Assembly: GCF_038446525.1 (NCBI RefSeq)
Contig: NZ_CP151792.1
Location: 2,542,001-2,606,000, forward strand
Direction: 5' to 3'
Origin: Methanolobus sp. ZRKC5
GTDB lineage: Archaea; Halobacteriota; Methanosarcinia; Methanosarcinales; Methanosarcinaceae
Length of the DNA stretch: 64,000 nt
Position 1 is the stretch's first letter; each line of letters opens with the position of its first letter. Below the pieces are notes generated by a model, which made no database searches, was not told the origin of the DNA, and was given only the letters and a program-made list of their open reading frames with translations. The position numbers and the translations under genes are program-made. Shown here in pieces: positions 1 to 64,000 of this stretch.

Positions 1-674
1 ACTACAAAATTGTCTATTAGAACCGCACCATCGCCACTTGAGCCAAGTTCTTTGATCTCAACTTCGAACTCATTACCACGTCTGACAGGTGATGTAAGGA
101 ACTTTTTCCCAATTACGTAAATCTCAGCACTCTGGGATCGTGAAGCTTTGGGAGAATAAGAGCGTGTGTAAGTGAAATTATCCTTTACCTCTTCAAGGAA
201 CTCCTTGAACATGTCACCCTGGAATACCTTGACAACAAAATTCCCCCCAGGTTTGAGAATCTTCTTTGCGCATCCAAGAGCAGACCGGGTGAGATCAATG
301 GACCTCGCATGGTCGTAACTCCAGTTACCACTAAGATTTGGCGCAGCATCACATATCACAACATCTGCTCCTGCCTGTCCGACAAGTCCCAGAATCTTTT
401 CAATTGTCCGGTCGGCAGTAATATCACCCACAATGGTCTCAACATCTTCAATTGGAACGATTTTTCTCAGGTCAACACCAACCACCCGCCCACCTGATAG
501 TTCCTTTGCGACTTCAAGCCAGCCGCCGGGAGCTGCGCCCAAGTCCACAATAGTATCATCTTCTTTTATGATATTGTGTTTTCCATTGATCTGGAAAAGC
601 TTGTAAGATGCCCTCGAACGATAACCTTCGTCCTTAGCTTTCCAGTAATATTTGTCGCGTCTGTCTCTTGCCAT
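1..674 (-). CDS. rlmE: 23S rRNA (uridine-2'-O-)methyltransferase RlmE/FtsJ with TRAM domain, partial
   Basis: The gene runs off the left edge, so its 3' end is missing. It begins at ATG 674 (MARDRRDKYYWKAKDEG). The FtsJ fold methylates the 2'-OH of a conserved uridine in the peptidyl-transferase A-loop of 23S rRNA using SAM. Visible motifs are the SAM loop VDLGAAPGGW and the K-D-K-E catalytic set: Lys in RASYKLFQ, Asp in ICDAAPNLSG, Lys in FVVKVFQG and Glu in AEIYVIGKKF. After the methyltransferase domain the sequence continues LTSPVRRGNEFEVEIKELG and GDGAVLI, which reads as a TRAM RNA-binding domain, the usual archaeal fusion. It is the last gene of a three-gene minus-strand operon with a Vms1-like protein, which points to ribosome maturation or rescue. 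The family assignment is secure. Confidence 0.93.
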   Translation of the reverse strand, partial: MARDRRDKYYWKAKDEGYRSRASYKLFQINGKHNIIKEDDTIVDLGAAPGGWLEVAKELSGGRVVGVDLRKIVPIEDVETIVGDITADRTIEKILGLVGQAGADVVICDAAPNLSGNWSYDHARSIDLTRSALGCAKKILKPGGNFVVKVFQGDMFKEFLEEVKDNFTYTRSYSPKASRSQSAEIYVIGKKFLTSPVRRGNEFEVEIKELGSSGDGAVLIDNFV

Positions 675-699
675 ATGAATACCTGATACTACCTAAAAG

Positions 700-1284
700 T
701 CAAATACCTTGTGCCGACTTCAGAGCTTCGATCCTGTTACTGAGTTCCTGAATCTCAGCCTCAATGCCTGACATATCACCCGGAAGCCAGAAACTGTAAT
801 CATAAAACTGGTTCAGTATGTCACTATATCTATGTTCAAGGTTTTCCAAATCATGCAGATGAAATTTACCCTTGTTGACAGAATCGATCTTATCGTCCAG
901 ATTTTTAATCCTTTTATGCAGATTTTTACTGAATCTGCTGGCCACCCTACTAAAGTCAACTTCCCTCTTTTCCATCTCAAGTATATCAATGACCTCGCTC
1001 AAATCGAAAGGGACTTCAGGAAAGGCGTTTGGTCCTGATATATAGTAGGAAAGGTCATTTTCATCCAGACCAGCAACTTCTTCCCAGGATACAACAGCGA
1101 TAAGATGTTCTTTTTCAGCCTCTTCGCAAATGTTTTTTATCGAAGGCAAAGTCAATGGAACGCTGCCTCTAAGTAAATATAATTCCTTTGTAACTGAATA
1201 AATGTCCCCTATAGACAGGGCACCAAGAGCATCGATTATTCCACAGAGTTCTTCTTTACTTACCATATCAACCGACCTCATCAT
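700..1284 (-). CDS. Hypothetical protein, second gene of the VLRF1-rlmE operon
   Basis: I do not recognise this 194-residue soluble protein. It has no signal peptide or membrane segment. The N-terminal half looks like a small folded domain, and the C-terminal half (about residues 105-190) is charged and helical, probably coiled coil. Its ATG overlaps the stop of the upstream VLRF1-like gene in an ATGA arrangement, so the two are translationally coupled. A second candidate start at 1266 (MVSKEEL) has a better-spaced AGGT and may be the true one. It sits 25 bp before rlmE. The context suggests a partner in ribosome handling, but that is inference only. Confidence 0.75.
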   Translation of the reverse strand: MMRSVDMVSKEELCGIIDALGALSIGDIYSVTKELYLLRGSVPLTLPSIKNICEEAEKEHLIAVVSWEEVAGLDENDLSYYISGPNAFPEVPFDLSEVIDILEMEKREVDFSRVASRFSKNLHKRIKNLDDKIDSVNKGKFHLHDLENLEHRYSDILNQFYDYSFWLPGDMSGIEAEIQELSNRIEALKSAQGI

Positions 1285-2306
1285 AACCTGTATCTACGAT
1301 ATATCAATATCTGCTTTAGGATATCTGAAACGTTATTCTTTTCTATACGAATATCAGAAGAAGAGAATACTTGTTCAATATTAAGAGGAACATCCATCGT
1401 TATTTCTCTTGCAAGTTGTGAGTCACCTGCTAAAATGAGATAGTCGATACTGTCTCCGAATTCTTCAAGCAGGCCTTTTAGAGATTCTTTTACTTTGTCA
1501 ATGTGATGCGCAATATCCTCATCCCTTAGGCGCTCAAACCTTCTCTGACTGAAACCTCCTTTTGCATGCTTAGCCTTGACGCTGCTCTTTATCACCTGAA
1601 ATGAATCAAACTCTATCAAGTCAAGAGATAAACCTACAAATGACTCACCTGCATGCGCTACCAGAACACACATACTTGCATCCTCATTTAGAGATTCCAC
1701 GAAAGGAGTTGTGTCAAAATAATTTCCGGTATTCCAGTAAGACCTCTTTAGAGGCAAAGGAGGGATAATGAGTTCATTTACCATGTGGTCAGGAGAATAG
1801 AACAGTACAAATCCTGTTGATGAGGATATCTTCTCGATCAACACAAGAGATTCATTGTCAATCCTTTCAATCAGGTTTTCATGGTCCTTTATGTTATTCA
1901 GTTGTTCCCCGGCAGCAACATAGACCGTTAGTAGTGATTCTGTAGAGTAATTTACAGATGAAATGGACGATATAAACTCTTCAGTTCGTTGCTTGCTAAA
2001 CTGGTCAACATGGGTAAAAGAGAATTCACCTGGTGCGTCAGTCCTTTGTTTCTCAAGTTCGTGTTCCAGAGTAAGAAGCTTTACCTCTATAGATTTCAGG
2101 CTCTCTTCAGCTTCCTGTTTTGCGGCAATGGCTTTCTTTTCGGATGCCGCACTTTTTTCATGCCGTATGCTGGCAGTCTTCACGTCCAGCTCAAGCTCGA
2201 GTATGTGCGACTGAAGCCTGTAGATCTCAGTTTCCAGCTCTTCTTTACCTGAATATTTCTTGAAGATATAATTAATATTATTAAGGACCCTGTCTTTTTC
2301 GACCAT
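1281..2306 (-). CDS. Vms1/Ankzf1-like (VLRF1) putative peptidyl-tRNA hydrolase / release factor
   Basis: A 341-residue protein. Residues about 20-90 form a long charged coiled coil. Residues about 120-341 resemble the eRF1-like catalytic domain of the Vms1/Ankzf1 (VLRF1) family, which cuts peptidyl-tRNA on stalled 60S/50S ribosomes during ribosome quality control. The hallmark is GGFSQRRFERLRDE at residues 250-263, with Gln254 in the place of the catalytic glutamine of this family, followed by the LILAGDSQLAR strand-turn. The zinc finger and ankyrin repeats of eukaryotic Vms1 are absent, as in prokaryotic forms. It is the first gene of an operon with an unknown gene and rlmE. The family call rests on the motif and fold order; activity on stalled archaeal ribosomes is inferred. 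Confidence 0.75.
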   Translation of the reverse strand: MVEKDRVLNNINYIFKKYSGKEELETEIYRLQSHILELELDVKTASIRHEKSAASEKKAIAAKQEAEESLKSIEVKLLTLEHELEKQRTDAPGEFSFTHVDQFSKQRTEEFISSISSVNYSTESLLTVYVAAGEQLNNIKDHENLIERIDNESLVLIEKISSSTGFVLFYSPDHMVNELIIPPLPLKRSYWNTGNYFDTTPFVESLNEDASMCVLVAHAGESFVGLSLDLIEFDSFQVIKSSVKAKHAKGGFSQRRFERLRDEDIAHHIDKVKESLKGLLEEFGDSIDYLILAGDSQLAREITMDVPLNIEQVFSSSDIRIEKNNVSDILKQILIYRRYRL

Positions 2307-2428
2307 CTACCTGCAATAAAAACGTCCTGTATAAAAAATCTGTCTATATGAAATGAGACAATCAAAGCATAAATAGAACCAGAAAACATGACTCAAAATA
2401 AACAAAATATAAAAAAGAAAAAAGAAGA

Positions 2429-3262
2429 TCAGGCATCCATAGTAATACGGAAGCCTATTGACGAGTCCCCATCACGAGGATCCTGTTTCTTTCTGTATGC
2501 CGTGTAGAGTGCATTTTCCTTACTTGAGAAACTACCGCCTCTGGCAATCCTCATGGAACTTGCTCCTTTTTCAACTGCACTGCCATCTTCGCCTGCACCT
2601 GAATAACCATCAACCCAGCTATCCTGCACATATTCCCAAACATTGCCGTGCACATCATAAAGTCCCCATGGATTTGGGATTTTTTCGCCTACGTTATGAG
2701 TTCTTTCATAAGAGTTCTCCTGGTACCATGCATAGTCCCCCAGGAAAGGACCATCATCTTCATCTATTTCTCCAAAGGAGTAAAGTGTTGTTGACCCTGC
2801 CCTTGCAGCATATTCCCATTCAGCTTCTGTTGGAAGCCTGTATTTTGTGCTATCTTCCATCTCGTTGAGATTGTCAATGAATTCCTGAACATCATTCCAT
2901 GAAACACTTTCAACAGGCTGGACTTCACCTTTAAAACTTGAAGGGTTGCTACCCATCACTTCTTCCCACTGCTCTTGTGTTACTTCATATGTACCAATGT
3001 AGAACGGATCATTCAGTCTTACTTCATGAATCGGCTGGGAATAAGCATATTTCGATGTACCCATATCAAAGCTTCCGGCTTCTATAAGCTGGAGTTCCAT
3101 ACCTATTGAATTGGTGAACTCATCACCAAGGTCACCTGTGTTTGCAGATGAACTGCTGCCTTTATCATCGCTACCATTATCATCAGAAGTACATCCTGTG
3201 ATAGATATTACAAGCAGGAGCACTGCTAGAATTGTTATTAATCGTTTCGTACCTATCTGCAT
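2429..3262 (-). CDS. FGE/SUMF1-like lipoprotein without catalytic cysteines
   Basis: A 277-residue exported lipoprotein with the signal peptide ending in the lipobox ITGC (Cys24), followed by a Ser/Asp-rich linker. Residues about 50-277 are a formylglycine-generating-enzyme (SUMF1/EgtB/PvdO) fold: IEAGSFDMG, YEVTQEQWEEVMG, PVESVSWNDVQEF, RLPTEAEWEYAARAG, NPWGLYDVHGNVWEYVQDSW, RGGSFSS and IGFRI. True FGE uses two cysteines in the RGGS...GFR segment; here that segment has none, so sulfatase maturation is unlikely and a binding or other role is more probable. The RBS is GAGAGGA ahead of ATG 3262. It is divergent from the ABC binding protein at 3386. Confidence 0.88.
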   Translation of the reverse strand: MQIGTKRLITILAVLLLVISITGCTSDDNGSDDKGSSSSANTGDLGDEFTNSIGMELQLIEAGSFDMGTSKYAYSQPIHEVRLNDPFYIGTYEVTQEQWEEVMGSNPSSFKGEVQPVESVSWNDVQEFIDNLNEMEDSTKYRLPTEAEWEYAARAGSTTLYSFGEIDEDDGPFLGDYAWYQENSYERTHNVGEKIPNPWGLYDVHGNVWEYVQDSWVDGYSGAGEDGSAVEKGASSMRIARGGSFSSKENALYTAYRKKQDPRDGDSSIGFRITMDA

Positions 3263-3385
3263 AATAAGTCCTCTCTTAGAGATTTTTCAGACACTATGAT
3301 ATTAATAGATATCTATTTACCACTCGGCAATACAGTAGAAATATATAAATGTAGAGACGGATATTGATGGACTTGTGATTATTCG
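3263..3385. promoter_or_regulatory. Divergent promoter region
   Basis: AT-rich 123-bp space between two divergently transcribed lipoprotein genes. It contains AAATATATAAATG (about 3341-3353), a good archaeal TATA box for the rightward gene at 3386, and TATTAATAGATATC (3299-3312), which could serve the leftward gene. Confidence 0.45.
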
Positions 3386-4648
3386 ATGAAAAAAATAACA
3401 GGCATTTTAATTATGATTTTACTCATAGCAACCATGGGTATCGGTTGCGTTGAATCGACTGGGGAGGCTACCAGTGAGTCAGAGGACATAACCATAGGAG
3501 CACTTTTACCAATTACAGGAAATCTTGCCTCTATCGGAGAAGCAAGCCAGGCAGCACTTGAAGTATCAACCGAAGACATTAACGGCTATTTCTCAGGACT
3601 TGGCTCCGGAAAGAATGTAGAAGTTATTGCAAGGGATACAGAAAGCAATCCTGCAACGGCTCTGGAACAACTCAAGGAACTTGATGAAATGGGAATAAAA
3701 ATGGTTATCGGCCCGCAGGCAAGTAATGAGGCAGAAGCTGTTTTGAATTATGCAAACGAGAATGGTATTATCCTTCTGAGTACTGCATCAACTGCCCCGT
3801 CTTTAGCAATCCCTGACGATAATCTGTTCAGGTTTGTACCTGACGATACCAATCAGGGAATGATACTGGCCACATTCATGAATGATGAAGGGACCAGTGC
3901 TATAATTCCGATGTACAGAAATGACGTATGGGGCAACGGACTGGTTGATGAGATTGAAAAGAGTTTTGAGAATCTCAACGGCACAGTGCTTGAAGAAATT
4001 GCATATGAACCAGAAAACACAGACCTTTCAGCAGAAGTAGAGGCACTCAATGAAAGAGTAGTAGCTGCCACTGCTGAAAATGATGATGGTTCCGTAGCTG
4101 TGCTTCTTTGTTCCTTCGAAGAAGTAACAGAGATATTTAACCTGGCCCGTGAATATCCTGCCCTGTCAGATATCGACTGGTATGGCACTGACGGAATGGC
4201 ACTGAACAAGGAACTCATAAGCGATAAGGATGCAGCTGCCTTTGCAGCAGAAATAGACCTCAAAGCATCAATATACGGATATGTGGTAGCAAATGACAGA
4301 TACCAGCAAGTCGGACCCAGAATCGAAGAAAAGCTGGGAAGGATTCCCGAGTCCTATGCACTAACCGCATATGACGCTCTCTGGATAGCTACCTTTGCTG
4401 ACCTGGATGCCATTCCGGACAACGATCAGAGTATGAAAATGGCAATGAAGACCCTCACAGACACATACTGGGGAATCAGTGGATGGACAATACTTAATGA
4501 GAACGGAGACAGGAAATACTGGAACTATGACATCTGGACAGTTACTGATAAAGATGAAAGCTACCAGTGGGAGATTTACGGCAAAATCCTTCTGCCGGTA
4601 GAGAATAACATGATGATAGTGCGTGGCGAGAACCTGACGTTTGTCTGA
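3386..4648 (+). CDS. Branched-chain amino-acid type ABC transporter substrate-binding lipoprotein
   Basis: A 420-residue lipoprotein (lipobox ending at Cys21, MGIGC) of the type I periplasmic binding protein family (Peripla_BP_6, LivJ/LivK-like). Diagnostic stretches are ITIGALLPITGNLASIGEAS at the start of the mature domain, VIGPQASNEAEAVLNYAN, ILLSTASTAPSLAI, FRFVPDDTNQG and YALTAYDALWI near the end. It would bind an amino acid or related small ligand outside the membrane. No permease or ATPase gene is adjacent, so it is an orphan receptor whose transporter is elsewhere, or it has a sensing role. A hairpin terminator follows at 4654-4673. Confidence 0.9.
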   Translation: MKKITGILIMILLIATMGIGCVESTGEATSESEDITIGALLPITGNLASIGEASQAALEVSTEDINGYFSGLGSGKNVEVIARDTESNPATALEQLKELDEMGIKMVIGPQASNEAEAVLNYANENGIILLSTASTAPSLAIPDDNLFRFVPDDTNQGMILATFMNDEGTSAIIPMYRNDVWGNGLVDEIEKSFENLNGTVLEEIAYEPENTDLSAEVEALNERVVAATAENDDGSVAVLLCSFEEVTEIFNLAREYPALSDIDWYGTDGMALNKELISDKDAAAFAAEIDLKASIYGYVVANDRYQQVGPRIEEKLGRIPESYALTAYDALWIATFADLDAIPDNDQSMKMAMKTLTDTYWGISGWTILNENGDRKYWNYDIWTVTDKDESYQWEIYGKILLPVENNMMIVRGENLTFV

Positions 4649-4653
4649 TAAAT

Positions 4654-4673
4654 GGTGGTTTACTCAAACCACC
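4654..4673 (+). terminator. Hairpin terminator after the ABC binding protein gene
   Basis: Perfect 8-bp stem GGTGGTTT/AAACCACC with loop ACTC, followed by a T-rich run (about 4677-4698). It lies between convergent genes and could act in both directions. Confidence 0.6.
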
Positions 4674-4728
4674 GTTCATATTTTTATTATTTCTTTTTTG
4701 CAGGCCTAATACCATTATCCTGCCACAG

Positions 4729-5784
4729 CTACTCAAAATACTCGAAAGCATCTATAATGTCAAGATAGACGCCATCGAATCCCGCATCCAGTATCATATC
4801 AAGATACGCATCATCATCCCCATAGATAAAGGCCTGCCATTCTTCATCCCAGTATTGCACCTTGTAGTTACCTTCCCAGTCAGGGTTCTCTGTTTCAAGC
4901 CACTCAGGCGACCCTATACGCCACAAATCATCCCAGTAGTAGCGATAGCTTTCAGACTCACCGATGCTCATGTAGGCAATTACAATACGTGAAGCACCGT
5001 TGGCTTTGGTTTTCAGAGAAGAAACATCGTCTGCACTCAGAGGAATATCATAATAGAATAGATCGATGAGAATTATATCGTAGTCTGTTTCCTGCAATGC
5101 TTCCAGAAACTCTTCCTTGCTGCCTAATTCCTCAGGATTGATGATGTATAGAAAATTCTTCGCATCATCAAGCGATATAATATCACCTGCATTAACATTG
5201 AACGGCTCTGCCGGATATTCAGGAATAGAGTCAAGTTCCCTGCGCTCAGCAGCAAAGGAAATGAACTGTCTTTCACTATTCTCACGATAGGAAGCATCGA
5301 CATATGATTTAGTCCAACAGTAATCAGTTACCAGCACCTCTACGCCATTGTCCATGGCAATGTCAAGCAATGATGCCATGTATTCAGTGTCTTCCTCTTC
5401 TGTTGCCACGTTGTCGTCATCATAACCAAAAAAGAAGTCTTCTCTGCCAACTCCATCTATGGCGGCAACATAGTCCTGTGCAACCGGTTCGTCAGGATTG
5501 CCGCCTGAGGTTAGAAGCTCCTGACCGTTCTGCGGAATTATTATGAAATCCGGGTTCTTCTGTTTTGAGTATGTGCTGATGCCAATAACAAAATTACGCA
5601 TTTGCTGGCGGTAGTCCATCTTCGAAGCAGACTTTTCATTGTTACGTGGAGCATCAGGTTCGGTGATTTCTGAAAGGTCTTCATCCTCAATACTCTCCGG
5701 GGTATCAGTTCCGTTATCCAGACAGCCGGATGTCAGGATTACGATTGATATTAAAATAATACTTGCCAATAATTTCAGATTCAT
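4729..5784 (-). CDS. MJ1477/TM1410-family putative glycoside hydrolase (GH114-like) lipoprotein
   Basis: A 351-residue lipoprotein (ILTSGC, Cys21) of the family once mislabelled cysteinyl-tRNA synthetase-related. The fold is a TIM barrel related to endo-alpha-1,4-polygalactosaminidase (GH114). Characteristic strands are RNFVIGISTYSKQ, DGVGREDFFFG, VLVTDYCW, ILIDLFYY, RIVIAYMSIGESESYRYYW, YKVQYWDEEWQAFIYG and the C-terminal GFDGVYLDIIDAFEYF, which carries the acidic pair expected at the active site. It probably acts on extracellular or cell-wall polysaccharide (inference). It stands alone, convergent with the ABC binding protein. Confidence 0.85.
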   Translation of the reverse strand: MNLKLLASIILISIVILTSGCLDNGTDTPESIEDEDLSEITEPDAPRNNEKSASKMDYRQQMRNFVIGISTYSKQKNPDFIIIPQNGQELLTSGGNPDEPVAQDYVAAIDGVGREDFFFGYDDDNVATEEEDTEYMASLLDIAMDNGVEVLVTDYCWTKSYVDASYRENSERQFISFAAERRELDSIPEYPAEPFNVNAGDIISLDDAKNFLYIINPEELGSKEEFLEALQETDYDIILIDLFYYDIPLSADDVSSLKTKANGASRIVIAYMSIGESESYRYYWDDLWRIGSPEWLETENPDWEGNYKVQYWDEEWQAFIYGDDDAYLDMILDAGFDGVYLDIIDAFEYFE

Positions 5785-5816
5785 AAATAGATAGTATAGA
5801 AGAAATATGATAAAGG

Positions 5817-6356
5817 TTAGCCTTTTGCCATTTCATAATCAGGATTAAACCACGCCATGGGAATATCAGCCTCAAATACTCCGTCTGCCCTTCTAATCTT
5901 TTTTTCCATCCTGCCTTCCTCGACAAAACCAAGTGATTTGTAAAGGCTTCGTGCGGCATGGTTGCTCTCCTTTGCTATAACCTCGACCCTGAGAACCTCA
6001 GGATGATCTGACCTTACCTTCGCGAGCAGAGTGGTAAAGAGCATCCTGCCAATTCCTTTCCGCTGGAAAGACGGATGCACAACAAGAGTAAGGTGCTCAA
6101 AAACATGCGAGAACACACAGAAAGAGGGCTTGTAGCTGTGGACCTCACCGATTATCCGGTCACTGTCAACATCATCGATTACGAGGATGATGCCATCTGC
6201 TAAGCTGTTTGTGAGGAACTTGCCTATGTATTCCTCTGTAACCTCGTGGGGTTCACGGATAATTCCGCCTGAACGTGAGGCAACCTCACGGTAGAGGACG
6301 AAAAGTTTGTGTTTGTCTGCTAGAGTTGCGGGGCGGGGATGTAATTGAGAAGTCAA
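5817..6356 (-). CDS. GNAT-family N-acetyltransferase
   Basis: A 179-residue GNAT acetyltransferase. The acetyl-CoA binding motif is visible in LVVHPSFQRKGIGRMLFTTLL (Q-R-K-G-I-G), followed by the beta-strand VLRVEVIAKESNHAARSLYKSLGF, typical of motif B. The acceptor is unknown; RimI/YhhY-like proteins acetylate amino groups. An IS5 element has inserted 66 bp upstream of its ATG (target site 6419-6422), so its native promoter may be separated from it or replaced by the IS end. Confidence 0.88.
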   Translation of the reverse strand: MTSQLHPRPATLADKHKLFVLYREVASRSGGIIREPHEVTEEYIGKFLTNSLADGIILVIDDVDSDRIIGEVHSYKPSFCVFSHVFEHLTLVVHPSFQRKGIGRMLFTTLLAKVRSDHPEVLRVEVIAKESNHAARSLYKSLGFVEEGRMEKKIRRADGVFEADIPMAWFNPDYEMAKG

Positions 6357-6418
6357 TGTAAAGTCACCTTTTTTTCAATCTGTAAACCTAATATTATCCT
6401 AGTATATTATAGTAATAT

Positions 6419-7573
6419 AATAGAGGATTTCGATAAACTACCATCAATACCCATACAATTTAATAAAATTTAAATAATAGCAAAGCAAATTTACTATTAT
6501 GGATTCTTTTACTGATTTTACCTTAAATGAAGAATATAAGCGTCTCCAATCTGTCGGAGATAAGCTTGCTGAAATTGAATATTTAGTAGATTGGAAGCCT
6601 TTTCGCCCTATTCTGGAGTCAATGTACATAAACAGAACAGCTTCAGGCGGACGGCCTGAAGCTGATGTTATTGTAATGTTCAAGATGCTTGTTCTGCAAC
6701 AATGGCATGGTCTTTCTGATGCTGAGCTTGAAAAGCAGTGTATTGACAGGATATCCTTTAGGAAATTCCTGGGATTTCCTGAATATGTACCAGACAGTAC
6801 AACTGTCTGGTCATTCAGGAAGAGAATTATCGACAATGGTAAAGAAAAAGCGGTGTGGGATGAAATGCAGAATCAGCTTGATGCTCTTGGTTTGAAGATT
6901 AAAAAAGGAATGATCCAGGATGCAACTTTTATTCACTCAGATCCAGGACATGCAAAAGCAGATGTACTCAGAGGAAAAGATGCGAAAACAAGAAGAAGCA
7001 AAGATGGAACCTGGACTAAGAAAAATGGTAAATCTCACTTTGGATACAAACTTCATACAATTATTGATAAGGATTATGAACTAATCAGAAGATTTGAGAC
7101 AACAACTGCATCACTTCACGATTCACAGGTTGATCTGTCTGAAAAGGGTGAAGTGGTGTATAGAGATAAAGGATATTTTGGAGCAATAGCAAAAGGTTTT
7201 GCAGCAACAATGCAACGAGCTGTAAGAGGACATCCTTTAGGAATAATGGATATCCTCAGAAATGAAAGAATAAGTGTGAAAAGAGTCCCTTGCGAAAGAG
7301 TGTATGCAGTGACAAAAGAAATATTTAAAACCAGAAAGGTTCTTGTTACAACTGTAGAAAGAGTGAATGCAAAAATGTTGATGACAGCTTTTTGTTTTAA
7401 TCTGCATCAATTGAGGACACTAAAAACCAAAGGAGTAATTTAGGATAGCGGGAGCTATACTAAAAATAAGGATTAATGAAGAGAAATTAAACAAAATGAT
7501 AAAAAATGAGAGGATATAATTGAGTTTGAATACTTTAATGATCTAAAATGAGGGAATATCGAAATCCTCAATA
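6419..7573 (+). mobile_element. Complete IS5-family insertion sequence (6423-7569) with 4-bp target duplication
   Basis: The element is 1147 bp. The left end GAGGATTTCGATA (6423-6435) is the exact inverted repeat of TATCGAAATCCTC (7557-7569). Outside these ends AATA is duplicated (6419-6422 and 7570-7573), giving a 4-bp target site duplication. It encodes one intact transposase on the plus strand. It lies between divergent GNAT and coaBC genes. Intact ends and ORF suggest recent and possibly active transposition. Confidence 0.88.
6499..7443 (+). CDS. IS5-family transposase
   Basis: A 314-residue DDE transposase. The N-terminal DUF772-type domain is visible in GGRPEADVIVMFKMLVLQQW and LSDAELEKQCIDRISFRKFLG. 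The catalytic triad is probably Asp in GMIQDATFIHSD, Asp in VVYRDKGYFG and Glu in VPCERVYAVTKE, as in IS5-group enzymes. There are no frameshifts or internal stops. It starts at ATG 6499 with no Shine-Dalgarno sequence, consistent with a leaderless message from the AT-rich left end. Confidence 0.93.
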   Translation: MDSFTDFTLNEEYKRLQSVGDKLAEIEYLVDWKPFRPILESMYINRTASGGRPEADVIVMFKMLVLQQWHGLSDAELEKQCIDRISFRKFLGFPEYVPDSTTVWSFRKRIIDNGKEKAVWDEMQNQLDALGLKIKKGMIQDATFIHSDPGHAKADVLRGKDAKTRRSKDGTWTKKNGKSHFGYKLHTIIDKDYELIRRFETTTASLHDSQVDLSEKGEVVYRDKGYFGAIAKGFAATMQRAVRGHPLGIMDILRNERISVKRVPCERVYAVTKEIFKTRKVLVTTVERVNAKMLMTAFCFNLHQLRTLKTKGVI

Positions 7574-7659
7574 AATTGTTTAAAATGCACTAAAACCTTC
7601 GAACTATTTTATCCACCTTACTTAAATACTAAAAATCCAGTTATTTAATCAAAAAAGGA

Positions 7660-8910
7660 ATGAATATGCCCCAGATTCCAAACGAACACCCAACGCTCTG
7701 GATAAAGTCCACAAAATCAGAATCATTAAAAGGCAAAACCATCGTGCTTGCAGTCACAGGCAGCATCGCTGCTGTACGGACTGTGGAACTTGCCCGGGAA
7801 TTCATACGCAGAGGTGCTGACGTCCATGCAGTTATGAGCGAAGCTGCCGGGTGGATAATCAATCCTATGGCCCTGCATTACGCTACCGGGAATGAGGTCA
7901 TCACCGCAATCAGCGGAAAAGTGGAGCATGTAGAGTTCTTTGGAAACTTGGGCAGGGCAGACCTGTTGCTTGTGGCACCCGCAACGGCCAATACTATCGG
8001 GAAAATAGCATCAGGGATAGACGATACACCTGTAACAACATTCGCAACCACAGCCATCGGGGCAGGTAAACCTGTAATGATAGTGCCTGCGATGCATGAG
8101 GATATGTACAATCATCCGGCTGTTGTGGAGAATATCAAGAAGATAATCGGTTGGGGAATCAGCTTCATCGGACCCAAGGTTGAGGAAGGCATTGCCAAAA
8201 TTGCCGGGAACGATGAGATTGTGCTTGAGGTTGAACGTGCCATCGGAAAAAGGATACTCTGCGGAAAGAAGATACTCATCACAAGCGGATCTACAGCAGA
8301 ACCAATCGACCCCATACGCATCCTTACCAACAGAGCATCCGGAAAAACCGGGGTTGAGCTGGCGCTGGAAGCTTACCGCAGGGGTGCTGATGTTACCATC
8401 GTCCACAGGAACAAACTTGGAATCTGTGGTATCAACGAGATACATGCTGAAACTGCAGCGCAGATGACAGATACTGTACTTAATGAACTTAAGGTGGGTT
8501 ACGATGTGCTCATAAGTTCTGCGGCCATTGCAGATTATACTACAGATGCCAGCGGGCAGAAGATCAAATCCACGGAAGGACTCGAGCTTTCATTCAAACA
8601 TACGCGCAAGCTCATAAAAGAAGCAAAACAGGCATACCCGCAAGTAAAGGTAATCGGGTTCAAGGCAGAAGCTGGCGTGGATACGGAAGAACTGCTCAGC
8701 AGAGCAAAGCAAACACTTGAACATTCCAGGCTGGACATGATAGTTGCCAACGAGGTCAGCAAAGGAGGCATCGGGACAGACAACAACAATGTTACTATAA
8801 TATACTCTGACAAAAGAGAGAATCTCAACGTAGAAGGCTCCAAAAATCTTATTGCAAATGTCCTTATGAACGAAATAGCAGGACTCCTAGCACCAGAGGA
8901 CGAAGAATAG
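7660..8910 (+). CDS. coaBC: Bifunctional phosphopantothenoylcysteine decarboxylase / phosphopantothenate-cysteine ligase
   Basis: A 416-residue Dfp/CoaBC protein. The N-terminal flavoprotein (about 25-190) decarboxylates 4'-phosphopantothenoylcysteine: LAVTGSIAAVRTVELAR, ALHYATGN with the catalytic His, and LVAPATANTIGKIASGI (the PASANT-like motif). The C-terminal ligase (about 200-410) joins cysteine to phosphopantothenate: ILITSGSTAEPIDPIRILTN, RASGKTGVELALEAY, SSAAIADYT, IGFKAEAG and ANEVSKGGIGTDNN. It leads a CoA synthesis cluster. Its TAG stop directly abuts the ATG of the pantoate kinase gene in the same frame. The TATA-like ACTTAAATACT at about 7619-7629 is the likely promoter. Confidence 0.96.
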   Translation: MNMPQIPNEHPTLWIKSTKSESLKGKTIVLAVTGSIAAVRTVELAREFIRRGADVHAVMSEAAGWIINPMALHYATGNEVITAISGKVEHVEFFGNLGRADLLLVAPATANTIGKIASGIDDTPVTTFATTAIGAGKPVMIVPAMHEDMYNHPAVVENIKKIIGWGISFIGPKVEEGIAKIAGNDEIVLEVERAIGKRILCGKKILITSGSTAEPIDPIRILTNRASGKTGVELALEAYRRGADVTIVHRNKLGICGINEIHAETAAQMTDTVLNELKVGYDVLISSAAIADYTTDASGQKIKSTEGLELSFKHTRKLIKEAKQAYPQVKVIGFKAEAGVDTEELLSRAKQTLEHSRLDMIVANEVSKGGIGTDNNNVTIIYSDKRENLNVEGSKNLIANVLMNEIAGLLAPEDEE

Positions 8911-9795
8911 ATGCCAGGCAAATATATCTTGACTGCCAGAGCTTTTGCACCGGCTCATATTACCGGCTTTTTTCAGATACATGACCATGATGAGCCTATG
9001 AAAAAAGGATCCACAGGATGCGGAGTGGTGCTTGACAAAGGAGTTTACACTACAGTTACAATTGGTGAAGATATCACGGATACGGTGGTTAGCCTCAACG
9101 GAAATAAAGTCGCAGGGAACACCAGTAAAGCTGTTGTTGAAGCGATGACAGAGCTTCCGGTAAAGGTTGAAAGTGTATCAGACATACCCATTGGATGCGG
9201 GTTTGGAGCATCCGGTGCCGGAGCCCTTGGAACTGCCTATGCACTGAACCATGCCCTTTCGCTTGAACTTACCGCAATCCAGCTCAATGACATTGCACAT
9301 GTGGCGGAGGTTAGTAATGGTAGTGGACTTGGGGACGTTACGGGACAGGCATTTGGAGGTATCCCTGTCAGAAAAACACCCGGTGCGCCTTCCATAGCCA
9401 CTGTTGACCTGATACCATCAAGTGAAGCGGAGGTATATTGTGTAGTCCTGGGAGAACTGTCCACGAAGTCAGTACTGAATAACCCGGAGATGGTAAGAGA
9501 TATTAATACCGCCGGGAAGGAAGCCTTGAGAAAACTTATGCAAAAACCGTCAGTGGAAAATTTCATGCTTTGCTCTAATGAGTTCACAATACAGAGCAGA
9601 CTTGTCAGTGAAAAGGTAATGGATGCCATCGAAGCTGCCCGGTCTATCGGAGTTACAGCATCTCAGGCAATGCTTGGAAATGCTGTATTTTCAATACCTC
9701 AGCCATCACTTTGTAAAGAGCTTGAAGAGACTTTTTCGGACTTTGGGACCGTACTCAGATTCAAGGTCAGAACTGGTAGTATCAAAATCACCTGA
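8911..9795 (+). CDS. Pantoate kinase (archaeal GHMP kinase)
   Basis: A 294-residue GHMP-superfamily kinase matching archaeal pantoate kinase, which makes 4-phosphopantoate from pantoate and ATP. This is the first step of the archaeal route that replaces bacterial PanC/CoaA. Features are the N-terminal AFAPAHITGFFQIHD, the ATP loop IPIGCGFGASGAGALGTAYAL (residues about 92-111) and NGSGLGDVTGQAFGGIPVR. The ATG follows the coaBC stop with zero spacing, so expression depends on coaBC translation. The next enzyme, phosphopantothenate synthetase, is encoded at 10835. Confidence 0.93.
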   Translation: MPGKYILTARAFAPAHITGFFQIHDHDEPMKKGSTGCGVVLDKGVYTTVTIGEDITDTVVSLNGNKVAGNTSKAVVEAMTELPVKVESVSDIPIGCGFGASGAGALGTAYALNHALSLELTAIQLNDIAHVAEVSNGSGLGDVTGQAFGGIPVRKTPGAPSIATVDLIPSSEAEVYCVVLGELSTKSVLNNPEMVRDINTAGKEALRKLMQKPSVENFMLCSNEFTIQSRLVSEKVMDAIEAARSIGVTASQAMLGNAVFSIPQPSLCKELEETFSDFGTVLRFKVRTGSIKIT

Positions 9796-9869
9796 GTGAA
9801 AACATATTTATGAATTCCATTTATATATGCATAACATTAAACGTTTTTAATTATTTGAGAGGTTAAAAC

Positions 9870-10811
9870 ATGGTTGTTGAAGGAGAATGGGAACCAGAAC
9901 CAAAAAGGACACCTGAGTTTCCAATAAAAGATATACCACCTATAGTGGGCAAGATATTCAGTTCGATCGCAATAGTATTCATAATACTGATTATATTTTC
10001 AGTATTGTTCGGTTCCATTTTTGTTTCAGTAGGTGCCGGAGAAGTGGGTGTGAAATTCAATCAGTTTGGTGGAGTGGAAGAAGACGAACTTGGCGAAGGG
10101 TTGCATATAGTACCGCCATGGATAAGCGTTACCAAATACTCAGTCAGAAGTGAAACATACACCATGAGTGGAACGACAGGTGAAGGTCAGGTAGTAGGAG
10201 ATGACCAGATCAAAGCCCTTACTTTGGAAGGACTTACTTTGGGGCTGGACATCACGGTTAGGTACAGATTAATGTCTGATGAGGTCGATACCGTACACCA
10301 GAATTTGGGAATGAACTATGCGGAAAAAATAGTACGTCCCACAATAAAGTCATCCATACGTGAAGTCGTCTCCACCAAAACTGCTTTGCAGGTATATGGT
10401 GAGGAAAGACAACTGGTAGCTGGAGAAATGCTGACCAATATCGGCACCGCTTTGGGAAACGATGGCATCATTGTAGAAGAGGTACTTGTAAGGAACGTTG
10501 TGTTACCAACAAGAGTTGCTGAAGCCATCGAAGCAAAACTTCAGGCTGATCAGGATGCCCAGAGGATGATATTCGTAAAGGAAAAAGAGCAGCTGGAAGC
10601 AGAAAGGAAGATAATCGAAGCCAACGGTATTGCAAACGCAACCATCGCAAAGGCATACGGTGAAGCTGAAGCACTTGGAATTATCAATGAAGAACTGGCA
10701 AAGAATCCTAACCTCATAAACTACAAGTACATAGAAATGTTGCAGGGACAGGAAATACAGACAATGCTCGTTCCCACAGACCAGGGAATAATACTGGATG
10801 CCAGCAAATAA
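9870..10811 (+). CDS. SPFH/band 7 (prohibitin/stomatin-like) membrane protein
   Basis: A 313-residue protein with one N-terminal membrane segment (about residues 28-52, IFSSIAIVFIILIIFSVLFG) followed by an SPFH domain (VSVGAGEVGVKFNQFGGVEEDELGEGLHIVPPW) and a helical charged region (about 215-285, KLQADQDAQRMIFVKEKEQLEAE). SPFH proteins form membrane scaffold rings, often with AAA or FtsH proteases. It is inserted between two CoA pathway genes, with its own TATA region (TTTATATATGC, 9820-9830), so co-regulation with the pathway is uncertain. Confidence 0.92.
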   Translation: MVVEGEWEPEPKRTPEFPIKDIPPIVGKIFSSIAIVFIILIIFSVLFGSIFVSVGAGEVGVKFNQFGGVEEDELGEGLHIVPPWISVTKYSVRSETYTMSGTTGEGQVVGDDQIKALTLEGLTLGLDITVRYRLMSDEVDTVHQNLGMNYAEKIVRPTIKSSIREVVSTKTALQVYGEERQLVAGEMLTNIGTALGNDGIIVEEVLVRNVVLPTRVAEAIEAKLQADQDAQRMIFVKEKEQLEAERKIIEANGIANATIAKAYGEAEALGIINEELAKNPNLINYKYIEMLQGQEIQTMLVPTDQGIILDASK

Positions 10812-10834
10812 ATGCAAAGGAGAAAACGGACTGA

Positions 10835-11605
10835 ATGACAGAAATTCCTAAGGACCACCCCCGATATGACTCTCTTATCACAAGGGAAAAGATAGTTGAA
10901 GGAGTAAACATGGGCATTACCAGCAAGCAAGGGCTGGTAGCCCAGGGGCGTGGTGAAGCCTTTGACTATATAATAGGAGAAAAGACAATCGAATCCGCAG
11001 CTGTTGCTGAAAGAGCGGCGGTTGCACACATACTCCTTGCAGAGAACCCAATAATATCTGTGAACGGTAACACTGCAGCCCTTGTACCTGACCTGATGGC
11101 GTCACTTGCTGATGCCACAGGTGCAAGACTGGAAGTTAACCTCTTCCACAGGAGTGATGCCAGAATGCACAAGATCACTGAGCATCTCAAAGCACACGGT
11201 GCAGGTGTTGTTCTTGGCGGCAAAGGTGACAAGAGACTTGACCTTTCACACGACAGAGCCATTGTTGATGAGGATGGTATTTTCAGTGCAGATGTTGTAC
11301 TGGTTCCACTTGAAGATGGAGACCGTTGCCAGAAGCTTGTGGAAATGGGAAAGACCGTTATTACGATAGACCTTAACCCCCTTTCCAGAACATCACTTAC
11401 ATCTACGGTCACAATTGTTGACAACGTCACCAGAGCACTCAACAATATGGTCCAGTTTACAGAGGACATGAAAAGCGGAAGTAAGAACTCACTTCAAGCT
11501 GTTATTGATACCTATGATAATGACAGGGTCATATCAGATGCCCTTTATTCCATGCAGGAGCACCTGAAAAACAAAGCTGAAGAAAAGGGAATTACATGGA
11601 TATAA
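10835..11605 (+). CDS. 4-phosphopantoate--beta-alanine ligase (phosphopantothenate synthetase)
   Basis: A 256-residue protein of the DUF137 family, identified in archaea as the ATP-dependent synthetase that joins 4-phosphopantoate and beta-alanine. Conserved stretches are IPKDHPRYDSLITREKIVEG at the N-terminus, GITSKQGLVAQGRGEAFDYI, NPIISVNGNTAAL, EVNLFHRSDARMHKI, VLGGKGD and TIDLNPLSRTSLTSTVTIVDN. With pantoate kinase and CoaBC it completes three consecutive steps. Its last ten bases overlap the start of the HD-domain gene. Confidence 0.95.
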   Translation: MTEIPKDHPRYDSLITREKIVEGVNMGITSKQGLVAQGRGEAFDYIIGEKTIESAAVAERAAVAHILLAENPIISVNGNTAALVPDLMASLADATGARLEVNLFHRSDARMHKITEHLKAHGAGVVLGGKGDKRLDLSHDRAIVDEDGIFSADVVLVPLEDGDRCQKLVEMGKTVITIDLNPLSRTSLTSTVTIVDNVTRALNNMVQFTEDMKSGSKNSLQAVIDTYDNDRVISDALYSMQEHLKNKAEEKGITWI

Positions 11606-12237
11606 TAGAGACAACACGCAATTTTGTTTCAGAGGTGCTTGCAGATGAGCCAAGTACCCATGACATGTCACATATTGAACGTGTTGAAAACACCTGTGTA
11701 AAAATACACGAAAAAGAAGGTGGAAATATTCAGACCCTTCGCCTTGCAGCCCTTCTTCATGATGTAGGAATCATAAGAGAGCACAAAGAAGGTGGAAATC
11801 ACGCAGAATACAGTGCGGAAATTGCACGCGAGTTCCTGAAGGATAAAGGAGCAGAAGGAGAACTTATAGACCATGTGACATCATGCATACTCACCCACCG
11901 TTTCAGCCGTGGAATGAAGGCGCAGACCATCGAGGCTAAGATTCTCCAGGATGCTGACAGAATAGATGCACTGGGAGCCGTTGGCATCTTTCGCTCCCTG
12001 GTATCAATGGGAGCATTAAGAGCACTGAAACAGACCATAGGGACTGTGAAGGAAACTTCCATGAACGCTTATACGGAAGACCCCTTCGATGGTTTTTATG
12101 ATTACATGGAAAGGAAACCTTTCAAAATACCAGAAAGACTGAATACAAAAACCGCAAAAATAATCGCAGAGCAGAGACTTGCAATTATGCGGGTGTACCT
12201 GGAAGAACTAAAGAAAGAAACATCAGGAGACATATAA
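11596..12237 (+). CDS. HD-domain phosphohydrolase
   Basis: A 213-residue HD-superfamily metal-dependent hydrolase. Visible motifs are STHDMSHIERV, LAALLHDVGIIRE (the HD pair), a His in ILTHRFSRG and the distal ILQDADRIDALGAVGIFRS Asp. The family includes nucleotidases and (p)ppGpp or cyclic nucleotide hydrolases; the substrate here is unknown. It overlaps the upstream ligase gene by 10 bp and the downstream amidohydrolase by one base, so all three are likely one transcript. Confidence 0.9.
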   Translation: MDIIETTRNFVSEVLADEPSTHDMSHIERVENTCVKIHEKEGGNIQTLRLAALLHDVGIIREHKEGGNHAEYSAEIAREFLKDKGAEGELIDHVTSCILTHRFSRGMKAQTIEAKILQDADRIDALGAVGIFRSLVSMGALRALKQTIGTVKETSMNAYTEDPFDGFYDYMERKPFKIPERLNTKTAKIIAEQRLAIMRVYLEELKKETSGDI

Positions 12238-13535
12238 TGGCTGACATTATAATAAAGAATGCTTATATTTTCACAATGGACACCTCCGTAGGAGATATAG
12301 AGAACGGAGTAGTGGTCATTGAAAATGGAATAATAAAAGAGATAGGACCCTCTACACAAAGCAGTGCCGAAAAGATTATCGATGCAAAAGGTTCAGTCCT
12401 CATGCCAGGACTCATTAATACGCATTGTCACGCAGGGATGACCATTTTCAGAGGATATGCTGATGACATGCAGCTACAGGACTGGCTTGAGAACCATATA
12501 TGGCCTGCTGAAGCACAACTTACAGACGAGGACATCTATTCAGGCACAAGACTGGCATGCCTGGAAATGATTCGCTCAGGAACTACCGCTTTTGCAGACA
12601 TGTACATCCATGAGAACAGGGTTGCTCAGGCTGTTGATGAAGCCGGTATCCGCGCTGCACTGTCCTACGGTATGATTGATTTTGGTGACAAGAAAAAGGC
12701 AGATAAGGAATTAAAAGAAGGCATGGAGTTCGTCAAAGCATGGAATGGAAAAGCCGAGGGCAGAATTGACACCATGTACGGACCTCACGCACCCAATACA
12801 TGTTCCAGGGACTTCCTGATAAGAGTAAAAGAGCAGGCTGTCAAGGATAACGTAAAGATACATATCCATGTCCTTGAAACCGAAGCAGAGCTCAATTATA
12901 TGAAAGAGAACTTTGGCATGTGCTCCATACACTTCCTCAAGGATATTGATTTCTGGGGACCGGATGTAATTGCCGCTCATGGAGTATGGCTTTCAGATGG
13001 TGATATTAAAATACTTGCAGAATATGGAGTCAATATATCCCACAACCCGGTCAGCAATATGAAACTGGCATCCGGAATTTGCCCGGTTTCCAAACTACTG
13101 AAGGAAGGAGCTAATGTATGCCTTGGAACTGACGGATGTGCATCCAATAACAATCTTGACATGTTCGAGGAAATGAGAACAGCAGCTCTTTTACAAAAGG
13201 TCAGTACAATGGATCCCACAGTACTTCCTGCACGCACCGTGCTGGAGATGGCAACCATCAACGGGGCAAAGGCACTTGGCATAAACAGTGGAATGCTGAA
13301 GGAAGGGTACAATGCCGACATGATCATAGTTGATATGAATAAGGCACACCTGACACCTGTCTATGACATTGCATCACACCTTGTGTACGCTGCCAGCGGA
13401 AAAGATGTGAAGACGACTATCGTGAATGGTAAGATCCTTATGGAAGACGGAAAGGTCATTTCAATGAATGAGCAGGAAGTAATAGATATTGCAATTCAGA
13501 AGTCAGAAGACCTTATATCAAAGATTGGTAATTAA
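12237..13535 (+). CDS. S-adenosylhomocysteine / 5'-deoxyadenosine deaminase (DadD/MtaD-type amidohydrolase)
   Basis: A 432-residue amidohydrolase-superfamily deaminase. Metal and catalytic residues appear in NTHCHAGMTIFRG (HxH), MYGPHAPNTCS, IHIHVLETEAEL, IAAHGVWLSD and CLGTDGCASNNNLDMFEEM. The archaeal enzyme of this type (MJ1541) deaminates S-adenosylhomocysteine, 5'-deoxyadenosine and methylthioadenosine. The product of SAH is S-inosylhomocysteine, which fits the hydrolase gene 39 bp downstream. Substrate preference cannot be read from the sequence. Confidence 0.92.
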   Translation: MADIIIKNAYIFTMDTSVGDIENGVVVIENGIIKEIGPSTQSSAEKIIDAKGSVLMPGLINTHCHAGMTIFRGYADDMQLQDWLENHIWPAEAQLTDEDIYSGTRLACLEMIRSGTTAFADMYIHENRVAQAVDEAGIRAALSYGMIDFGDKKKADKELKEGMEFVKAWNGKAEGRIDTMYGPHAPNTCSRDFLIRVKEQAVKDNVKIHIHVLETEAELNYMKENFGMCSIHFLKDIDFWGPDVIAAHGVWLSDGDIKILAEYGVNISHNPVSNMKLASGICPVSKLLKEGANVCLGTDGCASNNNLDMFEEMRTAALLQKVSTMDPTVLPARTVLEMATINGAKALGINSGMLKEGYNADMIIVDMNKAHLTPVYDIASHLVYAASGKDVKTTIVNGKILMEDGKVISMNEQEVIDIAIQKSEDLISKIGN

Positions 13536-13574
13536 TACATATTTATTTTATATTTATGAAATTGGAGAATTTAA

Positions 13575-14810
13575 ATGAGTGATAATGAAATGATAGACTC
13601 CGGCAATATGAAAATTGACTGGGTTCTCAACCACATGCCTGTTCTTAATATAATCAGGGAACAATTCGAAAAAGAAAAGCCACTTGCAGGTCACAAAGTT
13701 GGTATGGCTTTACATGTTGAAGCTAAGACAGCCGCACTGGTTGAAACCCTGGCTATCGGAGGAGCTGAAGTAGCTATCGCGGGTTGTAACCCGTTAAGCA
13801 CACAGGATGATGTTTCCCTTGCACTTCATGAGAAGAATAACATCCAGTGCTTTGCAAAGTATGACTGCTGCACCGAAGAATACTATGAAGCTATTGACAA
13901 TGTCCTTGACTTCAAGCCTGACATCACCATTGATGACGGTGCTGACCTCATTTTCAAGCTTCACACAGAACGCACTGACCTTTTGCCAATGATACTTGGT
14001 GGCTGTGAAGAAACAACAACAGGTATCCACAGGCTCAAATCGATGGAACGTGATGGTGCACTGAAGATGCCGGTAATTGCAGTGAACGATGCAATGACAA
14101 AGTATCTTTTCGACAACCGCTATGGTACCGGCCAGTCAGCATGGGATGGAATTATGAGGACAACGAACCTCCTTGTGGCAGGTAAGAATGTGGTCATTGG
14201 TGGCTATGGGTGGTGTGGCAAGGGTGCTGCAATGCGCGCAAGCGGTCTTGGTGCAAACGTAATCGTCACAGAGATAGACCCAATAAGGGCACTTGAAGCA
14301 CGTATGGACGGAAATCAGGTCATGCCAATGAGAGAGGCTGCAAAGATAGGCGACATATTCCTCACAACCACAGGTAACAAGGACATACTGAAAAGGGAAG
14401 ACTTTGAAGTTATCAAAGACGGTGCCATACTTGCAAATGCAGGCCACTTCAACGTAGAGATCAATCTGGAAGACCTAAAGACTATGGCAAGCTCTGTAAA
14501 GACTGTAAGAAATAACATTAAGGAATACACCCTCAAAGACAGGTGTGTCTATGTGCTTGCAGACGGAAGGCTTGTAAACCTTGCAGCAGGTGACGGACAT
14601 CCAGCAGAGGTCATGGATATGAGCTTTGCAAACCAGGCACTTTGTGTAAGACATATCGCAGAGAACAAACTGACAAATGGAGTACATCCAGTACCTCTTG
14701 AACTGGATATAGGAGTTGCGGAAATGAAACTCATGTCCATGGGCATCAGCATTGATAAACTGTCAGATGAACAGACAGCATACATGGATGGCTGGGAATC
14801 CGGGACATAA
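13575..14810 (+). CDS. ahcY: Adenosylhomocysteinase family (possibly S-inosylhomocysteine hydrolase)
   Basis: A 411-residue NAD-dependent hydrolase. The NAD site is VVIGGYGWCGKGAAMRASGLGANVIVTEID; other conserved stretches are IDWVLNHMPVLNIIREQF, VNDAMTKYLFDNRYGTGQSAWDGIMRTTN and ANAGHFNVEI. The family cleaves SAH to homocysteine and adenosine. In Methanocaldococcus the homologue (MJ1388) prefers S-inosylhomocysteine, and the adjacent deaminase gene suggests the same here (inference). The C-terminal KYRYY-type tail of bacterial and eukaryotic SAHH is absent. A T-tract after the stop (14819-14825) may terminate transcription. Confidence 0.93.
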   Translation: MSDNEMIDSGNMKIDWVLNHMPVLNIIREQFEKEKPLAGHKVGMALHVEAKTAALVETLAIGGAEVAIAGCNPLSTQDDVSLALHEKNNIQCFAKYDCCTEEYYEAIDNVLDFKPDITIDDGADLIFKLHTERTDLLPMILGGCEETTTGIHRLKSMERDGALKMPVIAVNDAMTKYLFDNRYGTGQSAWDGIMRTTNLLVAGKNVVIGGYGWCGKGAAMRASGLGANVIVTEIDPIRALEARMDGNQVMPMREAAKIGDIFLTTTGNKDILKREDFEVIKDGAILANAGHFNVEINLEDLKTMASSVKTVRNNIKEYTLKDRCVYVLADGRLVNLAAGDGHPAEVMDMSFANQALCVRHIAENKLTNGVHPVPLELDIGVAEMKLMSMGISIDKLSDEQTAYMDGWESGT

Positions 14811-15047
14811 CCCCGCCATTTTTTTAAAATAAACTGTTAATTGGTGCTAAACCGAAGATACCTTCTGTTTTTAAGGAGATGCAAAATAGCCACGGGAACA
14901 TAACTGAGACTACTTTGTAAAGTGGGAGAATAATCACATATAAACGTTCTGCTTTTGATTTAAATTAAAAGTACATTAATAAAAAACATATAAGTAACAG
15001 TAGGCCATTATAGGCAATTGTAGCTCAAACACAGGAGAGAGCACAAA
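14811..15047. other. Noncoding AT-rich spacer upstream of tRNA-Lys
   Basis: I see no credible gene. A T7 tract (14819-14825) lies just after the ahcY stop. There is an imperfect AT-rich inverted repeat CTTTT...AAAAG around 14952-14971 and several TATA-like runs. An AAGGAGATG string at 14873-14881 is followed by a stop after 12 codons and lacks proper spacing. Confidence 0.4.
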
Positions 15048-15057
15048 ACTATATATA
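15048..15057 (+). promoter_or_regulatory. TATA box for tRNA-Lys / rpoH transcript
   Basis: ACTATATATA lies 86 bp upstream of the tRNA-Lys 5' end. With initiation about 25 bp downstream, the primary transcript would carry a 5' leader of about 55-60 nt that includes one arm of a 10-bp inverted repeat (15095-15104). Confidence 0.5.
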
Positions 15058-15094
15058 CAATAAGTGCTTCTATCACCCGCTACACCGAAGTCGA

Positions 15095-15239
15095 TGAACG
15101 TGAAGCAGCCTCAGCAAATCCACCCAACATATTGGGCTCGTAGCTCAGTCAGGCAGAGCGTCTGGCTTTTAACCAGACGGCCTAGGGTTCAAATCCCTAC
15201 GAGCCCGCCATCAATTTTGCACATGAGTGTTCACGTTCA
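15095..15239 (+). repeat. 10-bp inverted repeat flanking tRNA-Lys
   Basis: TGAACGTGAA (15095-15104) upstream and TTCACGTTCA (15230-15239) downstream are exact reverse complements enclosing the tRNA. In the precursor RNA they would pair leader with trailer. Confidence 0.5.
15134..15207 (+). tRNA. tRNA-Lys (anticodon TTT)
   Basis: Full cloverleaf of 74 nt. Acceptor GGGCTCG pairs with CGAGCCC, the anticodon stem is TCTGG/CCAGA with loop CTTTTAA giving anticodon UUU, and the T stem is TAGGG/CCCTA with TTCAAAT. The discriminator is G and CCA is encoded (15208-15210). rpoH begins 53 bp downstream, so the tRNA may head the RNA polymerase transcript. Confidence 0.95.
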
Positions 15240-15263
15240 CATTTTTGAGGGAGGAGTAATATA

Positions 15264-15500
15264 TTGAGAAAATTTAGCCTGCTTGACCACCAGTCAATCC
15301 CGAAACATGAGATTATGTCGGAAGATGAACTTAAATCTGTTTTAAAACACTATGCTATAGAGAAGGAGCAGCTGCCAAAAATAAAGGTTGTTGATCCGGT
15401 CATACAGGAAGTAGGGGCGCAGGTTGGAGAGGTAGTTAAAATCACCCGCAACAGCCAGACTGCTGGCGAAGCATTCTACTACAGACTTGTTATCGCTTGA
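15264..15500 (+). CDS. rpoH: DNA-directed RNA polymerase subunit H
   Basis: A 78-residue RpoH, the archaeal counterpart of eukaryotic Rpb5 C-terminal domain, at the downstream-DNA jaw of RNA polymerase. Sequence features are LLDHQSIPKHEIMSEDEL, LKHYAIEKEQLPKIKVVDPV and KITRNSQTAGEAFYYRLV, all typical. The start is TTG at 15264 behind GGGAGGAG (15249-15256). It is the first gene of the rpo operon; the intergenic run to rpoB'' is 81 bp. Confidence 0.96.
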   Translation: MRKFSLLDHQSIPKHEIMSEDELKSVLKHYAIEKEQLPKIKVVDPVIQEVGAQVGEVVKITRNSQTAGEAFYYRLVIA

Positions 15501-15581
15501 AGAAGCGAATCTTACATTAATCATTTGACATGGGCTTTTTTACCATTTTGATAATATAAACCACATAAAGAAGGTGCTATC

Positions 15582-17231
15582 ATAGCGTTAACCAAAGGAC
15601 AGATCCCACGTTCGTTTTTCACGAAAGATAAGATCGTACAGCATCACATCGATTCATATAATAAATTTGTGGAGACAGGTCTGCAAAAGATCATCGATGA
15701 GCAGAAGATCATAGAAACCGACCTTGAAGACACCTACATAAAGCTGGGCGCTATCCGCGTGGAGAACCCGGTAGTGAAGGAAGCGGACGGGGCAATTGAG
15801 AACCTATATCCTAACGAAGCCAGACTCAGGAACCTATCATATTCAGCACCCCTCTACCTGCAGATGAGTGTTGTTGAGAACGATGAAGAGAAGGAACCAC
15901 AGGAAGCAAAGATCGGCCAGCTTCCTGTTATGATCAAATCCAAAATAGGCAACCTTACTGAGCTCAGTGAGGAAGAGATGGTGAAATTCGGTGAAGATCC
16001 ACTTGATCCAGGAGGATACTTTATCGTCAACGGAACCGAGCGAGTGGTCATGACCCTGGAAGACCTCGCCCCGAACAAGATACTCACTGAATTTGGTGAA
16101 AGATACGGAGATACCATCGAAGTTTCAAAAGTCTTCTCACAGAGAAGAGGATACAGGGCACTTGTTGTTGTAGAGAGAGGTAGAAAATCGCTTCTGGAAG
16201 TATCATTCCCTTCAATATCAGGACGTATCAACTTTATCACCCTTATGCGGGCACTTGGTGTAGAAACTGACGAAGAACTCGTAAAAGCAGTATCCACTGA
16301 CCCCGAAATTATGAAATTCATGTTTGAGAACCTTGAAGAAGCAGAGGTTGACAACATAGAAGATGCAATGGAAAAGATCGGCTCAAGGGTTGCATCAGGA
16401 CAGGCAAGAGACTATCAGATCAAACGTGCCAACTACGTAATTGACAGATATCTTTTACCACATCTTGGAAACGAACCAACCGACAGGGCTCCAAAGGCAA
16501 ACTTCCTTGGAAGAATGGCAGAATCATGCTTTGAACTTGCACTTGGAAGGCGTAATCCGGATGATAAGGATCACTACTCCAACAAGAGACTCAAGCTCAC
16601 AGGCGACCTAATGGAAGACCTGTTCAGGGTTGCCTTCAACAGGCTCTCAAGAGATGTAAAATATCAGCTTGAAAGAGCTAACATGAGAAACCGTGAGCTT
16701 AATGTGGTCACACTTGTAAGAGCAGATGTGCTCACAGACAGACTGCAGCACCCACTTGCAACAGGAAACTGGGTTGGCGGCAGAACTGGCGTATCACAGC
16801 TGCTTGACAGGACAGATTATATCTCAACACTTTCTCACCTGCGGCGTGTAATTTCCCCACTTTCAAGAGCTCAGCCTCACTTCGAGGCCCGTGACCTTCA
16901 CCCAACACAATGGGGCAGGCTTTGTCCTTCAGAAACCCCTGAAGGTCCGAACTGTGGTCTTGTGAAGAACTTTGCACAGATGGTGGAACTTTCAACCGGT
17001 ACTGAGGATAATAAGAAAATAAAGAACATACTCTATGACCTTGGCGTTGTAAAGACAGTTCTTAACTCATCAATAAAAGCACTCCCGGAATATGATGAAG
17101 AACTCGATGATTACCTGGAGGAGCTGGAAGTAAAACCCGTAGTGGAAGAGGAGGCAAAGCCAGAACCTATCGGGTACACGAACTATTCAGATTCACTAGA
17201 CGATGGCACAGGAGGACTTCTCGATGAATGA
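15582..17231 (+). CDS. rpoB2: DNA-directed RNA polymerase subunit B'' (N-terminal half of Rpb2), AUA start
   Basis: The N-terminal half of the catalytic beta-like subunit, split as in methanogens: lobe, protrusion and fork regions. The frame is open from after TAA 15552-15554, and the conserved N-terminus [20 protein letters not shown] lies upstream of the first usual start codon (GTG 15669). No ATG, GTG or TTG exists in frame between the stop and 15669. The best candidate is ATA at 15582 (then A-L-T-K-G), five bases after AGGTG (15572-15576), which matches the archaeal anti-SD. Other signatures are [14 protein letters not shown] and [31 protein letters not shown]. The stop overlaps the start of rpoB'. 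Confidence 0.93.
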
Positions 17232-19038
17232 AGCTAAAGTTTTCCTTAACGGAGAACTCATAGGAACCCATACAGACCCTGCAGAACTGATTGAAAATAT
17301 CAGGAATCAGCGCGGGGAAGGAACTGTTTCAGACCAGCTCAATGTCACATATTATGAAGATATTCATGAGGTAATAATCAACACAGATATGGGTCGTGCA
17401 AGAAGGCCACTCATTGTTGTGAAAAATGGTGAAGCCCTTGTGACAGAAGAAGAAGAAGGACTTCTGGCAGAAGGCAAGATGTCCTACGACGAAATGAAAA
17501 AGGCTGGAAAGATAGAGTACATTGATTCAGAAGAAGAAGAAAATGCGTTCATTGCGCTTTACAGGGAGCACATTACAAAGAACCACTCCCATATGGAGAT
17601 AAACCCCGGACTTATGTTAGGTATCTGCACAGGAATGGTACCATACCCGGAACACAATGCATCCCCACGTAACACAATGGGTGCAGCAATGGTCAAGCAG
17701 TGTATAGGAGTATCAACATCCAACACCAAGCTTAGACCAGACACACGTGCACATCTTTTACATTACCCACAGAAAGCAATGGTCAGGACACAGACCTGCG
17801 AATCAATTCACTTCGATGACAGGCCTGCCGGACAGAACTTCGTTGTAGCGGTCATGTCCTACGAAGGACACAATATTGAAGATGCCCTGGTATTTAACAA
17901 AGGCTCCATTGAAAGAGGACTTGGAAGAAGTCACTTCCTCAGGACATTCGAGGGTGAAGAAAGACGCTATCCTGGTGGACAGGAAGACAAGTTCGAAATT
18001 CCAGACTCCGAGTTCAGAGGTGCACGTAGTCCTGAATCATATGCAAATCTTGACATTGACGGTCTTGTGAATCCTGAGACAATTGTCGGTCCAAATGATG
18101 TTTTGATCGGTAAGACAAGTCCACCACGTTTCCTTGAAGAACAGTCCGATTTCGGCATCACCGTTGAGCAGCGCAGAGAAAGTGCTATTACAATGCGTTC
18201 TAACGAAAAAGGTGTCGTTGACACAGTCATCCTCACAGAATCAATAAACGGAACCCGTCTTGCAAAGGTAAAGATAAGGGACCAGAGAATTCCTGAGATT
18301 GGTGACAAGTTCGCATCAAGACACGGACAGAAAGGAGTTATCGGACTTATAGTACCTTTTGCCGACATGCCATTTACAGAGCATGGTCTTGTACCTGACC
18401 TTGTTATCAACCCACATGCCATCCCTTCACGTATGACGGTCGGTCACGTGCTTGAGATGATCGGTGGCAAGATCGGATCAATGGAAGGAAGAAGGATCAA
18501 TGCAACTGCATTCTCTGGAGAGAATGAAGATGATCTGCGTGCAACTCTCAAAGAGCAGGGATTTTCACACACCGGCAAAGAAGTTTTCTCTGATGGTGTA
18601 ACCGGCAAGAAGATACAAGCGGATGTGTTTGTTGGAGTGATCCTTTACCAGAAACTGCACCACATGGTAGCATCAAAGATGCATGCCAGATCACGTGGAC
18701 CGGTGCAGGTGCTTACAAGACAGCCAACTGAAGGTCGTGCCCGTGAAGGAGGATTGCGTTTCGGAGAAATGGAGCGTGATGTGCTTATTGGACACGGAGC
18801 TGCTATGACCCTGAAAGAAAGACTGCTCGATGAATCCGACAAGGTAACTGAGCTTGTCTGCGGACACTGCGGAATGATTGCAACATTTGACAGGAAGAGG
18901 AACGTAAGGTACTGCGCTAACTGTGGTGCTGAGACTGATATCCACCCTGTGGACATGAGTTACGCATTCAAATTGCTGCTTGACGAAATCAAATCCCTTG
19001 GTGTGGCTCCAAGACTGCAACTTGAGGATGCGGTATAA
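17224..19038 (+). CDS. rpoB1: DNA-directed RNA polymerase subunit B' (C-terminal half of Rpb2)
   Basis: A 604-residue C-terminal half of the split B subunit. I chose ATG 17224 ([14 protein letters not shown]) because GGAGG (17211-17215) lies eight bases before it; an in-frame ATG at 17203 has no RBS. It holds the hybrid-binding and wall regions, including [54 protein letters not shown] and a C-terminal zinc ribbon (CGHCGMI...CANCG). It overlaps rpoB'' by 8 bp and rpoA1 by one base, so the operon is tightly coupled. Confidence 0.96.
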
Positions 19039-21695
19039 TGAGTGATTTTAAAATGAACGATATTCCATCTATTCCAAAAAGGATCGGTGCCATAAAATTC
19101 GGCCTGCTATCCCCTCGCGAAGTGAGGAAGATGAGTGTAACCGCCATCATAACTGCTGACACCTATGATGACGACGGTTATCCAATCGATATGGGTCTCA
19201 TGGATCTGCGTCTGGGAGTTATTGACCCTGGTTTAAAGTGTAAGACCTGCGGAAGCCGAGCAGGAGAATGCCCGGGACACTTCGGACATATAGACCTTGT
19301 TGCTCCGGTCATACATGTGGGCTTTAACAAGACCATACGCAAGGCATTGCGCTCAATTTGCCGTAATTGCAGCAGACTAATGCTTAGCCCTGAAAAGAAA
19401 GATAATTTCCTTGCACAACTGGTAACTTCAAAAGAAATGGGACACCTTCCAGACGATATTATTAATGAAGTCTTTAAGGAAGCACGTAAGTCAAAGAGTT
19501 GCCCATACTGCTCAACAAATCAGCTTGAGATCAAGTTCGAAAAGCCCAGTGATTATGTAGAGGACGGACACAAGCTCACACCAACTGAAATACGTGACCG
19601 CTTTGAGAATGTGCCTGACGAAGACGTGAAAGTCCTTGGAATGGATCCTGAAAGCGCAAGGCCTGAATGGATGATTCTCACGGTTCTGCCAGTCCCACCA
19701 GTGACAGTAAGGCCTTCGATCACCCTGGAATCCGGCCAGCGCAGTGAAGATGACCTGACCCACAAGCTAGTGGACATCATCAGGATCAACCAGAGATTCC
19801 AGGAGAACAGGGATGCTGGTGCACCACAACTTATCATAGAGGACCTGTGGGAGCTGCTCCAGTACCACGTTACAACATTCTTTGACAATGAAGTATCAGG
19901 TGTACCACCTGCAAGACACAGGTCAGGAAGGCCACTGAAGACACTTACCCAGCGTCTTAAGGGTAAGGAAGGAAGGTTCAGAGGAAGTCTGTCAGGTAAG
20001 CGTGTGAACTTCTCAGCCCGTACTGTAGTATCCCCGGACCCAAACCTTAGTATTAACGAAGTCGGAGTTCCTTTTGCAATTGCAAGACAGATGACAATAC
20101 CTGAAAAGGTAACAACAAGGAACCTTGAACTCCTGCGTATGTATGTGCAGCGTGGAAGCTCGGTACACCCCGGCGCAAACTACGCCATACGTGATGATGG
20201 AAGACGCATAAGAGTATCAGAGATCAACAAGGAAGAGCTTGCAGAGAAGATAGAGGTCGGATGGACAGTCGAAAGACAGGTCATGGACGGAGACATCGTT
20301 CTCTTTAACAGACAGCCTTCCCTTCACAAGATGAGTATCATGGCTCACCTGGTCAAGGTACTTCCAAACAAAACATTCAGACTTAACCCTGCAGTATGCG
20401 CACCATATAACGCTGACTTTGACGGTGATGAAATGAACATGCACGTTCTTCAGACCGAAGAATCCAGGGCAGAGGCTAGTATTCTCATGCAGGTGCAGGA
20501 GAATATCCTGTCCCCTCGTTTCGGCGGACCTATCATCGGCGGCATACACGACCACATCTCAGGGTTGTTCCTGCTCACAAGGAACGAGAATGCAATCACC
20601 AAGAATGCAGCTCTTGAACTGCTCAGGAAATCAGACATTAGAGTCCTTCCAGAACCTGCAAGTTACTCTGAAAAAGGAGAACCGCTGTGGAACGGAAAGC
20701 AGATCTTTAGTCAGATCATGCCAAAGGGACTCTACCTGGAGTTCCCGGCACAGGCCTGTTTCAAGTGTGAGACCTGTAAAAAGAGGGATTGTGAATATAA
20801 TGCCTATGTTGTCATAGAAGATGGAGAAATGCTTCAGGGCACCATTGACGAACAGGCTATTGGTGCTTTCAAAGGTAAAATCCTTGATAAAGTTGTAAAG
20901 GAATACAGCCCTGAAGCAGGTGCCAAGTTCGTAGATGACTTTACAAGACTCGCCATTCGTGGTGTGATGAAGACAGGACTTAGTTTCGGTATTAGTGACG
21001 AAGACATACCCAAGACTGCAAAATTGCAGATCAATAATCTCCTTAAAGACGCAGAAGATAGGGTAAGGACACTAATTGAAGCTTATGAAGCAAAAGAACT
21101 GGAACCTTTGCCAGGACGTACGCTTAAAGAGACCATCGAAATGAAGATCATGCAGGAACTCGGTAAGGCCAGGGACCAGACCGGTAATATTGCAGGCCAG
21201 CAACTTGGTCTTGAGAACTCTGCAGTGTTGATGGCAAAGTCAGGTGCAAGAGGTTCAATGCTTAACCTTACCCAGATGGCCGCATGTGTCGGACAACAGG
21301 CTGTTCGTGGTGAAAGGATAAGAAGAGGTTATGCAGGAAGGACACTTCCACACTTTGACAAAGGTGACCTTGGTGCAGATGCTCACGGATTCGTCAAAGC
21401 AAGTTACAAGAGCGGACTTAATCCGACAGAATATTTCTTCCACGCAATTGGTGGTCGTGAAGGTCTTGTGGACACTGCAGTCCGTACTTCCCAATCAGGT
21501 TACCTGCAAAGAAGACTTGTAAACGCGTTGCAGGATCTTGAGGTCCAGTATGACGGTTCAGTACGTGAGACACGTGGTGTGGTCGTCCAATTCAAATACG
21601 GAGAAGACGGCATAGATTCTACAAAGAGTGACTACAGTAAACCTGAGGCAATTCACAGGATTGTCAGAATGGTCACCGGGAAAGAGGTGAACTAA
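19038..21695 (+). CDS. rpoA1: DNA-directed RNA polymerase subunit A' (N-terminal part of Rpb1)
   Basis: An 885-residue subunit with clamp, active site and bridge region. The N-terminal zinc clusters are CKTCGSRAGECPGHFGH and CRNC plus CPYC. The absolutely conserved catalytic loop NADFDGDEMNMH sits near residue 457 and holds the three Mg-binding aspartates. RQPSLHKMSIMAHLVKVLP and ENSAVLMAKSGARGSMLNLTQMAACVGQQ (bridge and funnel) are typical. Its start overlaps the rpoB' stop as TAATG. Confidence 0.97.
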   Translation: MSDFKMNDIPSIPKRIGAIKFGLLSPREVRKMSVTAIITADTYDDDGYPIDMGLMDLRLGVIDPGLKCKTCGSRAGECPGHFGHIDLVAPVIHVGFNKTIRKALRSICRNCSRLMLSPEKKDNFLAQLVTSKEMGHLPDDIINEVFKEARKSKSCPYCSTNQLEIKFEKPSDYVEDGHKLTPTEIRDRFENVPDEDVKVLGMDPESARPEWMILTVLPVPPVTVRPSITLESGQRSEDDLTHKLVDIIRINQRFQENRDAGAPQLIIEDLWELLQYHVTTFFDNEVSGVPPARHRSGRPLKTLTQRLKGKEGRFRGSLSGKRVNFSARTVVSPDPNLSINEVGVPFAIARQMTIPEKVTTRNLELLRMYVQRGSSVHPGANYAIRDDGRRIRVSEINKEELAEKIEVGWTVERQVMDGDIVLFNRQPSLHKMSIMAHLVKVLPNKTFRLNPAVCAPYNADFDGDEMNMHVLQTEESRAEASILMQVQENILSPRFGGPIIGGIHDHISGLFLLTRNENAITKNAALELLRKSDIRVLPEPASYSEKGEPLWNGKQIFSQIMPKGLYLEFPAQACFKCETCKKRDCEYNAYVVIEDGEMLQGTIDEQAIGAFKGKILDKVVKEYSPEAGAKFVDDFTRLAIRGVMKTGLSFGISDEDIPKTAKLQINNLLKDAEDRVRTLIEAYEAKELEPLPGRTLKETIEMKIMQELGKARDQTGNIAGQQLGLENSAVLMAKSGARGSMLNLTQMAACVGQQAVRGERIRRGYAGRTLPHFDKGDLGADAHGFVKASYKSGLNPTEYFFHAIGGREGLVDTAVRTSQSGYLQRRLVNALQDLEVQYDGSVRETRGVVVQFKYGEDGIDSTKSDYSKPEAIHRIVRMVTGKEVN

Positions 21696-22838
21696 ATGAC
21701 GATTAGTGAAGCTACTATAGATTCAATGACATCTCAACTGGATCTGCCTAAGAACATCATGGAGACATTGAAAGATGACGTGATGAAAGTAGGCGTTACA
21801 AAGAAAGAGTTGGAGGATATTATCGAGCGTGTGAAGGACAGCTACGAATATGCGTGTGTGGAACCATGTGAAGCAGTGGGTGTTGTGTCAGCACAATCCA
21901 TTGGCGAACCAGGCACACAGATGACCATGCGTACTTTCCACTACGCTGGTGTCGCTGAAATTAACGTTACTCTAGGTCTGCCACGTCTCATTGAGATTGT
22001 TGATGCAAGGAAACAACCAAGCACACCAATGATGACCATCGCACTGGAAGAAGAATATGCAACTGATAGAGACAAGGCACGTCAGCTTGCATGGGAAATT
22101 GAGGCAACCCATATAGAACATCTCGCAGACATCACCACAGACCTTGCAAATATGCAACTTATCATTGATCTGCACGAGAAAACATTGATACACAGAGCAC
22201 TAAATGCAACTGATATTGCAGAAGGTCTTCATGAAGAACTTGGTGTCATGGTCAATGTATCAGACAGTATTGCAAATCAGGTAATAGTAACTCCAAACGC
22301 ACCCTCATACCGCGAACTTCTTCAGCTGGCAAAGAACATCCATTCTATAACACTAAAGGGTATTGAAGGAATTAAAAGAGTAGTCATCAGGAAAGATGGG
22401 GACGAATATACGCTTTATACTGAAGGTTCACAGCTTAAAGAAGTACTTCAGATAGAAGGAATAGATGCTACAAGGACATATACCAACAACATCGGAGAGA
22501 TATACGAAGTGTTTGGTATCGAAGCTGCAAGAAATGCGATCATAAAAGAAGCTACTGACACACTTGCAGAGCAGGGTCTTACTGTTGATATCAGACACAT
22601 AATGCTTGTATCTGACATCATGTGTTGTGATGGAGAAGTAAAACAGATCGGAAGACATGGAATTTCAGGAGAGAAGGCCAGTGTATTTGCACGTGCCGCC
22701 TTTGAAGTTACTGTAACCCATCTGCTTGATGCCGGTATGCGTGGAGATCGCGATGAACTTAATGGTGTTACCGAGAATATTATAGTAGGACAGCCTATTA
22801 AACTGGGCACAGGAGATGTTCATCTTGTTACGAGATGA
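21696..22838 (+). CDS. rpoA2: DNA-directed RNA polymerase subunit A'' (C-terminal part of Rpb1)
   Basis: A 380-residue C-terminal portion of the largest subunit. It begins directly after the rpoA1 stop. The trigger-loop segment [42 protein letters not shown] is complete, and the jaw and C-terminal cleft regions follow, ending with [32 protein letters not shown]. Length and order are as in other euryarchaea. Confidence 0.96.
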
Positions 22839-22937
22839 ACTTCCAATATTATAATACAAAGAACAACCAGAAAGTTGATATACGGAATCACTTATTAATA
22901 CAAATCTCAAACTGACATTATAAATGAGTTGACATAA

Positions 22938-23228
22938 ATGGATATTAACATTGACAAAGCACTGATCAAAGTGATCAGAACCGGAAAGGTGATAATTGGA
23001 TCTAACAGGACTATCGATGCTGCCATGAACAATGAAGCAAAAATGGTCATACTTGCCGCAAACTGCCCTGCAGATGTAAGAGCAAAGATCGAAAGCCTAG
23101 ATGTACCGATACTTAACTACTCCGGCACAGGAACAGAACTTGGACCTGCCTGCGGAAAACCATTTCTCATTGCTGCAATGGCCGTCATTGATAGCGGTGA
23201 ATCTGATATTCTGGCTGCCGCTGCTTAA
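22938..23228 (+). CDS. rpl30e: Ribosomal protein L30e (eL30)
   Basis: A 96-residue L7Ae/L30e-fold RNA-binding protein of the large subunit. [44 protein letters not shown] and [21 protein letters not shown] are family hallmarks. It sits 99 bp after rpoA2 and 14 bp before nusA, the conserved euryarchaeal order. Confidence 0.95.
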
Positions 23229-23242
23229 AGGAGTTGCGATAT

Positions 23243-23668
23243 TTGGGCGAGATCAGGTTATCCACTGAAAGCATCAGGTATATCGCATTATTTGAAAATG
23301 TCACAGGTGCAGCGGTTAAAGATTGCATTATCGATGACGATAGAATAATATATGTGATAAACACAGGCGATATGGGTGCTGCTATCGGAAGAAACGGGGA
23401 CCACATTAACCGTGTGAAGAAAACAGTGGATAAACTTATCGATCTTGTCGAATACTCGGACGAACCTGCTACGTTCATAAAGAACGCATTCGGTCCGGTA
23501 TCGGTCAAATCGGTGAACATCACAAGCAGGAACAATAAGCGATTGGCTTATGTAGAAGTATCTAATAAAGACAAGGGTCTTGCCATAGGACGGAATGGGA
23601 AAAACATTGAAAAGGTAAAACTTGTCGCTAAGAGGCATCATGATATAGATGATGTCATCCTGCAGTGA
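23243..23668 (+). CDS. nusA: Transcription elongation factor NusA (archaeal, KH domains only)
   Basis: A 141-residue archaeal NusA made of two KH domains with GxxG loops in [16 protein letters not shown] and [16 protein letters not shown]. It binds RNA and acts with RNA polymerase. I chose TTG 23243 ([18 protein letters not shown]) because GGAG (23230-23233) is nine bases upstream; TTG 23234 abuts the SD. The bacterial NusA N-terminal and S1 domains are absent, as usual in archaea. Confidence 0.93.
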
Positions 23669-23721
23669 TAATTCAAATAATATCATATACTCATCAAAGA
23701 CATAGATTGGAGGACATAATT

Positions 23722-24150
23722 ATGCCAAATGGAAAATACGCAGCTCATACACTTCAACGCATGCGAAAGGATGCAAGATGGAAAGATTCACGCTATAACA
23801 GGCGTACACTCGGACTTGACGTTAAAGCGGACCCTCTTGGAGGCGCACCTCAGGGAAGAGGCATTGTGCTTGAGAAAGTAGGAATCGAGGCTAAGCAGCC
23901 AAACTCAGCTATCAGGAAATGTGTTAGAATACAGTTGATCAAGAACGGACGTCAGGTGTCAGCTTTCTGCCCTGGTGACGGTGCTATCAACTTTATCGAC
24001 GAGCACGATGAAGTTACAGTAGAGAGAATTGGTGGCCGTATGGGTGGTGCAATGGGTGATATTCCCGGAGTACGCTTCAAGGTCACTGCTGTAAACAATG
24101 TATGCTTAAGAGAGATGGTTATTGGCCGAAAAGAGAAACCAAGGAGATAA
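23722..24150 (+). CDS. rps12: Ribosomal protein S12 (uS12)
   Basis: A 142-residue S12. The start ATG 23722 ([17 protein letters not shown]) follows GGAGGA at 23709-23714; an upstream in-frame ATG at 23665 would add a nonconserved leader. The decoding-centre loop [15 protein letters not shown] and the [17 protein letters not shown] stretch are conserved. The next gene, rps7, begins five bases after the stop codon. Confidence 0.97.
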
Positions 24151-24154
24151 TTAA

Positions 24155-24715
24155 ATGTACAAGTTATTTGAAAAATGGGATCTCACTGAAGTAGAGGTCA
24201 CTGACCAGGGAATTAAAAGGTATGTGAACCTCGATCCGGTGATTATCCCTCACTCAAACGGAAAGCATGCAAGACAGCAATTCAACAAATCAGATATCTG
24301 TATCGTTGAACGTCTTGTTAACAACGTTATGCGCAATGCGCAGAACACCGGAAAGAAGCAGAACGCAATGAGAGTTGTTTCTGAAGCATTAGACATTATT
24401 AGCACAAGAACCAAAAAGAACCCCGTACAGGTTCTGGTAGAAGCTATATCTAACGCTGGACCAAGGGAAGAAGTAGTTAGACTTAAGTACGGCGGAATAT
24501 CCGTACCAAAGGCAGTAGACACTGCTCCGCAGAGACGTGTTGACAGCGCACTCAGATACATTACAATGGGTGCAAATAAGGCTTCGTTCAAATCCAAGAG
24601 AAGTGCAGCAGATTGTCTTGCAGCAGAAATAGTTGCAGCTTCAAACCGTGATGCAAAATGCTTCTCCATCAACAAGAAGGATGGAAAGGAAAGAGTTGCG
24701 AAGGCAGCACGTTAA
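24155..24715 (+). CDS. rps7: Ribosomal protein S7 (uS7)
   Basis: A 186-residue primary-binding protein of the 30S head. [62 protein letters not shown] and [30 protein letters not shown] are typical. It lies in the str-like order S12-S7-EF-2-EF-1alpha-S10. Confidence 0.97.
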
Positions 24716-24757
24716 TGCAAATCCTGCCACTTAGTAAATAAGGATAAGGTAATTAAT

Positions 24758-26956
24758 ATGGCAAGAAATGATAAAATGGTTGACCGTGTTGCAGCGCTCA
24801 TGGGCGAACCAAAGATGATACGTAACATTGGTATTGTTGCGCACATTGATCACGGAAAGACAACCCTGTCAGACAACCTTCTTGCAGGCGCAGGCATGCT
24901 CTCAAAAGAGCTTGCCGGTAACGCTTGCTGGACTGACTCTGATGCAGAAGAACAGGAAAGAGGTATTACCATTGATTCAGCGAACGTTTCAATGGTCCAC
25001 GAATATGATGGCGAGGAATACCTCATTAACCTTATTGATACACCAGGTCACGTAGACTTTGGTGGTGACGTTACACGTGCAATGCGTGCAGTAGATGGTG
25101 CTGTAGTGGTTATTGACGCTGTAGAAGGTACAATGCCACAGACAGAGACTGTTCTCAGACAGGCATTAAAGGAACACGTCAAGCCAGTTCTGTTCATCAA
25201 CAAAGTTGACCGTCTCATCAATGAGTTACAGGTCGACGGGCAGGAAATGCAGATCAGACTCGGCAAACTTATCGATCACGTAAACAAGCTCATCAAAGGT
25301 ATGAACGAAGAGCGTTACAAGGCAGGATGGAAAGTTGACGCAGCAGAAGGTACCGTAGCTTTCGGTTCAGCATTATACAACTGGGCTATCAGCGTACCAA
25401 TGATGCAGAAGACCGGAGTCAGTTTCCAGCAGATCTATGATTACAATAAAGCAGGCCCTGAGGAGATAAAGGAACTTGCAGACAAGTGTCCACTCCATGA
25501 AGTCCTAAACGATATGGTTATCAGGTTCCTCCCATCCCCTCTTGTAGCACAGGAAGGAAGGGTAAACGCTATCTGGCACGGAGATAAGGAATCCAATATC
25601 GGCAAGTCAATGATCAATGCGGACCCTGAGGGTGAGCTTGCATTCATGGTAACAGATATTACGATGGACCCACATGCAGGTGAAGTTGCAACCGGAAGGT
25701 TGTTCAGCGGATCACTCAAACGTGGTATGGAAGTTTACGTATCCGGTGCATCAAAAACTAACAGAATTCAACAGGTCGGTGTTTTCATGGGTCCAAAGAG
25801 ACTTGAAGTGGAGAACATCCCTGCTGGAAACATTGCAGCTGTGACCGGACTTAAAGATGCTATCGTCGGTTCAACAGTAACCACCCTTGACGGCATGATG
25901 CCTTTCGAGAGTATCACCCACGCAAGTGAACCTGTAGTTACCGTTGCAGTCGAAGCTAAGCATATGAAGGACCTTCCAAAACTTGTAGAAGTATTGAGAC
26001 AGGTTGCAAAGGAAGACCCAACACTTAAGATCACACTTGACGAAGAAACCGGTGAGCACTTAATGGCTGGTATGGGTGAACTTCACCTCGAAGTTATTGC
26101 TCACAGAATTGAGCGCGATAAGGGTGTAGAGATCACAACCACACCACCTTTGGTAGTTTATCGTGAGACCATTCGTGGCAGTGCAGGACCAGTAGAAGGT
26201 AAGTCACCAAACAGACACAACAGATTCTATGTTACAGTTGAGCCTCTTGCACAGGAAGTAAGGGATCTTATCAAAGCCGGTGAGATATCAATGCGCATGC
26301 CTGAGGTAGAGCGCAGAGAAAAACTCATGGCAGCTGGTATGACCAAAGACGAAGCTAAGGGTATTGCAGACATCTTTGAGAGCAATGTTTACATTGATGT
26401 CACAAAAGGTATCCAGCATCTCAATGAAACCATGGAACTCATCCTTGAAGGATTCCAGGAAGTAATGAAGGCAGGACCTCTCTCAAGAGAACCATGCATG
26501 GGTGTAAAGGTAAAGCTCGTTGATGCAAAGTTACACGAAGATGCAGTCCACAGAGGACCTGCACAGGTAATACCTGCATCCAGACAAGGTATCCAGGCAG
26601 CAATGTTAATGGCAGACGATACACTTCTTGAACCGTACCAGAAAGTATTCATCCAGGTGCCACAGGATAGTATGGGTGGCGCAACCAAGGAAATTCAGGG
26701 ACGTCGTGGTACTATCATTGATATGGGCTCAGAAGGCGACATGACCATCATTGAATCAAGAGCACCAGTGTCCGAACTGTTCGGATTTGCAGGAGATATC
26801 AGATCAGCAACCGAAGGCCGCGCAATGTGGAGTACAGAGTTTGCAGGATTTGACACACTTCCAACAAACCTGACAGCAGAAGTTGTTAGTGGCATAAGAG
26901 AAAGAAAGGGACTCAAGAAGGACCTACCACAGGCATCTGACTACATGAGTATGTAA
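24758..26956 (+). CDS. fusA: Translation elongation factor EF-2
   Basis: A 732-residue GTPase that drives ribosomal translocation. G motifs are [15 protein letters not shown] (P-loop), RGITID (switch I), [12 protein letters not shown] (G3) and FINKVDRL (G4). The domain IV loop [17 protein letters not shown] carries the His that is modified to diphthamide in archaea and eukaryotes. A hairpin follows at 26966-26986. Confidence 0.97.
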
Positions 26957-26965
26957 TTGCGGAAA

Positions 26966-26986
26966 TTTGCAGCTTTTTGCTGCAAA
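26966..26986 (+). terminator. Hairpin between EF-2 and EF-1alpha genes
   Basis: An 8-bp stem TTTGCAGC/GCTGCAAA with loop TTTTT, ten bases after the EF-2 stop. It could terminate or attenuate readthrough. TATA-like sequence (TATATTATAA, 27047-27056) downstream suggests that EF-1alpha also has its own promoter. Confidence 0.5.
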
Positions 26987-27082
26987 AATCCTATTTTGTC
27001 AGAAAGGTTTAAACGTAAAAAGACCTATTATGGCAAATCAAACTGATATATTATAATTGATTTAAATAAAGGAGATATGAAA

Positions 27083-28354
27083 ATGGCAGCTGACAAACCA
27101 CACATGAACTTGGCAGTTATTGGTCACATTGACCACGGCAAGTCAACCCTTGTCGGAAGATTAATGTTCGAGACAGGAGCAGTACCTGCTCACCTTATCG
27201 AGAAGTACAAGGCAGAAGCAAAAGAAAAGGGTAAAGAGTCTTTCGCATTCGCATGGGTCATGGACTCACTTAAGGAAGAGCGTGAAAGAGGTATCACAAT
27301 CGATATCGCTCACAAGAGATTCGACACCGACAAGTACTACTTTACAATTGTGGACTGTCCAGGCCACCGTGACTTTGTAAAGAACATGATCACTGGTGCA
27401 TCCCAGGCTGACGCAGCTATTCTTGTAGTCGCAGCACCTGATGGTGTAATGGACCAGACAAAAGAGCACGTGTTCCTTTCAAGAACCCTTGGTATCAACC
27501 AGCTCATCATTGCTGTAAACAAGATGGATGCATCAAAATACAGCGAAGAGAGATACAATGAGGTTAAGGAACAAGTAAGCCAGCTCCTCGGTATGGTAGG
27601 ATTCAAGGCATCAGAGATTCCATTCATTCCAACATCCGCATTTGAGGGCGACAACATATCAGATTCAAGCGCAAACACACCATGGTACAAAGGTCCATCT
27701 ATCCTTGAAGCACTTGACCTCCTTGTTGAACCAGATAAGCCAGACAACCTTCCACTCAGAATCCCTGTACAGGATGCATACACCATCTCCGGTATCGGAA
27801 CCGTACCAGTAGGTAGGGTCGAAACAGGTATCATGAAGAAGGGCCAGACTGTAACATTCAATCCAAGTGGCGTAAGCGGTGAAGTCAAGTCAATTGAAAT
27901 GCACCATGAAGAACATGATCAGGCTGTACCTGGTGACAACATCGGATGGAACGTACGTGGTGTAGGTAAGAACGATGTCCGCAGAGGAGATGTATGTGGA
28001 CCATCAGACAAGCCACCTTCAGTAGCAGAAGAGTTCACAGGACAGATCGTTGTACTGCAGCACCCATCCGCTATCACAGCAGGATACACACCAGTATTCC
28101 ACTGCCACACAACCCAGACTGCATGTACTCTCATGTCCATTGACAAGAAACTTGATCCAAAGACAGGTGAAGTCAAGGAAGAGAATGCAACCTTCATTAA
28201 GGCTGGAGATGCAGCAATTGTCACCATCAAGCCAACAAGACCAATGGTAATCGAACCTGTAAAGGAAATCCCACAACTCGGTAGATTCGCTATCCGTGAT
28301 ATGGGTATGACCATTGCTGCTGGCATGTGCATGAGTGTTAAACTGAAGCAGTAA
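27083..28354 (+). CDS. tuf: Translation elongation factor EF-1 alpha
   Basis: A 423-residue GTPase that delivers aminoacyl-tRNA. I chose ATG 27083 ([22 protein letters not shown]) since AAAGGAGAT has eight-base spacing to it, whereas ATG 27077 is only two bases from the SD. G motifs are [33 protein letters not shown] and NKMDASK; domain 2/3 stretches include [15 protein letters not shown] and [15 protein letters not shown]. The length is normal for the family. Confidence 0.96.
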
Positions 28355-28379
28355 TACACTCAACTTTTTCCTTTTTTAG

Positions 28380-28700
<321 letters not shown>

Positions 28701-28701
28701 C

Positions 28702-28727
28702 TATAGTTATTGCTAGCAATAACTATA
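28702..28727 (+). terminator. Perfect 26-bp palindrome after rps10
   Basis: TATAGTTATTGCT followed by its exact reverse complement, starting two bases after the rps10 stop. As RNA it folds into a long hairpin closing the operon; as DNA it could be a dimeric binding site. It is not followed by a long T tract. Confidence 0.55.
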
Positions 28728-28735
28728 ATCTTTAA

Positions 28736-28756
28736 GTTACAGATAACATCTGTAAC
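28736..28756 (+). terminator. Second hairpin after rps10
   Basis: A 9-bp stem GTTACAGAT/ATCTGTAAC with loop AAC, followed by a pyrimidine-rich stretch CTTCTACTTCTTATCTTT. The T-rich tail fits archaeal termination. Confidence 0.55.
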
Positions 28757-28937
28757 CTTCTACTTCTTATCTTTCAGCGGCACTGAAGAGTGCCTGCTAT
28801 GAAAGATATTTGGAAAGAACTGCTATATAATATTTTTTTTAGAGGTTCTTCCATTTGGTTAAATACTGCCCAGAGAAATCATCAGTACCGCAAAATATAT
28901 CTAAACCAGCAACTCATAAAAAATATGGGGTTAAGTT

Positions 28938-30128
28938 ATGAAAGAAAAGGTACTGATATTAGGAGCAGGCTATGCCGGATCGGTGGTAGCAAATATACTA
29001 GCCAGAGAATTCAGGAATAAGATTGCCAGGGACGAGTTAGAACTTATCATACTCGATAAAAATGATACAAATATAAATCAGGGTGGCTTTACTTTTATTC
29101 CCTTTGAACTTTATACGCCTGAAGAGATTACAAGACCAAGAAAAAAGCTCATCAGTCCAAGAGTAAAAGCCTTTTATGGAGAAGAAGGAGAAGTAACAGC
29201 AGTTAATCTTGGAAATAAAGAAGTAACCGTCAAAAGTAACAAAAAGTATGGTTACGATTATCTTGTTATCGCAATGGGTTGCAGGGCTGATGTTAATACG
29301 ATTCCAGGTCTTAAAGATGATCTTAACACATTCTACACTTCAATAGAAGATGCTTTCAAGGTAAGGGATCTGGTAAAGAATATCAGCGGCGGAAAAGTCG
29401 TGATCTCTGTTGCCTCGATGCCTGTCCCTTGTCCCGGTGCACCCGTAAAGTTTACTTTTATGCTAGAAAGTTATTTGCGCAATATTAAGAAGAACAGAGA
29501 AGATGTACAAATAACACTGGTCTGGCCCATGGAACCAATAGGACCACCGGAATTTAACAAATTCGTGACTGGCCAATTCAATGAAAAAAATGTTGAAATT
29601 GTGAGAAACTTTCAGCTGGCTGAAGTTGATGCAACCCGAAAAGAATTAACATCAAAAACTGGAGAAAAGGTAAATTATGATCTGTTGATCACTGTGCCTC
29701 CGCACAAAGCGCCAGAGGTACTAATAAATTCAGGCCTTACGGATGAGAATGGATGGATATCGGCAGATAAAGCTACACTTCAGTATCGTGGTCCTGCTGG
29801 CAACCATGACAATGTGTACGTGATTGGAGATCTCGGACCCGCAGACATCCTCAAAACAGGCATTGGTGCACATTATCAGGCAATTGCAATAAGTCAGAAC
29901 CTGATCAATGATATTTATGGAAATGGCATAAAAACACCTTATGAAGGTGAAACAGGATGTCCCATAGTCACTGAAATAGAAACTCCGAACACAATGGGTA
30001 AAGGTTATATTGCCACCTGGAGGTACGGAGTACCCCCCGCACCTTTCACAACCACAAAAATGGGATGGTTCCTGTATCGCATGTATTACCACATACACTG
30101 GGATATTAGCGTAAAAGGATTGTTCTGA
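28938..30128 (+). CDS. Sulfide:quinone oxidoreductase-like FAD-dependent oxidoreductase
   Basis: A 396-residue flavoprotein with the N-terminal FAD dinucleotide fold VLILGAGYAGSVVANILA, the LDKNDTNINQGGFTFIPFELY segment typical of SQR, YDYLVIAMGCRAD, the MPVPCPGAPVKFTFMLE Cys-Pro segment, and VYVIGDLGPADILKTGIGAHYQAIAIS near the end. SQR oxidises sulfide and passes electrons to a quinone; methanogens of this order use methanophenazine. Cys near residue 159 is retained, but the full three-Cys set is not evident. The C-terminus is amphipathic (WFLYRMYYHIHWD) as in membrane-attached SQR. It is co-transcribed with a DUF1641 gene. Confidence 0.85.
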   Translation: MKEKVLILGAGYAGSVVANILAREFRNKIARDELELIILDKNDTNINQGGFTFIPFELYTPEEITRPRKKLISPRVKAFYGEEGEVTAVNLGNKEVTVKSNKKYGYDYLVIAMGCRADVNTIPGLKDDLNTFYTSIEDAFKVRDLVKNISGGKVVISVASMPVPCPGAPVKFTFMLESYLRNIKKNREDVQITLVWPMEPIGPPEFNKFVTGQFNEKNVEIVRNFQLAEVDATRKELTSKTGEKVNYDLLITVPPHKAPEVLINSGLTDENGWISADKATLQYRGPAGNHDNVYVIGDLGPADILKTGIGAHYQAIAISQNLINDIYGNGIKTPYEGETGCPIVTEIETPNTMGKGYIATWRYGVPPAPFTTTKMGWFLYRMYYHIHWDISVKGLF

Positions 30129-30141
30129 GGAGGAAGTGAAT

Positions 30142-30507
30142 ATGACAGATGAAACTATTACAGATCAGATATCAGGAATTGAAATTACACCGGCTGATGT
30201 TGAAGCAGTTCTTGATCTTGTGCGAACAGCCAGAATCCTGCAGGACTATATGAACGATCAGACTGCTCATGGGATAGCACAACTTATGACAACTGTATTA
30301 AAGATAACAAATGCAGTAATGAGCACAGATCTTGTTGATGTGATGGAAAGAGGATTACAAGATCCCGAACTTGACAAAGCTCTTCTTGAACCACCAAAAG
30401 TAGGCATAGGTGGATTGCTAAAACAAATGCAGGATGAAGACTTCCAGAAAGGTATGGGAGTAATGTTAACGCTGGTTAAAGCTATAGGAAGAGCAACAGA
30501 AGATTAA
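30142..30507 (+). CDS. DUF1641 protein, partner of the SQR-like enzyme
   Basis: A 121-residue helical protein. The C-terminal part (PKVGIGGLLKQMQDEDFQKGMGVMLTLVKAIG) matches DUF1641, a family commonly encoded beside SQR-like flavoproteins and formate dehydrogenases. I chose ATG 30142 since GAGGAGGA (30127-30134) is seven bases upstream; GTG 30136 is too close. It lies 13 bp after the flavoprotein stop. The role is unknown, perhaps an accessory or membrane-docking subunit (inference). Confidence 0.82.
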   Translation: MTDETITDQISGIEITPADVEAVLDLVRTARILQDYMNDQTAHGIAQLMTTVLKITNAVMSTDLVDVMERGLQDPELDKALLEPPKVGIGGLLKQMQDEDFQKGMGVMLTLVKAIGRATED

Positions 30508-30516
30508 AGTAACTTA

Positions 30517-31644
30517 CTATTCATCTTCTTTTTTATAATCTGACGCAGCATCTAATTCAATTACAAATTTTGCACCTGACAGTTTGTTGTCCTCAACACG
30601 TATAGAGCCACCGTACCGTTCAACTGTTTTTTTAGCTATATACAATCCAAATCCGGTATTCCCGGTTTTTCCATACTTGTATCCCTCATCAAAAACTCTG
30701 GATTTTACTGCATCAGGAATTCCAATACCATTATCAGCAATTAAAATTTCACAGATGCCATTTTGATTCAATATTTCAATATCGACCTTGCTGGCATTTC
30801 CATGAACCAGAGCATTACTGACAATATTATCGAAAACTGAAGCCAGAGCATTATCAGCCATAACCAGACAGTTTCCAGTTACATTGAATTTTGCTGCATG
30901 TGCACTTATAGCATTATCCACCAGATTTTTGACATTCAAAAGTTTAAGCTGTTCATCAACAACTGAGACCTGATCAATTTCCTTTACATCTTTTATAAGA
31001 GAAGCACTTTTTTGTGAAGCTTTTCTTATCATAGAAATAAATTTTTCATCCCCCTTCTCCTCAAGCAAGTCTAAAGCTCCCATGATGACCTGAAGATCAT
31101 TAGCAATGTCATGCCTTAGAATACGATTTGTATTACGAAGCATTTCGGTAAGTTTCACCTGCTCTTCCTTTGATCTGAATACTTCATGATAGCGCCTTAT
31201 ATTGGATATCGCAAGTCCTGACGCCTTTGCAAGATCAAAAGCAACACTTAGATACTCATCCAGATTTTCCGGAAAAGCAATGCCATGCACCTCGATAATA
31301 CCAAAGAGAGTATCTGCCATCAAAACTTTTATCGCGAAACCATCTTCCGTATCAAACACAACATAGCTTTCATCAGAATCTCTCAATTTCATTATGACAC
31401 CATGTTTGGTTTCAAAGGATTTGCAGTACTGAACTTCTACCTCATCTTCATAAAAAGAATGGTAAACAACATTCTTCGGAGCGAACATTGTACTGAACAA
31501 TTTACAAATCGATTTGATTTCAACAGATTCATCTGTAATATCAGCAATTGTTTTGATAAAATCAATGTAACTATTCAGCCTGATAAAAACACTATCAATA
31601 GCAATCTTGACAAAAAGTTGAGACCTACATTTTATTAGGATCAT
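30517..31644 (-). CDS. C-terminal half of MITE-split sensor histidine kinase (GAF-like, HisKA, HATPase)
   Basis: This ORF of 375 residues begins inside the MITE: its first 26 residues (MILIKCRSQLFVKIAIDSVF...) come from the inserted element. The native sequence resumes at IDFIKTIADITDES. It has a GAF-like region (about 30-150), the phosphoacceptor box RILRHDIANDLQVI, and the HATPase N box (VFDNIVSNALVHGNA), G1 box ADNGIGIP and G2 box GNTGFGLYIAKK. It is missing its natural N-terminal sensor, which is the ORF at 31757-32404. Whether it is translated from the MITE-derived ATG is unknown. Confidence 0.85.
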   Translation of the reverse strand: MILIKCRSQLFVKIAIDSVFIRLNSYIDFIKTIADITDESVEIKSICKLFSTMFAPKNVVYHSFYEDEVEVQYCKSFETKHGVIMKLRDSDESYVVFDTEDGFAIKVLMADTLFGIIEVHGIAFPENLDEYLSVAFDLAKASGLAISNIRRYHEVFRSKEEQVKLTEMLRNTNRILRHDIANDLQVIMGALDLLEEKGDEKFISMIRKASQKSASLIKDVKEIDQVSVVDEQLKLLNVKNLVDNAISAHAAKFNVTGNCLVMADNALASVFDNIVSNALVHGNASKVDIEILNQNGICEILIADNGIGIPDAVKSRVFDEGYKYGKTGNTGFGLYIAKKTVERYGGSIRVEDNKLSGAKFVIELDAASDYKKEDE

Positions 31645-31768
31645 TAATTTTGATTGTTGTCATTGATTGCTTTTTTGATTCTTAGGTTGTTAGTGAGCAA
31701 ACATCTCCGTTTTGATTAAATCAGTATCAATAGGCTAATTGTGGTAGGCTGAATAGTTACAAATCAAT
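31559..31768. mobile_element. 194-bp MITE-like element (31567-31760) with IS66-type ends and 8-bp target duplication
   Basis: The 15-bp terminal inverted repeats GTAACTATTCAGCCT (31567-31581) and AGGCTGAATAGTTAC (31746-31760) are identical to the ends of the IS66-family element at 36232-37853. The 8-bp direct repeat AAATCAAT flanks it (31559-31566 and 31761-31768), the length made by IS66 transposases. It encodes no transposase, so it would need one in trans. It splits a sensor kinase gene. Confidence 0.92.
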
Positions 31769-32404
31769 AGACATAGCATATGAAGCCGCTTTTCTCTGGC
31801 ATAATTTCAACTGTTTTTGCTTCTTTTCAATACTCCATCGAAGTATAAGGTTATCAAAGACCACACTGAAGTATCCCATCCCAACATTTAATATTTTGAA
31901 TGGGACATCTACAAATTTGGAAAATTCTTCTGCCTTGAAAACAAAATCGGAATGAATGCCTATGTCCAGAATCAAAATAGATGAATATAATTCAGAAAAT
32001 GAGGACGCTGAATTATCGTCATACATACCAATAGACCTCAGATTATTCTGCCAGTCTTCCAGCCATCCGGGAGCTACAATAAAAGAACCTGCATCTTCAT
32101 ACTCCTGCAAAGCCTGACTCTCAGTAAACAAGTCATAAATATTTTCAGTCTTATGAATTTTAACAGAGCCAGAATACTCTTCCGGAATGCAAACTTCGGG
32201 ACATGATGTATCACACAGAAGCAGTATATCATTGTCGCATTTTTGCTCCCTGATGATACCAAGGATTATTTCAGACTTTGGAGTATCCTGAGAAGACTTA
32301 AAAAAGGCGCATTTTATCCCTTCATATTGACTTTCAGAATTAAGGATATATTCGATTTCCTGCCGGATATTTACGGGTGCAACAATGTAATGATCATAAA
32401 ACAT
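31757..32404 (-). CDS. N-terminal half of MITE-split sensor kinase (DUF1638-like sensor domain)
   Basis: 215 residues. The segment GSFIVAPGWLEDWQ and the surrounding pattern resemble DUF1638, a family found beside methyltransferase genes in methanogens; this assignment is moderate. The natural protein is cut after SYAMSID: the next codon TTG and stop TAA are created by the MITE end (GTAAC). Skipping the 194-bp element plus one 8-bp repeat joins SYAMSID to FIKTIADITDES of the downstream ORF in the same frame. It starts six bases after the methyltransferase gene, so the sensor belongs to the corrinoid-methyltransferase operon. Confidence 0.82.
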   Translation of the reverse strand: MFYDHYIVAPVNIRQEIEYILNSESQYEGIKCAFFKSSQDTPKSEIILGIIREQKCDNDILLLCDTSCPEVCIPEEYSGSVKIHKTENIYDLFTESQALQEYEDAGSFIVAPGWLEDWQNNLRSIGMYDDNSASSFSELYSSILILDIGIHSDFVFKAEEFSKFVDVPFKILNVGMGYFSVVFDNLILRWSIEKKQKQLKLCQRKAASYAMSIDL

Positions 32405-32410
32405 AATATT

Positions 32411-33448
32411 CTACTCCGGGTACTGACCCCATTTTTTTACGGAATCAGAAATATTCATGATAACTTCTGAAGGAACAAGATAAAGTATTTCCCCGTGGTT
32501 ATCAGAGAGAATATAACCACCGCCATTCGCAGTCTTTTGAATTGCTTCCTTTACATGATATTCAGTATCCTGACGAGTCCAGTGCCGCATCTCAACTCCA
32601 TTCAGGTTACCCATTACTGACACTTTTCCATTACATTCATTTTTTATTTCTCCAAGGTCTTCCAGTACACTTGTACAAATAATAGAAGTTCCCGTTTCTA
32701 TAATATCATTTATTATGGGAAGACATCTTCCTGAAGCCATATGAGTTGCAACAGGTGCGTTAATTCTGGGAATTGCACTTTTGGCAACCTTAAATCCTGT
32801 TTTCCTGTAAAGTTCAGGCGGAATGATAGTTGAGGACGATACAGGATCAAAGTAACAGATTGCAGTTGCGCCTGACTCTATCTGGGCATTGGCCCACTTG
32901 ATACAGAATTCTTCATTGATGCGCATAAGTTCTTCAAACTTGTCAGGTTCCTCGTATATCAAATCAAAAAAACGATTAAATCCCATCTGCATAACCGGCA
33001 ATGCAAAGGGAGACATAACTACTCCAATTATGGGGATATCTTCACCTGCATGTTTCTTGATCAGTTCTGTGGTCTTCAGAACTTTCTGTAATTGTTGCGA
33101 TTCAAAAACATCAGGCGCTTCCAGCGACCCTATGTTCTCATAATCAGATATTATTGGCTTGCCAGCATTCGGAGGGGCATCAGAGTAGAAAATAGAATTT
33201 CTTCCCCATGCTTCAAGCTCAAGTGATGCATAGTAAAAAGAATAGTAGCAATCATGACCATATTTCTGTTGCATTTTTATCTGGCCCTGTGCAACCATTT
33301 CAGGCTTTGAGAAATATTTCTCGATAGAAATATTGAATTCTTTTGATCCCTGTGTTGTAAGCAGGTGGAAGAATGGAACTCTATCCGCTTCTTCATAATT
33401 AAGGGCTGTCAGGACTCTTTCCATGGGAGTCATTGCTTCACTTTTCAT
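32411..33448 (-). CDS. UroD/MtaA-family methyltransferase lacking the usual zinc ligands
   Basis: A 345-residue protein of the uroporphyrinogen decarboxylase-like methylcobamide methyltransferase family (MtaA, MtbA and relatives). The N-terminus MTPMERVLTALNYEEADRVPFFHLL, VMSPFALPVMQMGFNRFFDL and NGGGYILSDNHGEILYLVP are typical of the fold. MtaA and MtbA bind zinc through H-x-C and a later Cys; here the site reads THMASGRC (His236, Ala238) and the later position reads SDNHGE, so the canonical thiol-activating site is absent. It overlaps the corrinoid gene by four bases, so the two surely work together. A role as a substrate-side methyltransferase or in sensing is inferred. Confidence 0.85.
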   Translation of the reverse strand: MKSEAMTPMERVLTALNYEEADRVPFFHLLTTQGSKEFNISIEKYFSKPEMVAQGQIKMQQKYGHDCYYSFYYASLELEAWGRNSIFYSDAPPNAGKPIISDYENIGSLEAPDVFESQQLQKVLKTTELIKKHAGEDIPIIGVVMSPFALPVMQMGFNRFFDLIYEEPDKFEELMRINEEFCIKWANAQIESGATAICYFDPVSSSTIIPPELYRKTGFKVAKSAIPRINAPVATHMASGRCLPIINDIIETGTSIICTSVLEDLGEIKNECNGKVSVMGNLNGVEMRHWTRQDTEYHVKEAIQKTANGGGYILSDNHGEILYLVPSEVIMNISDSVKKWGQYPE

Positions 33449-34086
33449 TGCGATAACCCCAGAACATTATATATCTTACTGACAGACTCTGTAGCATCAA
33501 CTGCCATAGCATCAGCACCAACTTCTTTCCACAGCTGACGGTCAAACAAAAACGGTGCACCCCCCACTATTATTTTTGCTTTGATACCTTCGCGGTCAAA
33601 GATATATCTGAGATTTTTGATATTAAGGGCAAGATTAAGCATTAGTGTCGAAACCATCAGAACCTCGATACCATCTTCTTTGACCTTTCTGGCAACTTTT
33701 TCAGGCCCCATATCACCATAATCATGCATATTGAATCCATTGGCCTTAAGGAATGAAGAAACGATACGTTTTCCAAGCATATGTTCATCCCCAAGGGTTG
33801 TAATACCTATTATTGGCATGTCCTTCCTGTCAGGACTCTCGGCAGGCAGTATAGATTCCATTATTTCCTCACATATCTTGCTTGCCATATACTCCTGCGA
33901 TAATGCAATTTCGCCACTTGCCCACATAGCTCCGATTTTTTCAAGAGTAGGAGCAATAAGCTCTTGGATAAGCTCAAAAGCATTATCCCCGGTAAATTCT
34001 TTTTTTACGATGTTACCTGCTGCAACTCTGTTCAGGGAAAGAAGGGCATTTTCTAGCTCAAAAACGTTATCTCTGTCGACACGCAC
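33445..34086 (-). CDS. Corrinoid (methyl-carrier) protein, MtaC/MtbC/MttC-like
   Basis: A 213-residue two-domain corrinoid protein: an N-terminal helical cap (about 1-85, LIQELIAPTLEKIGAMWASGEIALSQEY) and a C-terminal B12-binding Rossmann domain. The cobalt-ligating motif D-x-H-x-x-G is present as DEHMLG (Asp100, His102, Gly105), with VLMVSTLMLNL and IIVGGAPF completing the lower cobamide pocket. It carries methyl groups between methyltransferases. No MtaB, MttB or MtmB partner lies next to it; the only partner in the operon is the UroD-like protein. Confidence 0.9.
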   Translation of the reverse strand: MRVDRDNVFELENALLSLNRVAAGNIVKKEFTGDNAFELIQELIAPTLEKIGAMWASGEIALSQEYMASKICEEIMESILPAESPDRKDMPIIGITTLGDEHMLGKRIVSSFLKANGFNMHDYGDMGPEKVARKVKEDGIEVLMVSTLMLNLALNIKNLRYIFDREGIKAKIIVGGAPFLFDRQLWKEVGADAMAVDATESVSKIYNVLGLSQ

Positions 34087-34208
34087 ACCGCCTGGTTCTT
34101 TTGTAAAGAATATGCGATTTAATTATATAAAGGTGTTATTAAAAATATGTGAAATTTCGCTGAATTTTGTATCCTGTATAATAGAACATGTATATTTGAA
34201 TCATGTGA

Positions 34209-34949
34209 TTACGCCTGTGATTTGACGGTTTTACCACATACCTTGCAATCATGTCTTCTGGATACCTTGAGAGTTTCCATCTCCGAATAAAGCCCATTCC
34301 AGATGAGAAGCCTGTTTGTCAGAAGTCTACCAGTACCTACCAGATACTTGATAACTTCATTGACCTGTATCATAGCAATTATACCAGGAGTAACACCAAC
34401 AACTGGAAAGACTTCTGTTGGCGGAGCTGAAGGGAAAACACAGTTGAAACATGCACTTTCCCCGGGAATTATGGTCATAGCCTGCCCGTCAAAACCACTT
34501 ATAGCTCCATGAATCAGTGGAATACTTTTTTCATAGGCAACTTGATTTAGGAGATAACGGATAGAGTAATTGTCCATGGCATCAACTATGAGATCTGCAT
34601 CCCCTACAAGCTTCCTGACGTTTGATTCATCTATTGTAAGGTGAAATGTTTCTATATCTATGTGAGGATTTACGGCCTGGAGCTTATCTCCGACAGACGA
34701 TACCTTTGCTCTGCCGATATCAGCCTCCCAGTGCAGCACCTGTCGGTTAAGATTGCTTAGTTCCACGCAATCGCGATCTGCAATTCTCAGTTGCCCCACA
34801 CCGGCAACTGCAAGATAAAGTGCAACCGGACATCCAAGTCCTCCTGCACCTGCAATGAAAACCTTTGCATTCTTTAATGCCTTTTGGCCATCTTCACCTA
34901 AAAGCATTATTTGCCTGTTGTAACGTTCAAGCTCTTCCTTGCTTAACAT
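34209..34949 (-). CDS. ThiF/MoeB/HesA-family adenylyltransferase (E1-like)
   Basis: A 246-residue E1-like enzyme that adenylates the C-terminal Gly-Gly of a ubiquitin-fold sulfur carrier. Visible are ERYNRQIMLLGEDGQ, the nucleotide loop IAGAGGLGCPVALYLA, LSNLNRQVLHWEADIG and DLIVDAMDNYSIRYLLN, and two zinc CxxC pairs (CFNC, CKVC). The ThiS-like carrier is encoded at 35768, about 0.8 kb upstream on the same strand, across an HTH gene. ATG 34949 is preferred because GAGGG sits nine bases before it; ATG 34958 abuts the SD. Whether it serves thiamine, molybdopterin or another sulfur pathway is not clear. Confidence 0.9.
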   Translation of the reverse strand: MLSKEELERYNRQIMLLGEDGQKALKNAKVFIAGAGGLGCPVALYLAVAGVGQLRIADRDCVELSNLNRQVLHWEADIGRAKVSSVGDKLQAVNPHIDIETFHLTIDESNVRKLVGDADLIVDAMDNYSIRYLLNQVAYEKSIPLIHGAISGFDGQAMTIIPGESACFNCVFPSAPPTEVFPVVGVTPGIIAMIQVNEVIKYLVGTGRLLTNRLLIWNGLYSEMETLKVSRRHDCKVCGKTVKSQA

Positions 34950-35043
34950 GATACACATCCCTCAAATCTGTTAATAATATTCTCTGAAGTAATTCTACAT
35001 GATAGTTGACCTTTTCCCATGAAAGACTATAGATTACAGGGAC

Positions 35044-35253
35044 TTAGCTTCCGATGGTGTCAACCTTTGAAAGTTCATGTTTTCTGGAGTTCTCAAATAA
35101 TACTGTACTTCCTTCTATTTCAAGCAACTTATCGATGAGGAAATTAGATATCTTTTCTTCTCATCCAAGTTCTGTGTACATTCCTTCACCGAAGGGAAAA
35201 AAGCTATCCTTGCCATTAGGGTTGAGCCTATGAGAGAGAAAAGACTTTAAGAC
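35044..35253 (-). pseudogene. Decayed C-terminal gene fragment with in-frame TGA
   Basis: The minus strand reads as protein-like sequence: SFLSHRLNPNGKDSFFPFGE, GMYTELG, a TGA at 35161-35163, then EEKISNFLIDKLLEIEG and STVLFENSRKHELSKVDTIG before a normal TAA (35044-35046). It has no start codon and codes for too short a piece. It looks like the tail of a former gene. I cannot name the family. Confidence 0.4.
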
Positions 35254-35264
35254 TTAGACGTTAT

Positions 35265-35276
35265 TCACAATTGTGA
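35265..35276. promoter_or_regulatory. Palindromic operator candidate upstream of the HTH gene
   Basis: TCACAATTGTGA is a perfect 12-bp palindrome, 49 bp before the HTH regulator start at 35326. The same core, extended to 14 bp, recurs at 36136-36149 upstream of the ThiS-like gene. A shared site next to a small HTH protein suggests autoregulation and joint control. Confidence 0.5.
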
Positions 35277-35325
35277 GTAAGATTCATAAAATATAATCTA
35301 TTAAAATCAAGAGGAAATCAATATC

Positions 35326-35649
35326 ATGAAATTACCCTGTCAGACAATTGTCTGGGATGTTTTACCTGCCATCAGAGCAGCAATCGCAGAAGAACTTGTT
35401 AACTGCGGACTTTCGCAGCAGGAAGTTGCCAAAGAACTGGACATGGCACCTTCAGCTGTTTCACAATACCTCTCCAAGAAAAGAGGTTATCGAATAGTAT
35501 TTGGAGAAGATATCAAAAAATCCATACGAGTTCTTGCAGAAGATATGAAAGAAAATCGAGTAGATGATCTTGCTGAGAGAATTTGCAGTATTTGCCGGCA
35601 ATTGCGTGAAGATGGACAGCAGTGCGTCAATGACGAAAACAAAAAATAA
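35326..35649 (+). CDS. Small XRE-type helix-turn-helix regulator (COG2522-like)
   Basis: A 107-residue DNA-binding protein. The HTH is CGLSQQEVAKELDMAPSAVSQYLSKKRGY (about 28-57). The C-terminal part has a CSIC pair (ICSICRQLRED) that could bind a metal or an iron-sulfur cluster together with the early Cys5, as in archaeal regulators of this family. It sits between a ThiF and a ThiS gene that are on the opposite strand, and palindromes TCACAATTGTGA lie on both sides. A role as a sulfur or metal-responsive regulator is inferred. Confidence 0.85.
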   Translation: MKLPCQTIVWDVLPAIRAAIAEELVNCGLSQQEVAKELDMAPSAVSQYLSKKRGYRIVFGEDIKKSIRVLAEDMKENRVDDLAERICSICRQLREDGQQCVNDENKK

Positions 35650-35767
35650 TATGGTATTCCATATTACATGAAACTCTTCCTGATGAAAAAATATGCTGAA
35701 AAAGAAGATTTATCCATCCTTTCAGCTATAACCTATATAGACAGTGCTTCAACCAGTCTTTTCCCGG

Positions 35768-35962
35768 TCAGCCACCGAAAACAACCTGCATTATACGAAT
35801 ATCATCACCGTTATTGAGTACAGCATCCACAGGAATGATATGACCATCCCTTGACACAAGCACTTCCCCCTGGCTGATCTTCAGCTCACGCAGCAACTCT
35901 TCAACAGTAATTGGTCCTAAATTCATTTCTTCGGTTTTACCGGATGGTAATTTTACTTTCAT
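35768..35962 (-). CDS. ThiS/MoaD-like ubiquitin-fold sulfur carrier
   Basis: 64 residues with the beta-grasp pattern MKVKLPSGKTEEMNLGPITV, then VEELLRELKISQGEVLVSRDGHII and a C-terminal VVFGG. The terminal Gly-Gly is the site of adenylation and thiocarboxylation, matching the E1-like ThiF at 34209. It is shorter than MoaD and ThiS-sized. Confidence 0.88.
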   Translation of the reverse strand: MKVKLPSGKTEEMNLGPITVEELLRELKISQGEVLVSRDGHIIPVDAVLNNGDDIRIMQVVFGG

Positions 35963-36135
35963 GGTCCTGCCTGAATAGGTGATAGTAAATAAAATTAGGG
36001 GTTTTAGACTTTCAGGTTAATACGTTTTTTAGCAGGAGTTATGATAACTCCTGCAACAAAGGTCGAAAAGACCACAATCCAATGCCCGGATTCAAACTGT
36101 GATGAATGAGTCCGAAACCTTGGAAAACGTTTTTC

Positions 36136-36149
36136 TTCACAATTGTGAA
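36136..36149. promoter_or_regulatory. 14-bp palindrome upstream of the ThiS-like gene
   Basis: TTCACAATTGTGAA is a perfect palindrome sharing its 12-bp core with 35265-35276. It is 174 bp upstream of the ThiS-like start, rather far for a promoter operator. Confidence 0.4.
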
Positions 36150-36223
36150 TACACATAATAGACACCTGTGGTATTTAACACTTTTGTTCGCATGCCGGCA
36201 AACAAATATTTTGAGCATATTTT

Positions 36224-37861
36224 AAAAAAAGGTAACTATTCAGCCTGACTGTTTTAATGATGCAAAAAACAATATACTATGGCTTCATTCTATGTGTTAA
36301 AAAATATTCAGTAAAATATCATAAAAAACGTCTATCAATCTGAGGGGATTTGTATAGACCGCGAAGAAATACTTGCAGTTTATGAAGCTGGTCCAGAAGC
36401 AGTAGTAGAACTTGTAACTCGATTACTTGGGATAATTGAACATCAATCTCTCCAAATTGCACAACTTGAAGAGCGTGTCAGGCATTTGGAAGAAATGCTT
36501 GAAAAGAATAGTCGCAACAGTAGCAAACCACCTTCTACTGATTCTTATGCACGGAATAAACCAACCGTTAAAAGTCAAAGAAAAAAGACCAATAAGCATG
36601 TAGGTGGTCAAAACGGTCATCCTGGTACTACATTAAGAATAAATGATGATCCGGATGAAGTTATTGTTCATCCTGTTAATCAATGCGTCAATTGTGGGAG
36701 ATCGTTAGCTTCTGTTCCCTCTGACTATGAAAGAAGACAGGTCTTTGACATTCCTCCTATAACTATCAATTGCATTGAACATCGTTGCGAGATTAAAACA
36801 TGTCCCAAATGTTCTCATGTAAACAAAGCTCTTTTTCCAGATGGTGTAACTCAGCCGACTCAATACGGTCATCGAGTTAAGTCATTTGCAGTTTATTTGC
36901 ACACTTACCAATTACTTCCTTATCAGCGTGTTACCAAGTTGTTCTCTGATATTTTGGGATGCAAGATAAGTCCTGCTACTTTGGTGAACACGGAACGTAG
37001 TTGTTTTGAGAAGCTTGGAGCTTTTGAAAATACAGTGAAACATCTCCTGAAAGAATCTCCTGTCATCAATCTGGATGAAACAGGAATGAGAATAAATGCA
37101 GTTCGTAATTGGCTTCATGTGGCAGGTACAGACAAACTGACCTATTATTTTGCACATCGCAAAAGGGGCTCAGAAGCAATGGATGCTATGGGCATATTAC
37201 CAGGTTACACTGGTGTTGCAACACATGATTTTTGGAAACCGTACAACAAATATGAATGTCAACATTCATTATGTAATGCACATTTATTACGAGAGTTAAC
37301 TGGAGCTTCCGAAAACAGGGATCAACAGTGGCCAAAGATAATGAGTGATCTCTTGATATGCATTAAACATCATGTTGATAATGATCTTTTAGATACTGAG
37401 CTAATTCAAAGGTTCAGTGAGGATTATGATCACATAACTTGTTTAGGAGTGAATGAAAATCCTCCTGATCCGGAATCAAATGTGCGGTCTAAAAAACGAG
37501 GACGTAAGAAGCAGACCACGGTAAAGAATTTGCTGGATAGGTTTATTGGCCATAAAGAGGATATCTTGCGATTTATGTACGACCAAAACGTTCCGTTTGA
37601 TAACAATCAGGCTGAAAGAGAGATCAGAATGACGAAAGTACAGCAGAAGATATCAGGTACTTTCCGCAGTGAACAGGGTGCAAAAAATTTCTGCCGTATA
37701 AGAGGATACGTGTCTACTGTTAATAAGAATTCTGAATCTGTTATCGATGCAATTAGTGCAATATTTTATGGCAATTCATTTGTTCCAAAGTTGCAGAATT
37801 GATCGTGGATGAAGAAATCAGCTTGGTGGAAGTGAGCTAGGCTGAATAGTTACAAAAAAAG
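36224..37861 (+). mobile_element. Complete IS66-family insertion sequence (36232-37853) with 8-bp target duplication
   Basis: A 1622-bp element. The inverted ends are GTAACTATTCAGCCT (36232-36246) and AGGCTGAATAGTTAC (37839-37853). It is flanked by AAAAAAAG on both sides (36224-36231 and 37854-37861), an 8-bp target duplication. It carries one transposase (tnpC-like) and no tnpA/tnpB. It is the likely source of transposase for the MITE at 31567. Confidence 0.92.
36354..37802 (+). CDS. IS66-family transposase, apparent AUA start
   Basis: A 482-residue transposase when begun at ATA 36354 (then DREEILAVYEAGPEAVVELV). No ATG, GTG or TTG occurs in frame before TTG 36486, yet the upstream codons encode the usual IS66 N-terminal coiled coil (IAQLEERVRHLEEMLEKN, then SRNSSKPPSTDS). 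GAGGGG (36342-36347) is six bases before ATA. Zinc ribbon cysteines (CVNC, CPKC) and the DDE residues are present: Asp in INLDETGMR, Asp in ATHDFWKPY and Glu in NNQAEREIRM. There are no internal stops. Confidence 0.88.
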   Translation: MDREEILAVYEAGPEAVVELVTRLLGIIEHQSLQIAQLEERVRHLEEMLEKNSRNSSKPPSTDSYARNKPTVKSQRKKTNKHVGGQNGHPGTTLRINDDPDEVIVHPVNQCVNCGRSLASVPSDYERRQVFDIPPITINCIEHRCEIKTCPKCSHVNKALFPDGVTQPTQYGHRVKSFAVYLHTYQLLPYQRVTKLFSDILGCKISPATLVNTERSCFEKLGAFENTVKHLLKESPVINLDETGMRINAVRNWLHVAGTDKLTYYFAHRKRGSEAMDAMGILPGYTGVATHDFWKPYNKYECQHSLCNAHLLRELTGASENRDQQWPKIMSDLLICIKHHVDNDLLDTELIQRFSEDYDHITCLGVNENPPDPESNVRSKKRGRKKQTTVKNLLDRFIGHKEDILRFMYDQNVPFDNNQAEREIRMTKVQQKISGTFRSEQGAKNFCRIRGYVSTVNKNSESVIDAISAIFYGNSFVPKLQN

Positions 37862-38014
37862 AAACTAGACCAAAGTCACAAAACTCATCAACCTGCAATA
37901 TGGTCTTGTTTGCACGGACACAAATACTACTTCCCACATCACAATTATTACATAGTCTTACAAAAAAAACGTCATCATAAATTGCTTATACACACATTTG
38001 AAATGAGACACGCT

Positions 38015-39388
38015 TTATGCATCAATTGCCTTTATTTTTGTTACCCCAAGTTTGTTTACTTCCTTTTTCATCAGAACCACTGCTACAACAAATCCAAGAA
38101 AATCGGATACCGGGAATGATAGCCATATACCTGTCACACCCATGAATAATGGTAGAACTAGTACAAGAGGTGGCAGGAAAAACACCTGTCTTGAAAGTGT
38201 TACTACCAATGCTTGTTTTGATTTACCCATAGACTGGAGTAAAGCCGTAGCCACTATCTGACTTCCTATGAAGGGCATCATGAGGAAGCTTATTTTTATT
38301 GCTGGTACTCCCATAGCCAGCAGTTCGGCATCACTACTGAAAACCCTGAATATCTGCTCTGGAATTAGGAAAATAATAAGGACACTAATTACGCACATAC
38401 CGAATGCGATGTAATTTGAAAGAGAGACAGCTTCCCTGACCCTCCCGAAATCATTAGCACCGTAGTTGAAACCGAATATGGGCAGTATTCCATGCTTGAT
38501 ACCTATAATTGGCATCAGGAATATCATAAACACCTTGATGATAATACCAAATACAGCAATTGCCATATCCCCTCCATAAACAAGGAGACTCTGGTTCAAA
38601 AGAATAAACACCAGACTTTCCACCGAATTGAAAATAAATTCGGACATGCCTATGCTTACAATTTCCTGAGAAAGAACAGGATCCAGTGCCATATATTCCG
38701 GTTTAAACGCCACCATGTTAATGCTGCCTCTATAATAGTGAATTATCATTACAGCACCGATCATCTGAGAGATGACTGTTGCAACAGCAGCCCCCATAAT
38801 TCCCATGTTGAACTCAAAGATAAAGATCGGATCGAGTACTATATTCACAACACTTGAGACTAGCATAACAGCCATGGCAAACTTTGCATGACCCTCTGCT
38901 CTTATGGCGTTGCTCATAGCTGCAGAAAAAGTAAAAAATATAGTCCCCATGAGAATATACTTTGTATATTCCTTTGCAAAGGGTAGTACACTCTCAGAAG
39001 CTCCAAATAACCTTAACAGGGGGTCAATAAATAATAATCCCAGAACCGTAAAGACCACACTCGATATAATTACCAGTGTGACCATGTTAGCCAGAGTTCT
39101 TTCTGCCTTATCTGAATCTCCCATTCCCAATGTTCTCGAGATGACAGATGCACCTCCAATGCCTATACCCATGGCTATTGCCATCATAAGCATCTGTATA
39201 GGGAATGCAATGGAAATGCCTGCTATTCCAAGAGCACTATCATCTCCCAGCCCCCTACCCACAAATATGGTGTCCACGAGGTTATAGAATGCCTGTACAA
39301 GCAGTCCTATAATTGCAGGTGTTGAAAGCTTGAAGATGAGTTTTCTTATGCTCTGGGTTGCAAGCATATCATATCTTTCATGTTTCAT
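38015..39388 (-). CDS. MATE-family efflux transporter
   Basis: About 457 residues with twelve hydrophobic segments in two bundles. The N-terminal signature is RKLIFKLSTPAIIGLLVQAF, followed by YNLVDTIFVGRGLGDDS. MATE proteins expel drugs or metabolites using a Na+ or H+ gradient. I chose ATG 39388 (MKHERYDMLATQS) over the in-frame ATG 39427 because only the shorter form matches the family length; the RBS is weak (AGGATG). It is on the same strand as a GbsR-like regulator and an SMR exporter. Confidence 0.9.
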   Translation of the reverse strand: MKHERYDMLATQSIRKLIFKLSTPAIIGLLVQAFYNLVDTIFVGRGLGDDSALGIAGISIAFPIQMLMMAIAMGIGIGGASVISRTLGMGDSDKAERTLANMVTLVIISSVVFTVLGLLFIDPLLRLFGASESVLPFAKEYTKYILMGTIFFTFSAAMSNAIRAEGHAKFAMAVMLVSSVVNIVLDPIFIFEFNMGIMGAAVATVISQMIGAVMIIHYYRGSINMVAFKPEYMALDPVLSQEIVSIGMSEFIFNSVESLVFILLNQSLLVYGGDMAIAVFGIIIKVFMIFLMPIIGIKHGILPIFGFNYGANDFGRVREAVSLSNYIAFGMCVISVLIIFLIPEQIFRVFSSDAELLAMGVPAIKISFLMMPFIGSQIVATALLQSMGKSKQALVVTLSRQVFFLPPLVLVLPLFMGVTGIWLSFPVSDFLGFVVAVVLMKKEVNKLGVTKIKAIDA

Positions 39389-39604
39389 ACAATGGACATC
39401 CTGATGATAATGGGGTACTAAGAGCAACTTGAATGAGTTTGCCGTATTTAATCATTTGCAAACAATCAGATCATGTCAGTAATTGAATGAAAAACAACGT
39501 GTTACGGACATTATAGATGTAATTATTCTTCAATGAACAAAATCACCTGCATATATTGCCTTCTTAAATCTAAAAAGACTGTTTGATAAGAACTCAACAG
39601 CAGC

Positions 39605-40093
39605 TTAAACTTTATTCTCTTTCAAATCAGAGATCTGAGCGTATATGTATTGGATCAATTCTTCAAAGCGGTTTATCTCTGCAAGGTAATTTTCGTATGT
39701 ATCCAGTTTGGTTTCCTGTTCCTGAGTCGTGGCATTACATCTGTATTCTTCTATAAGAGGAGGTATTTTCGTTTTTGCAATTTCTAATTCAGTTGCAAAA
39801 CCATTTTTAATCTGGATAGCAAAAGCATCTAACAGATCCTTTTCCATGAGAAGGTATGTCTTACGAGACCCGGGTTTTTGTATTCTTTTTATACCCCAGA
39901 AATGTTCAATATTTTTAATCTTAAGACTGATGGAGGCAAGACTATACCCGGTTCTCTTTGCCAGCTCCTCCATACTTACCTCTTCTGACTCAAAGTTAAG
40001 TATTGATAGAATCTGTGCAGTGGGATTGTCAACCCCGTAGCCTTTGAAGATCTCATGACCAATGTCAATTATCTTGTTCTCAATGTCACTCAT
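39605..40093 (-). CDS. GbsR/MarR-type winged-helix transcriptional regulator
   Basis: 162 residues. A winged helix (about 25-90) is visible in VSMEELAKRTGYSLASISLKIKNIEHFWGIKRIQKPGSRKTYL, resembling the GbsR family of MarR-like repressors linked to compatible solute or efflux genes. The C-terminal half is helical and probably dimerises. It lies between the SMR exporter (53 bp upstream) and the MATE gene, which it may regulate (inference). Confidence 0.85.
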   Translation of the reverse strand: MSDIENKIIDIGHEIFKGYGVDNPTAQILSILNFESEEVSMEELAKRTGYSLASISLKIKNIEHFWGIKRIQKPGSRKTYLLMEKDLLDAFAIQIKNGFATELEIAKTKIPPLIEEYRCNATTQEQETKLDTYENYLAEINRFEELIQYIYAQISDLKENKV

Positions 40094-40146
40094 TTTTCTC
40101 CTCTATGAATCTGAATGTTCCCTTTTAAATATTGGGTAATGCACGA

Positions 40147-40470
40147 TCATGCAGACACCAATTTTAAGCCACCAATGCCAACAGCTATCAGTCCTATGAA
40201 AAATAATCGGGATAAATTAATGGATTCATTGAATAGGACTATTCCCAGTACTGTCGTCCCAATAATCCCAATACCTGTCCATACTGCATAGGCAGTCCCA
40301 ACCGGTAATGTCCTCAGAGCTTTTTCCAATAGATACATGCTTAAAATCAGAGTCACGATTGTAAACACCACCGGATAAAACCTGGTTAAACCATCACTAT
40401 ATTTCAGTCCAACTGCCCACCCGGTTTCAAATACTCCTGCAATTAATAAGTAAATCCATTCCATTTTCAT
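40147..40470 (-). CDS. SMR-family exporter, SugE/Gdx-like
   Basis: 107 residues with four membrane helices. EWIYLLIAGVFETGWAVGLK, YSDGLTRFYPVVFTI and LPVGTAYAVWTGIGIIGTTVLGIVLFNE follow the SugE/Gdx subgroup, which exports guanidinium, rather than EmrE. The conserved Glu is in GVFETGW. I saw no guanidine riboswitch in the upstream region. It leads an apparent efflux cluster with a GbsR-like regulator and a MATE transporter. Confidence 0.88.
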   Translation of the reverse strand: MKMEWIYLLIAGVFETGWAVGLKYSDGLTRFYPVVFTIVTLILSMYLLEKALRTLPVGTAYAVWTGIGIIGTTVLGIVLFNESINLSRLFFIGLIAVGIGGLKLVSA

Positions 40471-40668
40471 ACCTTTTAGTATTTTTAATAAATATTAAAA
40501 GCTAATAAAACAGATTTTGTATTTATAACTATTGGCAAAAAATTCTGCAGAAAAAACATTTCACATTTAACAAGAATAACATTGCAAACATTAAGCAAAC
40601 ACAGGCCATTCCACCTGATACCCTAACCAATATTAGAATTAACCTTTAAATCAACATTCCGTCCAACA

Positions 40669-40677
40669 CTATATTTA
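40669..40677 (+). promoter_or_regulatory. TATA box of the tRNA-Arg gene
   Basis: CTATATTTA, 41 bp upstream of the tRNA 5' end, fits an archaeal promoter with a short leader. It may also serve the hydrolase gene 20 bp beyond the tRNA. Confidence 0.45.
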
Positions 40678-40717
40678 TCTTCAATGAGAAACATGCAAAT
40701 CGTTATACTCAAATAAT

Positions 40718-40789
40718 GGACCTGTAGTGTAGTGGATATCACTTTAGCCTCCGGAGCTTAGAACCCGGGTTCGATTCCCGGCAGGTTCG
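40718..40789 (+). tRNA. tRNA-Arg (anticodon CCG)
   Basis: 72 nt. Acceptor GGACCTG pairs with CAGGTTC (one G-U), D stem GTG/CAC, anticodon loop CTCCGGA giving CCG, T stem CCGGG/CCCGG with TTCGATT. The anticodon stem TTAGC/GCTTA contains a U-U mismatch at 28/42. CCA is not encoded. A protein gene starts 20 bp downstream. Confidence 0.9.
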
Positions 40790-40809
40790 TAAATATTATC
40801 GGCGATCAT

Positions 40810-41757
40810 ATGAGTCAAAAGCATACTACCAAAGGAAAAAGAAAGACACCTGAAAAGCAGAAAATGAACATCAAAATGCTGCCACTTGTTCTGGGAGTTT
40901 TGCTTATGATAGCAGGTGTTATCGGAATAATGGCCAGTTCCGATGATCAGGCTAAGTGGTCTGTTTCGGACGAAGGTATTCTTTCTTACTCGCAAATTGA
41001 AGATATGCAATACAGTGTAGGCAATGTCACAACGACAGATAACAATGACTCTGTTAAAGAGGTCACATTCAAAAGCAGGAACTCTGATATTGAAGGACTG
41101 ATACGGACACCTGAGTCCGGCACAAGTGTACCAGGTATTGTGGTTCTTCCCGGTGCTGGTGTATCCAAAGAACAACAAACCGCTGTTCCTGAATTGCTCT
41201 CTGAATTAGGATATGCCTCCATCACTATTGACCAGAGGAATCTTGGTGGAATAGACCCACAGGCAGACTTTGGACTGTTCATAGATGGTGAAGAACCTGT
41301 GGAATATATGATGGTACATGATGCATTAATGGCTGCAGATGTCATTGGCGACCAGACGGAAGTCAATGGCGAAAATATTGCAATGTTTGGACTTAGTAAT
41401 GGTGGAAGGTTTGCCATAATTGCAACTGCAATCAGCCCTGAAATTAAGGGTGTTGTGGCTATCAGCACAAGCGGATATGACACAGACGTTATTGTTGTTG
41501 ATGAGAACACAGACAAGGACGCATATCTTTTCTACAGGTCTATAGACCCTGACAACTATCTGGATAAAATTGTACAACGCAGGTTTGTCATGTTCCACTC
41601 CCTCAACGACAGCATTATACCTTATGAACTGGCACAACGCAGTTTTAGCAAAGCACAGGAACCAAAGGCACTCCATAGCATTAATGGCAGTACCCACGGA
41701 TACAGCACACTGATGGATCAGGGGATTGAAGCGGAACTTGAACTCATATTCCTATAA
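40810..41757 (+). CDS. Membrane-anchored alpha/beta hydrolase (dienelactone hydrolase-like)
   Basis: 315 residues. A basic N-terminus is followed by one membrane helix (about 23-42, MLPLVLGVLLMIAGVIGIMA), then an extracytoplasmic alpha/beta hydrolase: PGIVVLPGAGVSKEQQTAVP (oxyanion region), MFGLSNGGRFAII (nucleophile elbow, Ser in G-L-S-N-G), FHSLNDSIIPYELAQ (acid) and STHGYS (His). The substrate is unknown. It begins only 20 bp after tRNA-Arg, so its message may be released by tRNA 3' processing. Confidence 0.87.
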   Translation: MSQKHTTKGKRKTPEKQKMNIKMLPLVLGVLLMIAGVIGIMASSDDQAKWSVSDEGILSYSQIEDMQYSVGNVTTTDNNDSVKEVTFKSRNSDIEGLIRTPESGTSVPGIVVLPGAGVSKEQQTAVPELLSELGYASITIDQRNLGGIDPQADFGLFIDGEEPVEYMMVHDALMAADVIGDQTEVNGENIAMFGLSNGGRFAIIATAISPEIKGVVAISTSGYDTDVIVVDENTDKDAYLFYRSIDPDNYLDKIVQRRFVMFHSLNDSIIPYELAQRSFSKAQEPKALHSINGSTHGYSTLMDQGIEAELELIFL

Positions 41758-41781
41758 CTTCAACAAAATTCGAAAATAAAA

Positions 41782-41800
41782 ATGGGAAATTATTTCCCAT
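41782..41800. terminator. Hairpin between convergent hydrolase and cupredoxin-like genes
   Basis: ATGGGAAAT/ATTTCCCAT stem of up to 9 bp (7 bp with a 5-nt loop) followed by the ATTT repeat, usable as a terminator for the hydrolase gene. Confidence 0.5.
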
Positions 41801-41804
41801 CTGT

Positions 41805-41839
41805 CTATTTATTTATTTATTTATTTATTTATTTATTTT
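41805..41839. repeat. (TTTA)n microsatellite
   Basis: About eight tandem TTTA units. On the minus strand the TAA stop of the cupredoxin-like gene is the first unit of the TAAA array, so slippage would not alter the protein. Confidence 0.85.
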
Positions 41840-43002
41840 ACAACTATGATACCTTTTATTGCAGCATTGTTTGCCACACTGAATGTGTAAATACCAGGCT
41901 CTTCAAAGGTGTAAGTGAATATCTTACCGTAGTAGATAGTCTGGTCTTCCCACAAACCATCATCACTTACAAGCACGACAGGAAGCTTAGGTCTCTGTAG
42001 ATTTCTCCAGGTAACAGTTTCTCCTGCATCAACCTCCACGGAGCCGGGAGTTGCTATGCGAATTATAAGAAACTCAGTGCTATGATCCACTATTTGTTCC
42101 CTGACCTGCTCACGCTCCTGTTCCATTGAACGAACAGGTTCACCGACCTCTTCTCCCATCATAGCTTCTGGACCTGGTGCCATCATACCACCATTGACAG
42201 GAGTATCAACTACCGATGTCATTCCCTTTTCTATAACCACGACAGTTCCTGTTATTGCTGGCTTATCCTGAGCATGGAATGTGTATGTGCCGCTCTCTTC
42301 AAAAGTGTAGGAGAATGTCTTACCGTAGTAGATGGTCTGGTCATCCCACAGTCCTTCTTCACTTACAAGCACAATAGGAAACTTAGGTCTCTGCAAATTT
42401 TTCCATGTGACGGTCTCTCCTACATAGGCCTCCAACGCCGTTGGTGTTGCTACACGAACAATAAGGAAGTCATTGCCATGAGACATTGCCTGTTCCCTAT
42501 CCAGTCTCATCGGACTGACTGCCCCGGTCCGGTCCCCCATTACAGCTTCCGGACCAGGTACCATCATACGCTCATCGGCAGAAGTATCGACCACAGATGA
42601 CATTCTTTTTTCGTTGACCACAACTGTTCCGCTTATTGCAGGATTGTCCATTGCGCTGAATGTGTAAGTACCAGGCTCTTCAAAAGCATAGGAGAATATC
42701 TTACCGTAGTAGATGGTCTGGTCATCCCAAAGTCCTTCGTCACTTATAAGCACAATCGGAAATTTGGGTCTCTGCAGATTCCTCCAGGTTACCGTATCGC
42801 CCACTGATATCTCGATAGATTGCGGAGTGGCAACTTTGATCATCAAAACCTCATGTTTTTGTGAACTTGTTTCCACAGATTTAACAGATAGGTCCTTGAC
42901 ACTCATATAAGGACCATCAGCAGCCGATGACACTGCTATTAACAAAGTAGATGCTGTTATGAATACAGCTACAACTAATGCCATTGTTCTAATGTATTTC
43001 AT
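41833..43002 (-). CDS. Secreted protein with three cupredoxin-like domains lacking copper ligands
   Basis: 389 residues starting at ATG 43002 (MKYIRTMALVVAVFITASTL), with GGAGG nine bases upstream and a Sec signal peptide ending near AVSSA. Three tandem copies of a cupredoxin-like fold follow (about 50-130, 165-250, 300-389). Each has the pattern VGDTVTWRNLQRPKFPIVLI, then DEGLWDDQTIYYGKIFSY and FEEPGTYTFSA. The positions that hold His, Cys, His and Met in blue copper proteins are Pro, Ser, Asn/Asp and Ile, so copper binding is not expected. Linkers carry a repeated GMMAPGPEAMMG-like Met-rich segment. The three copies are also alike at the DNA level (around 41900-42005, 42294-42399 and 42676-42781), which indicates recent duplication or gene conversion. 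Confidence 0.85.
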   Translation of the reverse strand: MKYIRTMALVVAVFITASTLLIAVSSAADGPYMSVKDLSVKSVETSSQKHEVLMIKVATPQSIEISVGDTVTWRNLQRPKFPIVLISDEGLWDDQTIYYGKIFSYAFEEPGTYTFSAMDNPAISGTVVVNEKRMSSVVDTSADERMMVPGPEAVMGDRTGAVSPMRLDREQAMSHGNDFLIVRVATPTALEAYVGETVTWKNLQRPKFPIVLVSEEGLWDDQTIYYGKTFSYTFEESGTYTFHAQDKPAITGTVVVIEKGMTSVVDTPVNGGMMAPGPEAMMGEEVGEPVRSMEQEREQVREQIVDHSTEFLIIRIATPGSVEVDAGETVTWRNLQRPKLPVVLVSDDGLWEDQTIYYGKIFTYTFEEPGIYTFSVANNAAIKGIIVVK

Positions 43003-43193
43003 AAGAAGATTCCTCCCTGAGTTCCCCTCCTTATATATATTTTGTACTCGATTCCATATAGCCAAAACCATAGGGATATGGCAACAGATGAATGGATATT
43101 CTAATGCTCTTGGAAAAGTAGAAAGCTACAAGAATACTAAACATATTTCCAATGATTATATATGTGTTTAAAGGCAAAGTAAAATGGGGTTTT

Positions 43194-44063
43194 ATGCAAT
43201 CTTCTTTACTTGACACGTTGTTCCTTTCTGAAAAAAGAAAGGAATTGTTGCTGTTCCTGAAAGATGGTACGAAGAATTCGGAGGACATAAAGGCAGCTTT
43301 TGATTTCCCATGGAAGTCCATGATACCACAGATAAAGAGACTTGTTGAATGGGACCTGATAATCTACAATAAAGGTAGTTGTACCCTTACTACTATGGGA
43401 GAGATCGTTGTCGAGAATATGGAACACTTCATGAGGACCCTGAAAATCCATGAAGAGCACAGGAACTATTGGCTGGAACATGACCTTAGTCCTATACCAA
43501 AAGAGTTACTCTATAGGATAGGTGAACTTGGGCAGTGTGAAATTAGTGAGCCAACCCTTCCAAATATATTTGAACAACAGGAAGAGATGCTAAAAAGAAT
43601 GGATGGTTCGCACAGGATCATGGCTTTTGTTTCTGTATATCATCCAGCACAACTAATTATATTTTCTGAATTCATGGAAAGTGGAAAAAAACTTGATCTG
43701 ATAATGACTGAAGAAGTCTACAAAACCATCAAGGGAGAGATACAACCAAATATCAGCATTCTTCAGAACGGGAATTCAATTTTTATCTCGTTGAAAGAGG
43801 AATATGAGAAAGAGATAGAGAATCTTTTCAAAGACCAAAGGTCGAAAATATTTATTTATAAAGGAAGTATGAAACCTCCGACCATCATTGTAACTGACAA
43901 GTTCTTATCACTGGCACTTCTTGACAATGAAGGAAGATACGATAATTCAAGTATCATAAGTTCCGAGCTTTCAGCAGTCTTATGGGGTGAGAGGCTTTTC
44001 AGCCATTACAGAGACAGGTCAGATAGACTGATAGAACAGGAAGGAGTTTCAATTAAAATTTAA
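43194..44063 (+). CDS. FilR1/DUF1724 winged-helix regulator of methanogens
   Basis: 289 residues from ATG 43194 (MQSSLLDTLFLSEKRKELLL). The N-terminal winged helix (about 8-75) includes LKDGTKNSEDIKAAFDFPWK and a C-terminal FilR1/DUF1724 effector domain spans about 110-270. Related regulators (Msr proteins) control methylotrophy genes in Methanosarcina. It is divergent from the triplicated cupredoxin-like gene, a likely target (inference). Confidence 0.88.
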   Translation: MQSSLLDTLFLSEKRKELLLFLKDGTKNSEDIKAAFDFPWKSMIPQIKRLVEWDLIIYNKGSCTLTTMGEIVVENMEHFMRTLKIHEEHRNYWLEHDLSPIPKELLYRIGELGQCEISEPTLPNIFEQQEEMLKRMDGSHRIMAFVSVYHPAQLIIFSEFMESGKKLDLIMTEEVYKTIKGEIQPNISILQNGNSIFISLKEEYEKEIENLFKDQRSKIFIYKGSMKPPTIIVTDKFLSLALLDNEGRYDNSSIISSELSAVLWGERLFSHYRDRSDRLIEQEGVSIKI

Positions 44064-44127
44064 AAATGGATGAACTGGCTGCAGTCATCCAAAAGAACTG
44101 GACATGTAATCTTTTAATGTTACTGCT

Positions 44128-44271
44128 TTACCGTATACGTATGAAAGCCTGCCCACATGATGAATAAAATCCATCCTCTTCTTTTTGAAGAGAGGATGAC
44201 TCATCAATTATTGACATCTGCAAGTGTATATCAGTATCATCTTTCTGCATCGTTCGTAGTTCTGTAACCAT
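44128..44271 (-). CDS. Possible 47-residue small protein
   Basis: An ORF on the minus strand, MVTELRTMQKDDTDIHLQMS then IIDESSSLQKEEDGFYSSCG and QAFIRIR, preceded by GAGGGT seven bases before the ATG. It is acidic, with no recognised domain. It lies in a 380-bp region otherwise without genes. The plus strand over the same stretch has an 8-bp inverted repeat CATCCTCT/AGAGGATG (44172-44198), so it may be only noncoding. Confidence 0.25.
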   Translation of the reverse strand: MVTELRTMQKDDTDIHLQMSIIDESSSLQKEEDGFYSSCGQAFIRIR

Positions 44272-44289
44272 TATTTACCCTCATTGCTC

Positions 44290-44446
44290 AAAATACCATT
44301 AATTAAATAGATAGTATAGTATACTAATAAATAATATATAAACTTTTTTTTAATCAGAGCTCTGGCTAAACGAATATGTGATATATGAATGTTGCATTAT
44401 TTTAGATAGATAGAGTACCACAATGTTTCAAAGACAGGATGAAGGC
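44290..44446 (+). promoter_or_regulatory. AT-rich promoter region of the HAD hydrolase gene
   Basis: Contains an inverted repeat TAGTAT/ATACTA (about 44313-44327) and a TATA-like AATAATATATAAAC (about 44329-44342), about 80-105 bp upstream of the next gene's start candidates. Confidence 0.4.
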
Positions 44447-45136
44447 ATGAAAGACAAAAAGATAAAAGGTGTCATTTTTGATATGGATAATACACTTTTT
44501 GATTTTGTGAAAGCTAAAGTAGCTGCCTGTACGGCCATTATAGAGTACATTGGAACAGGCGACCCTCATGAACTATTATCTTATTTTCGAAGAGAAAAAC
44601 ATGGCTTCGAAGACATTGAGAACATCAGCGATTATCTTGTAGAATACAAAGTATACTCTCTGGAGAGGTTTCATGAATGCTGCACTATATACGAGAGAGA
44701 GAAGATCAGCAGCATTGAACTTTATCCGGATGTGAAAAAGACAATGATCGACCTGAAAAGCATGGAGCTGAATATAGGTATACTCACAGATGCCGACAAC
44801 AGAAATGCAAGTAAGAGACTTAAAAAAGTTGGCTTATGCGGATGTTTTGATTCACTTTTTACCTTTGATATGACAGGATGGAAGAAACCGTCACATAAAC
44901 CTTTCATGTATGCATTAGATTCAATGGGACTTGAGGCTCACGAGACACTTTTTGTAGGAGACAGCCTCATGCGGGACATTGGGCCTTCAAAACAGCTTGG
45001 AATGCTGGCAGTCCACGCAATATATGGCGACTGTAATCCTTCAGTCGATAGCCAGCTTGTAGAAGAAATACCAGACCATGTGATCAATAAGTTCAGGGAC
45101 CTGCCCACTATAATTCAAAATTGGAACAAGTATTAA
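44423..45136 (+). CDS. HAD-superfamily hydrolase
   Basis: 237 residues with all four HAD motifs: GVIFDMDNTLFDF (nucleophile Asp), LNIGILTDADNRN (Thr/Asp motif II), GWKKPSHKPFMYAL (Lys) and ETLFVGDSLMRDIGPSKQLGMLAV (Asp pair). A helical cap lies between motifs I and II. The substrate is unknown; phosphoglycolate phosphatase and similar enzymes share this architecture. The start may instead be ATG 44447. It ends one base before the next ATG region and is probably co-transcribed with the flavoprotein gene. Confidence 0.9.
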   Translation: MFQRQDEGMKDKKIKGVIFDMDNTLFDFVKAKVAACTAIIEYIGTGDPHELLSYFRREKHGFEDIENISDYLVEYKVYSLERFHECCTIYEREKISSIELYPDVKKTMIDLKSMELNIGILTDADNRNASKRLKKVGLCGCFDSLFTFDMTGWKKPSHKPFMYALDSMGLEAHETLFVGDSLMRDIGPSKQLGMLAVHAIYGDCNPSVDSQLVEEIPDHVINKFRDLPTIIQNWNKY

Positions 45137-45137
45137 T

Positions 45138-46346
45138 ATGACAGAATATGACGTTGTTGTCGTCGGAGCCGGACCCATTGGCTCTACGGCTGCAAGATAT
45201 GCCGCAATGAATGGTGCACGAACTCTGATGGTTGAAGACCACCCATTTATAGGAAGCCCCGTTGGATGTACAGGACTCCTAAGTACAAGGGCAGTCAGTG
45301 AATGTGACATAAAACCATCGGAGGATTTTGTATTTAATTCCGTAAGAGGTGCCTTTGTGCATCCAATGAACGGATCATGCCTCCCCATAGATGGTAAAAA
45401 GACGAAGGCATACGTTGTTTCCAGAAAGATATTCGACCGCCGCTTAGCTGCAATGGCACTTGAAGAAGATGTTGACCTCTGGCTGAACTCAAGGGTCAAT
45501 GCTGTCGAAAAAGCAGACGGAGAACAAAGGGTGTCAATAGTCAGAAATGGGCAGCTTGAAACCATTAAAACAAAAGTGGTCATCGGCGCAGACGGTGTTC
45601 GCAGCAAGGTTGCAAAGATGGCTGGACTTGGAAATGTTACTAAAGTATTGTCAGGGATACAGACAGAAGTGCCTTACTGTTCAGATGATACTGATTTTGT
45701 AGAATTATTCGTGGGCTCACAGGCACCTGGTTTCTTTGCATGGGCGGTTCCTGTGGACGAGAATATATCACGCATAGGAATGGCAATTGACCCCAGACAC
45801 AAAAATGCTACGGTGGCAAAGCAGCTACTAGATAACCTGTTGACAAATAACTCTCACATTGCCTCAAGATATGGCAGAGGGAAACTTGACCTTGTGATGG
45901 GCGGAATACCACTTGGACCACTTGAGAAAACATATTCAGATGGATTACTTGTAGTAGGAGATGCTGCCGGTCAGGTTAAGCCCACATCCGGTGGGGGAAT
46001 ATACACTGGTGCAGTCTGTGCGAAAATTGCAGGAGAAATTGCTGCAAAGGCTGTTGTTGAAGAAGATAATTCTGCGAATTTCCTTTCAGAATATGACAGG
46101 AGATGGCGGGCTAAAATTGGAAAAGAGCTTGCCATGGGAATGAGAATTCACCGCTTCATCGACGGTCTTGAAGATAGTGAATTCGATGACCTTATAGGTT
46201 CGATGAACAATCCCGCTATACTTGACACCATTACACGCTACGGGGATATGGATCATCCCTCAATACTCATAAAGAAAATGCTGCACCCTTCAAGATCGGT
46301 GCATATGTTTAAGGTATTCCGTGCATTTGCAAAAGCTGTTCTTTGA
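45138..46346 (+). CDS. Geranylgeranyl reductase-family FAD oxidoreductase
   Basis: 402 residues. The FAD N-terminal fold is DVVVVGAGPIGSTAARYAAM, followed by NGARTLMVEDHPFIGSPVGC and TGLLS; GADGVRSKVAKMAGL and LLVVGDAAGQVKPTSGGGIYTG are the second FAD contacts. The family saturates isoprenoid chains of archaeal lipids (digeranylgeranylglycerophospholipid) or menaquinone-type side chains. Several paralogues are normal in this order, so the exact substrate, lipid or methanophenazine, is not known. Confidence 0.9.
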   Translation: MTEYDVVVVGAGPIGSTAARYAAMNGARTLMVEDHPFIGSPVGCTGLLSTRAVSECDIKPSEDFVFNSVRGAFVHPMNGSCLPIDGKKTKAYVVSRKIFDRRLAAMALEEDVDLWLNSRVNAVEKADGEQRVSIVRNGQLETIKTKVVIGADGVRSKVAKMAGLGNVTKVLSGIQTEVPYCSDDTDFVELFVGSQAPGFFAWAVPVDENISRIGMAIDPRHKNATVAKQLLDNLLTNNSHIASRYGRGKLDLVMGGIPLGPLEKTYSDGLLVVGDAAGQVKPTSGGGIYTGAVCAKIAGEIAAKAVVEEDNSANFLSEYDRRWRAKIGKELAMGMRIHRFIDGLEDSEFDDLIGSMNNPAILDTITRYGDMDHPSILIKKMLHPSRSVHMFKVFRAFAKAVL

Positions 46347-46362
46347 ATGAAAAGCACTCAGC

Positions 46363-46875
46363 TTAATAGATGCTGACACCTTTGACAGAATCCAGTTTTA
46401 GTAGTTCTTCCACAATGCTGCCTGGAACCTTAGTATCTGTTATTATAGTGAGTTTTGCCTCGGCTACAAAGAAAGGATCATCCGATACTGCTTGCCTGAT
46501 ACTGATATTGTGCCTTGCTATAACTGTGGATACCTCAGAGATTATGCCTTTATGAGAAGCATCGTCAGGAGAGATTATAACGACGCCCTGCCCCATAAGA
46601 GGTGCCACATCACGAAGGAAAGGTATCGACCTTACATTCTGGAATATCTTCTTTAGCAGTTCATCGGAAAGTATTACCTCAGTAGTTGAATCCACAACGC
46701 GCCGGTCAACGCCTGCTTCCCTGGCAAGCTGTGTATGGGCTATCTCTATTGCACCAGAGGTAACCTTACCATCATCATTTACCTGAAAACCACGTTCAAA
46801 AAGGATCTTTAATACCTTTTGCTGGGCGGGGTATTTTTCGAACTTACTGAGTAATGTGCTCCACATATTAACCAT
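46363..46875 (-). CDS. ACT-domain amino-acid metabolism regulator (COG2150-like)
   Basis: 170 residues. The N-terminal half has a winged-helix-like region (EIAHTQLAREAGVDRRVVDSTTEVIL) and the C-terminal half is an ACT domain (QGVVIISPDDASHKGIISEV, then STVIARHNISIRQAVSDDPF and a KLTIITDTKVPG strand). ACT domains bind amino acids. It is divergent from the LeuA-family synthase at 47130, a possible target. The promoter appears leaderless (TTTAAAT before ATG). Confidence 0.85.
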   Translation of the reverse strand: MVNMWSTLLSKFEKYPAQQKVLKILFERGFQVNDDGKVTSGAIEIAHTQLAREAGVDRRVVDSTTEVILSDELLKKIFQNVRSIPFLRDVAPLMGQGVVIISPDDASHKGIISEVSTVIARHNISIRQAVSDDPFFVAEAKLTIITDTKVPGSIVEELLKLDSVKGVSIY

Positions 46876-47017
46876 GTAATCATTTAAATTATAAAGATTT
46901 ACGGTTAAGTTTATGCGGTGCAGACTAATTAAACATACAAAAATTCCTAAAGAAAAGACATTTTAAGTATGAGGTCGTTTATGATAGTCTGCAATTCATC
47001 TTTCAATAGAGATAATA

Positions 47018-47099
47018 ATCCGGAGTAAAATCACTTTTTGATGTGATTTTAGAATATTGATATTAGCTCATTTCTACAATTTATCATAAACTCCGGGAT
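47018..47099 (+). promoter_or_regulatory. Possible structured 5' leader upstream of the LeuA-family gene
   Basis: CCGGAGT (47020-47026) can pair with ACTCCGG (47090-47096), enclosing a hairpin AAAATCAC/GTGATTTT (47027-47034 and 47043-47050). It lies just upstream of the start at 47130 and could be a cis-acting RNA element. No known riboswitch core is recognised. Confidence 0.35.
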
Positions 47100-47129
47100 C
47101 TTTACGATTTACACCAAAGGAGGCATTTA

Positions 47130-48485
47130 ATGAAAATATACAAGGATTATGAAGACCTTCCTAAAATAAAATTGCCACTTGGGCAAAAGGTTTCTATCAG
47201 CGACAGCACAATCAGGGACGGGGCACAGATGCCTGGTATTGTGATGAAAAGCCAGCAGAAATTTCAGATATACAATTACTTGCATGATATAGGAATTGAG
47301 AAGCTTGAGACATTCGTCTATAACGATAGAGACCGAAAAGCTATCAAGCTCATGATGGATCAGGGATATGAATTCCCGGAGATCACCGGATGGGCACGTG
47401 CAAACCCTGCTGATATTGACATGGTCCTAAACATTGACGGAATCGAAGAAACAGGTATACTCATGTCAGTTTCTGACCCACATATCTTTGATAAGATGGG
47501 ACTCCCAACCCGTGAGGCAGCAGAGGAAAAATACCTCAATACGCTTCAGTATGCAGTAGACCATGGTCTTCGTACAAGGGCACATATTGAGGATATGACC
47601 CGTGCCGATAATTATGATTTCACATTCCCCTTAATTGAGAAGATAATGGACATTGACCCGGATTGTACCATACGCATATGTGATACTATCGGATTTGGTA
47701 TACCATTCATTGGTGTTGACGAGCCATTTGGAATACCAACCATTGTGAAACACCTGAAAGATGATCTCAATGTCAAGAATATCGAGACACACTGTCATGA
47801 TGATTTTGGTCTGGCTGTTGCTAACTCCATCTCAGGGTACTGGCACGGTGCCAACTGGTCAAACGTAACTTTCCTGGGAATCGGAGAAAGAGCAGGCAAT
47901 GCAGAAATGGAAAAGCTCCTTTTGTTCCTTGCAAGACGTATAGAAGGATTTGACAAATATAACCTTGAATCCCTGGTCGAGTTTGCGAAATTCATGGAAA
48001 GGGAGATTGGTATTCGCATCCCAAGAAACAAGTCTGTTATCGGGAAAAACGTATTTGCCCACGAATCAGGCATCCACTCTGCAGGTGTTATCAAAAACCC
48101 ATTCACATACGAACCCTATCCTCCTGAGATCGTTGGTGGAAAGAGGATATTCCTCATAGGTGATTCATCCGGTATCGAGGTATTAAGATACAAGGTACAG
48201 GAAACACTGAACGAGCTGATGGAAGTACAAATCGAGATCGGTAAAAATGACAAGCGCCTACGCGCTATCCAGGCAGACATACAGAAGCTCTATAATGACG
48301 AGAAAAGAGTTTCCTGCATATCTGATGAAGAGATCATGGCTTACGTGAAGAAGTACTTCATGTTCAACTCCATAGTAAGTAAGGATATGCACCGCAACGA
48401 TGAGGATGATGAGAACGGTGACAATGAGCCTGAAACGGACACCCTCGGTAATACGAAAGCTCGTATGCATGATATTGTAGACTAA
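47130..48485 (+). CDS. LeuA/homocitrate synthase-family acyltransferase, possibly Re-citrate synthase
   Basis: 451 residues of the HMGL-like/DRE-TIM superfamily. The entrance motif is ISDSTIRDGAQMPGIVMKSQ (S-D-S-T-x-R-D-G-x-Q), and the metal pair is in IETHCHDDFGLAVANSISG (HxH). GERAGNAEMEKLLLFLA and the late FAHESGIHSAGVIKNP are typical. It has no C-terminal LeuA allosteric domain; instead an acidic tail (NDEDDENGDNEPETD) ends the protein. The divergence from ordinary isopropylmalate and homocitrate synthases and the 451-residue length fit the Re-citrate synthase group, but this is unproven. SD AAAGGAGG precedes ATG 47130. Confidence 0.8.
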   Translation: MKIYKDYEDLPKIKLPLGQKVSISDSTIRDGAQMPGIVMKSQQKFQIYNYLHDIGIEKLETFVYNDRDRKAIKLMMDQGYEFPEITGWARANPADIDMVLNIDGIEETGILMSVSDPHIFDKMGLPTREAAEEKYLNTLQYAVDHGLRTRAHIEDMTRADNYDFTFPLIEKIMDIDPDCTIRICDTIGFGIPFIGVDEPFGIPTIVKHLKDDLNVKNIETHCHDDFGLAVANSISGYWHGANWSNVTFLGIGERAGNAEMEKLLLFLARRIEGFDKYNLESLVEFAKFMEREIGIRIPRNKSVIGKNVFAHESGIHSAGVIKNPFTYEPYPPEIVGGKRIFLIGDSSGIEVLRYKVQETLNELMEVQIEIGKNDKRLRAIQADIQKLYNDEKRVSCISDEEIMAYVKKYFMFNSIVSKDMHRNDEDDENGDNEPETDTLGNTKARMHDIVD

Positions 48486-48530
48486 AAAGAAATCATACAA
48501 GCACAAGCAATTGTGTTTGTAACTTATAGA

Positions 48531-48552
48531 TATGGTGGAGATTTCCACCATA
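48531..48552. terminator. Bidirectional hairpin between convergent genes
   Basis: Perfect 9-bp stem TATGGTGGA/TCCACCATA with loop GATT, followed by a T-rich run. It lies between the LeuA-family gene and the leftward DUF1508 gene. Confidence 0.6.
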
Positions 48553-48578
48553 CAATTATTTTACTATCAAAAAAGAGT

Positions 48579-48773
48579 TTACTCGGTTCCTTCCGGATCC
48601 TTGATCTCAATTATATCCACCACAGGGGCATTCTTTTTTACTGATTCTATCCCATGCATACAACTGGCTTTGTTTGAATATGCCTGGCCCACTGCGATTA
48701 CTTCTCCGTTTGGAGCTTTTAGTCTGAACCTGTATTTTCCAATCTTGTCTGTGAACACTTCGAATTTTGGCAT
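48579..48773 (-). CDS. DUF1508 (YegP-like) small protein
   Basis: 64 residues matching a single DUF1508 unit: FEVFTDKIGKYRFRLKAPNG, then EVIAVGQAYSNKASCMHGIES and a VKKNAPVVDI strand. Escherichia coli YegP has two such units. The function is unknown. AAGGAGAAAGTGATAAAATG gives a strong RBS. Confidence 0.88.
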   Translation of the reverse strand: MPKFEVFTDKIGKYRFRLKAPNGEVIAVGQAYSNKASCMHGIESVKKNAPVVDIIEIKDPEGTE

Positions 48774-49067
48774 TTTATCACTTTCTCCTTTAGTACAAAA
48801 TCGGGAAAATATACACTAACAATATTCTCCCCCAATAAACATTAGAGGTATCTATAAAAAAAGTTTGTGACTTTATGCGCTTTGTCCGAAAAATCGATTT
48901 GACGTGCTTGTAAAAAGTTTATTTTTTACGAAAGCACATATTGAGCATCATTGTATTTCAAATATTATTGAAACCGTTACCTTTAAATATAGACTCATCA
49001 ATTATATATTATTGGTTTTGTAGGCATAATCCAATACCGTGCAAATGAGTTTCTGGAGATATTAAAT

Positions 49068-49201
49068 ATGGTAAAGATGAAATGTTCGAACTTGAATTCG
49101 AATCCCACGGATACCGTTGTCCAGGATCGTCATTTGGATTGAGACTTGCTTGGACAGCTATGGAAAAACTTGGTGAATCAAAAGCAAAAAGAGGATATTA
49201 A
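49068..49201 (+). pseudogene. Short FmdE-like ORF with a probable one-base frameshift
   Basis: GGAGAT lies before ATG 49068, but the conserved frame is +2 relative to it: DEMFELEFESHGYRCPGSSF, then [20 protein letters not shown], ending at TAA 49199-49201. One extra A in the TAAAG tract would restore M-V-K-D-E-M-F. The HGYRCPG segment resembles the N-terminus of the following FmdE-like protein (HGHRCPA), but nothing follows. It may be a truncated copy, a sequencing error or a real 40-residue peptide starting at ATG 49082. Confidence 0.4.
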
Positions 49202-49202
49202 A

Positions 49203-49802
49203 ATGATTAATGTAAATGACTATCTTGAAACAGGATTTAATTTTCACGGCCACAGGTGTCCTGCTATGCCGCTTGGAATGAGAGCCGGAGCTGCTGCTAT
49301 GAACGTACTTGGCGTTGACAGATCAAAGGATAAAGAGCTTTTCATGATCGCAGAGACAGGAAATGATCATGCAGCTGGGTGTTTTGTTGATGGCCTTATG
49401 ACTATCACTAGTTGTACTTATGGGAAAAGCAATATTGAGAAGACTTACCATGGTAAAATGGCTTTTACACTCATCGATACCATTAATCAAAAGGCAGTCA
49501 GAGCATATATAAAGCCTGAATTCTTTGGAAACATGCTAAAATCTCCGTTTGTTGAACAGAGAAAAATAGGTGTACCGCCACAGAACATTGATGCTGAGAT
49601 TGCTGAGCCATTGATTAACAAAATACTAACCATACCTGAAGAAAACTTCTTAGTTATTGGCCCTGTTTTTGATTATCAGTTTGAAAAGAAAAAAGGGGTT
49701 TTTGATACAGCATTGTGTGAGGAATGTGGTGAACGTACATTTACTCATAAATTGCAGGATGTTAATGGCAAAACACTTTGTAAACCCTGTGCTGACAAAT
49801 AA
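49203..49802 (+). CDS. FmdE-like formylmethanofuran dehydrogenase subunit E family protein
   Basis: 199 residues from ATG 49203, with AGAGGA upstream. The FmdE/GAPDH-like N-terminal fold has [20 protein letters not shown] and [24 protein letters not shown] with conserved His and Cys residues, and a C-terminal zinc ribbon has two CxxC pairs (CEECGERTF...CKPC). Family members accompany molybdenum or tungsten formylmethanofuran dehydrogenases, though the exact role is uncertain. No fwd gene is adjacent. Confidence 0.88.
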
Positions 49803-49955
49803 AAAATACAAATAAATGGCAATCGCAAAATATTTACGTATGTTCGACGGCAAAATAGTCTGATAGCCATGTTTGGAAAAAGTGTATAAGCTGTAGGTGC
49901 AATTGCACCTACCATTTTAACATAATATACTGATGTAAAGTCTGGAATTGATCAT

Positions 49956-50714
49956 ATGGATATTATTGTAATTGCCGTTATTGTCTTTTTTTTAGCTGTT
50001 ATATTTTCAATGCTTGGCCTAGGTGGTTCCTTGGTATATGTGCCCCTATTTTACTGGCTTGGTATTGATATGCTTATAGCAATACCTACAGCATTGCTTC
50101 TCAATGGTATAACTGCCAGTTCAGCAGCAATCACGTATTACAGGAAAAAAATGATAGACTTGCAAATGGCAGCTCCTTTTATATTAGCTTCTACTATAGG
50201 AGCACCAATTGGCGCTTATTTTACTAAGTTTATCACCATTGAAACATTATTGTGGATACTCAGTACTGTGTTGATTTTTGCCGGAGCACGCATGTTATTC
50301 TCTGGAAAAAAAAATGCAGATGCTCAATTATCAGCCACTTCTATCAATAAAAGAAAAAGCTTCGCCATTGGTATTTCATTTGGTTTTGCAATTGGTGTTA
50401 CTGCAGGACTTCTTGGAGTAGGTGGAGGTATATTCATTGTCCCCATTTTAATAGCAATTGGTTATGAAACAAAACGTGCTTCTGCCACATCAGCTTTCAT
50501 TGTATTGTTCTCCTCTTTCTCAGGGTTCTTTGGTCATCTGACCACAGGACATCTGGACATGAATCTCATGATATATACAGCTATAGCTGCATTTCTAGGA
50601 GGACAGGTCGGTTCTTATTTAATGCACAGCAAAATGAAATCAGAAACAATCAAACAGATGTTTGGTGTGGTTTTGTGGATAATGGCCATCAAAATCGTTT
50701 ATGGATTGATATGA
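49956..50714 (+). CDS. TSUP-family transporter (TauE/SafE type)
   Basis: 252 residues with about eight membrane helices. Two internal repeats each contain a G-x-G-G-x-x-x-x-P motif: MLGLGGSLVYVPLFYWLG near the start and GLLGVGGGIFIVPILIAIG in the middle. The family exports sulfite, sulfoacetate or similar anions. A single gene with no partner; sulfur transport is a reasonable guess given the sulfite reductase cluster in the same window. Confidence 0.9.
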   Translation: MDIIVIAVIVFFLAVIFSMLGLGGSLVYVPLFYWLGIDMLIAIPTALLLNGITASSAAITYYRKKMIDLQMAAPFILASTIGAPIGAYFTKFITIETLLWILSTVLIFAGARMLFSGKKNADAQLSATSINKRKSFAIGISFGFAIGVTAGLLGVGGGIFIVPILIAIGYETKRASATSAFIVLFSSFSGFFGHLTTGHLDMNLMIYTAIAAFLGGQVGSYLMHSKMKSETIKQMFGVVLWIMAIKIVYGLI

Positions 50715-50871
50715 TTTTGTGTGGGTAGCATAGGATTTTCGTGTATTATTCACCTATGGATGATACAAAATTCATAAACTATAGCACAAATGAAAAACTA
50801 AAAAGACCAACTATCCAATAATCAAAAAAGTGAATATTCCTAGGTGAAATAAAAAAAATAGCTGAGATGAA

Positions 50872-51132
50872 TCACTTCATCTCAGCTTCGACGTACTTTG
50901 CAATTGCATCGGTCATTTCGCTCAGTTTTGCGTTACCGCCGATGTCATAGGTTACATACTTGCCTTCGGAGATGACCTTCTCGGTTGCTGCGAAGATTGC
51001 TTTTGACTGCTCTTTCTCACCAAGATAATCAAGCATCCATGCGCCTGCAAGGATTGTTGCAACAGGGTTGACCTTGTCCTGACCTGCATATTTTGGTGCT
51101 GAACCGTGTGCTGGTTCGAACATTGCATTTAT
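50872..51132 (-). pseudogene. 3' remnant of host isocitrate/isopropylmalate dehydrogenase
   Basis: The C-terminal 86 residues of an NAD(P)-dependent decarboxylating dehydrogenase: INAMFEPAHGSAPKYAGQDK, VNPVATILAGAWMLDYLGEK and EGKYVTYDIGGNAKLSEM. The frame continues a few codons into foreign sequence and then hits a stop. Its matching N-terminus is at 53768-53839, on the same strand, about 2.6 kb away; the middle of the protein (about 250 residues) is gone. Confidence 0.88.
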
Positions 51133-51263
51133 GGACAGAGAACTCCTGCAGTTATACGGAAACGTTCTTTGACGGAATCCACATCACGAAAACTGACGAT
51201 TTCATGATAGAAGACGCATCTGTCTTCCCAACCCAAGCAGAAGCGGAAGCTTTAGCTCCCTAA
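51132..51263 (+). pseudogene. 3' fragment of a foreign gene (donor flank)
   Basis: 43 codons on the plus strand, WTENSCSYTETFFDGIHITK then TDDFMIEDASVFPTQAEAEA and LAP, ending at TAA. It has no start because it begins at the junction with the host gene. It converges on the bacterial-type terminator at 51288 and is followed by the icd gene on the other strand, so it is probably the end of the gene next to icd in the donor. I do not recognise the family. Confidence 0.6.
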
Positions 51264-51287
51264 TCACATTGCTTATTTAGATACTAA

Positions 51288-51313
51288 AAAGCCCCGCCCT
51301 AAACCGGGGCTTT
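51288..51313. terminator. GC-rich bidirectional intrinsic terminator of bacterial type
   Basis: A perfect 9-bp stem AAAGCCCCG/CGGGGCTTT with an 8-nt loop, an A-tract on one side and a T-rich run on the other. It sits between convergent genes. It is unlike the AT-rich hairpins elsewhere in the window and supports a bacterial origin for this segment. Confidence 0.85.
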
Positions 51314-51334
51314 CCTTTTGTTTCCACAATAAAA

Positions 51335-53767
<2,433 letters not shown>

Positions 53768-53839
53768 CTACTTAAGCATTGCTTCTACAAAATCAGGTCC
53801 AATTCCATCGCCTTTTATAACTGCTGCTGATTTTGTCAT
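53768..53839 (-). pseudogene. 5' remnant of host isocitrate/isopropylmalate dehydrogenase
   Basis: ATG 53839 opens 23 codons, MTKSAAVIKGDGIGPDFVEA then MLK, before TAG 53768-53770. KGDGIGP is the N-terminal substrate-loop signature of the dimeric IDH/IPMDH family. It pairs with the C-terminal remnant at 50872-51132. Confidence 0.88.
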
Positions 53840-54062
53840 ATTTTAACCTTCTGAATAATCATATAAATAATAGATAAAGAGCAAATTGCTTTATTGACGA
53901 CCCCATTATATATATGTCATACCCAGCAGGGAAACAAAAATAGAAATTTCCTGAACATTAGGCAAGAACATATTGAATGACATTGTCAAAGAAATGATAA
54001 TATTTAGCAGTTTGACTGGAAAAATGCAAAAGCAAATATAAGAAAATAGAGTTGTACGCGAT
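53840..54062 (-). promoter_or_regulatory. Promoter region of the disrupted host IDH gene
   Basis: AT-rich 223-bp space upstream of the remnant start. TATTATTTATATG (on the minus strand, near 53860-53872) is TATA-like. It may now drive the transferred icd gene by readthrough. Confidence 0.35.
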
Positions 54063-54296
54063 TCATTTCGAATTGATATATCCTGTGCTCTTTGCTAAAT
54101 TTAATAACCTTAAAATAGTGACGGAAAAGATAAAGGTAAAACCAAGCAAAACAACTACAAGAACAATAGCCCTTTCTAAAGACACATCTGTATAGAACAG
54201 CATAACAGAAGCAATGGATATAATGATAATCTGCCCAAGCAACGAAAGCAAACTGAGCCAGACATACCTGTACTTTAAGAACATTCCTAGATTCAT
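54063..54296 (-). CDS. Small membrane protein with two predicted helices
   Basis: 77 residues, MNLGMFLKYRYVWLSLLSLL then GQIIIISIASVMLFYTDVSL and ERAIVLVVVLLGFTFIFSVT. Two membrane helices (about 14-34 and 43-64) are joined by a short loop. The family is unknown. Its 5' region lacks a clear RBS and a leaderless message is possible. An overlapping longer ORF in another frame (54004-54321) looks less protein-like. Confidence 0.55.
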   Translation of the reverse strand: MNLGMFLKYRYVWLSLLSLLGQIIIISIASVMLFYTDVSLERAIVLVVVLLGFTFIFSVTILRLLNLAKSTGYINSK

Positions 54297-54394
54297 CAGG
54301 TAATATTGATATCGAAGCCATTTATAGATAATTACCCTATAATTTTGAAGTGCGATACAGTATCATTTTACATAATGGTAACATATATCTATAT

Positions 54395-55237
54395 ATGACA
54401 CAAAATTTTCCTATCACCGACGAGCACATGCACATAGACCTGCGGGCTAAGGGACTAAAAGCGGTCAAAGAGTTCCAGAATAATGGTGGAACACACATTT
54501 TTCTTGTAATGAAACCAAGCTGGACCCTTGGTATTAAGGTTACAAAACCTGAAGACCAGATCGCTGTCTTTGATGAAACTGTTGATATTTCCCGCCAGAT
54601 CAATGAAACGGGCGTTACCTCATTCCCTGTGCTTGGAGTTCATCCGGCTGAGATCACAAAGCTAATCGAATATATGGATCTCGCAAAAGCTGTTGAGACC
54701 ATGAAAGGCGGACTGGAAATTGCAGCCGGCTATGTGGATAAAGGACTTGCTGTGGGACTCAAGAGTGGCCGACCGCATTACCCGGTGAGTCCGGAAGTGT
54801 GGGGTGCTTCAAACGAAGTCATGGAATATGCATTCACGCTTGCAGCTGATCATGACTGTGCTGTTCAGCTTCATACTGAAACTGTGGAAGAACCGGAACT
54901 GATTGACATAACGCAGCGTGCTAAAAAAACTGGCATCAAACTTCACAAGGTAGTAAAACACTACGCACCACCACTTGTTGATGTTTGTGAAAGACTTGGA
55001 ATATTTCCCGGAGTGCTAGCAGGCAAAGGTGCCATTGAAGAAGCACTGCAGCAGGGTACCCGGTTCATGATGGAAACTGACTATATCGATGACCCCGAAA
55101 GACCAGGAGCAGTACTCGGACCTAAAACAATACCACGAAGAACATTGAAACTTGCAGAACAGTTCGGAGAAGAACCTTTCTGGAAGATCCATAAGGAGAA
55201 TCCGGAACTGGTCTACGATGTTGATATTGAGCTTTAG
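54395..55237 (+). CDS. TatD-family metal-dependent hydrolase (COG1099-like)
   Basis: 280 residues from ATG 54395 (MTQNFPITDEHMHIDLRAKG). The HxH metal motif is DEHMHID; other ligands are in GVHPAE, AVQLHTET, KVVKHYAPP and METDYIDDPERPG. TatD-like enzymes are phosphodiesterases or deoxyribonucleases; this archaeal subgroup is uncharacterised. TATATATCTATAT directly precedes the ATG, so a very short leader is likely. Its stop overlaps that of the convergent glycerate kinase gene by four bases. Confidence 0.9.
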   Translation: MTQNFPITDEHMHIDLRAKGLKAVKEFQNNGGTHIFLVMKPSWTLGIKVTKPEDQIAVFDETVDISRQINETGVTSFPVLGVHPAEITKLIEYMDLAKAVETMKGGLEIAAGYVDKGLAVGLKSGRPHYPVSPEVWGASNEVMEYAFTLAADHDCAVQLHTETVEEPELIDITQRAKKTGIKLHKVVKHYAPPLVDVCERLGIFPGVLAGKGAIEEALQQGTRFMMETDYIDDPERPGAVLGPKTIPRRTLKLAEQFGEEPFWKIHKENPELVYDVDIEL

Positions 55238-56559
55238 AAACTATCAACAAGGATCATATAGATATCCATTACATTGGTGCCTGTGGGACCTGTTGCAATC
55301 AGGTCACCTGTTTCCTTAAAATAAACATAGGAATTGTTATCATAGAGCTCACGTCTTGCATCCATCTGTAGATTCTTACCCCGCTGAACAGTATCACCAT
55401 CAGCAAACGCACCAGCCTGGTCTGTAGTACCATCATTGCCATCCGTACCAGCAGCAAGGAAAAGAAGTCCTTCAAGATCTGCGACCTCTATGCCAAATGA
55501 AAGAGCCATTTCCTGACATCTTCCACCTGCTCCTTTTCCCTTCATGGTAACTGTGGTTTCACCACCTGCAAGAATACATGCCGGAAGTGGCAAAGGGGTA
55601 CCATGTAACCTTTCCTCTCTGGCAATAGCAGCGAATACTTTAGCTACCTCCTTTGCCTCACCAATGATCGATGAAGTAAGGATAATGGTATTATATCCAA
55701 GTTCAGATGCCTTCTTTTCTGCTTCCTGAAGGGCAAGGAAATTATTGCCGACCAGATAATGAGAGGCTCTTTCAAAAACAGGACCTCCTGACTTTGGAGT
55801 TTCCTCTATGACACCTTCAAGGCCATCCTCAAGTAAGCCACCCGCAGCAGGAGACAATTTGAGATCGTACCTTTCCACTATCTCATTGAACTCGTCAAAA
55901 GTGGACGTGTCAGGAACAGTGGGACCTGATGCAATAACATCCAGTGGATCCCCCACAACGTCAGAAAGAATCAGACTCACAGACTGCGAAGGATAAGCCA
56001 TTTTGGCAAGTCCACCACCTTTTATGGAACAGAGATGCTTTCTGATTGTGTTAAGCTCATCAATTGTAGCACCTGCACGCATGAGACCATCAGTAAGTTT
56101 TACAATATCAGTGATTGACACTCCTTTGCGTGGAAGAGTAATAAGAGCAGAACCACCACCTGAAATAAGGAAAAATATAAGGTCCTTCTCACCAGTCTGC
56201 TCAAGAAAGTCATGAACTGTTTTACCGGCAGCAACACTATTAGCATCAGGCATCGGATGACTTGCTTCATAAACTTTCATCTTTGCAAGGGAACCGCCAA
56301 AACCGTGTTTGGTGACAGCAATACCACCTGTCAGGGAATCTCCAAGAATGTCTTCAATAGCCTTTGACATGGAGATTGCAGCTTTCCCGAAGGCTATGGC
56401 ATATATGTTATCGTAAAGTGAAAGGTCATATGAACTGTCATTAATGATGACGGTCTCACTTTCTTTGTTCATAGCCCTGTAGACACAGGCAGATGGATCT
56501 ACTGCAGAAATTGCGTCTGATAATATAGAGTAAGCATCGTTTCTCATTTTTTCAGCCAT
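55234..56559 (-). CDS. Glycerate 2-kinase (MOFRL/GckA type)
   Basis: 441 residues. The N-terminal DUF4147 domain contains IAFGKAAISMSKAIEDILG and FFLISGGGSALITLPRKGVS, and the C-terminal MOFRL domain has CILAGGETTVTMKGKGAGGRCQEMALS and FLAAGTDGNDGTTDQAGAFAD. The enzyme phosphorylates glycerate to 2-phosphoglycerate, feeding the lower glycolytic or gluconeogenic path. Older annotations call it hydroxypyruvate reductase (TtuD). Confidence 0.92.
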   Translation of the reverse strand: MAEKMRNDAYSILSDAISAVDPSACVYRAMNKESETVIINDSSYDLSLYDNIYAIAFGKAAISMSKAIEDILGDSLTGGIAVTKHGFGGSLAKMKVYEASHPMPDANSVAAGKTVHDFLEQTGEKDLIFFLISGGGSALITLPRKGVSITDIVKLTDGLMRAGATIDELNTIRKHLCSIKGGGLAKMAYPSQSVSLILSDVVGDPLDVIASGPTVPDTSTFDEFNEIVERYDLKLSPAAGGLLEDGLEGVIEETPKSGGPVFERASHYLVGNNFLALQEAEKKASELGYNTIILTSSIIGEAKEVAKVFAAIAREERLHGTPLPLPACILAGGETTVTMKGKGAGGRCQEMALSFGIEVADLEGLLFLAAGTDGNDGTTDQAGAFADGDTVQRGKNLQMDARRELYDNNSYVYFKETGDLIATGPTGTNVMDIYMILVDSF

Positions 56560-56602
56560 ATGACATCATCCATGTTTAAAACACAATCATTAAATGACTA
56601 AT

Positions 56603-57277
56603 TCAGGAACGACTGTATAATCCAATTAGTTCCCCATAGGCAACAACGTGACCGTCCATGGCATCCTCCACAAGAGTTCTACCAGAACCACTTTCAATAT
56701 CCAGCTCCGAATCAAGTGCGTAGAATTTGAAGAAATACCTGTGGGTGCCTGAAGGAGGACATGGACCGATGTATGACACCATGTTTGCATCATTTACCCC
56801 TTCTATGCCAGGAATACTATCTTCAGCAATTATCGTTTGATATATATCCCAGACAACCCAGTGTGTAAAATTCCCAGAGGGTGCATCAGGGTCATCCATG
56901 ATCAACAAAAGAGATCCAGCATCCTCTGAAAGACCAGCAATATCCAGTGGAGGATTGATATTTTCCCCGTCGCATGTATATTTTTCAGGAATAAAAGTTC
57001 CATTTTCAAAAGCAGAACTGGATATGATCAATTCGCCCACAGGGACGTGGTTCGAACCAATTTCCTGTGGCACTGAAGAATCGTTCTCTGATCTGTTAAC
57101 ATCATACAGGTCAGGGAGCTCATCCGGCTCTTCATCTGCAGACTCAACACAACCTGAAAATGCTAAAACTGAGAATAATAGTAATACAATTGCAGATGTT
57201 GTTATTAAATGACGATAACATATGATATTATCACGAAAATATTGATATGACTTGTTGACCCCTAACATATTTCCCAC
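56603..57277 (-). CDS. PEBP/YbhB-family (Raf kinase inhibitor-like) lipoprotein
   Basis: 224 residues with a membrane segment and lipobox (VLAFSGC, about Cys43), an acidic linker, and a PEBP domain: IPEKYTCDGENINPPLDIAG, LLLIMDDPDAPSGNFTHWVVWDI and GPCPPSGTHRYFFKFYALDS. The family binds phosphorylated ligands or lipids; the role in archaea is unknown. Extracellular anchoring is inferred from the lipobox. The start could also be the ATG at 57268. Confidence 0.9.
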   Translation of the reverse strand: MGNMLGVNKSYQYFRDNIICYRHLITTSAIVLLLFSVLAFSGCVESADEEPDELPDLYDVNRSENDSSVPQEIGSNHVPVGELIISSSAFENGTFIPEKYTCDGENINPPLDIAGLSEDAGSLLLIMDDPDAPSGNFTHWVVWDIYQTIIAEDSIPGIEGVNDANMVSYIGPCPPSGTHRYFFKFYALDSELDIESGSGRTLVEDAMDGHVVAYGELIGLYSRS

Positions 57278-57386
57278 AAGTGATACACTAATTGCAGCCT
57301 ATTTATTGTTTGTGGACTAAAAAAAGTGTTAGAAAAATAGTTAATTCGAGACGCACGAACCACGGCTCCAAGGGTTACATAAAGAT

Positions 57387-57569
57387 TTATTCCTCAGGAA
57401 TTATGATCCATGCAAGTATATAGAGAAAAAGACCTGAACCATACATGAATATAGCAACAGCCCAAAGGAGTCTTATTATCACTGGATCGATGCCAAGATG
57501 ATTTCCAAGACCACCGCAGACACCTGCAATCATTCTATCTCTTCTGGAGCGTGTTAATCTATTGTTCAT
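57387..57569 (-). CDS. PspC-domain small membrane protein
   Basis: 60 residues from ATG 57569 (MNNRLTRSRRDRMIAGVCGG), with GAGGATAAT upstream. LGNHLGIDPVIIRLLWAVAIF and the hydrophobic C-terminus FLYILAWIIIPEE make up a single PspC domain with one or two helices. A longer in-frame start at 57638 has no support. It is probably membrane-stress related, though unproven here. Confidence 0.88.
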   Translation of the reverse strand: MNNRLTRSRRDRMIAGVCGGLGNHLGIDPVIIRLLWAVAIFMYGSGLFLYILAWIIIPEE

Positions 57570-57588
57570 ATTATCCTCATAATTGTTC

Positions 57589-57945
57589 TTACAGTCCACA
57601 AACCTTACAATTTGTTCCGCCACATTCAGGATTATCAAACTGCCATTTGAGACCCCATTTTTTAATACTTTGTATTATAGATAAAAATTCCTCACCACTT
57701 TCTGTAAGTGAGTATTCAGACTTGATAGGGAACACTGAGTCATCAACCTTCTTATCAACAAGACCATGTTCTTCCAGTTCTTTCAATCTTGTAGAAAGAG
57801 TCTTTGGGGTTACGTCCTGCAATTTATTTTTTAGCTCATTGAAACGTTTTTGCTTATTTTCCCCCTTGTACAACTCGTGCATAATACACAAAGACCATTT
57901 TTTGCCGACAATATCGACCGTTTTGTATATAGTACAATCTTTCAT
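57589..57945 (-). CDS. HxlR-family winged-helix regulator
   Basis: 118 residues from ATG 57945 (MKDCTIYKTVDIVGKKWSLC). The HxlR winged helix is IMHELYKGENKQKRFNELKN, KLQDVTPKTLSTRLKELEEH and GLVDKKVDDSVFPIKSEYSL. Cys4, Cys20 and the C-terminal CGGTNCKVCGL could sense redox or metal. It is divergent from the sulfite reductase gene, with 92 bp between them, and probably regulates it (inference). The upstream extension to 58203 is a shadow of the sulfite reductase gene. Confidence 0.9.
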   Translation of the reverse strand: MKDCTIYKTVDIVGKKWSLCIMHELYKGENKQKRFNELKNKLQDVTPKTLSTRLKELEEHGLVDKKVDDSVFPIKSEYSLTESGEEFLSIIQSIKKWGLKWQFDNPECGGTNCKVCGL

Positions 57946-58037
57946 AGTATCTAATAGGAAACCACCCAATATATAAGTGAGTATCCGTAATATACCTAGT
58001 ATCCAGAACATTATTTTGGAAGAAGGAGTGACTAATA
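57946..58037. promoter_or_regulatory. Divergent control region of HxlR and sulfite reductase genes
   Basis: CAATATATAAG (about 57968-57978) is a TATA box for the sulfite reductase gene. AGTATC(C/T) occurs three times (57946-57952, 57980-57986, 57998-58004), close to that box and to the HxlR start, so it is a candidate operator set. Confidence 0.5.
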
Positions 58038-58697
58038 ATGGCAAAAGATTTACTTGAAAAGGGAGCAATACTGCAGAGAGATCAGGAAACATACGCAATC
58101 GCACCACATCTACCCGGTGGAATTGTTTCTGCTGAGCATCTTGGTAAAATTGCATCTGTTGCAAAAAAGTATGGGGCTGCAACATTAAAAGTAACTTCAT
58201 CACAGAGAGTAGCTATCGTAGGATTGAAAGAAGAGGATATCGACAAAGCCTGGAAAGACCTTGGAATAAAGCCAGGTGCTGCAATCGGACTTTGTGTTAG
58301 GAGTGTTAAGATATGCCCTGGTACGACATTCTGTAAGCGTGGGCAACAGGATGCTGTAAGTCTTGGATTAAAACTTGATGAGAAATATCATGGAATGGAA
58401 CTTCCATGCAAATTCAAGATGGCTGTTTCCGGATGTATGAACTCATGCTCAGAACCTGCTATCAAAGATATCGGTGTCATGGGTGCCCCAAAAGGTTACA
58501 CTGTCATGGTTGGAGGAAATGCAGCCATCAAGCCAAGAATTGCTGATGTCATCGCAGATGAATTGAATGAGGATGAAGTACTTGCACTTGTAGACAAAAT
58601 TATCAGCTTCACTAAGACCAATGGTTCAAAACACCGTCTTAGCAGAGTAATTGATGAGATGGGAATTGACAAGTTCAAACAAGAGATCGGCTTATAA
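58038..58697 (+). CDS. Small siroheme sulfite reductase (low-molecular-weight, P590/Dsr-LP type)
   Basis: 219 residues. The N-terminal ferredoxin-like half (PHLPGGIVSAEHLGKIASVA, LKVTSSQRVAIVG) precedes the siroheme and [4Fe-4S] cysteines Cys93 and Cys99 (CPGTTFC) and Cys133 and Cys137 (CMNSC), the C-x5-C and C-x3-C pattern of sulfite and nitrite reductases. It is half the size of a full NirA/CysI, like the P590 enzyme of Methanosarcina. It would reduce sulfite to sulfide or detoxify it. The RBS is GAAGGAG. Confidence 0.92.
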   Translation: MAKDLLEKGAILQRDQETYAIAPHLPGGIVSAEHLGKIASVAKKYGAATLKVTSSQRVAIVGLKEEDIDKAWKDLGIKPGAAIGLCVRSVKICPGTTFCKRGQQDAVSLGLKLDEKYHGMELPCKFKMAVSGCMNSCSEPAIKDIGVMGAPKGYTVMVGGNAAIKPRIADVIADELNEDEVLALVDKIISFTKTNGSKHRLSRVIDEMGIDKFKQEIGL

Positions 58698-58714
58698 TCA
58701 TAAGTATTTTTTAA

Positions 58715-58730
58715 AGGGGATTTATCCCCT
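58715..58730 (+). terminator. Hairpin after the sulfite reductase gene
   Basis: AGGGGA/TCCCCT stem with loop TTTA, then a T-rich run. It may reduce expression of the downstream genes relative to the reductase. Confidence 0.55.
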
Positions 58731-58777
58731 GATTTTCTTTATTTTAAAATTATTTCTTTAAAAACGGAGTTGTTATT

Positions 58778-59119
58778 ATCGAAGATGTTAAACCTGTCAC
58801 AAAAGTTGCAGTAATAAGATGCGATATCGTTTCGGAAGCATGTCCGGGTGTCGGGTGCTTTATGGCATTCAATAAAAAGAGCATGCACTTTAGTGATTAT
58901 GACGAAAATACAGAGATGGTTGCCTTTTTCACATGTGGCGGATGTTCCGGTCGCAGAATTTATCGCCTGTTGAAATCATTGAAAAAACGGGGAGTGGACG
59001 TAATCCACCTGAGTTCCTGTATGCAAATGGAGAACTACCCGAAATGTCCGCACATCGACGAGATAAAAAGAACAGTTGAAAATGCAGGAATTAAACTTGT
59101 AGAAGGAACACATCACTAA
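58778..59119 (+). CDS. CGGC-domain protein, apparent AUC/AUU start
   Basis: 113 residues if it starts at ATC 58778 (then E-D-V-K-P-V-T-K-V-A). The conserved RCDIVSEACPGVGCFMAFNK segment lies upstream of the first ATG (58862), and no ATG, GTG or TTG is in frame before it. GGAG (58766-58769) is eight bases before ATC and five before ATT 58775. The domain has FFTCGGCSGRRIYRLLKSLK and HLSSCMQMENYPKCPHIDEIK. CGGC proteins are thought to bind metal or an iron-sulfur cluster; the role is unknown. It lies between sulfite reductase and a ferredoxin. Confidence 0.85.
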   Translation: MEDVKPVTKVAVIRCDIVSEACPGVGCFMAFNKKSMHFSDYDENTEMVAFFTCGGCSGRRIYRLLKSLKKRGVDVIHLSSCMQMENYPKCPHIDEIKRTVENAGIKLVEGTHH

Positions 59120-59136
59120 TAACAGGAGAGAAAAAC

Positions 59137-59505
59137 ATGACCAGCAGAATGATAGTAAAGATAGATGAAGAGAAATGTACCGGATGTGGAAAATGCGTAT
59201 CCCCCTGTGCTGAAGGAGCTATTCAGATAATTAACGGGAAGGCAAAGGTCGTTTCAGAAGAACTCTGTGATGGTATGGGATTCTGTATAGGAGTTTGTCC
59301 TGAAGGCGCAATAACCATTGAAAAAAGAGAAGCTGTCCCCTTTGACCTAAGGAAAGCCGAATCACAGCCAAAGAAGACAGATGTCTCAATCCAGTGTTTC
59401 AGTTGCGGCTGCGGTGAGAATAACAATTATCTGATGCCTGTAAGACACAATATGGAAAGTCTCTGGGTTTGCACAAGATGTCTTCCTAAACTTATCCACG
59501 GATGA
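59137..59505 (+). CDS. 2[4Fe-4S] ferredoxin with a cysteine-rich tail
   Basis: 122 residues. The two cluster motifs are CTGCGKCVSPC and CDGMGFCIGVCP. The second one has Gly-Met in place of the usual second Cys spacing (C-D-G-M-G-F-C), so the second cluster may be incomplete. A C-terminal extension carries CFSCGCG and CTRC, a possible zinc or additional iron site. It is likely the electron donor to the sulfite reductase. Confidence 0.88.
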   Translation: MTSRMIVKIDEEKCTGCGKCVSPCAEGAIQIINGKAKVVSEELCDGMGFCIGVCPEGAITIEKREAVPFDLRKAESQPKKTDVSIQCFSCGCGENNNYLMPVRHNMESLWVCTRCLPKLIHG

Positions 59506-59509
59506 AAGA

Positions 59510-60490
59510 ATGGTAGTTGAGATTGGGCTTAGCAAGGATGCGGACTATCTCTGCGACTATACTTTTAATTTTTACTGGCACAACAAAAGTCTTGAGCCCG
59601 ACTCACTGATACCACATCAAAATGGCACTAAACTGACTTACAGAGACCTTGTCAACGAACTTAAGTCAGGTGGTGAAGTTCATATCAAAGGTAATGTGGC
59701 AAAGAACTTTGCCTACAGCCTGGGTGCGGACCTGAAACACTTCGGAGGAAGCGGGAAAGCTGAAAATACCGGCAGGATATTCATTCAGGGAGATGTCGGC
59801 CCTGAAGCTGGTATGGGTATGGTTGCCGGAGCCCTGTATATCAAAGGTAACATTGAATACCCAATTGGGAACATAGTGGAACTTGAATCCGACATTCAGG
59901 ATTATCGAAAATTCCGCTCGATCACAGATATTCTCTGTAACGGTATTAAAGAAGACAGACTCATAGATAACGACTATAGTGAAAATGGAAGAATACTGAC
60001 CCTTAAAGATGGAATTCCCAGAGGCACTGTTGCTGCAAGATGTTCGTGTGAGTCAAAGGTGATAATCGAAGGTGATGCCTACAACGGAACAGGTATGCTG
60101 ACGACAAAAGCTACTGTGATCGTGAATGGTAATGCAGGCATGAACACAGGTTCACATCTTAACGGAGGAACTGTTGTGGTCCATGGAGACGTTGGAGAGT
60201 TTGCCGGTGCTTATATGAAAGATGGGAAACTCGTGTTCCAGAGTGCTAAAGGTTTCATTGGTGCTGCAATGGAAGGTGGCTCTATCTATTCAAAAAGTAA
60301 GGCAAATACAAGTCCTCCTGCTGCAAAGTCCAGAATGAAAGGAGAGGACAGCGCACTCATAAGAGAGCTAATGGATGCCGGAAGAGTTGAGTCAATGCTC
60401 TATAACAAGTACGAGCCAGAGAAGGAAAAAGAGAAATATGTGGAAGTCCACATGCGTGACGGATCAATAGTTATGCGTAAGATCAAATGA
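59510..60490 (+). CDS. GXGXG (GltB C-terminal/FwdC-like) domain protein
   Basis: 326 residues dominated by a right-handed parallel beta-helix of GXGXG repeats: VHIKGNVAKNFAYSLGADLK, RIFIQGDVGPEAGMGMVAGA, KVIIEGDAYNGTGMLTTKAT and TVVVHGDVGEFAGAYMKDGK. The domain is shared with glutamate synthase alpha and formylmethanofuran dehydrogenase subunit C. It is the last gene of the sulfite reductase cluster. Its stop is two bases from the stop of the convergent histidine kinase gene. The role is unknown; it may be a structural or electron-transfer partner. Confidence 0.87.
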   Translation: MVVEIGLSKDADYLCDYTFNFYWHNKSLEPDSLIPHQNGTKLTYRDLVNELKSGGEVHIKGNVAKNFAYSLGADLKHFGGSGKAENTGRIFIQGDVGPEAGMGMVAGALYIKGNIEYPIGNIVELESDIQDYRKFRSITDILCNGIKEDRLIDNDYSENGRILTLKDGIPRGTVAARCSCESKVIIEGDAYNGTGMLTTKATVIVNGNAGMNTGSHLNGGTVVVHGDVGEFAGAYMKDGKLVFQSAKGFIGAAMEGGSIYSKSKANTSPPAAKSRMKGEDSALIRELMDAGRVESMLYNKYEPEKEKEKYVEVHMRDGSIVMRKIK

Positions 60491-60492
60491 CC

Positions 60493-62178
60493 TTATGCCT
60501 TATCCAGCATTACCCAGAAAACAGAACCCTTGCCACGTGGATTATCTTCTACACCAACAGTACCCTTGTGAATATCAACTATCCTTTTTACAATAGCAAG
60601 ACCAAGACCTGTTCCTTTTATTCCTTTTTTGTCAGCTCTTTTGAATCTCTCAAAAATATATGGCTTGAATTCATCTGGAATTCCATCTCCTTCATCGATT
60701 ACCATTATTTTCCAGCTATTGTTAATATCAACAATTTCTAATTTGACCGTACTGCCTGATGGACCATATTTGAGAGCATTGGATATCAGATTGGAAAAGA
60801 CATCCTCCATTACATCGTTAATTCTGGAAGGATACGTACCTTTGGTATCAAAGTCAAGCGTAACATCTTTATTTGCAAATTCAGAGGAAAAACTGTCTGC
60901 AACCTGCAATAATAAGAAACCGATATCCTTTGTTTCAAATTCCATCTCTTCATATGATTCAAGTTTGGCAAGTTTGGCAGCAGAACCTATCATCAAGATC
61001 AAATGATCGGTGTGTTCGTTGATCAATTTGAGTGTTTCTTTTTTCTCAGTATCTGTCTCGTTAGTGTACAAAACATCGGTAAAACCTTTGATAATACTCG
61101 CCGGACTTAACAGATCATGCCTCATGATATCGGTGAAGAGATCCTTTAGTTTATTTGAAGTCTCAAGCTTCGATTTTTTTACCTTTTCCACCGTTAAACG
61201 TGAATGTACCTCTATAATAATGAATAACATCAAAATAAGAACCAAGCCATACCAGTGTTGCACCAGTACATCCATAAGAGAGACCACACCATAATCAACG
61301 TAAGGGCCCATCCTGAGCTCCCGCATCAGTTCATCTATAGAACTATAATCAGCTGGAACTGACCAGCCATTTGAAGCAAGAGCAATAGCAGGTGTACTAT
61401 TAGGAGCAATCTTCAAAAGAGCAATGGAAACTTCTTTTGAAATATTGTCAGGTGTAGAGCTTGTCTTTGCAAATGCCCAGTCGGGATAAATATCTGTACT
61501 TACCAGGAAAGGATAATCATCATATTCCTTTTGATCCAGGACTTTGACATCTTCAACATTGATCTTGCCTTCAAGCACCATTTTTTCAAGAGTACCCGCC
61601 CTTACCGTACCGGCATCCACATCACCATTGACAATTGCAAAGACAACATTATCATGCGTATGGCCATATTTTAATTCGCCAAGGTCTTTTCTGTAATCAA
61701 TTTCATTGCGCTGCAATTCTCCCATTGCAGCCAGAAATCCTCCAAAAGACCATTCACTTACTGCCATGAAGGATCTTCCTTTCAGATCCCGTACATAATT
61801 AATATCATCTCTGTTAGCATTGGCAATAATCAGGCTTCCCACATCTGAATATGAAGAGTTGTTCCATACAGGATGGAAAGTTGCTATCCTGCTGGCCCCA
61901 TAACTGCGCTCCATTTCCACATAAAGCATGGGATTTGCATAGAAAAAATCAACATCATCATTGCTTACAGTAAGGATAAAATCATCATAATCCAAAGGTA
62001 CAATTTCAAAACTTGAATTCGGAATGTTGAGTGAGAGATAATTCGCAGTTGGAGTCCATAACTCCATTGAATTTTCCTTGTCTCCATAAACAGAAAGCAC
62101 ACCAATCCTGTAAGAGTTGGGTTCACAATTTATCACAGGAACAAGAATTGTATTGATAATAAGTAAAAGCAATATCAT
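60493..62178 (-). CDS. PhnD-type ligand-binding sensor histidine kinase (TtrS-like)
   Basis: 561 residues. An N-terminal signal or anchor helix (1-18) precedes an extracytoplasmic PhnD/ABC-substrate-like domain (about 22-300): YRIGVLSVYGDKENSMELWT, FFYANPMLYVEMERSYGASR and ASNGWSVPADYSSIDELMRE. A membrane helix (about 308-330) follows, then HisKA with IMRHDLLSPASIIKGFTD and HATPase_c with NLISNALKYGPSGSTV, IDEGDGIPDEF and KGTGLGLAIVKR. The layout matches TtrS, the tetrathionate sensor, and its position opposite a sulfite reductase cluster suggests a sulfur oxyanion signal (inference). Confidence 0.9.
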   Translation of the reverse strand: MILLLLIINTILVPVINCEPNSYRIGVLSVYGDKENSMELWTPTANYLSLNIPNSSFEIVPLDYDDFILTVSNDDVDFFYANPMLYVEMERSYGASRIATFHPVWNNSSYSDVGSLIIANANRDDINYVRDLKGRSFMAVSEWSFGGFLAAMGELQRNEIDYRKDLGELKYGHTHDNVVFAIVNGDVDAGTVRAGTLEKMVLEGKINVEDVKVLDQKEYDDYPFLVSTDIYPDWAFAKTSSTPDNISKEVSIALLKIAPNSTPAIALASNGWSVPADYSSIDELMRELRMGPYVDYGVVSLMDVLVQHWYGLVLILMLFIIIEVHSRLTVEKVKKSKLETSNKLKDLFTDIMRHDLLSPASIIKGFTDVLYTNETDTEKKETLKLINEHTDHLILMIGSAAKLAKLESYEEMEFETKDIGFLLLQVADSFSSEFANKDVTLDFDTKGTYPSRINDVMEDVFSNLISNALKYGPSGSTVKLEIVDINNSWKIMVIDEGDGIPDEFKPYIFERFKRADKKGIKGTGLGLAIVKRIVDIHKGTVGVEDNPRGKGSVFWVMLDKA

Positions 62179-62306
62179 CCTGACAAATGAACCTGATAAT
62201 TCCTTATTAATTAAGACCCCCCCCGGGAAGATTCAAAAGCGTCTATGGCCGCGAACATATTTATGGATATTGGAATGTTCTTTTGGTTTCAATAAAATAA
62301 TGTCAA

Positions 62307-63746
62307 TTATTTTACCTCAATGAACTTCAAAAGATTTGTGCCACCTGGCTTTCCATGACCTGACACTTGTCCCTGGGTGAGAATTACCATATCTCCCGAA
62401 TCCACAATACTTGCTTTATTCAGAGCATCCATGACTGTTTCCTCCCAATCATCAACTTTCTGACGGGTAAGCACCGGATATACCGCATATTGCATTGCAA
62501 GTTGCTCACATGTCAGAGGATAGCGACTAAACCCAAGTATCCAGATATCAGGCCTGAATCTTGAGATATGCCGGGGAGTCTTTCCAGAAACCGTGGGAGT
62601 AATAACATAACGTACAGGCAGACTGCGAAGTGCATCATTCACCTGTATTGATATCATATCCTCTACACTCGGATTCATCCTCTGGATGGCCTTTTTCATC
62701 ATTTCAAGGCCTATTGTCGTATGATCTCTCCATTTTTCTGTGGATTTGGCAATCCTAGCCATCATCCTTACAGTTTCTACCGGATATTTTCCTACGGCAG
62801 TCTCTGCAGAAAGCATGATTGCATCTGTCCCATCTATTATCGCATTTGCCACATCTGTGGCTTCAGCCCTTGTAGGTCGGATATTGCCTGTCATTGATTC
62901 GAGCATCTGCGTCGCAGTTATTACAGGAGTGCTCATGAGGTTAGCCTTATGAATAATGTTCTTTTGCACGATAGGAACATCCTGTATTGGAATCTCAACG
63001 CCAAGGTCACCACGGGCTATCATTATGGCGTTGCTCTCTTTGATAATTGAGTCTATATTCTCTACAGCCCTTTCCCTTTCAATCTTTGAAACTATGAACA
63101 CGTCTTTGCCCTTGCTTTTCGCATAGTTTCGAACCTCAAGGACATCCTCTTTTGATTCTATGAAAGAAAGACAGAATATACTCAAGCCTTCCTCAAATCC
63201 AAAATCAACTATCTCCAGATCTCTTCCGGTTATCGGGTTGATAAATAACCGGGAACCTGGTAAATTGATGCCTTTTTTAGAGAAAAGAGGACCACCAATA
63301 ACAACATCACAATAGATATCCTCTCCTTCGATGCGTGTACAATCAAGCTGTATGAAGCCATCGTTCAAATAAATAGGACTGCCTGGGGTCACACTGTCTG
63401 TAATCTGTTTGTACTGAACAGGGATCAATGAATCCTTACCGAGAACTTCACGTGAAGTAAGAACAACCTGTTGTCCTTTTTCCAGCATCATTGGCTCATT
63501 CTGGATGACGCCTACCCTTATCTTTGGACCAGGAAGGTCTGCCATTATAGCCACTACTCTGTTGAGTTCTTTGGCAATGGCACGTATTCTTTTGATAATA
63601 GTACGATGGTTATCCATATCACCATGAGAAAAATTCAAGCGGGCTACATTCATTCCCTGAATGATAAGTTCCCGGAGTACTTCCTCAGAAGAAGAAGCCG
63701 GGCCAATAGTGCATACGATCTTTGTTTTATGATCAGGCAAATCCAT
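62307..63746 (-). CDS. pyk: Pyruvate kinase
   Basis: 479 residues from ATG 63746 (MDLPDHKTKIVCTIGPASSS), with AAGGTGGGA upstream; GTG 63758 would sit inside the RBS. Active-site motifs are MNVARLNFSHGD, MADLPGPKIRVG, IFCLSFIESKED, IMIARGDLGVEIP and MLESMTGNIRPTRAEATDVA. The enzyme makes pyruvate and ATP from phosphoenolpyruvate. The ATP-binding C-terminal domain is complete (VILTQGQVSGHGKPGGTNLL), without the extra PEP-synthase-like domain. Confidence 0.95.
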   Translation of the reverse strand: MDLPDHKTKIVCTIGPASSSEEVLRELIIQGMNVARLNFSHGDMDNHRTIIKRIRAIAKELNRVVAIMADLPGPKIRVGVIQNEPMMLEKGQQVVLTSREVLGKDSLIPVQYKQITDSVTPGSPIYLNDGFIQLDCTRIEGEDIYCDVVIGGPLFSKKGINLPGSRLFINPITGRDLEIVDFGFEEGLSIFCLSFIESKEDVLEVRNYAKSKGKDVFIVSKIERERAVENIDSIIKESNAIMIARGDLGVEIPIQDVPIVQKNIIHKANLMSTPVITATQMLESMTGNIRPTRAEATDVANAIIDGTDAIMLSAETAVGKYPVETVRMMARIAKSTEKWRDHTTIGLEMMKKAIQRMNPSVEDMISIQVNDALRSLPVRYVITPTVSGKTPRHISRFRPDIWILGFSRYPLTCEQLAMQYAVYPVLTRQKVDDWEETVMDALNKASIVDSGDMVILTQGQVSGHGKPGGTNLLKFIEVK

Positions 63747-63907
63747 ACTTGTTCCCACCTTTGAAGATTAGCAGCAATTTATTCTGTATTCCTTTATGGA
63801 ACTGATTGAATTAAGGCTTATTCAGAAGTATTCAAGTCACTATATATATGATACATCGTTAAAAAATGTTAAGAATAAGATAATCCAATGTATAAATGGG
63901 GTTTATT

Positions 63908-64000
63908 ATGACAAATTCGATGTATGAACTAACTGAGCAGCAAAAAAAAGAACTCACCGAGATATTTGGAAAAGGAGTCAATTTCAAAGATAAAGAAAGA
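63908..64000 (+). CDS. Partial gene at the right edge, possibly FAD-linked oxidase
   Basis: 31 codons from ATG 63908, with GGGG upstream: MTNSMYELTEQQKKELTEIF then GKGVNFKDKER. The wording ELTEIFGKGVNFKDKER resembles the start of GlcD-like FAD-linked oxidases (for example glycolate or lactate dehydrogenases). Too little is present to be sure. Confidence 0.5.
   Translation, partial: MTNSMYELTEQQKKELTEIFGKGVNFKDKER

Follow-up and report, generated by a model that had tools for sequence, protein, structure and literature searches.

A recent MITE insertion split, and very probably inactivated, a DUF1638-histidine kinase gene in a Methanolobus genome with resident IS66 transposons

How did a sensor kinase gene in Methanolobus sp. 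ZRKC5 come to lie in two open reading frames (ORFs), and what does the break mean for the kinase? The window, the 64,000-nucleotide stretch of DNA that was analysed, holds two ORFs on the minus strand that together cover a DUF1638 domain and a histidine kinase. The original prediction was that a MITE had entered a formerly single gene, and that a two-piece gene had thereby been made from a one-component gene. The features of the locus are these:

30517..32404, minus strand: interrupted DUF1638 and histidine kinase gene, 561 codons without the insertion
31757..32404, minus strand: upstream half, 215 amino acids: DUF1638 domain, linker as far as D214, one Leu and a TAA stop
30517..31644, minus strand: downstream half, 375 amino acids, with 26 MITE codons followed by native residues 213-561
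31567..31760, no strand assigned: MITE, 194 bp, subfamily A with one substitution (T for C at base 94)
31559..31566, no strand assigned: duplicated target (TSD), copy 1, AAATCAAT
31761..31768, no strand assigned: TSD, copy 2, AAATCAAT
31567..31581, plus strand: inverted end (TIR) GTAACTATTCAGCCT
31746..31760, minus strand: second TIR, carrying the stop TAA (31759-31757, minus strand)

The inserted element is exactly 194 bp long and has an 8-bp TSD, AAATCAAT, on both sides. Its TIRs are perfect over 15 bp (GTAACTATTCAGCCT / AGGCTGAATAGTTAC), the first 15 bases being the reverse complement of the last 15. The inverted ends and duplication had been described exactly to the base. Removal of the 194 bp and one 8-bp repeat leaves a single 561-codon minus-strand ORF without internal stop, which reproduces the proposed joining of the two ORFs. 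The net insertion length, 202 bp, is not divisible by three. The upstream ORF consists of native residues 1-214 and one altered residue (F215L), and it ends at a TAA within the TIR (G-TAA-C), one codon past native D214. The stop codon of the upstream half is therefore supplied by the MITE, as are the start and 26 codons seen in the 375-aa downstream ORF. A ribosome-binding-like site, CCCGGAG (GGAG), lies ahead of the native start of the upstream half; none is recognisable in the sequence before the MITE ATG of the downstream half. Further frameshifts or stops are absent from both halves. Because the insertion is so recent, open halves do not discriminate between the readings considered below.

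The cut falls at residues 213-215, within the linker that follows DUF1638, and leaves the domains on either side whole. In the joined protein, DUF1638 (PF07796) scores 31.8 bits against a cut-off of 27 and HATPase_c is above its cut-off; both were matched in all 12 aligned proteins. HisKA is just under its cut-off (26.2 bits vs 26.9, E 8.6e-6), with an invariant H364-D365. These three domains of the predicted architecture hold, HisKA at this slightly lower level. The fourth, GAF, was not detected: none of 12 orthologues gave a Pfam match to it, even with the threshold relaxed to E<=5, and an AlphaFold2 model of the downstream half, run from a single sequence without alignment, was too poor (pLDDT 37) for judging it. 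The H, N, G1 and G2 box motifs are intact in the downstream half. At the cut itself, the residues of YAMS-DFI are invariant in 12 of 12 aligned sequences, and a 16-residue window spanning the cut comes about 13th of 546 for conservation.

To see the gene in its uninterrupted form, the joined protein was searched against 27 genomes of the genus (this one and 26 others). An uninterrupted kinase of matching length, 46-68% identical over residues 1 to about 553, is present in 13 of the 26. A split match occurs only in this genome, and none of the 13 relatives with the kinase has it split. The reconstruction thus matches 13 uninterrupted orthologues, as expected if a MITE had entered a gene that was once whole. 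Relatives carrying two separate genes without the MITE were looked for and none was found. In pairwise comparisons with relatives, each half has a dN well below its dS; the kinase gene was therefore under constraint.

The neighbourhood is shared as well. In all 11 that were compared, the kinase follows genes for a B12-binding corrinoid protein and a URO-D family protein, with a ThiF protein gene nearby. EF1A lies on the far side of the kinase in nearly all eleven, and genes for DUF1641 and an oxidoreductase lie between in most. The two upstream neighbours in the window are:

32411..33448, minus strand: URO-D family methyltransferase-like protein, 345 amino acids
33445..34086, minus strand: B12-binding corrinoid protein, 213 amino acids, in the same order in relatives

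The kinase gene closes its run of genes, and a convergent gene is met after 9 bp, so polar effects are not expected. In several relatives a second kinase gene, of the MASE3 type, comes next; it is missing in this genome. In genome G007 it is cut near residue 60 by an older, diverged MITE (L112, 9243-9436; about 70% identical to subfamily A), and without the insert the HYLKNSYLL reading matches the orthologues. In G013 the MASE3 kinase gene of the same locus is frameshifted. With one absence (this genome), one MITE insertion (G007) and one frameshift (G013) affecting the MASE3 kinase, kinases at this locus have been lost repeatedly.

The element belongs to a large family. Its 14-bp TIR (at most one mismatch) occurs 161 times in forward and 165 times in reverse orientation in the 3.05-Mb genome, and a reversed-pattern control gave 0 occurrences. 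About 160 pairs of MITE-type ends are present, which rules out a chance inverted repeat as their origin, and at least 40 copies of the whole 194-bp element are full length and near-identical. The statistics that follow rest on a sample of 84 copies. Every one of these is 194 bp long, and 67 have a perfect 8-bp TSD; with perfect TSDs at dozens of sites, an assembly artefact is unlikely. Twenty sites separate the copies into two subfamilies, B with 47 members and A with 37. Changes from the subfamily consensus number zero in 62 copies, one in 19 and two in a single copy, and two more are A/B chimeras (L048 and L147:2856), whose diagnostic sites 1-10 are those of subfamily A and the last ten those of B. 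Near-zero variation within subfamilies means that the burst, the kinase insertion included, is recent. The copy in the kinase gene is itself one base off the subfamily A consensus, so this insertion is recent in relative terms, as judged from divergence. Among named public contigs, the most similar elements (90-93%) are from Methanolobus and more distant ones from Methanosarcina and Methanohalophilus.

A candidate source of transposase for the MITE lies in the same window:

36232..37853, plus strand: full-length 1622-bp IS66-family element with the same TIRs, 4.5 kb from the MITE

IS66-family elements have GTAA ends. The IS66 transposase domain has 36 matches in the genome, about 30 of them full length, and the full-length 1622-bp copies carry a 15-bp TIR identical to that of the MITE and mostly perfect 8-bp TSDs. 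The 194-bp element thus has the properties of a MITE: it is shorter than 600 bp, has TIRs and a fixed TSD length of 8 bp, lacks a transposase gene, exists in many dispersed near-identical copies, and has a cognate autonomous element with the same ends and TSD in the 1622-bp IS66 copies. It is like IS66-family insertion sequences in its GTAA ends and 8-bp TSD, and differs from them in lacking the DDE_Tnp_IS66 transposase. The two share 15-17 bp per end (up to 24 with mismatches). The idea that the present IS66 gave rise to the MITE by simple internal deletion was rejected, as there is no homology inside the first 15-24 bp; the MITE shares only its ends with the present IS66. From these ends, an IS66-family transposon could mobilise the MITE in trans, and the copy at 36232..37853 is likely to represent the source type of the transposase acting on it.

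Several copies elsewhere record other events. At L036/L037 (G000 209980-210375) one MITE is nested within another, and both have a TSD of their own. Four pairs, either MITE-MITE or MITE-IS66 (L123, L126, L127 and L044), stand end to end at a distance of exactly 7 bp; where this can be read, the newer element entered an 8-bp target made up of one terminal base of the older element and 7 bp of that element's TSD. These 7-bp-spaced pairs suggest a preferred target directly beside existing ends. Two B-subfamily MITEs, L135 (728871) and L136 (739011) of G000, lack a TSD, and their flanks have been swapped in reverse complement (AAAGAAAG/CTTGATTT and CTTTCTTT/AAATCAAG), the mark left by a 10-kb inversion through recombination between the two.

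How ordinary is the insertion in the kinase gene? ORFs of at least 200 aa are interrupted by 12 of the 82 MITEs at sites with enough flank. About 71% of the window lies within such ORFs, and by this yardstick, which is one window only and so indicative, MITEs are strongly depleted in genes. Those that are broken include genes for a PAS protein, a metallo-hydrolase-fold protein and an AAA ATPase. At L137 a multi-PAS histidine kinase gene is broken twice (G000 749836 and 751204), by a B and an A copy with perfect TSDs. At L148 (G000 1353292) a subfamily A MITE sits at codon 147 of a B12-binding corrinoid protein gene of 226 codons. The MITE gives the downstream part a start codon in one of its six orientation/phase combinations, and this phase, together with the TIR stop, recurs at two other sampled broken ORFs, L020 and L035. 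The start/stop anatomy is therefore a property of the element, not of the kinase gene, and these two loci counter the idea that the kinase insertion is special in supplying a stop and a start. The kinase case is a very clean but ordinary MITE gene disruption.

We propose the following path. The non-autonomous 194-bp MITE, probably moved in trans by a resident IS66-family transposase, entered the gene for the DUF1638-histidine kinase, which is last in a cluster with those for the corrinoid protein and the URO-D methyltransferase, and duplicated 8 bp. The TIR (GTAAC) places a TAA one codon after the junction, so that the native start yields the DUF1638 sensor half alone. The transmitter half could come only from the MITE ATG, before which no ribosome-binding site can be seen, or from an internal start at the cost of part of the region ahead of the kinase domain. 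Leaderless transcripts make up about 16% of the total in Methanolobus psychrophilus (PMC5378194), so the absence of a Shine-Dalgarno sequence would leave weak translation of the C-terminal half possible. The connection between the DUF1638 and kinase domains is lost through the cut in the conserved linker. That this recent insertion inactivated the kinase is very probable, and loss of its signalling is the economical reading of the gene as it now stands.

Two other outcomes start from the same insertion. One is constitutive or altered signalling, in which the C-terminal half alone acts as an unregulated kinase made from the weak MITE start or an internal start. Its transmitter domains are complete, but no ribosome-binding site is evident before the MITE ATG, and we consider this outcome very improbable. 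The other is functional fission into a working two-protein sensor kinase, with DUF1638 acting in trans on a soluble transmitter that has a MITE-derived N-terminus. The break between the DUF1638 and kinase domains, the Pfam domains kept by each half, the open state of both ORFs and the ATG supplied by the MITE phase all fit such an arrangement. Against them stand the cut in a near-invariant linker, the missing ribosome-binding site for the C-terminal half, and a start-supplying phase that arises in one of six cases and is found in three sampled ones, those in the unrelated ORFs L020 and L035 included, among other genes broken by the same MITE. The insertion is also too recent for selection to have had a visible effect. 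The proposed two-piece gene is thus unsupported, and a working pair seems very doubtful; were it real, a mobile element would just have built a two-protein kinase, giving one partner its stop and the other its start and 26 codons. A third account, that two ancestral genes were fused in relatives and the MITE is a bystander in the gap between them, has nothing in its favour beyond the present two-ORF layout and is refuted to the point of negligible probability, since relatives lack separate genes, 13 of 13 genomes with the kinase have one gene running over the joint, and the 8-bp duplication sits inside coding sequence.

Gene disruption by MITEs has counterparts elsewhere. MITEAba12 of Acinetobacter (PMC6382973) is likewise a short element with the ends and TSD length of a co-resident IS, ISAba12, and it too truncates host genes, with up to 19 element-encoded residues fused to the broken protein. 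It differs in its length (113 bp), IS and organism, in its 9-bp TSD and in having two copies in the strain studied. MITECca01 of a Cardinium endosymbiont (PMC9769881), with 169 copies, is similarly a burst of more than 100 copies, mostly intergenic, in which few protein-coding genes were struck; its parent is of the IS982 family and its host a host-restricted bacterium. A literature search with partial coverage found no direct precedent for an archaeal IS66 MITE and no paper on a DUF1638-kinase fusion.

What might the intact protein do? In Phaeobacter, genetics ties DUF1638 to corrinoid-dependent methionine synthesis, and a role in B12 reactivation has been proposed (PMC5764234). In Ruegeria growing on methylated osmolytes, a DUF1638 protein is more abundant, together with RamA (PMC12478193). 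Those proteins, linked to corrinoid reactivation, are likewise encoded beside corrinoid proteins, and the one described here differs from them in being fused to a histidine kinase. The fusion (30517-32404, orthologues L111-L121) keeps its place among relatives next to the genes for a corrinoid protein and a URO-D methyltransferase. The intact DUF1638-kinase could be a sensor of corrinoid or methyl-group/methylation status, and we put it forward as a candidate.

All parts of the disruption are in hand: the element, its parent transposon, the duplication and the uninterrupted relatives. The kinase insertion is a sign that an IS66-type MITE has multiplied very recently in a methanogen, and it provides a natural, probable loss-of-function strain that is comparable with intact species. 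Beyond the disruption, the locus draws attention to a conserved protein type in which DUF1638 is fused to a histidine kinase and whose gene neighbours encode a corrinoid protein and a methyltransferase.
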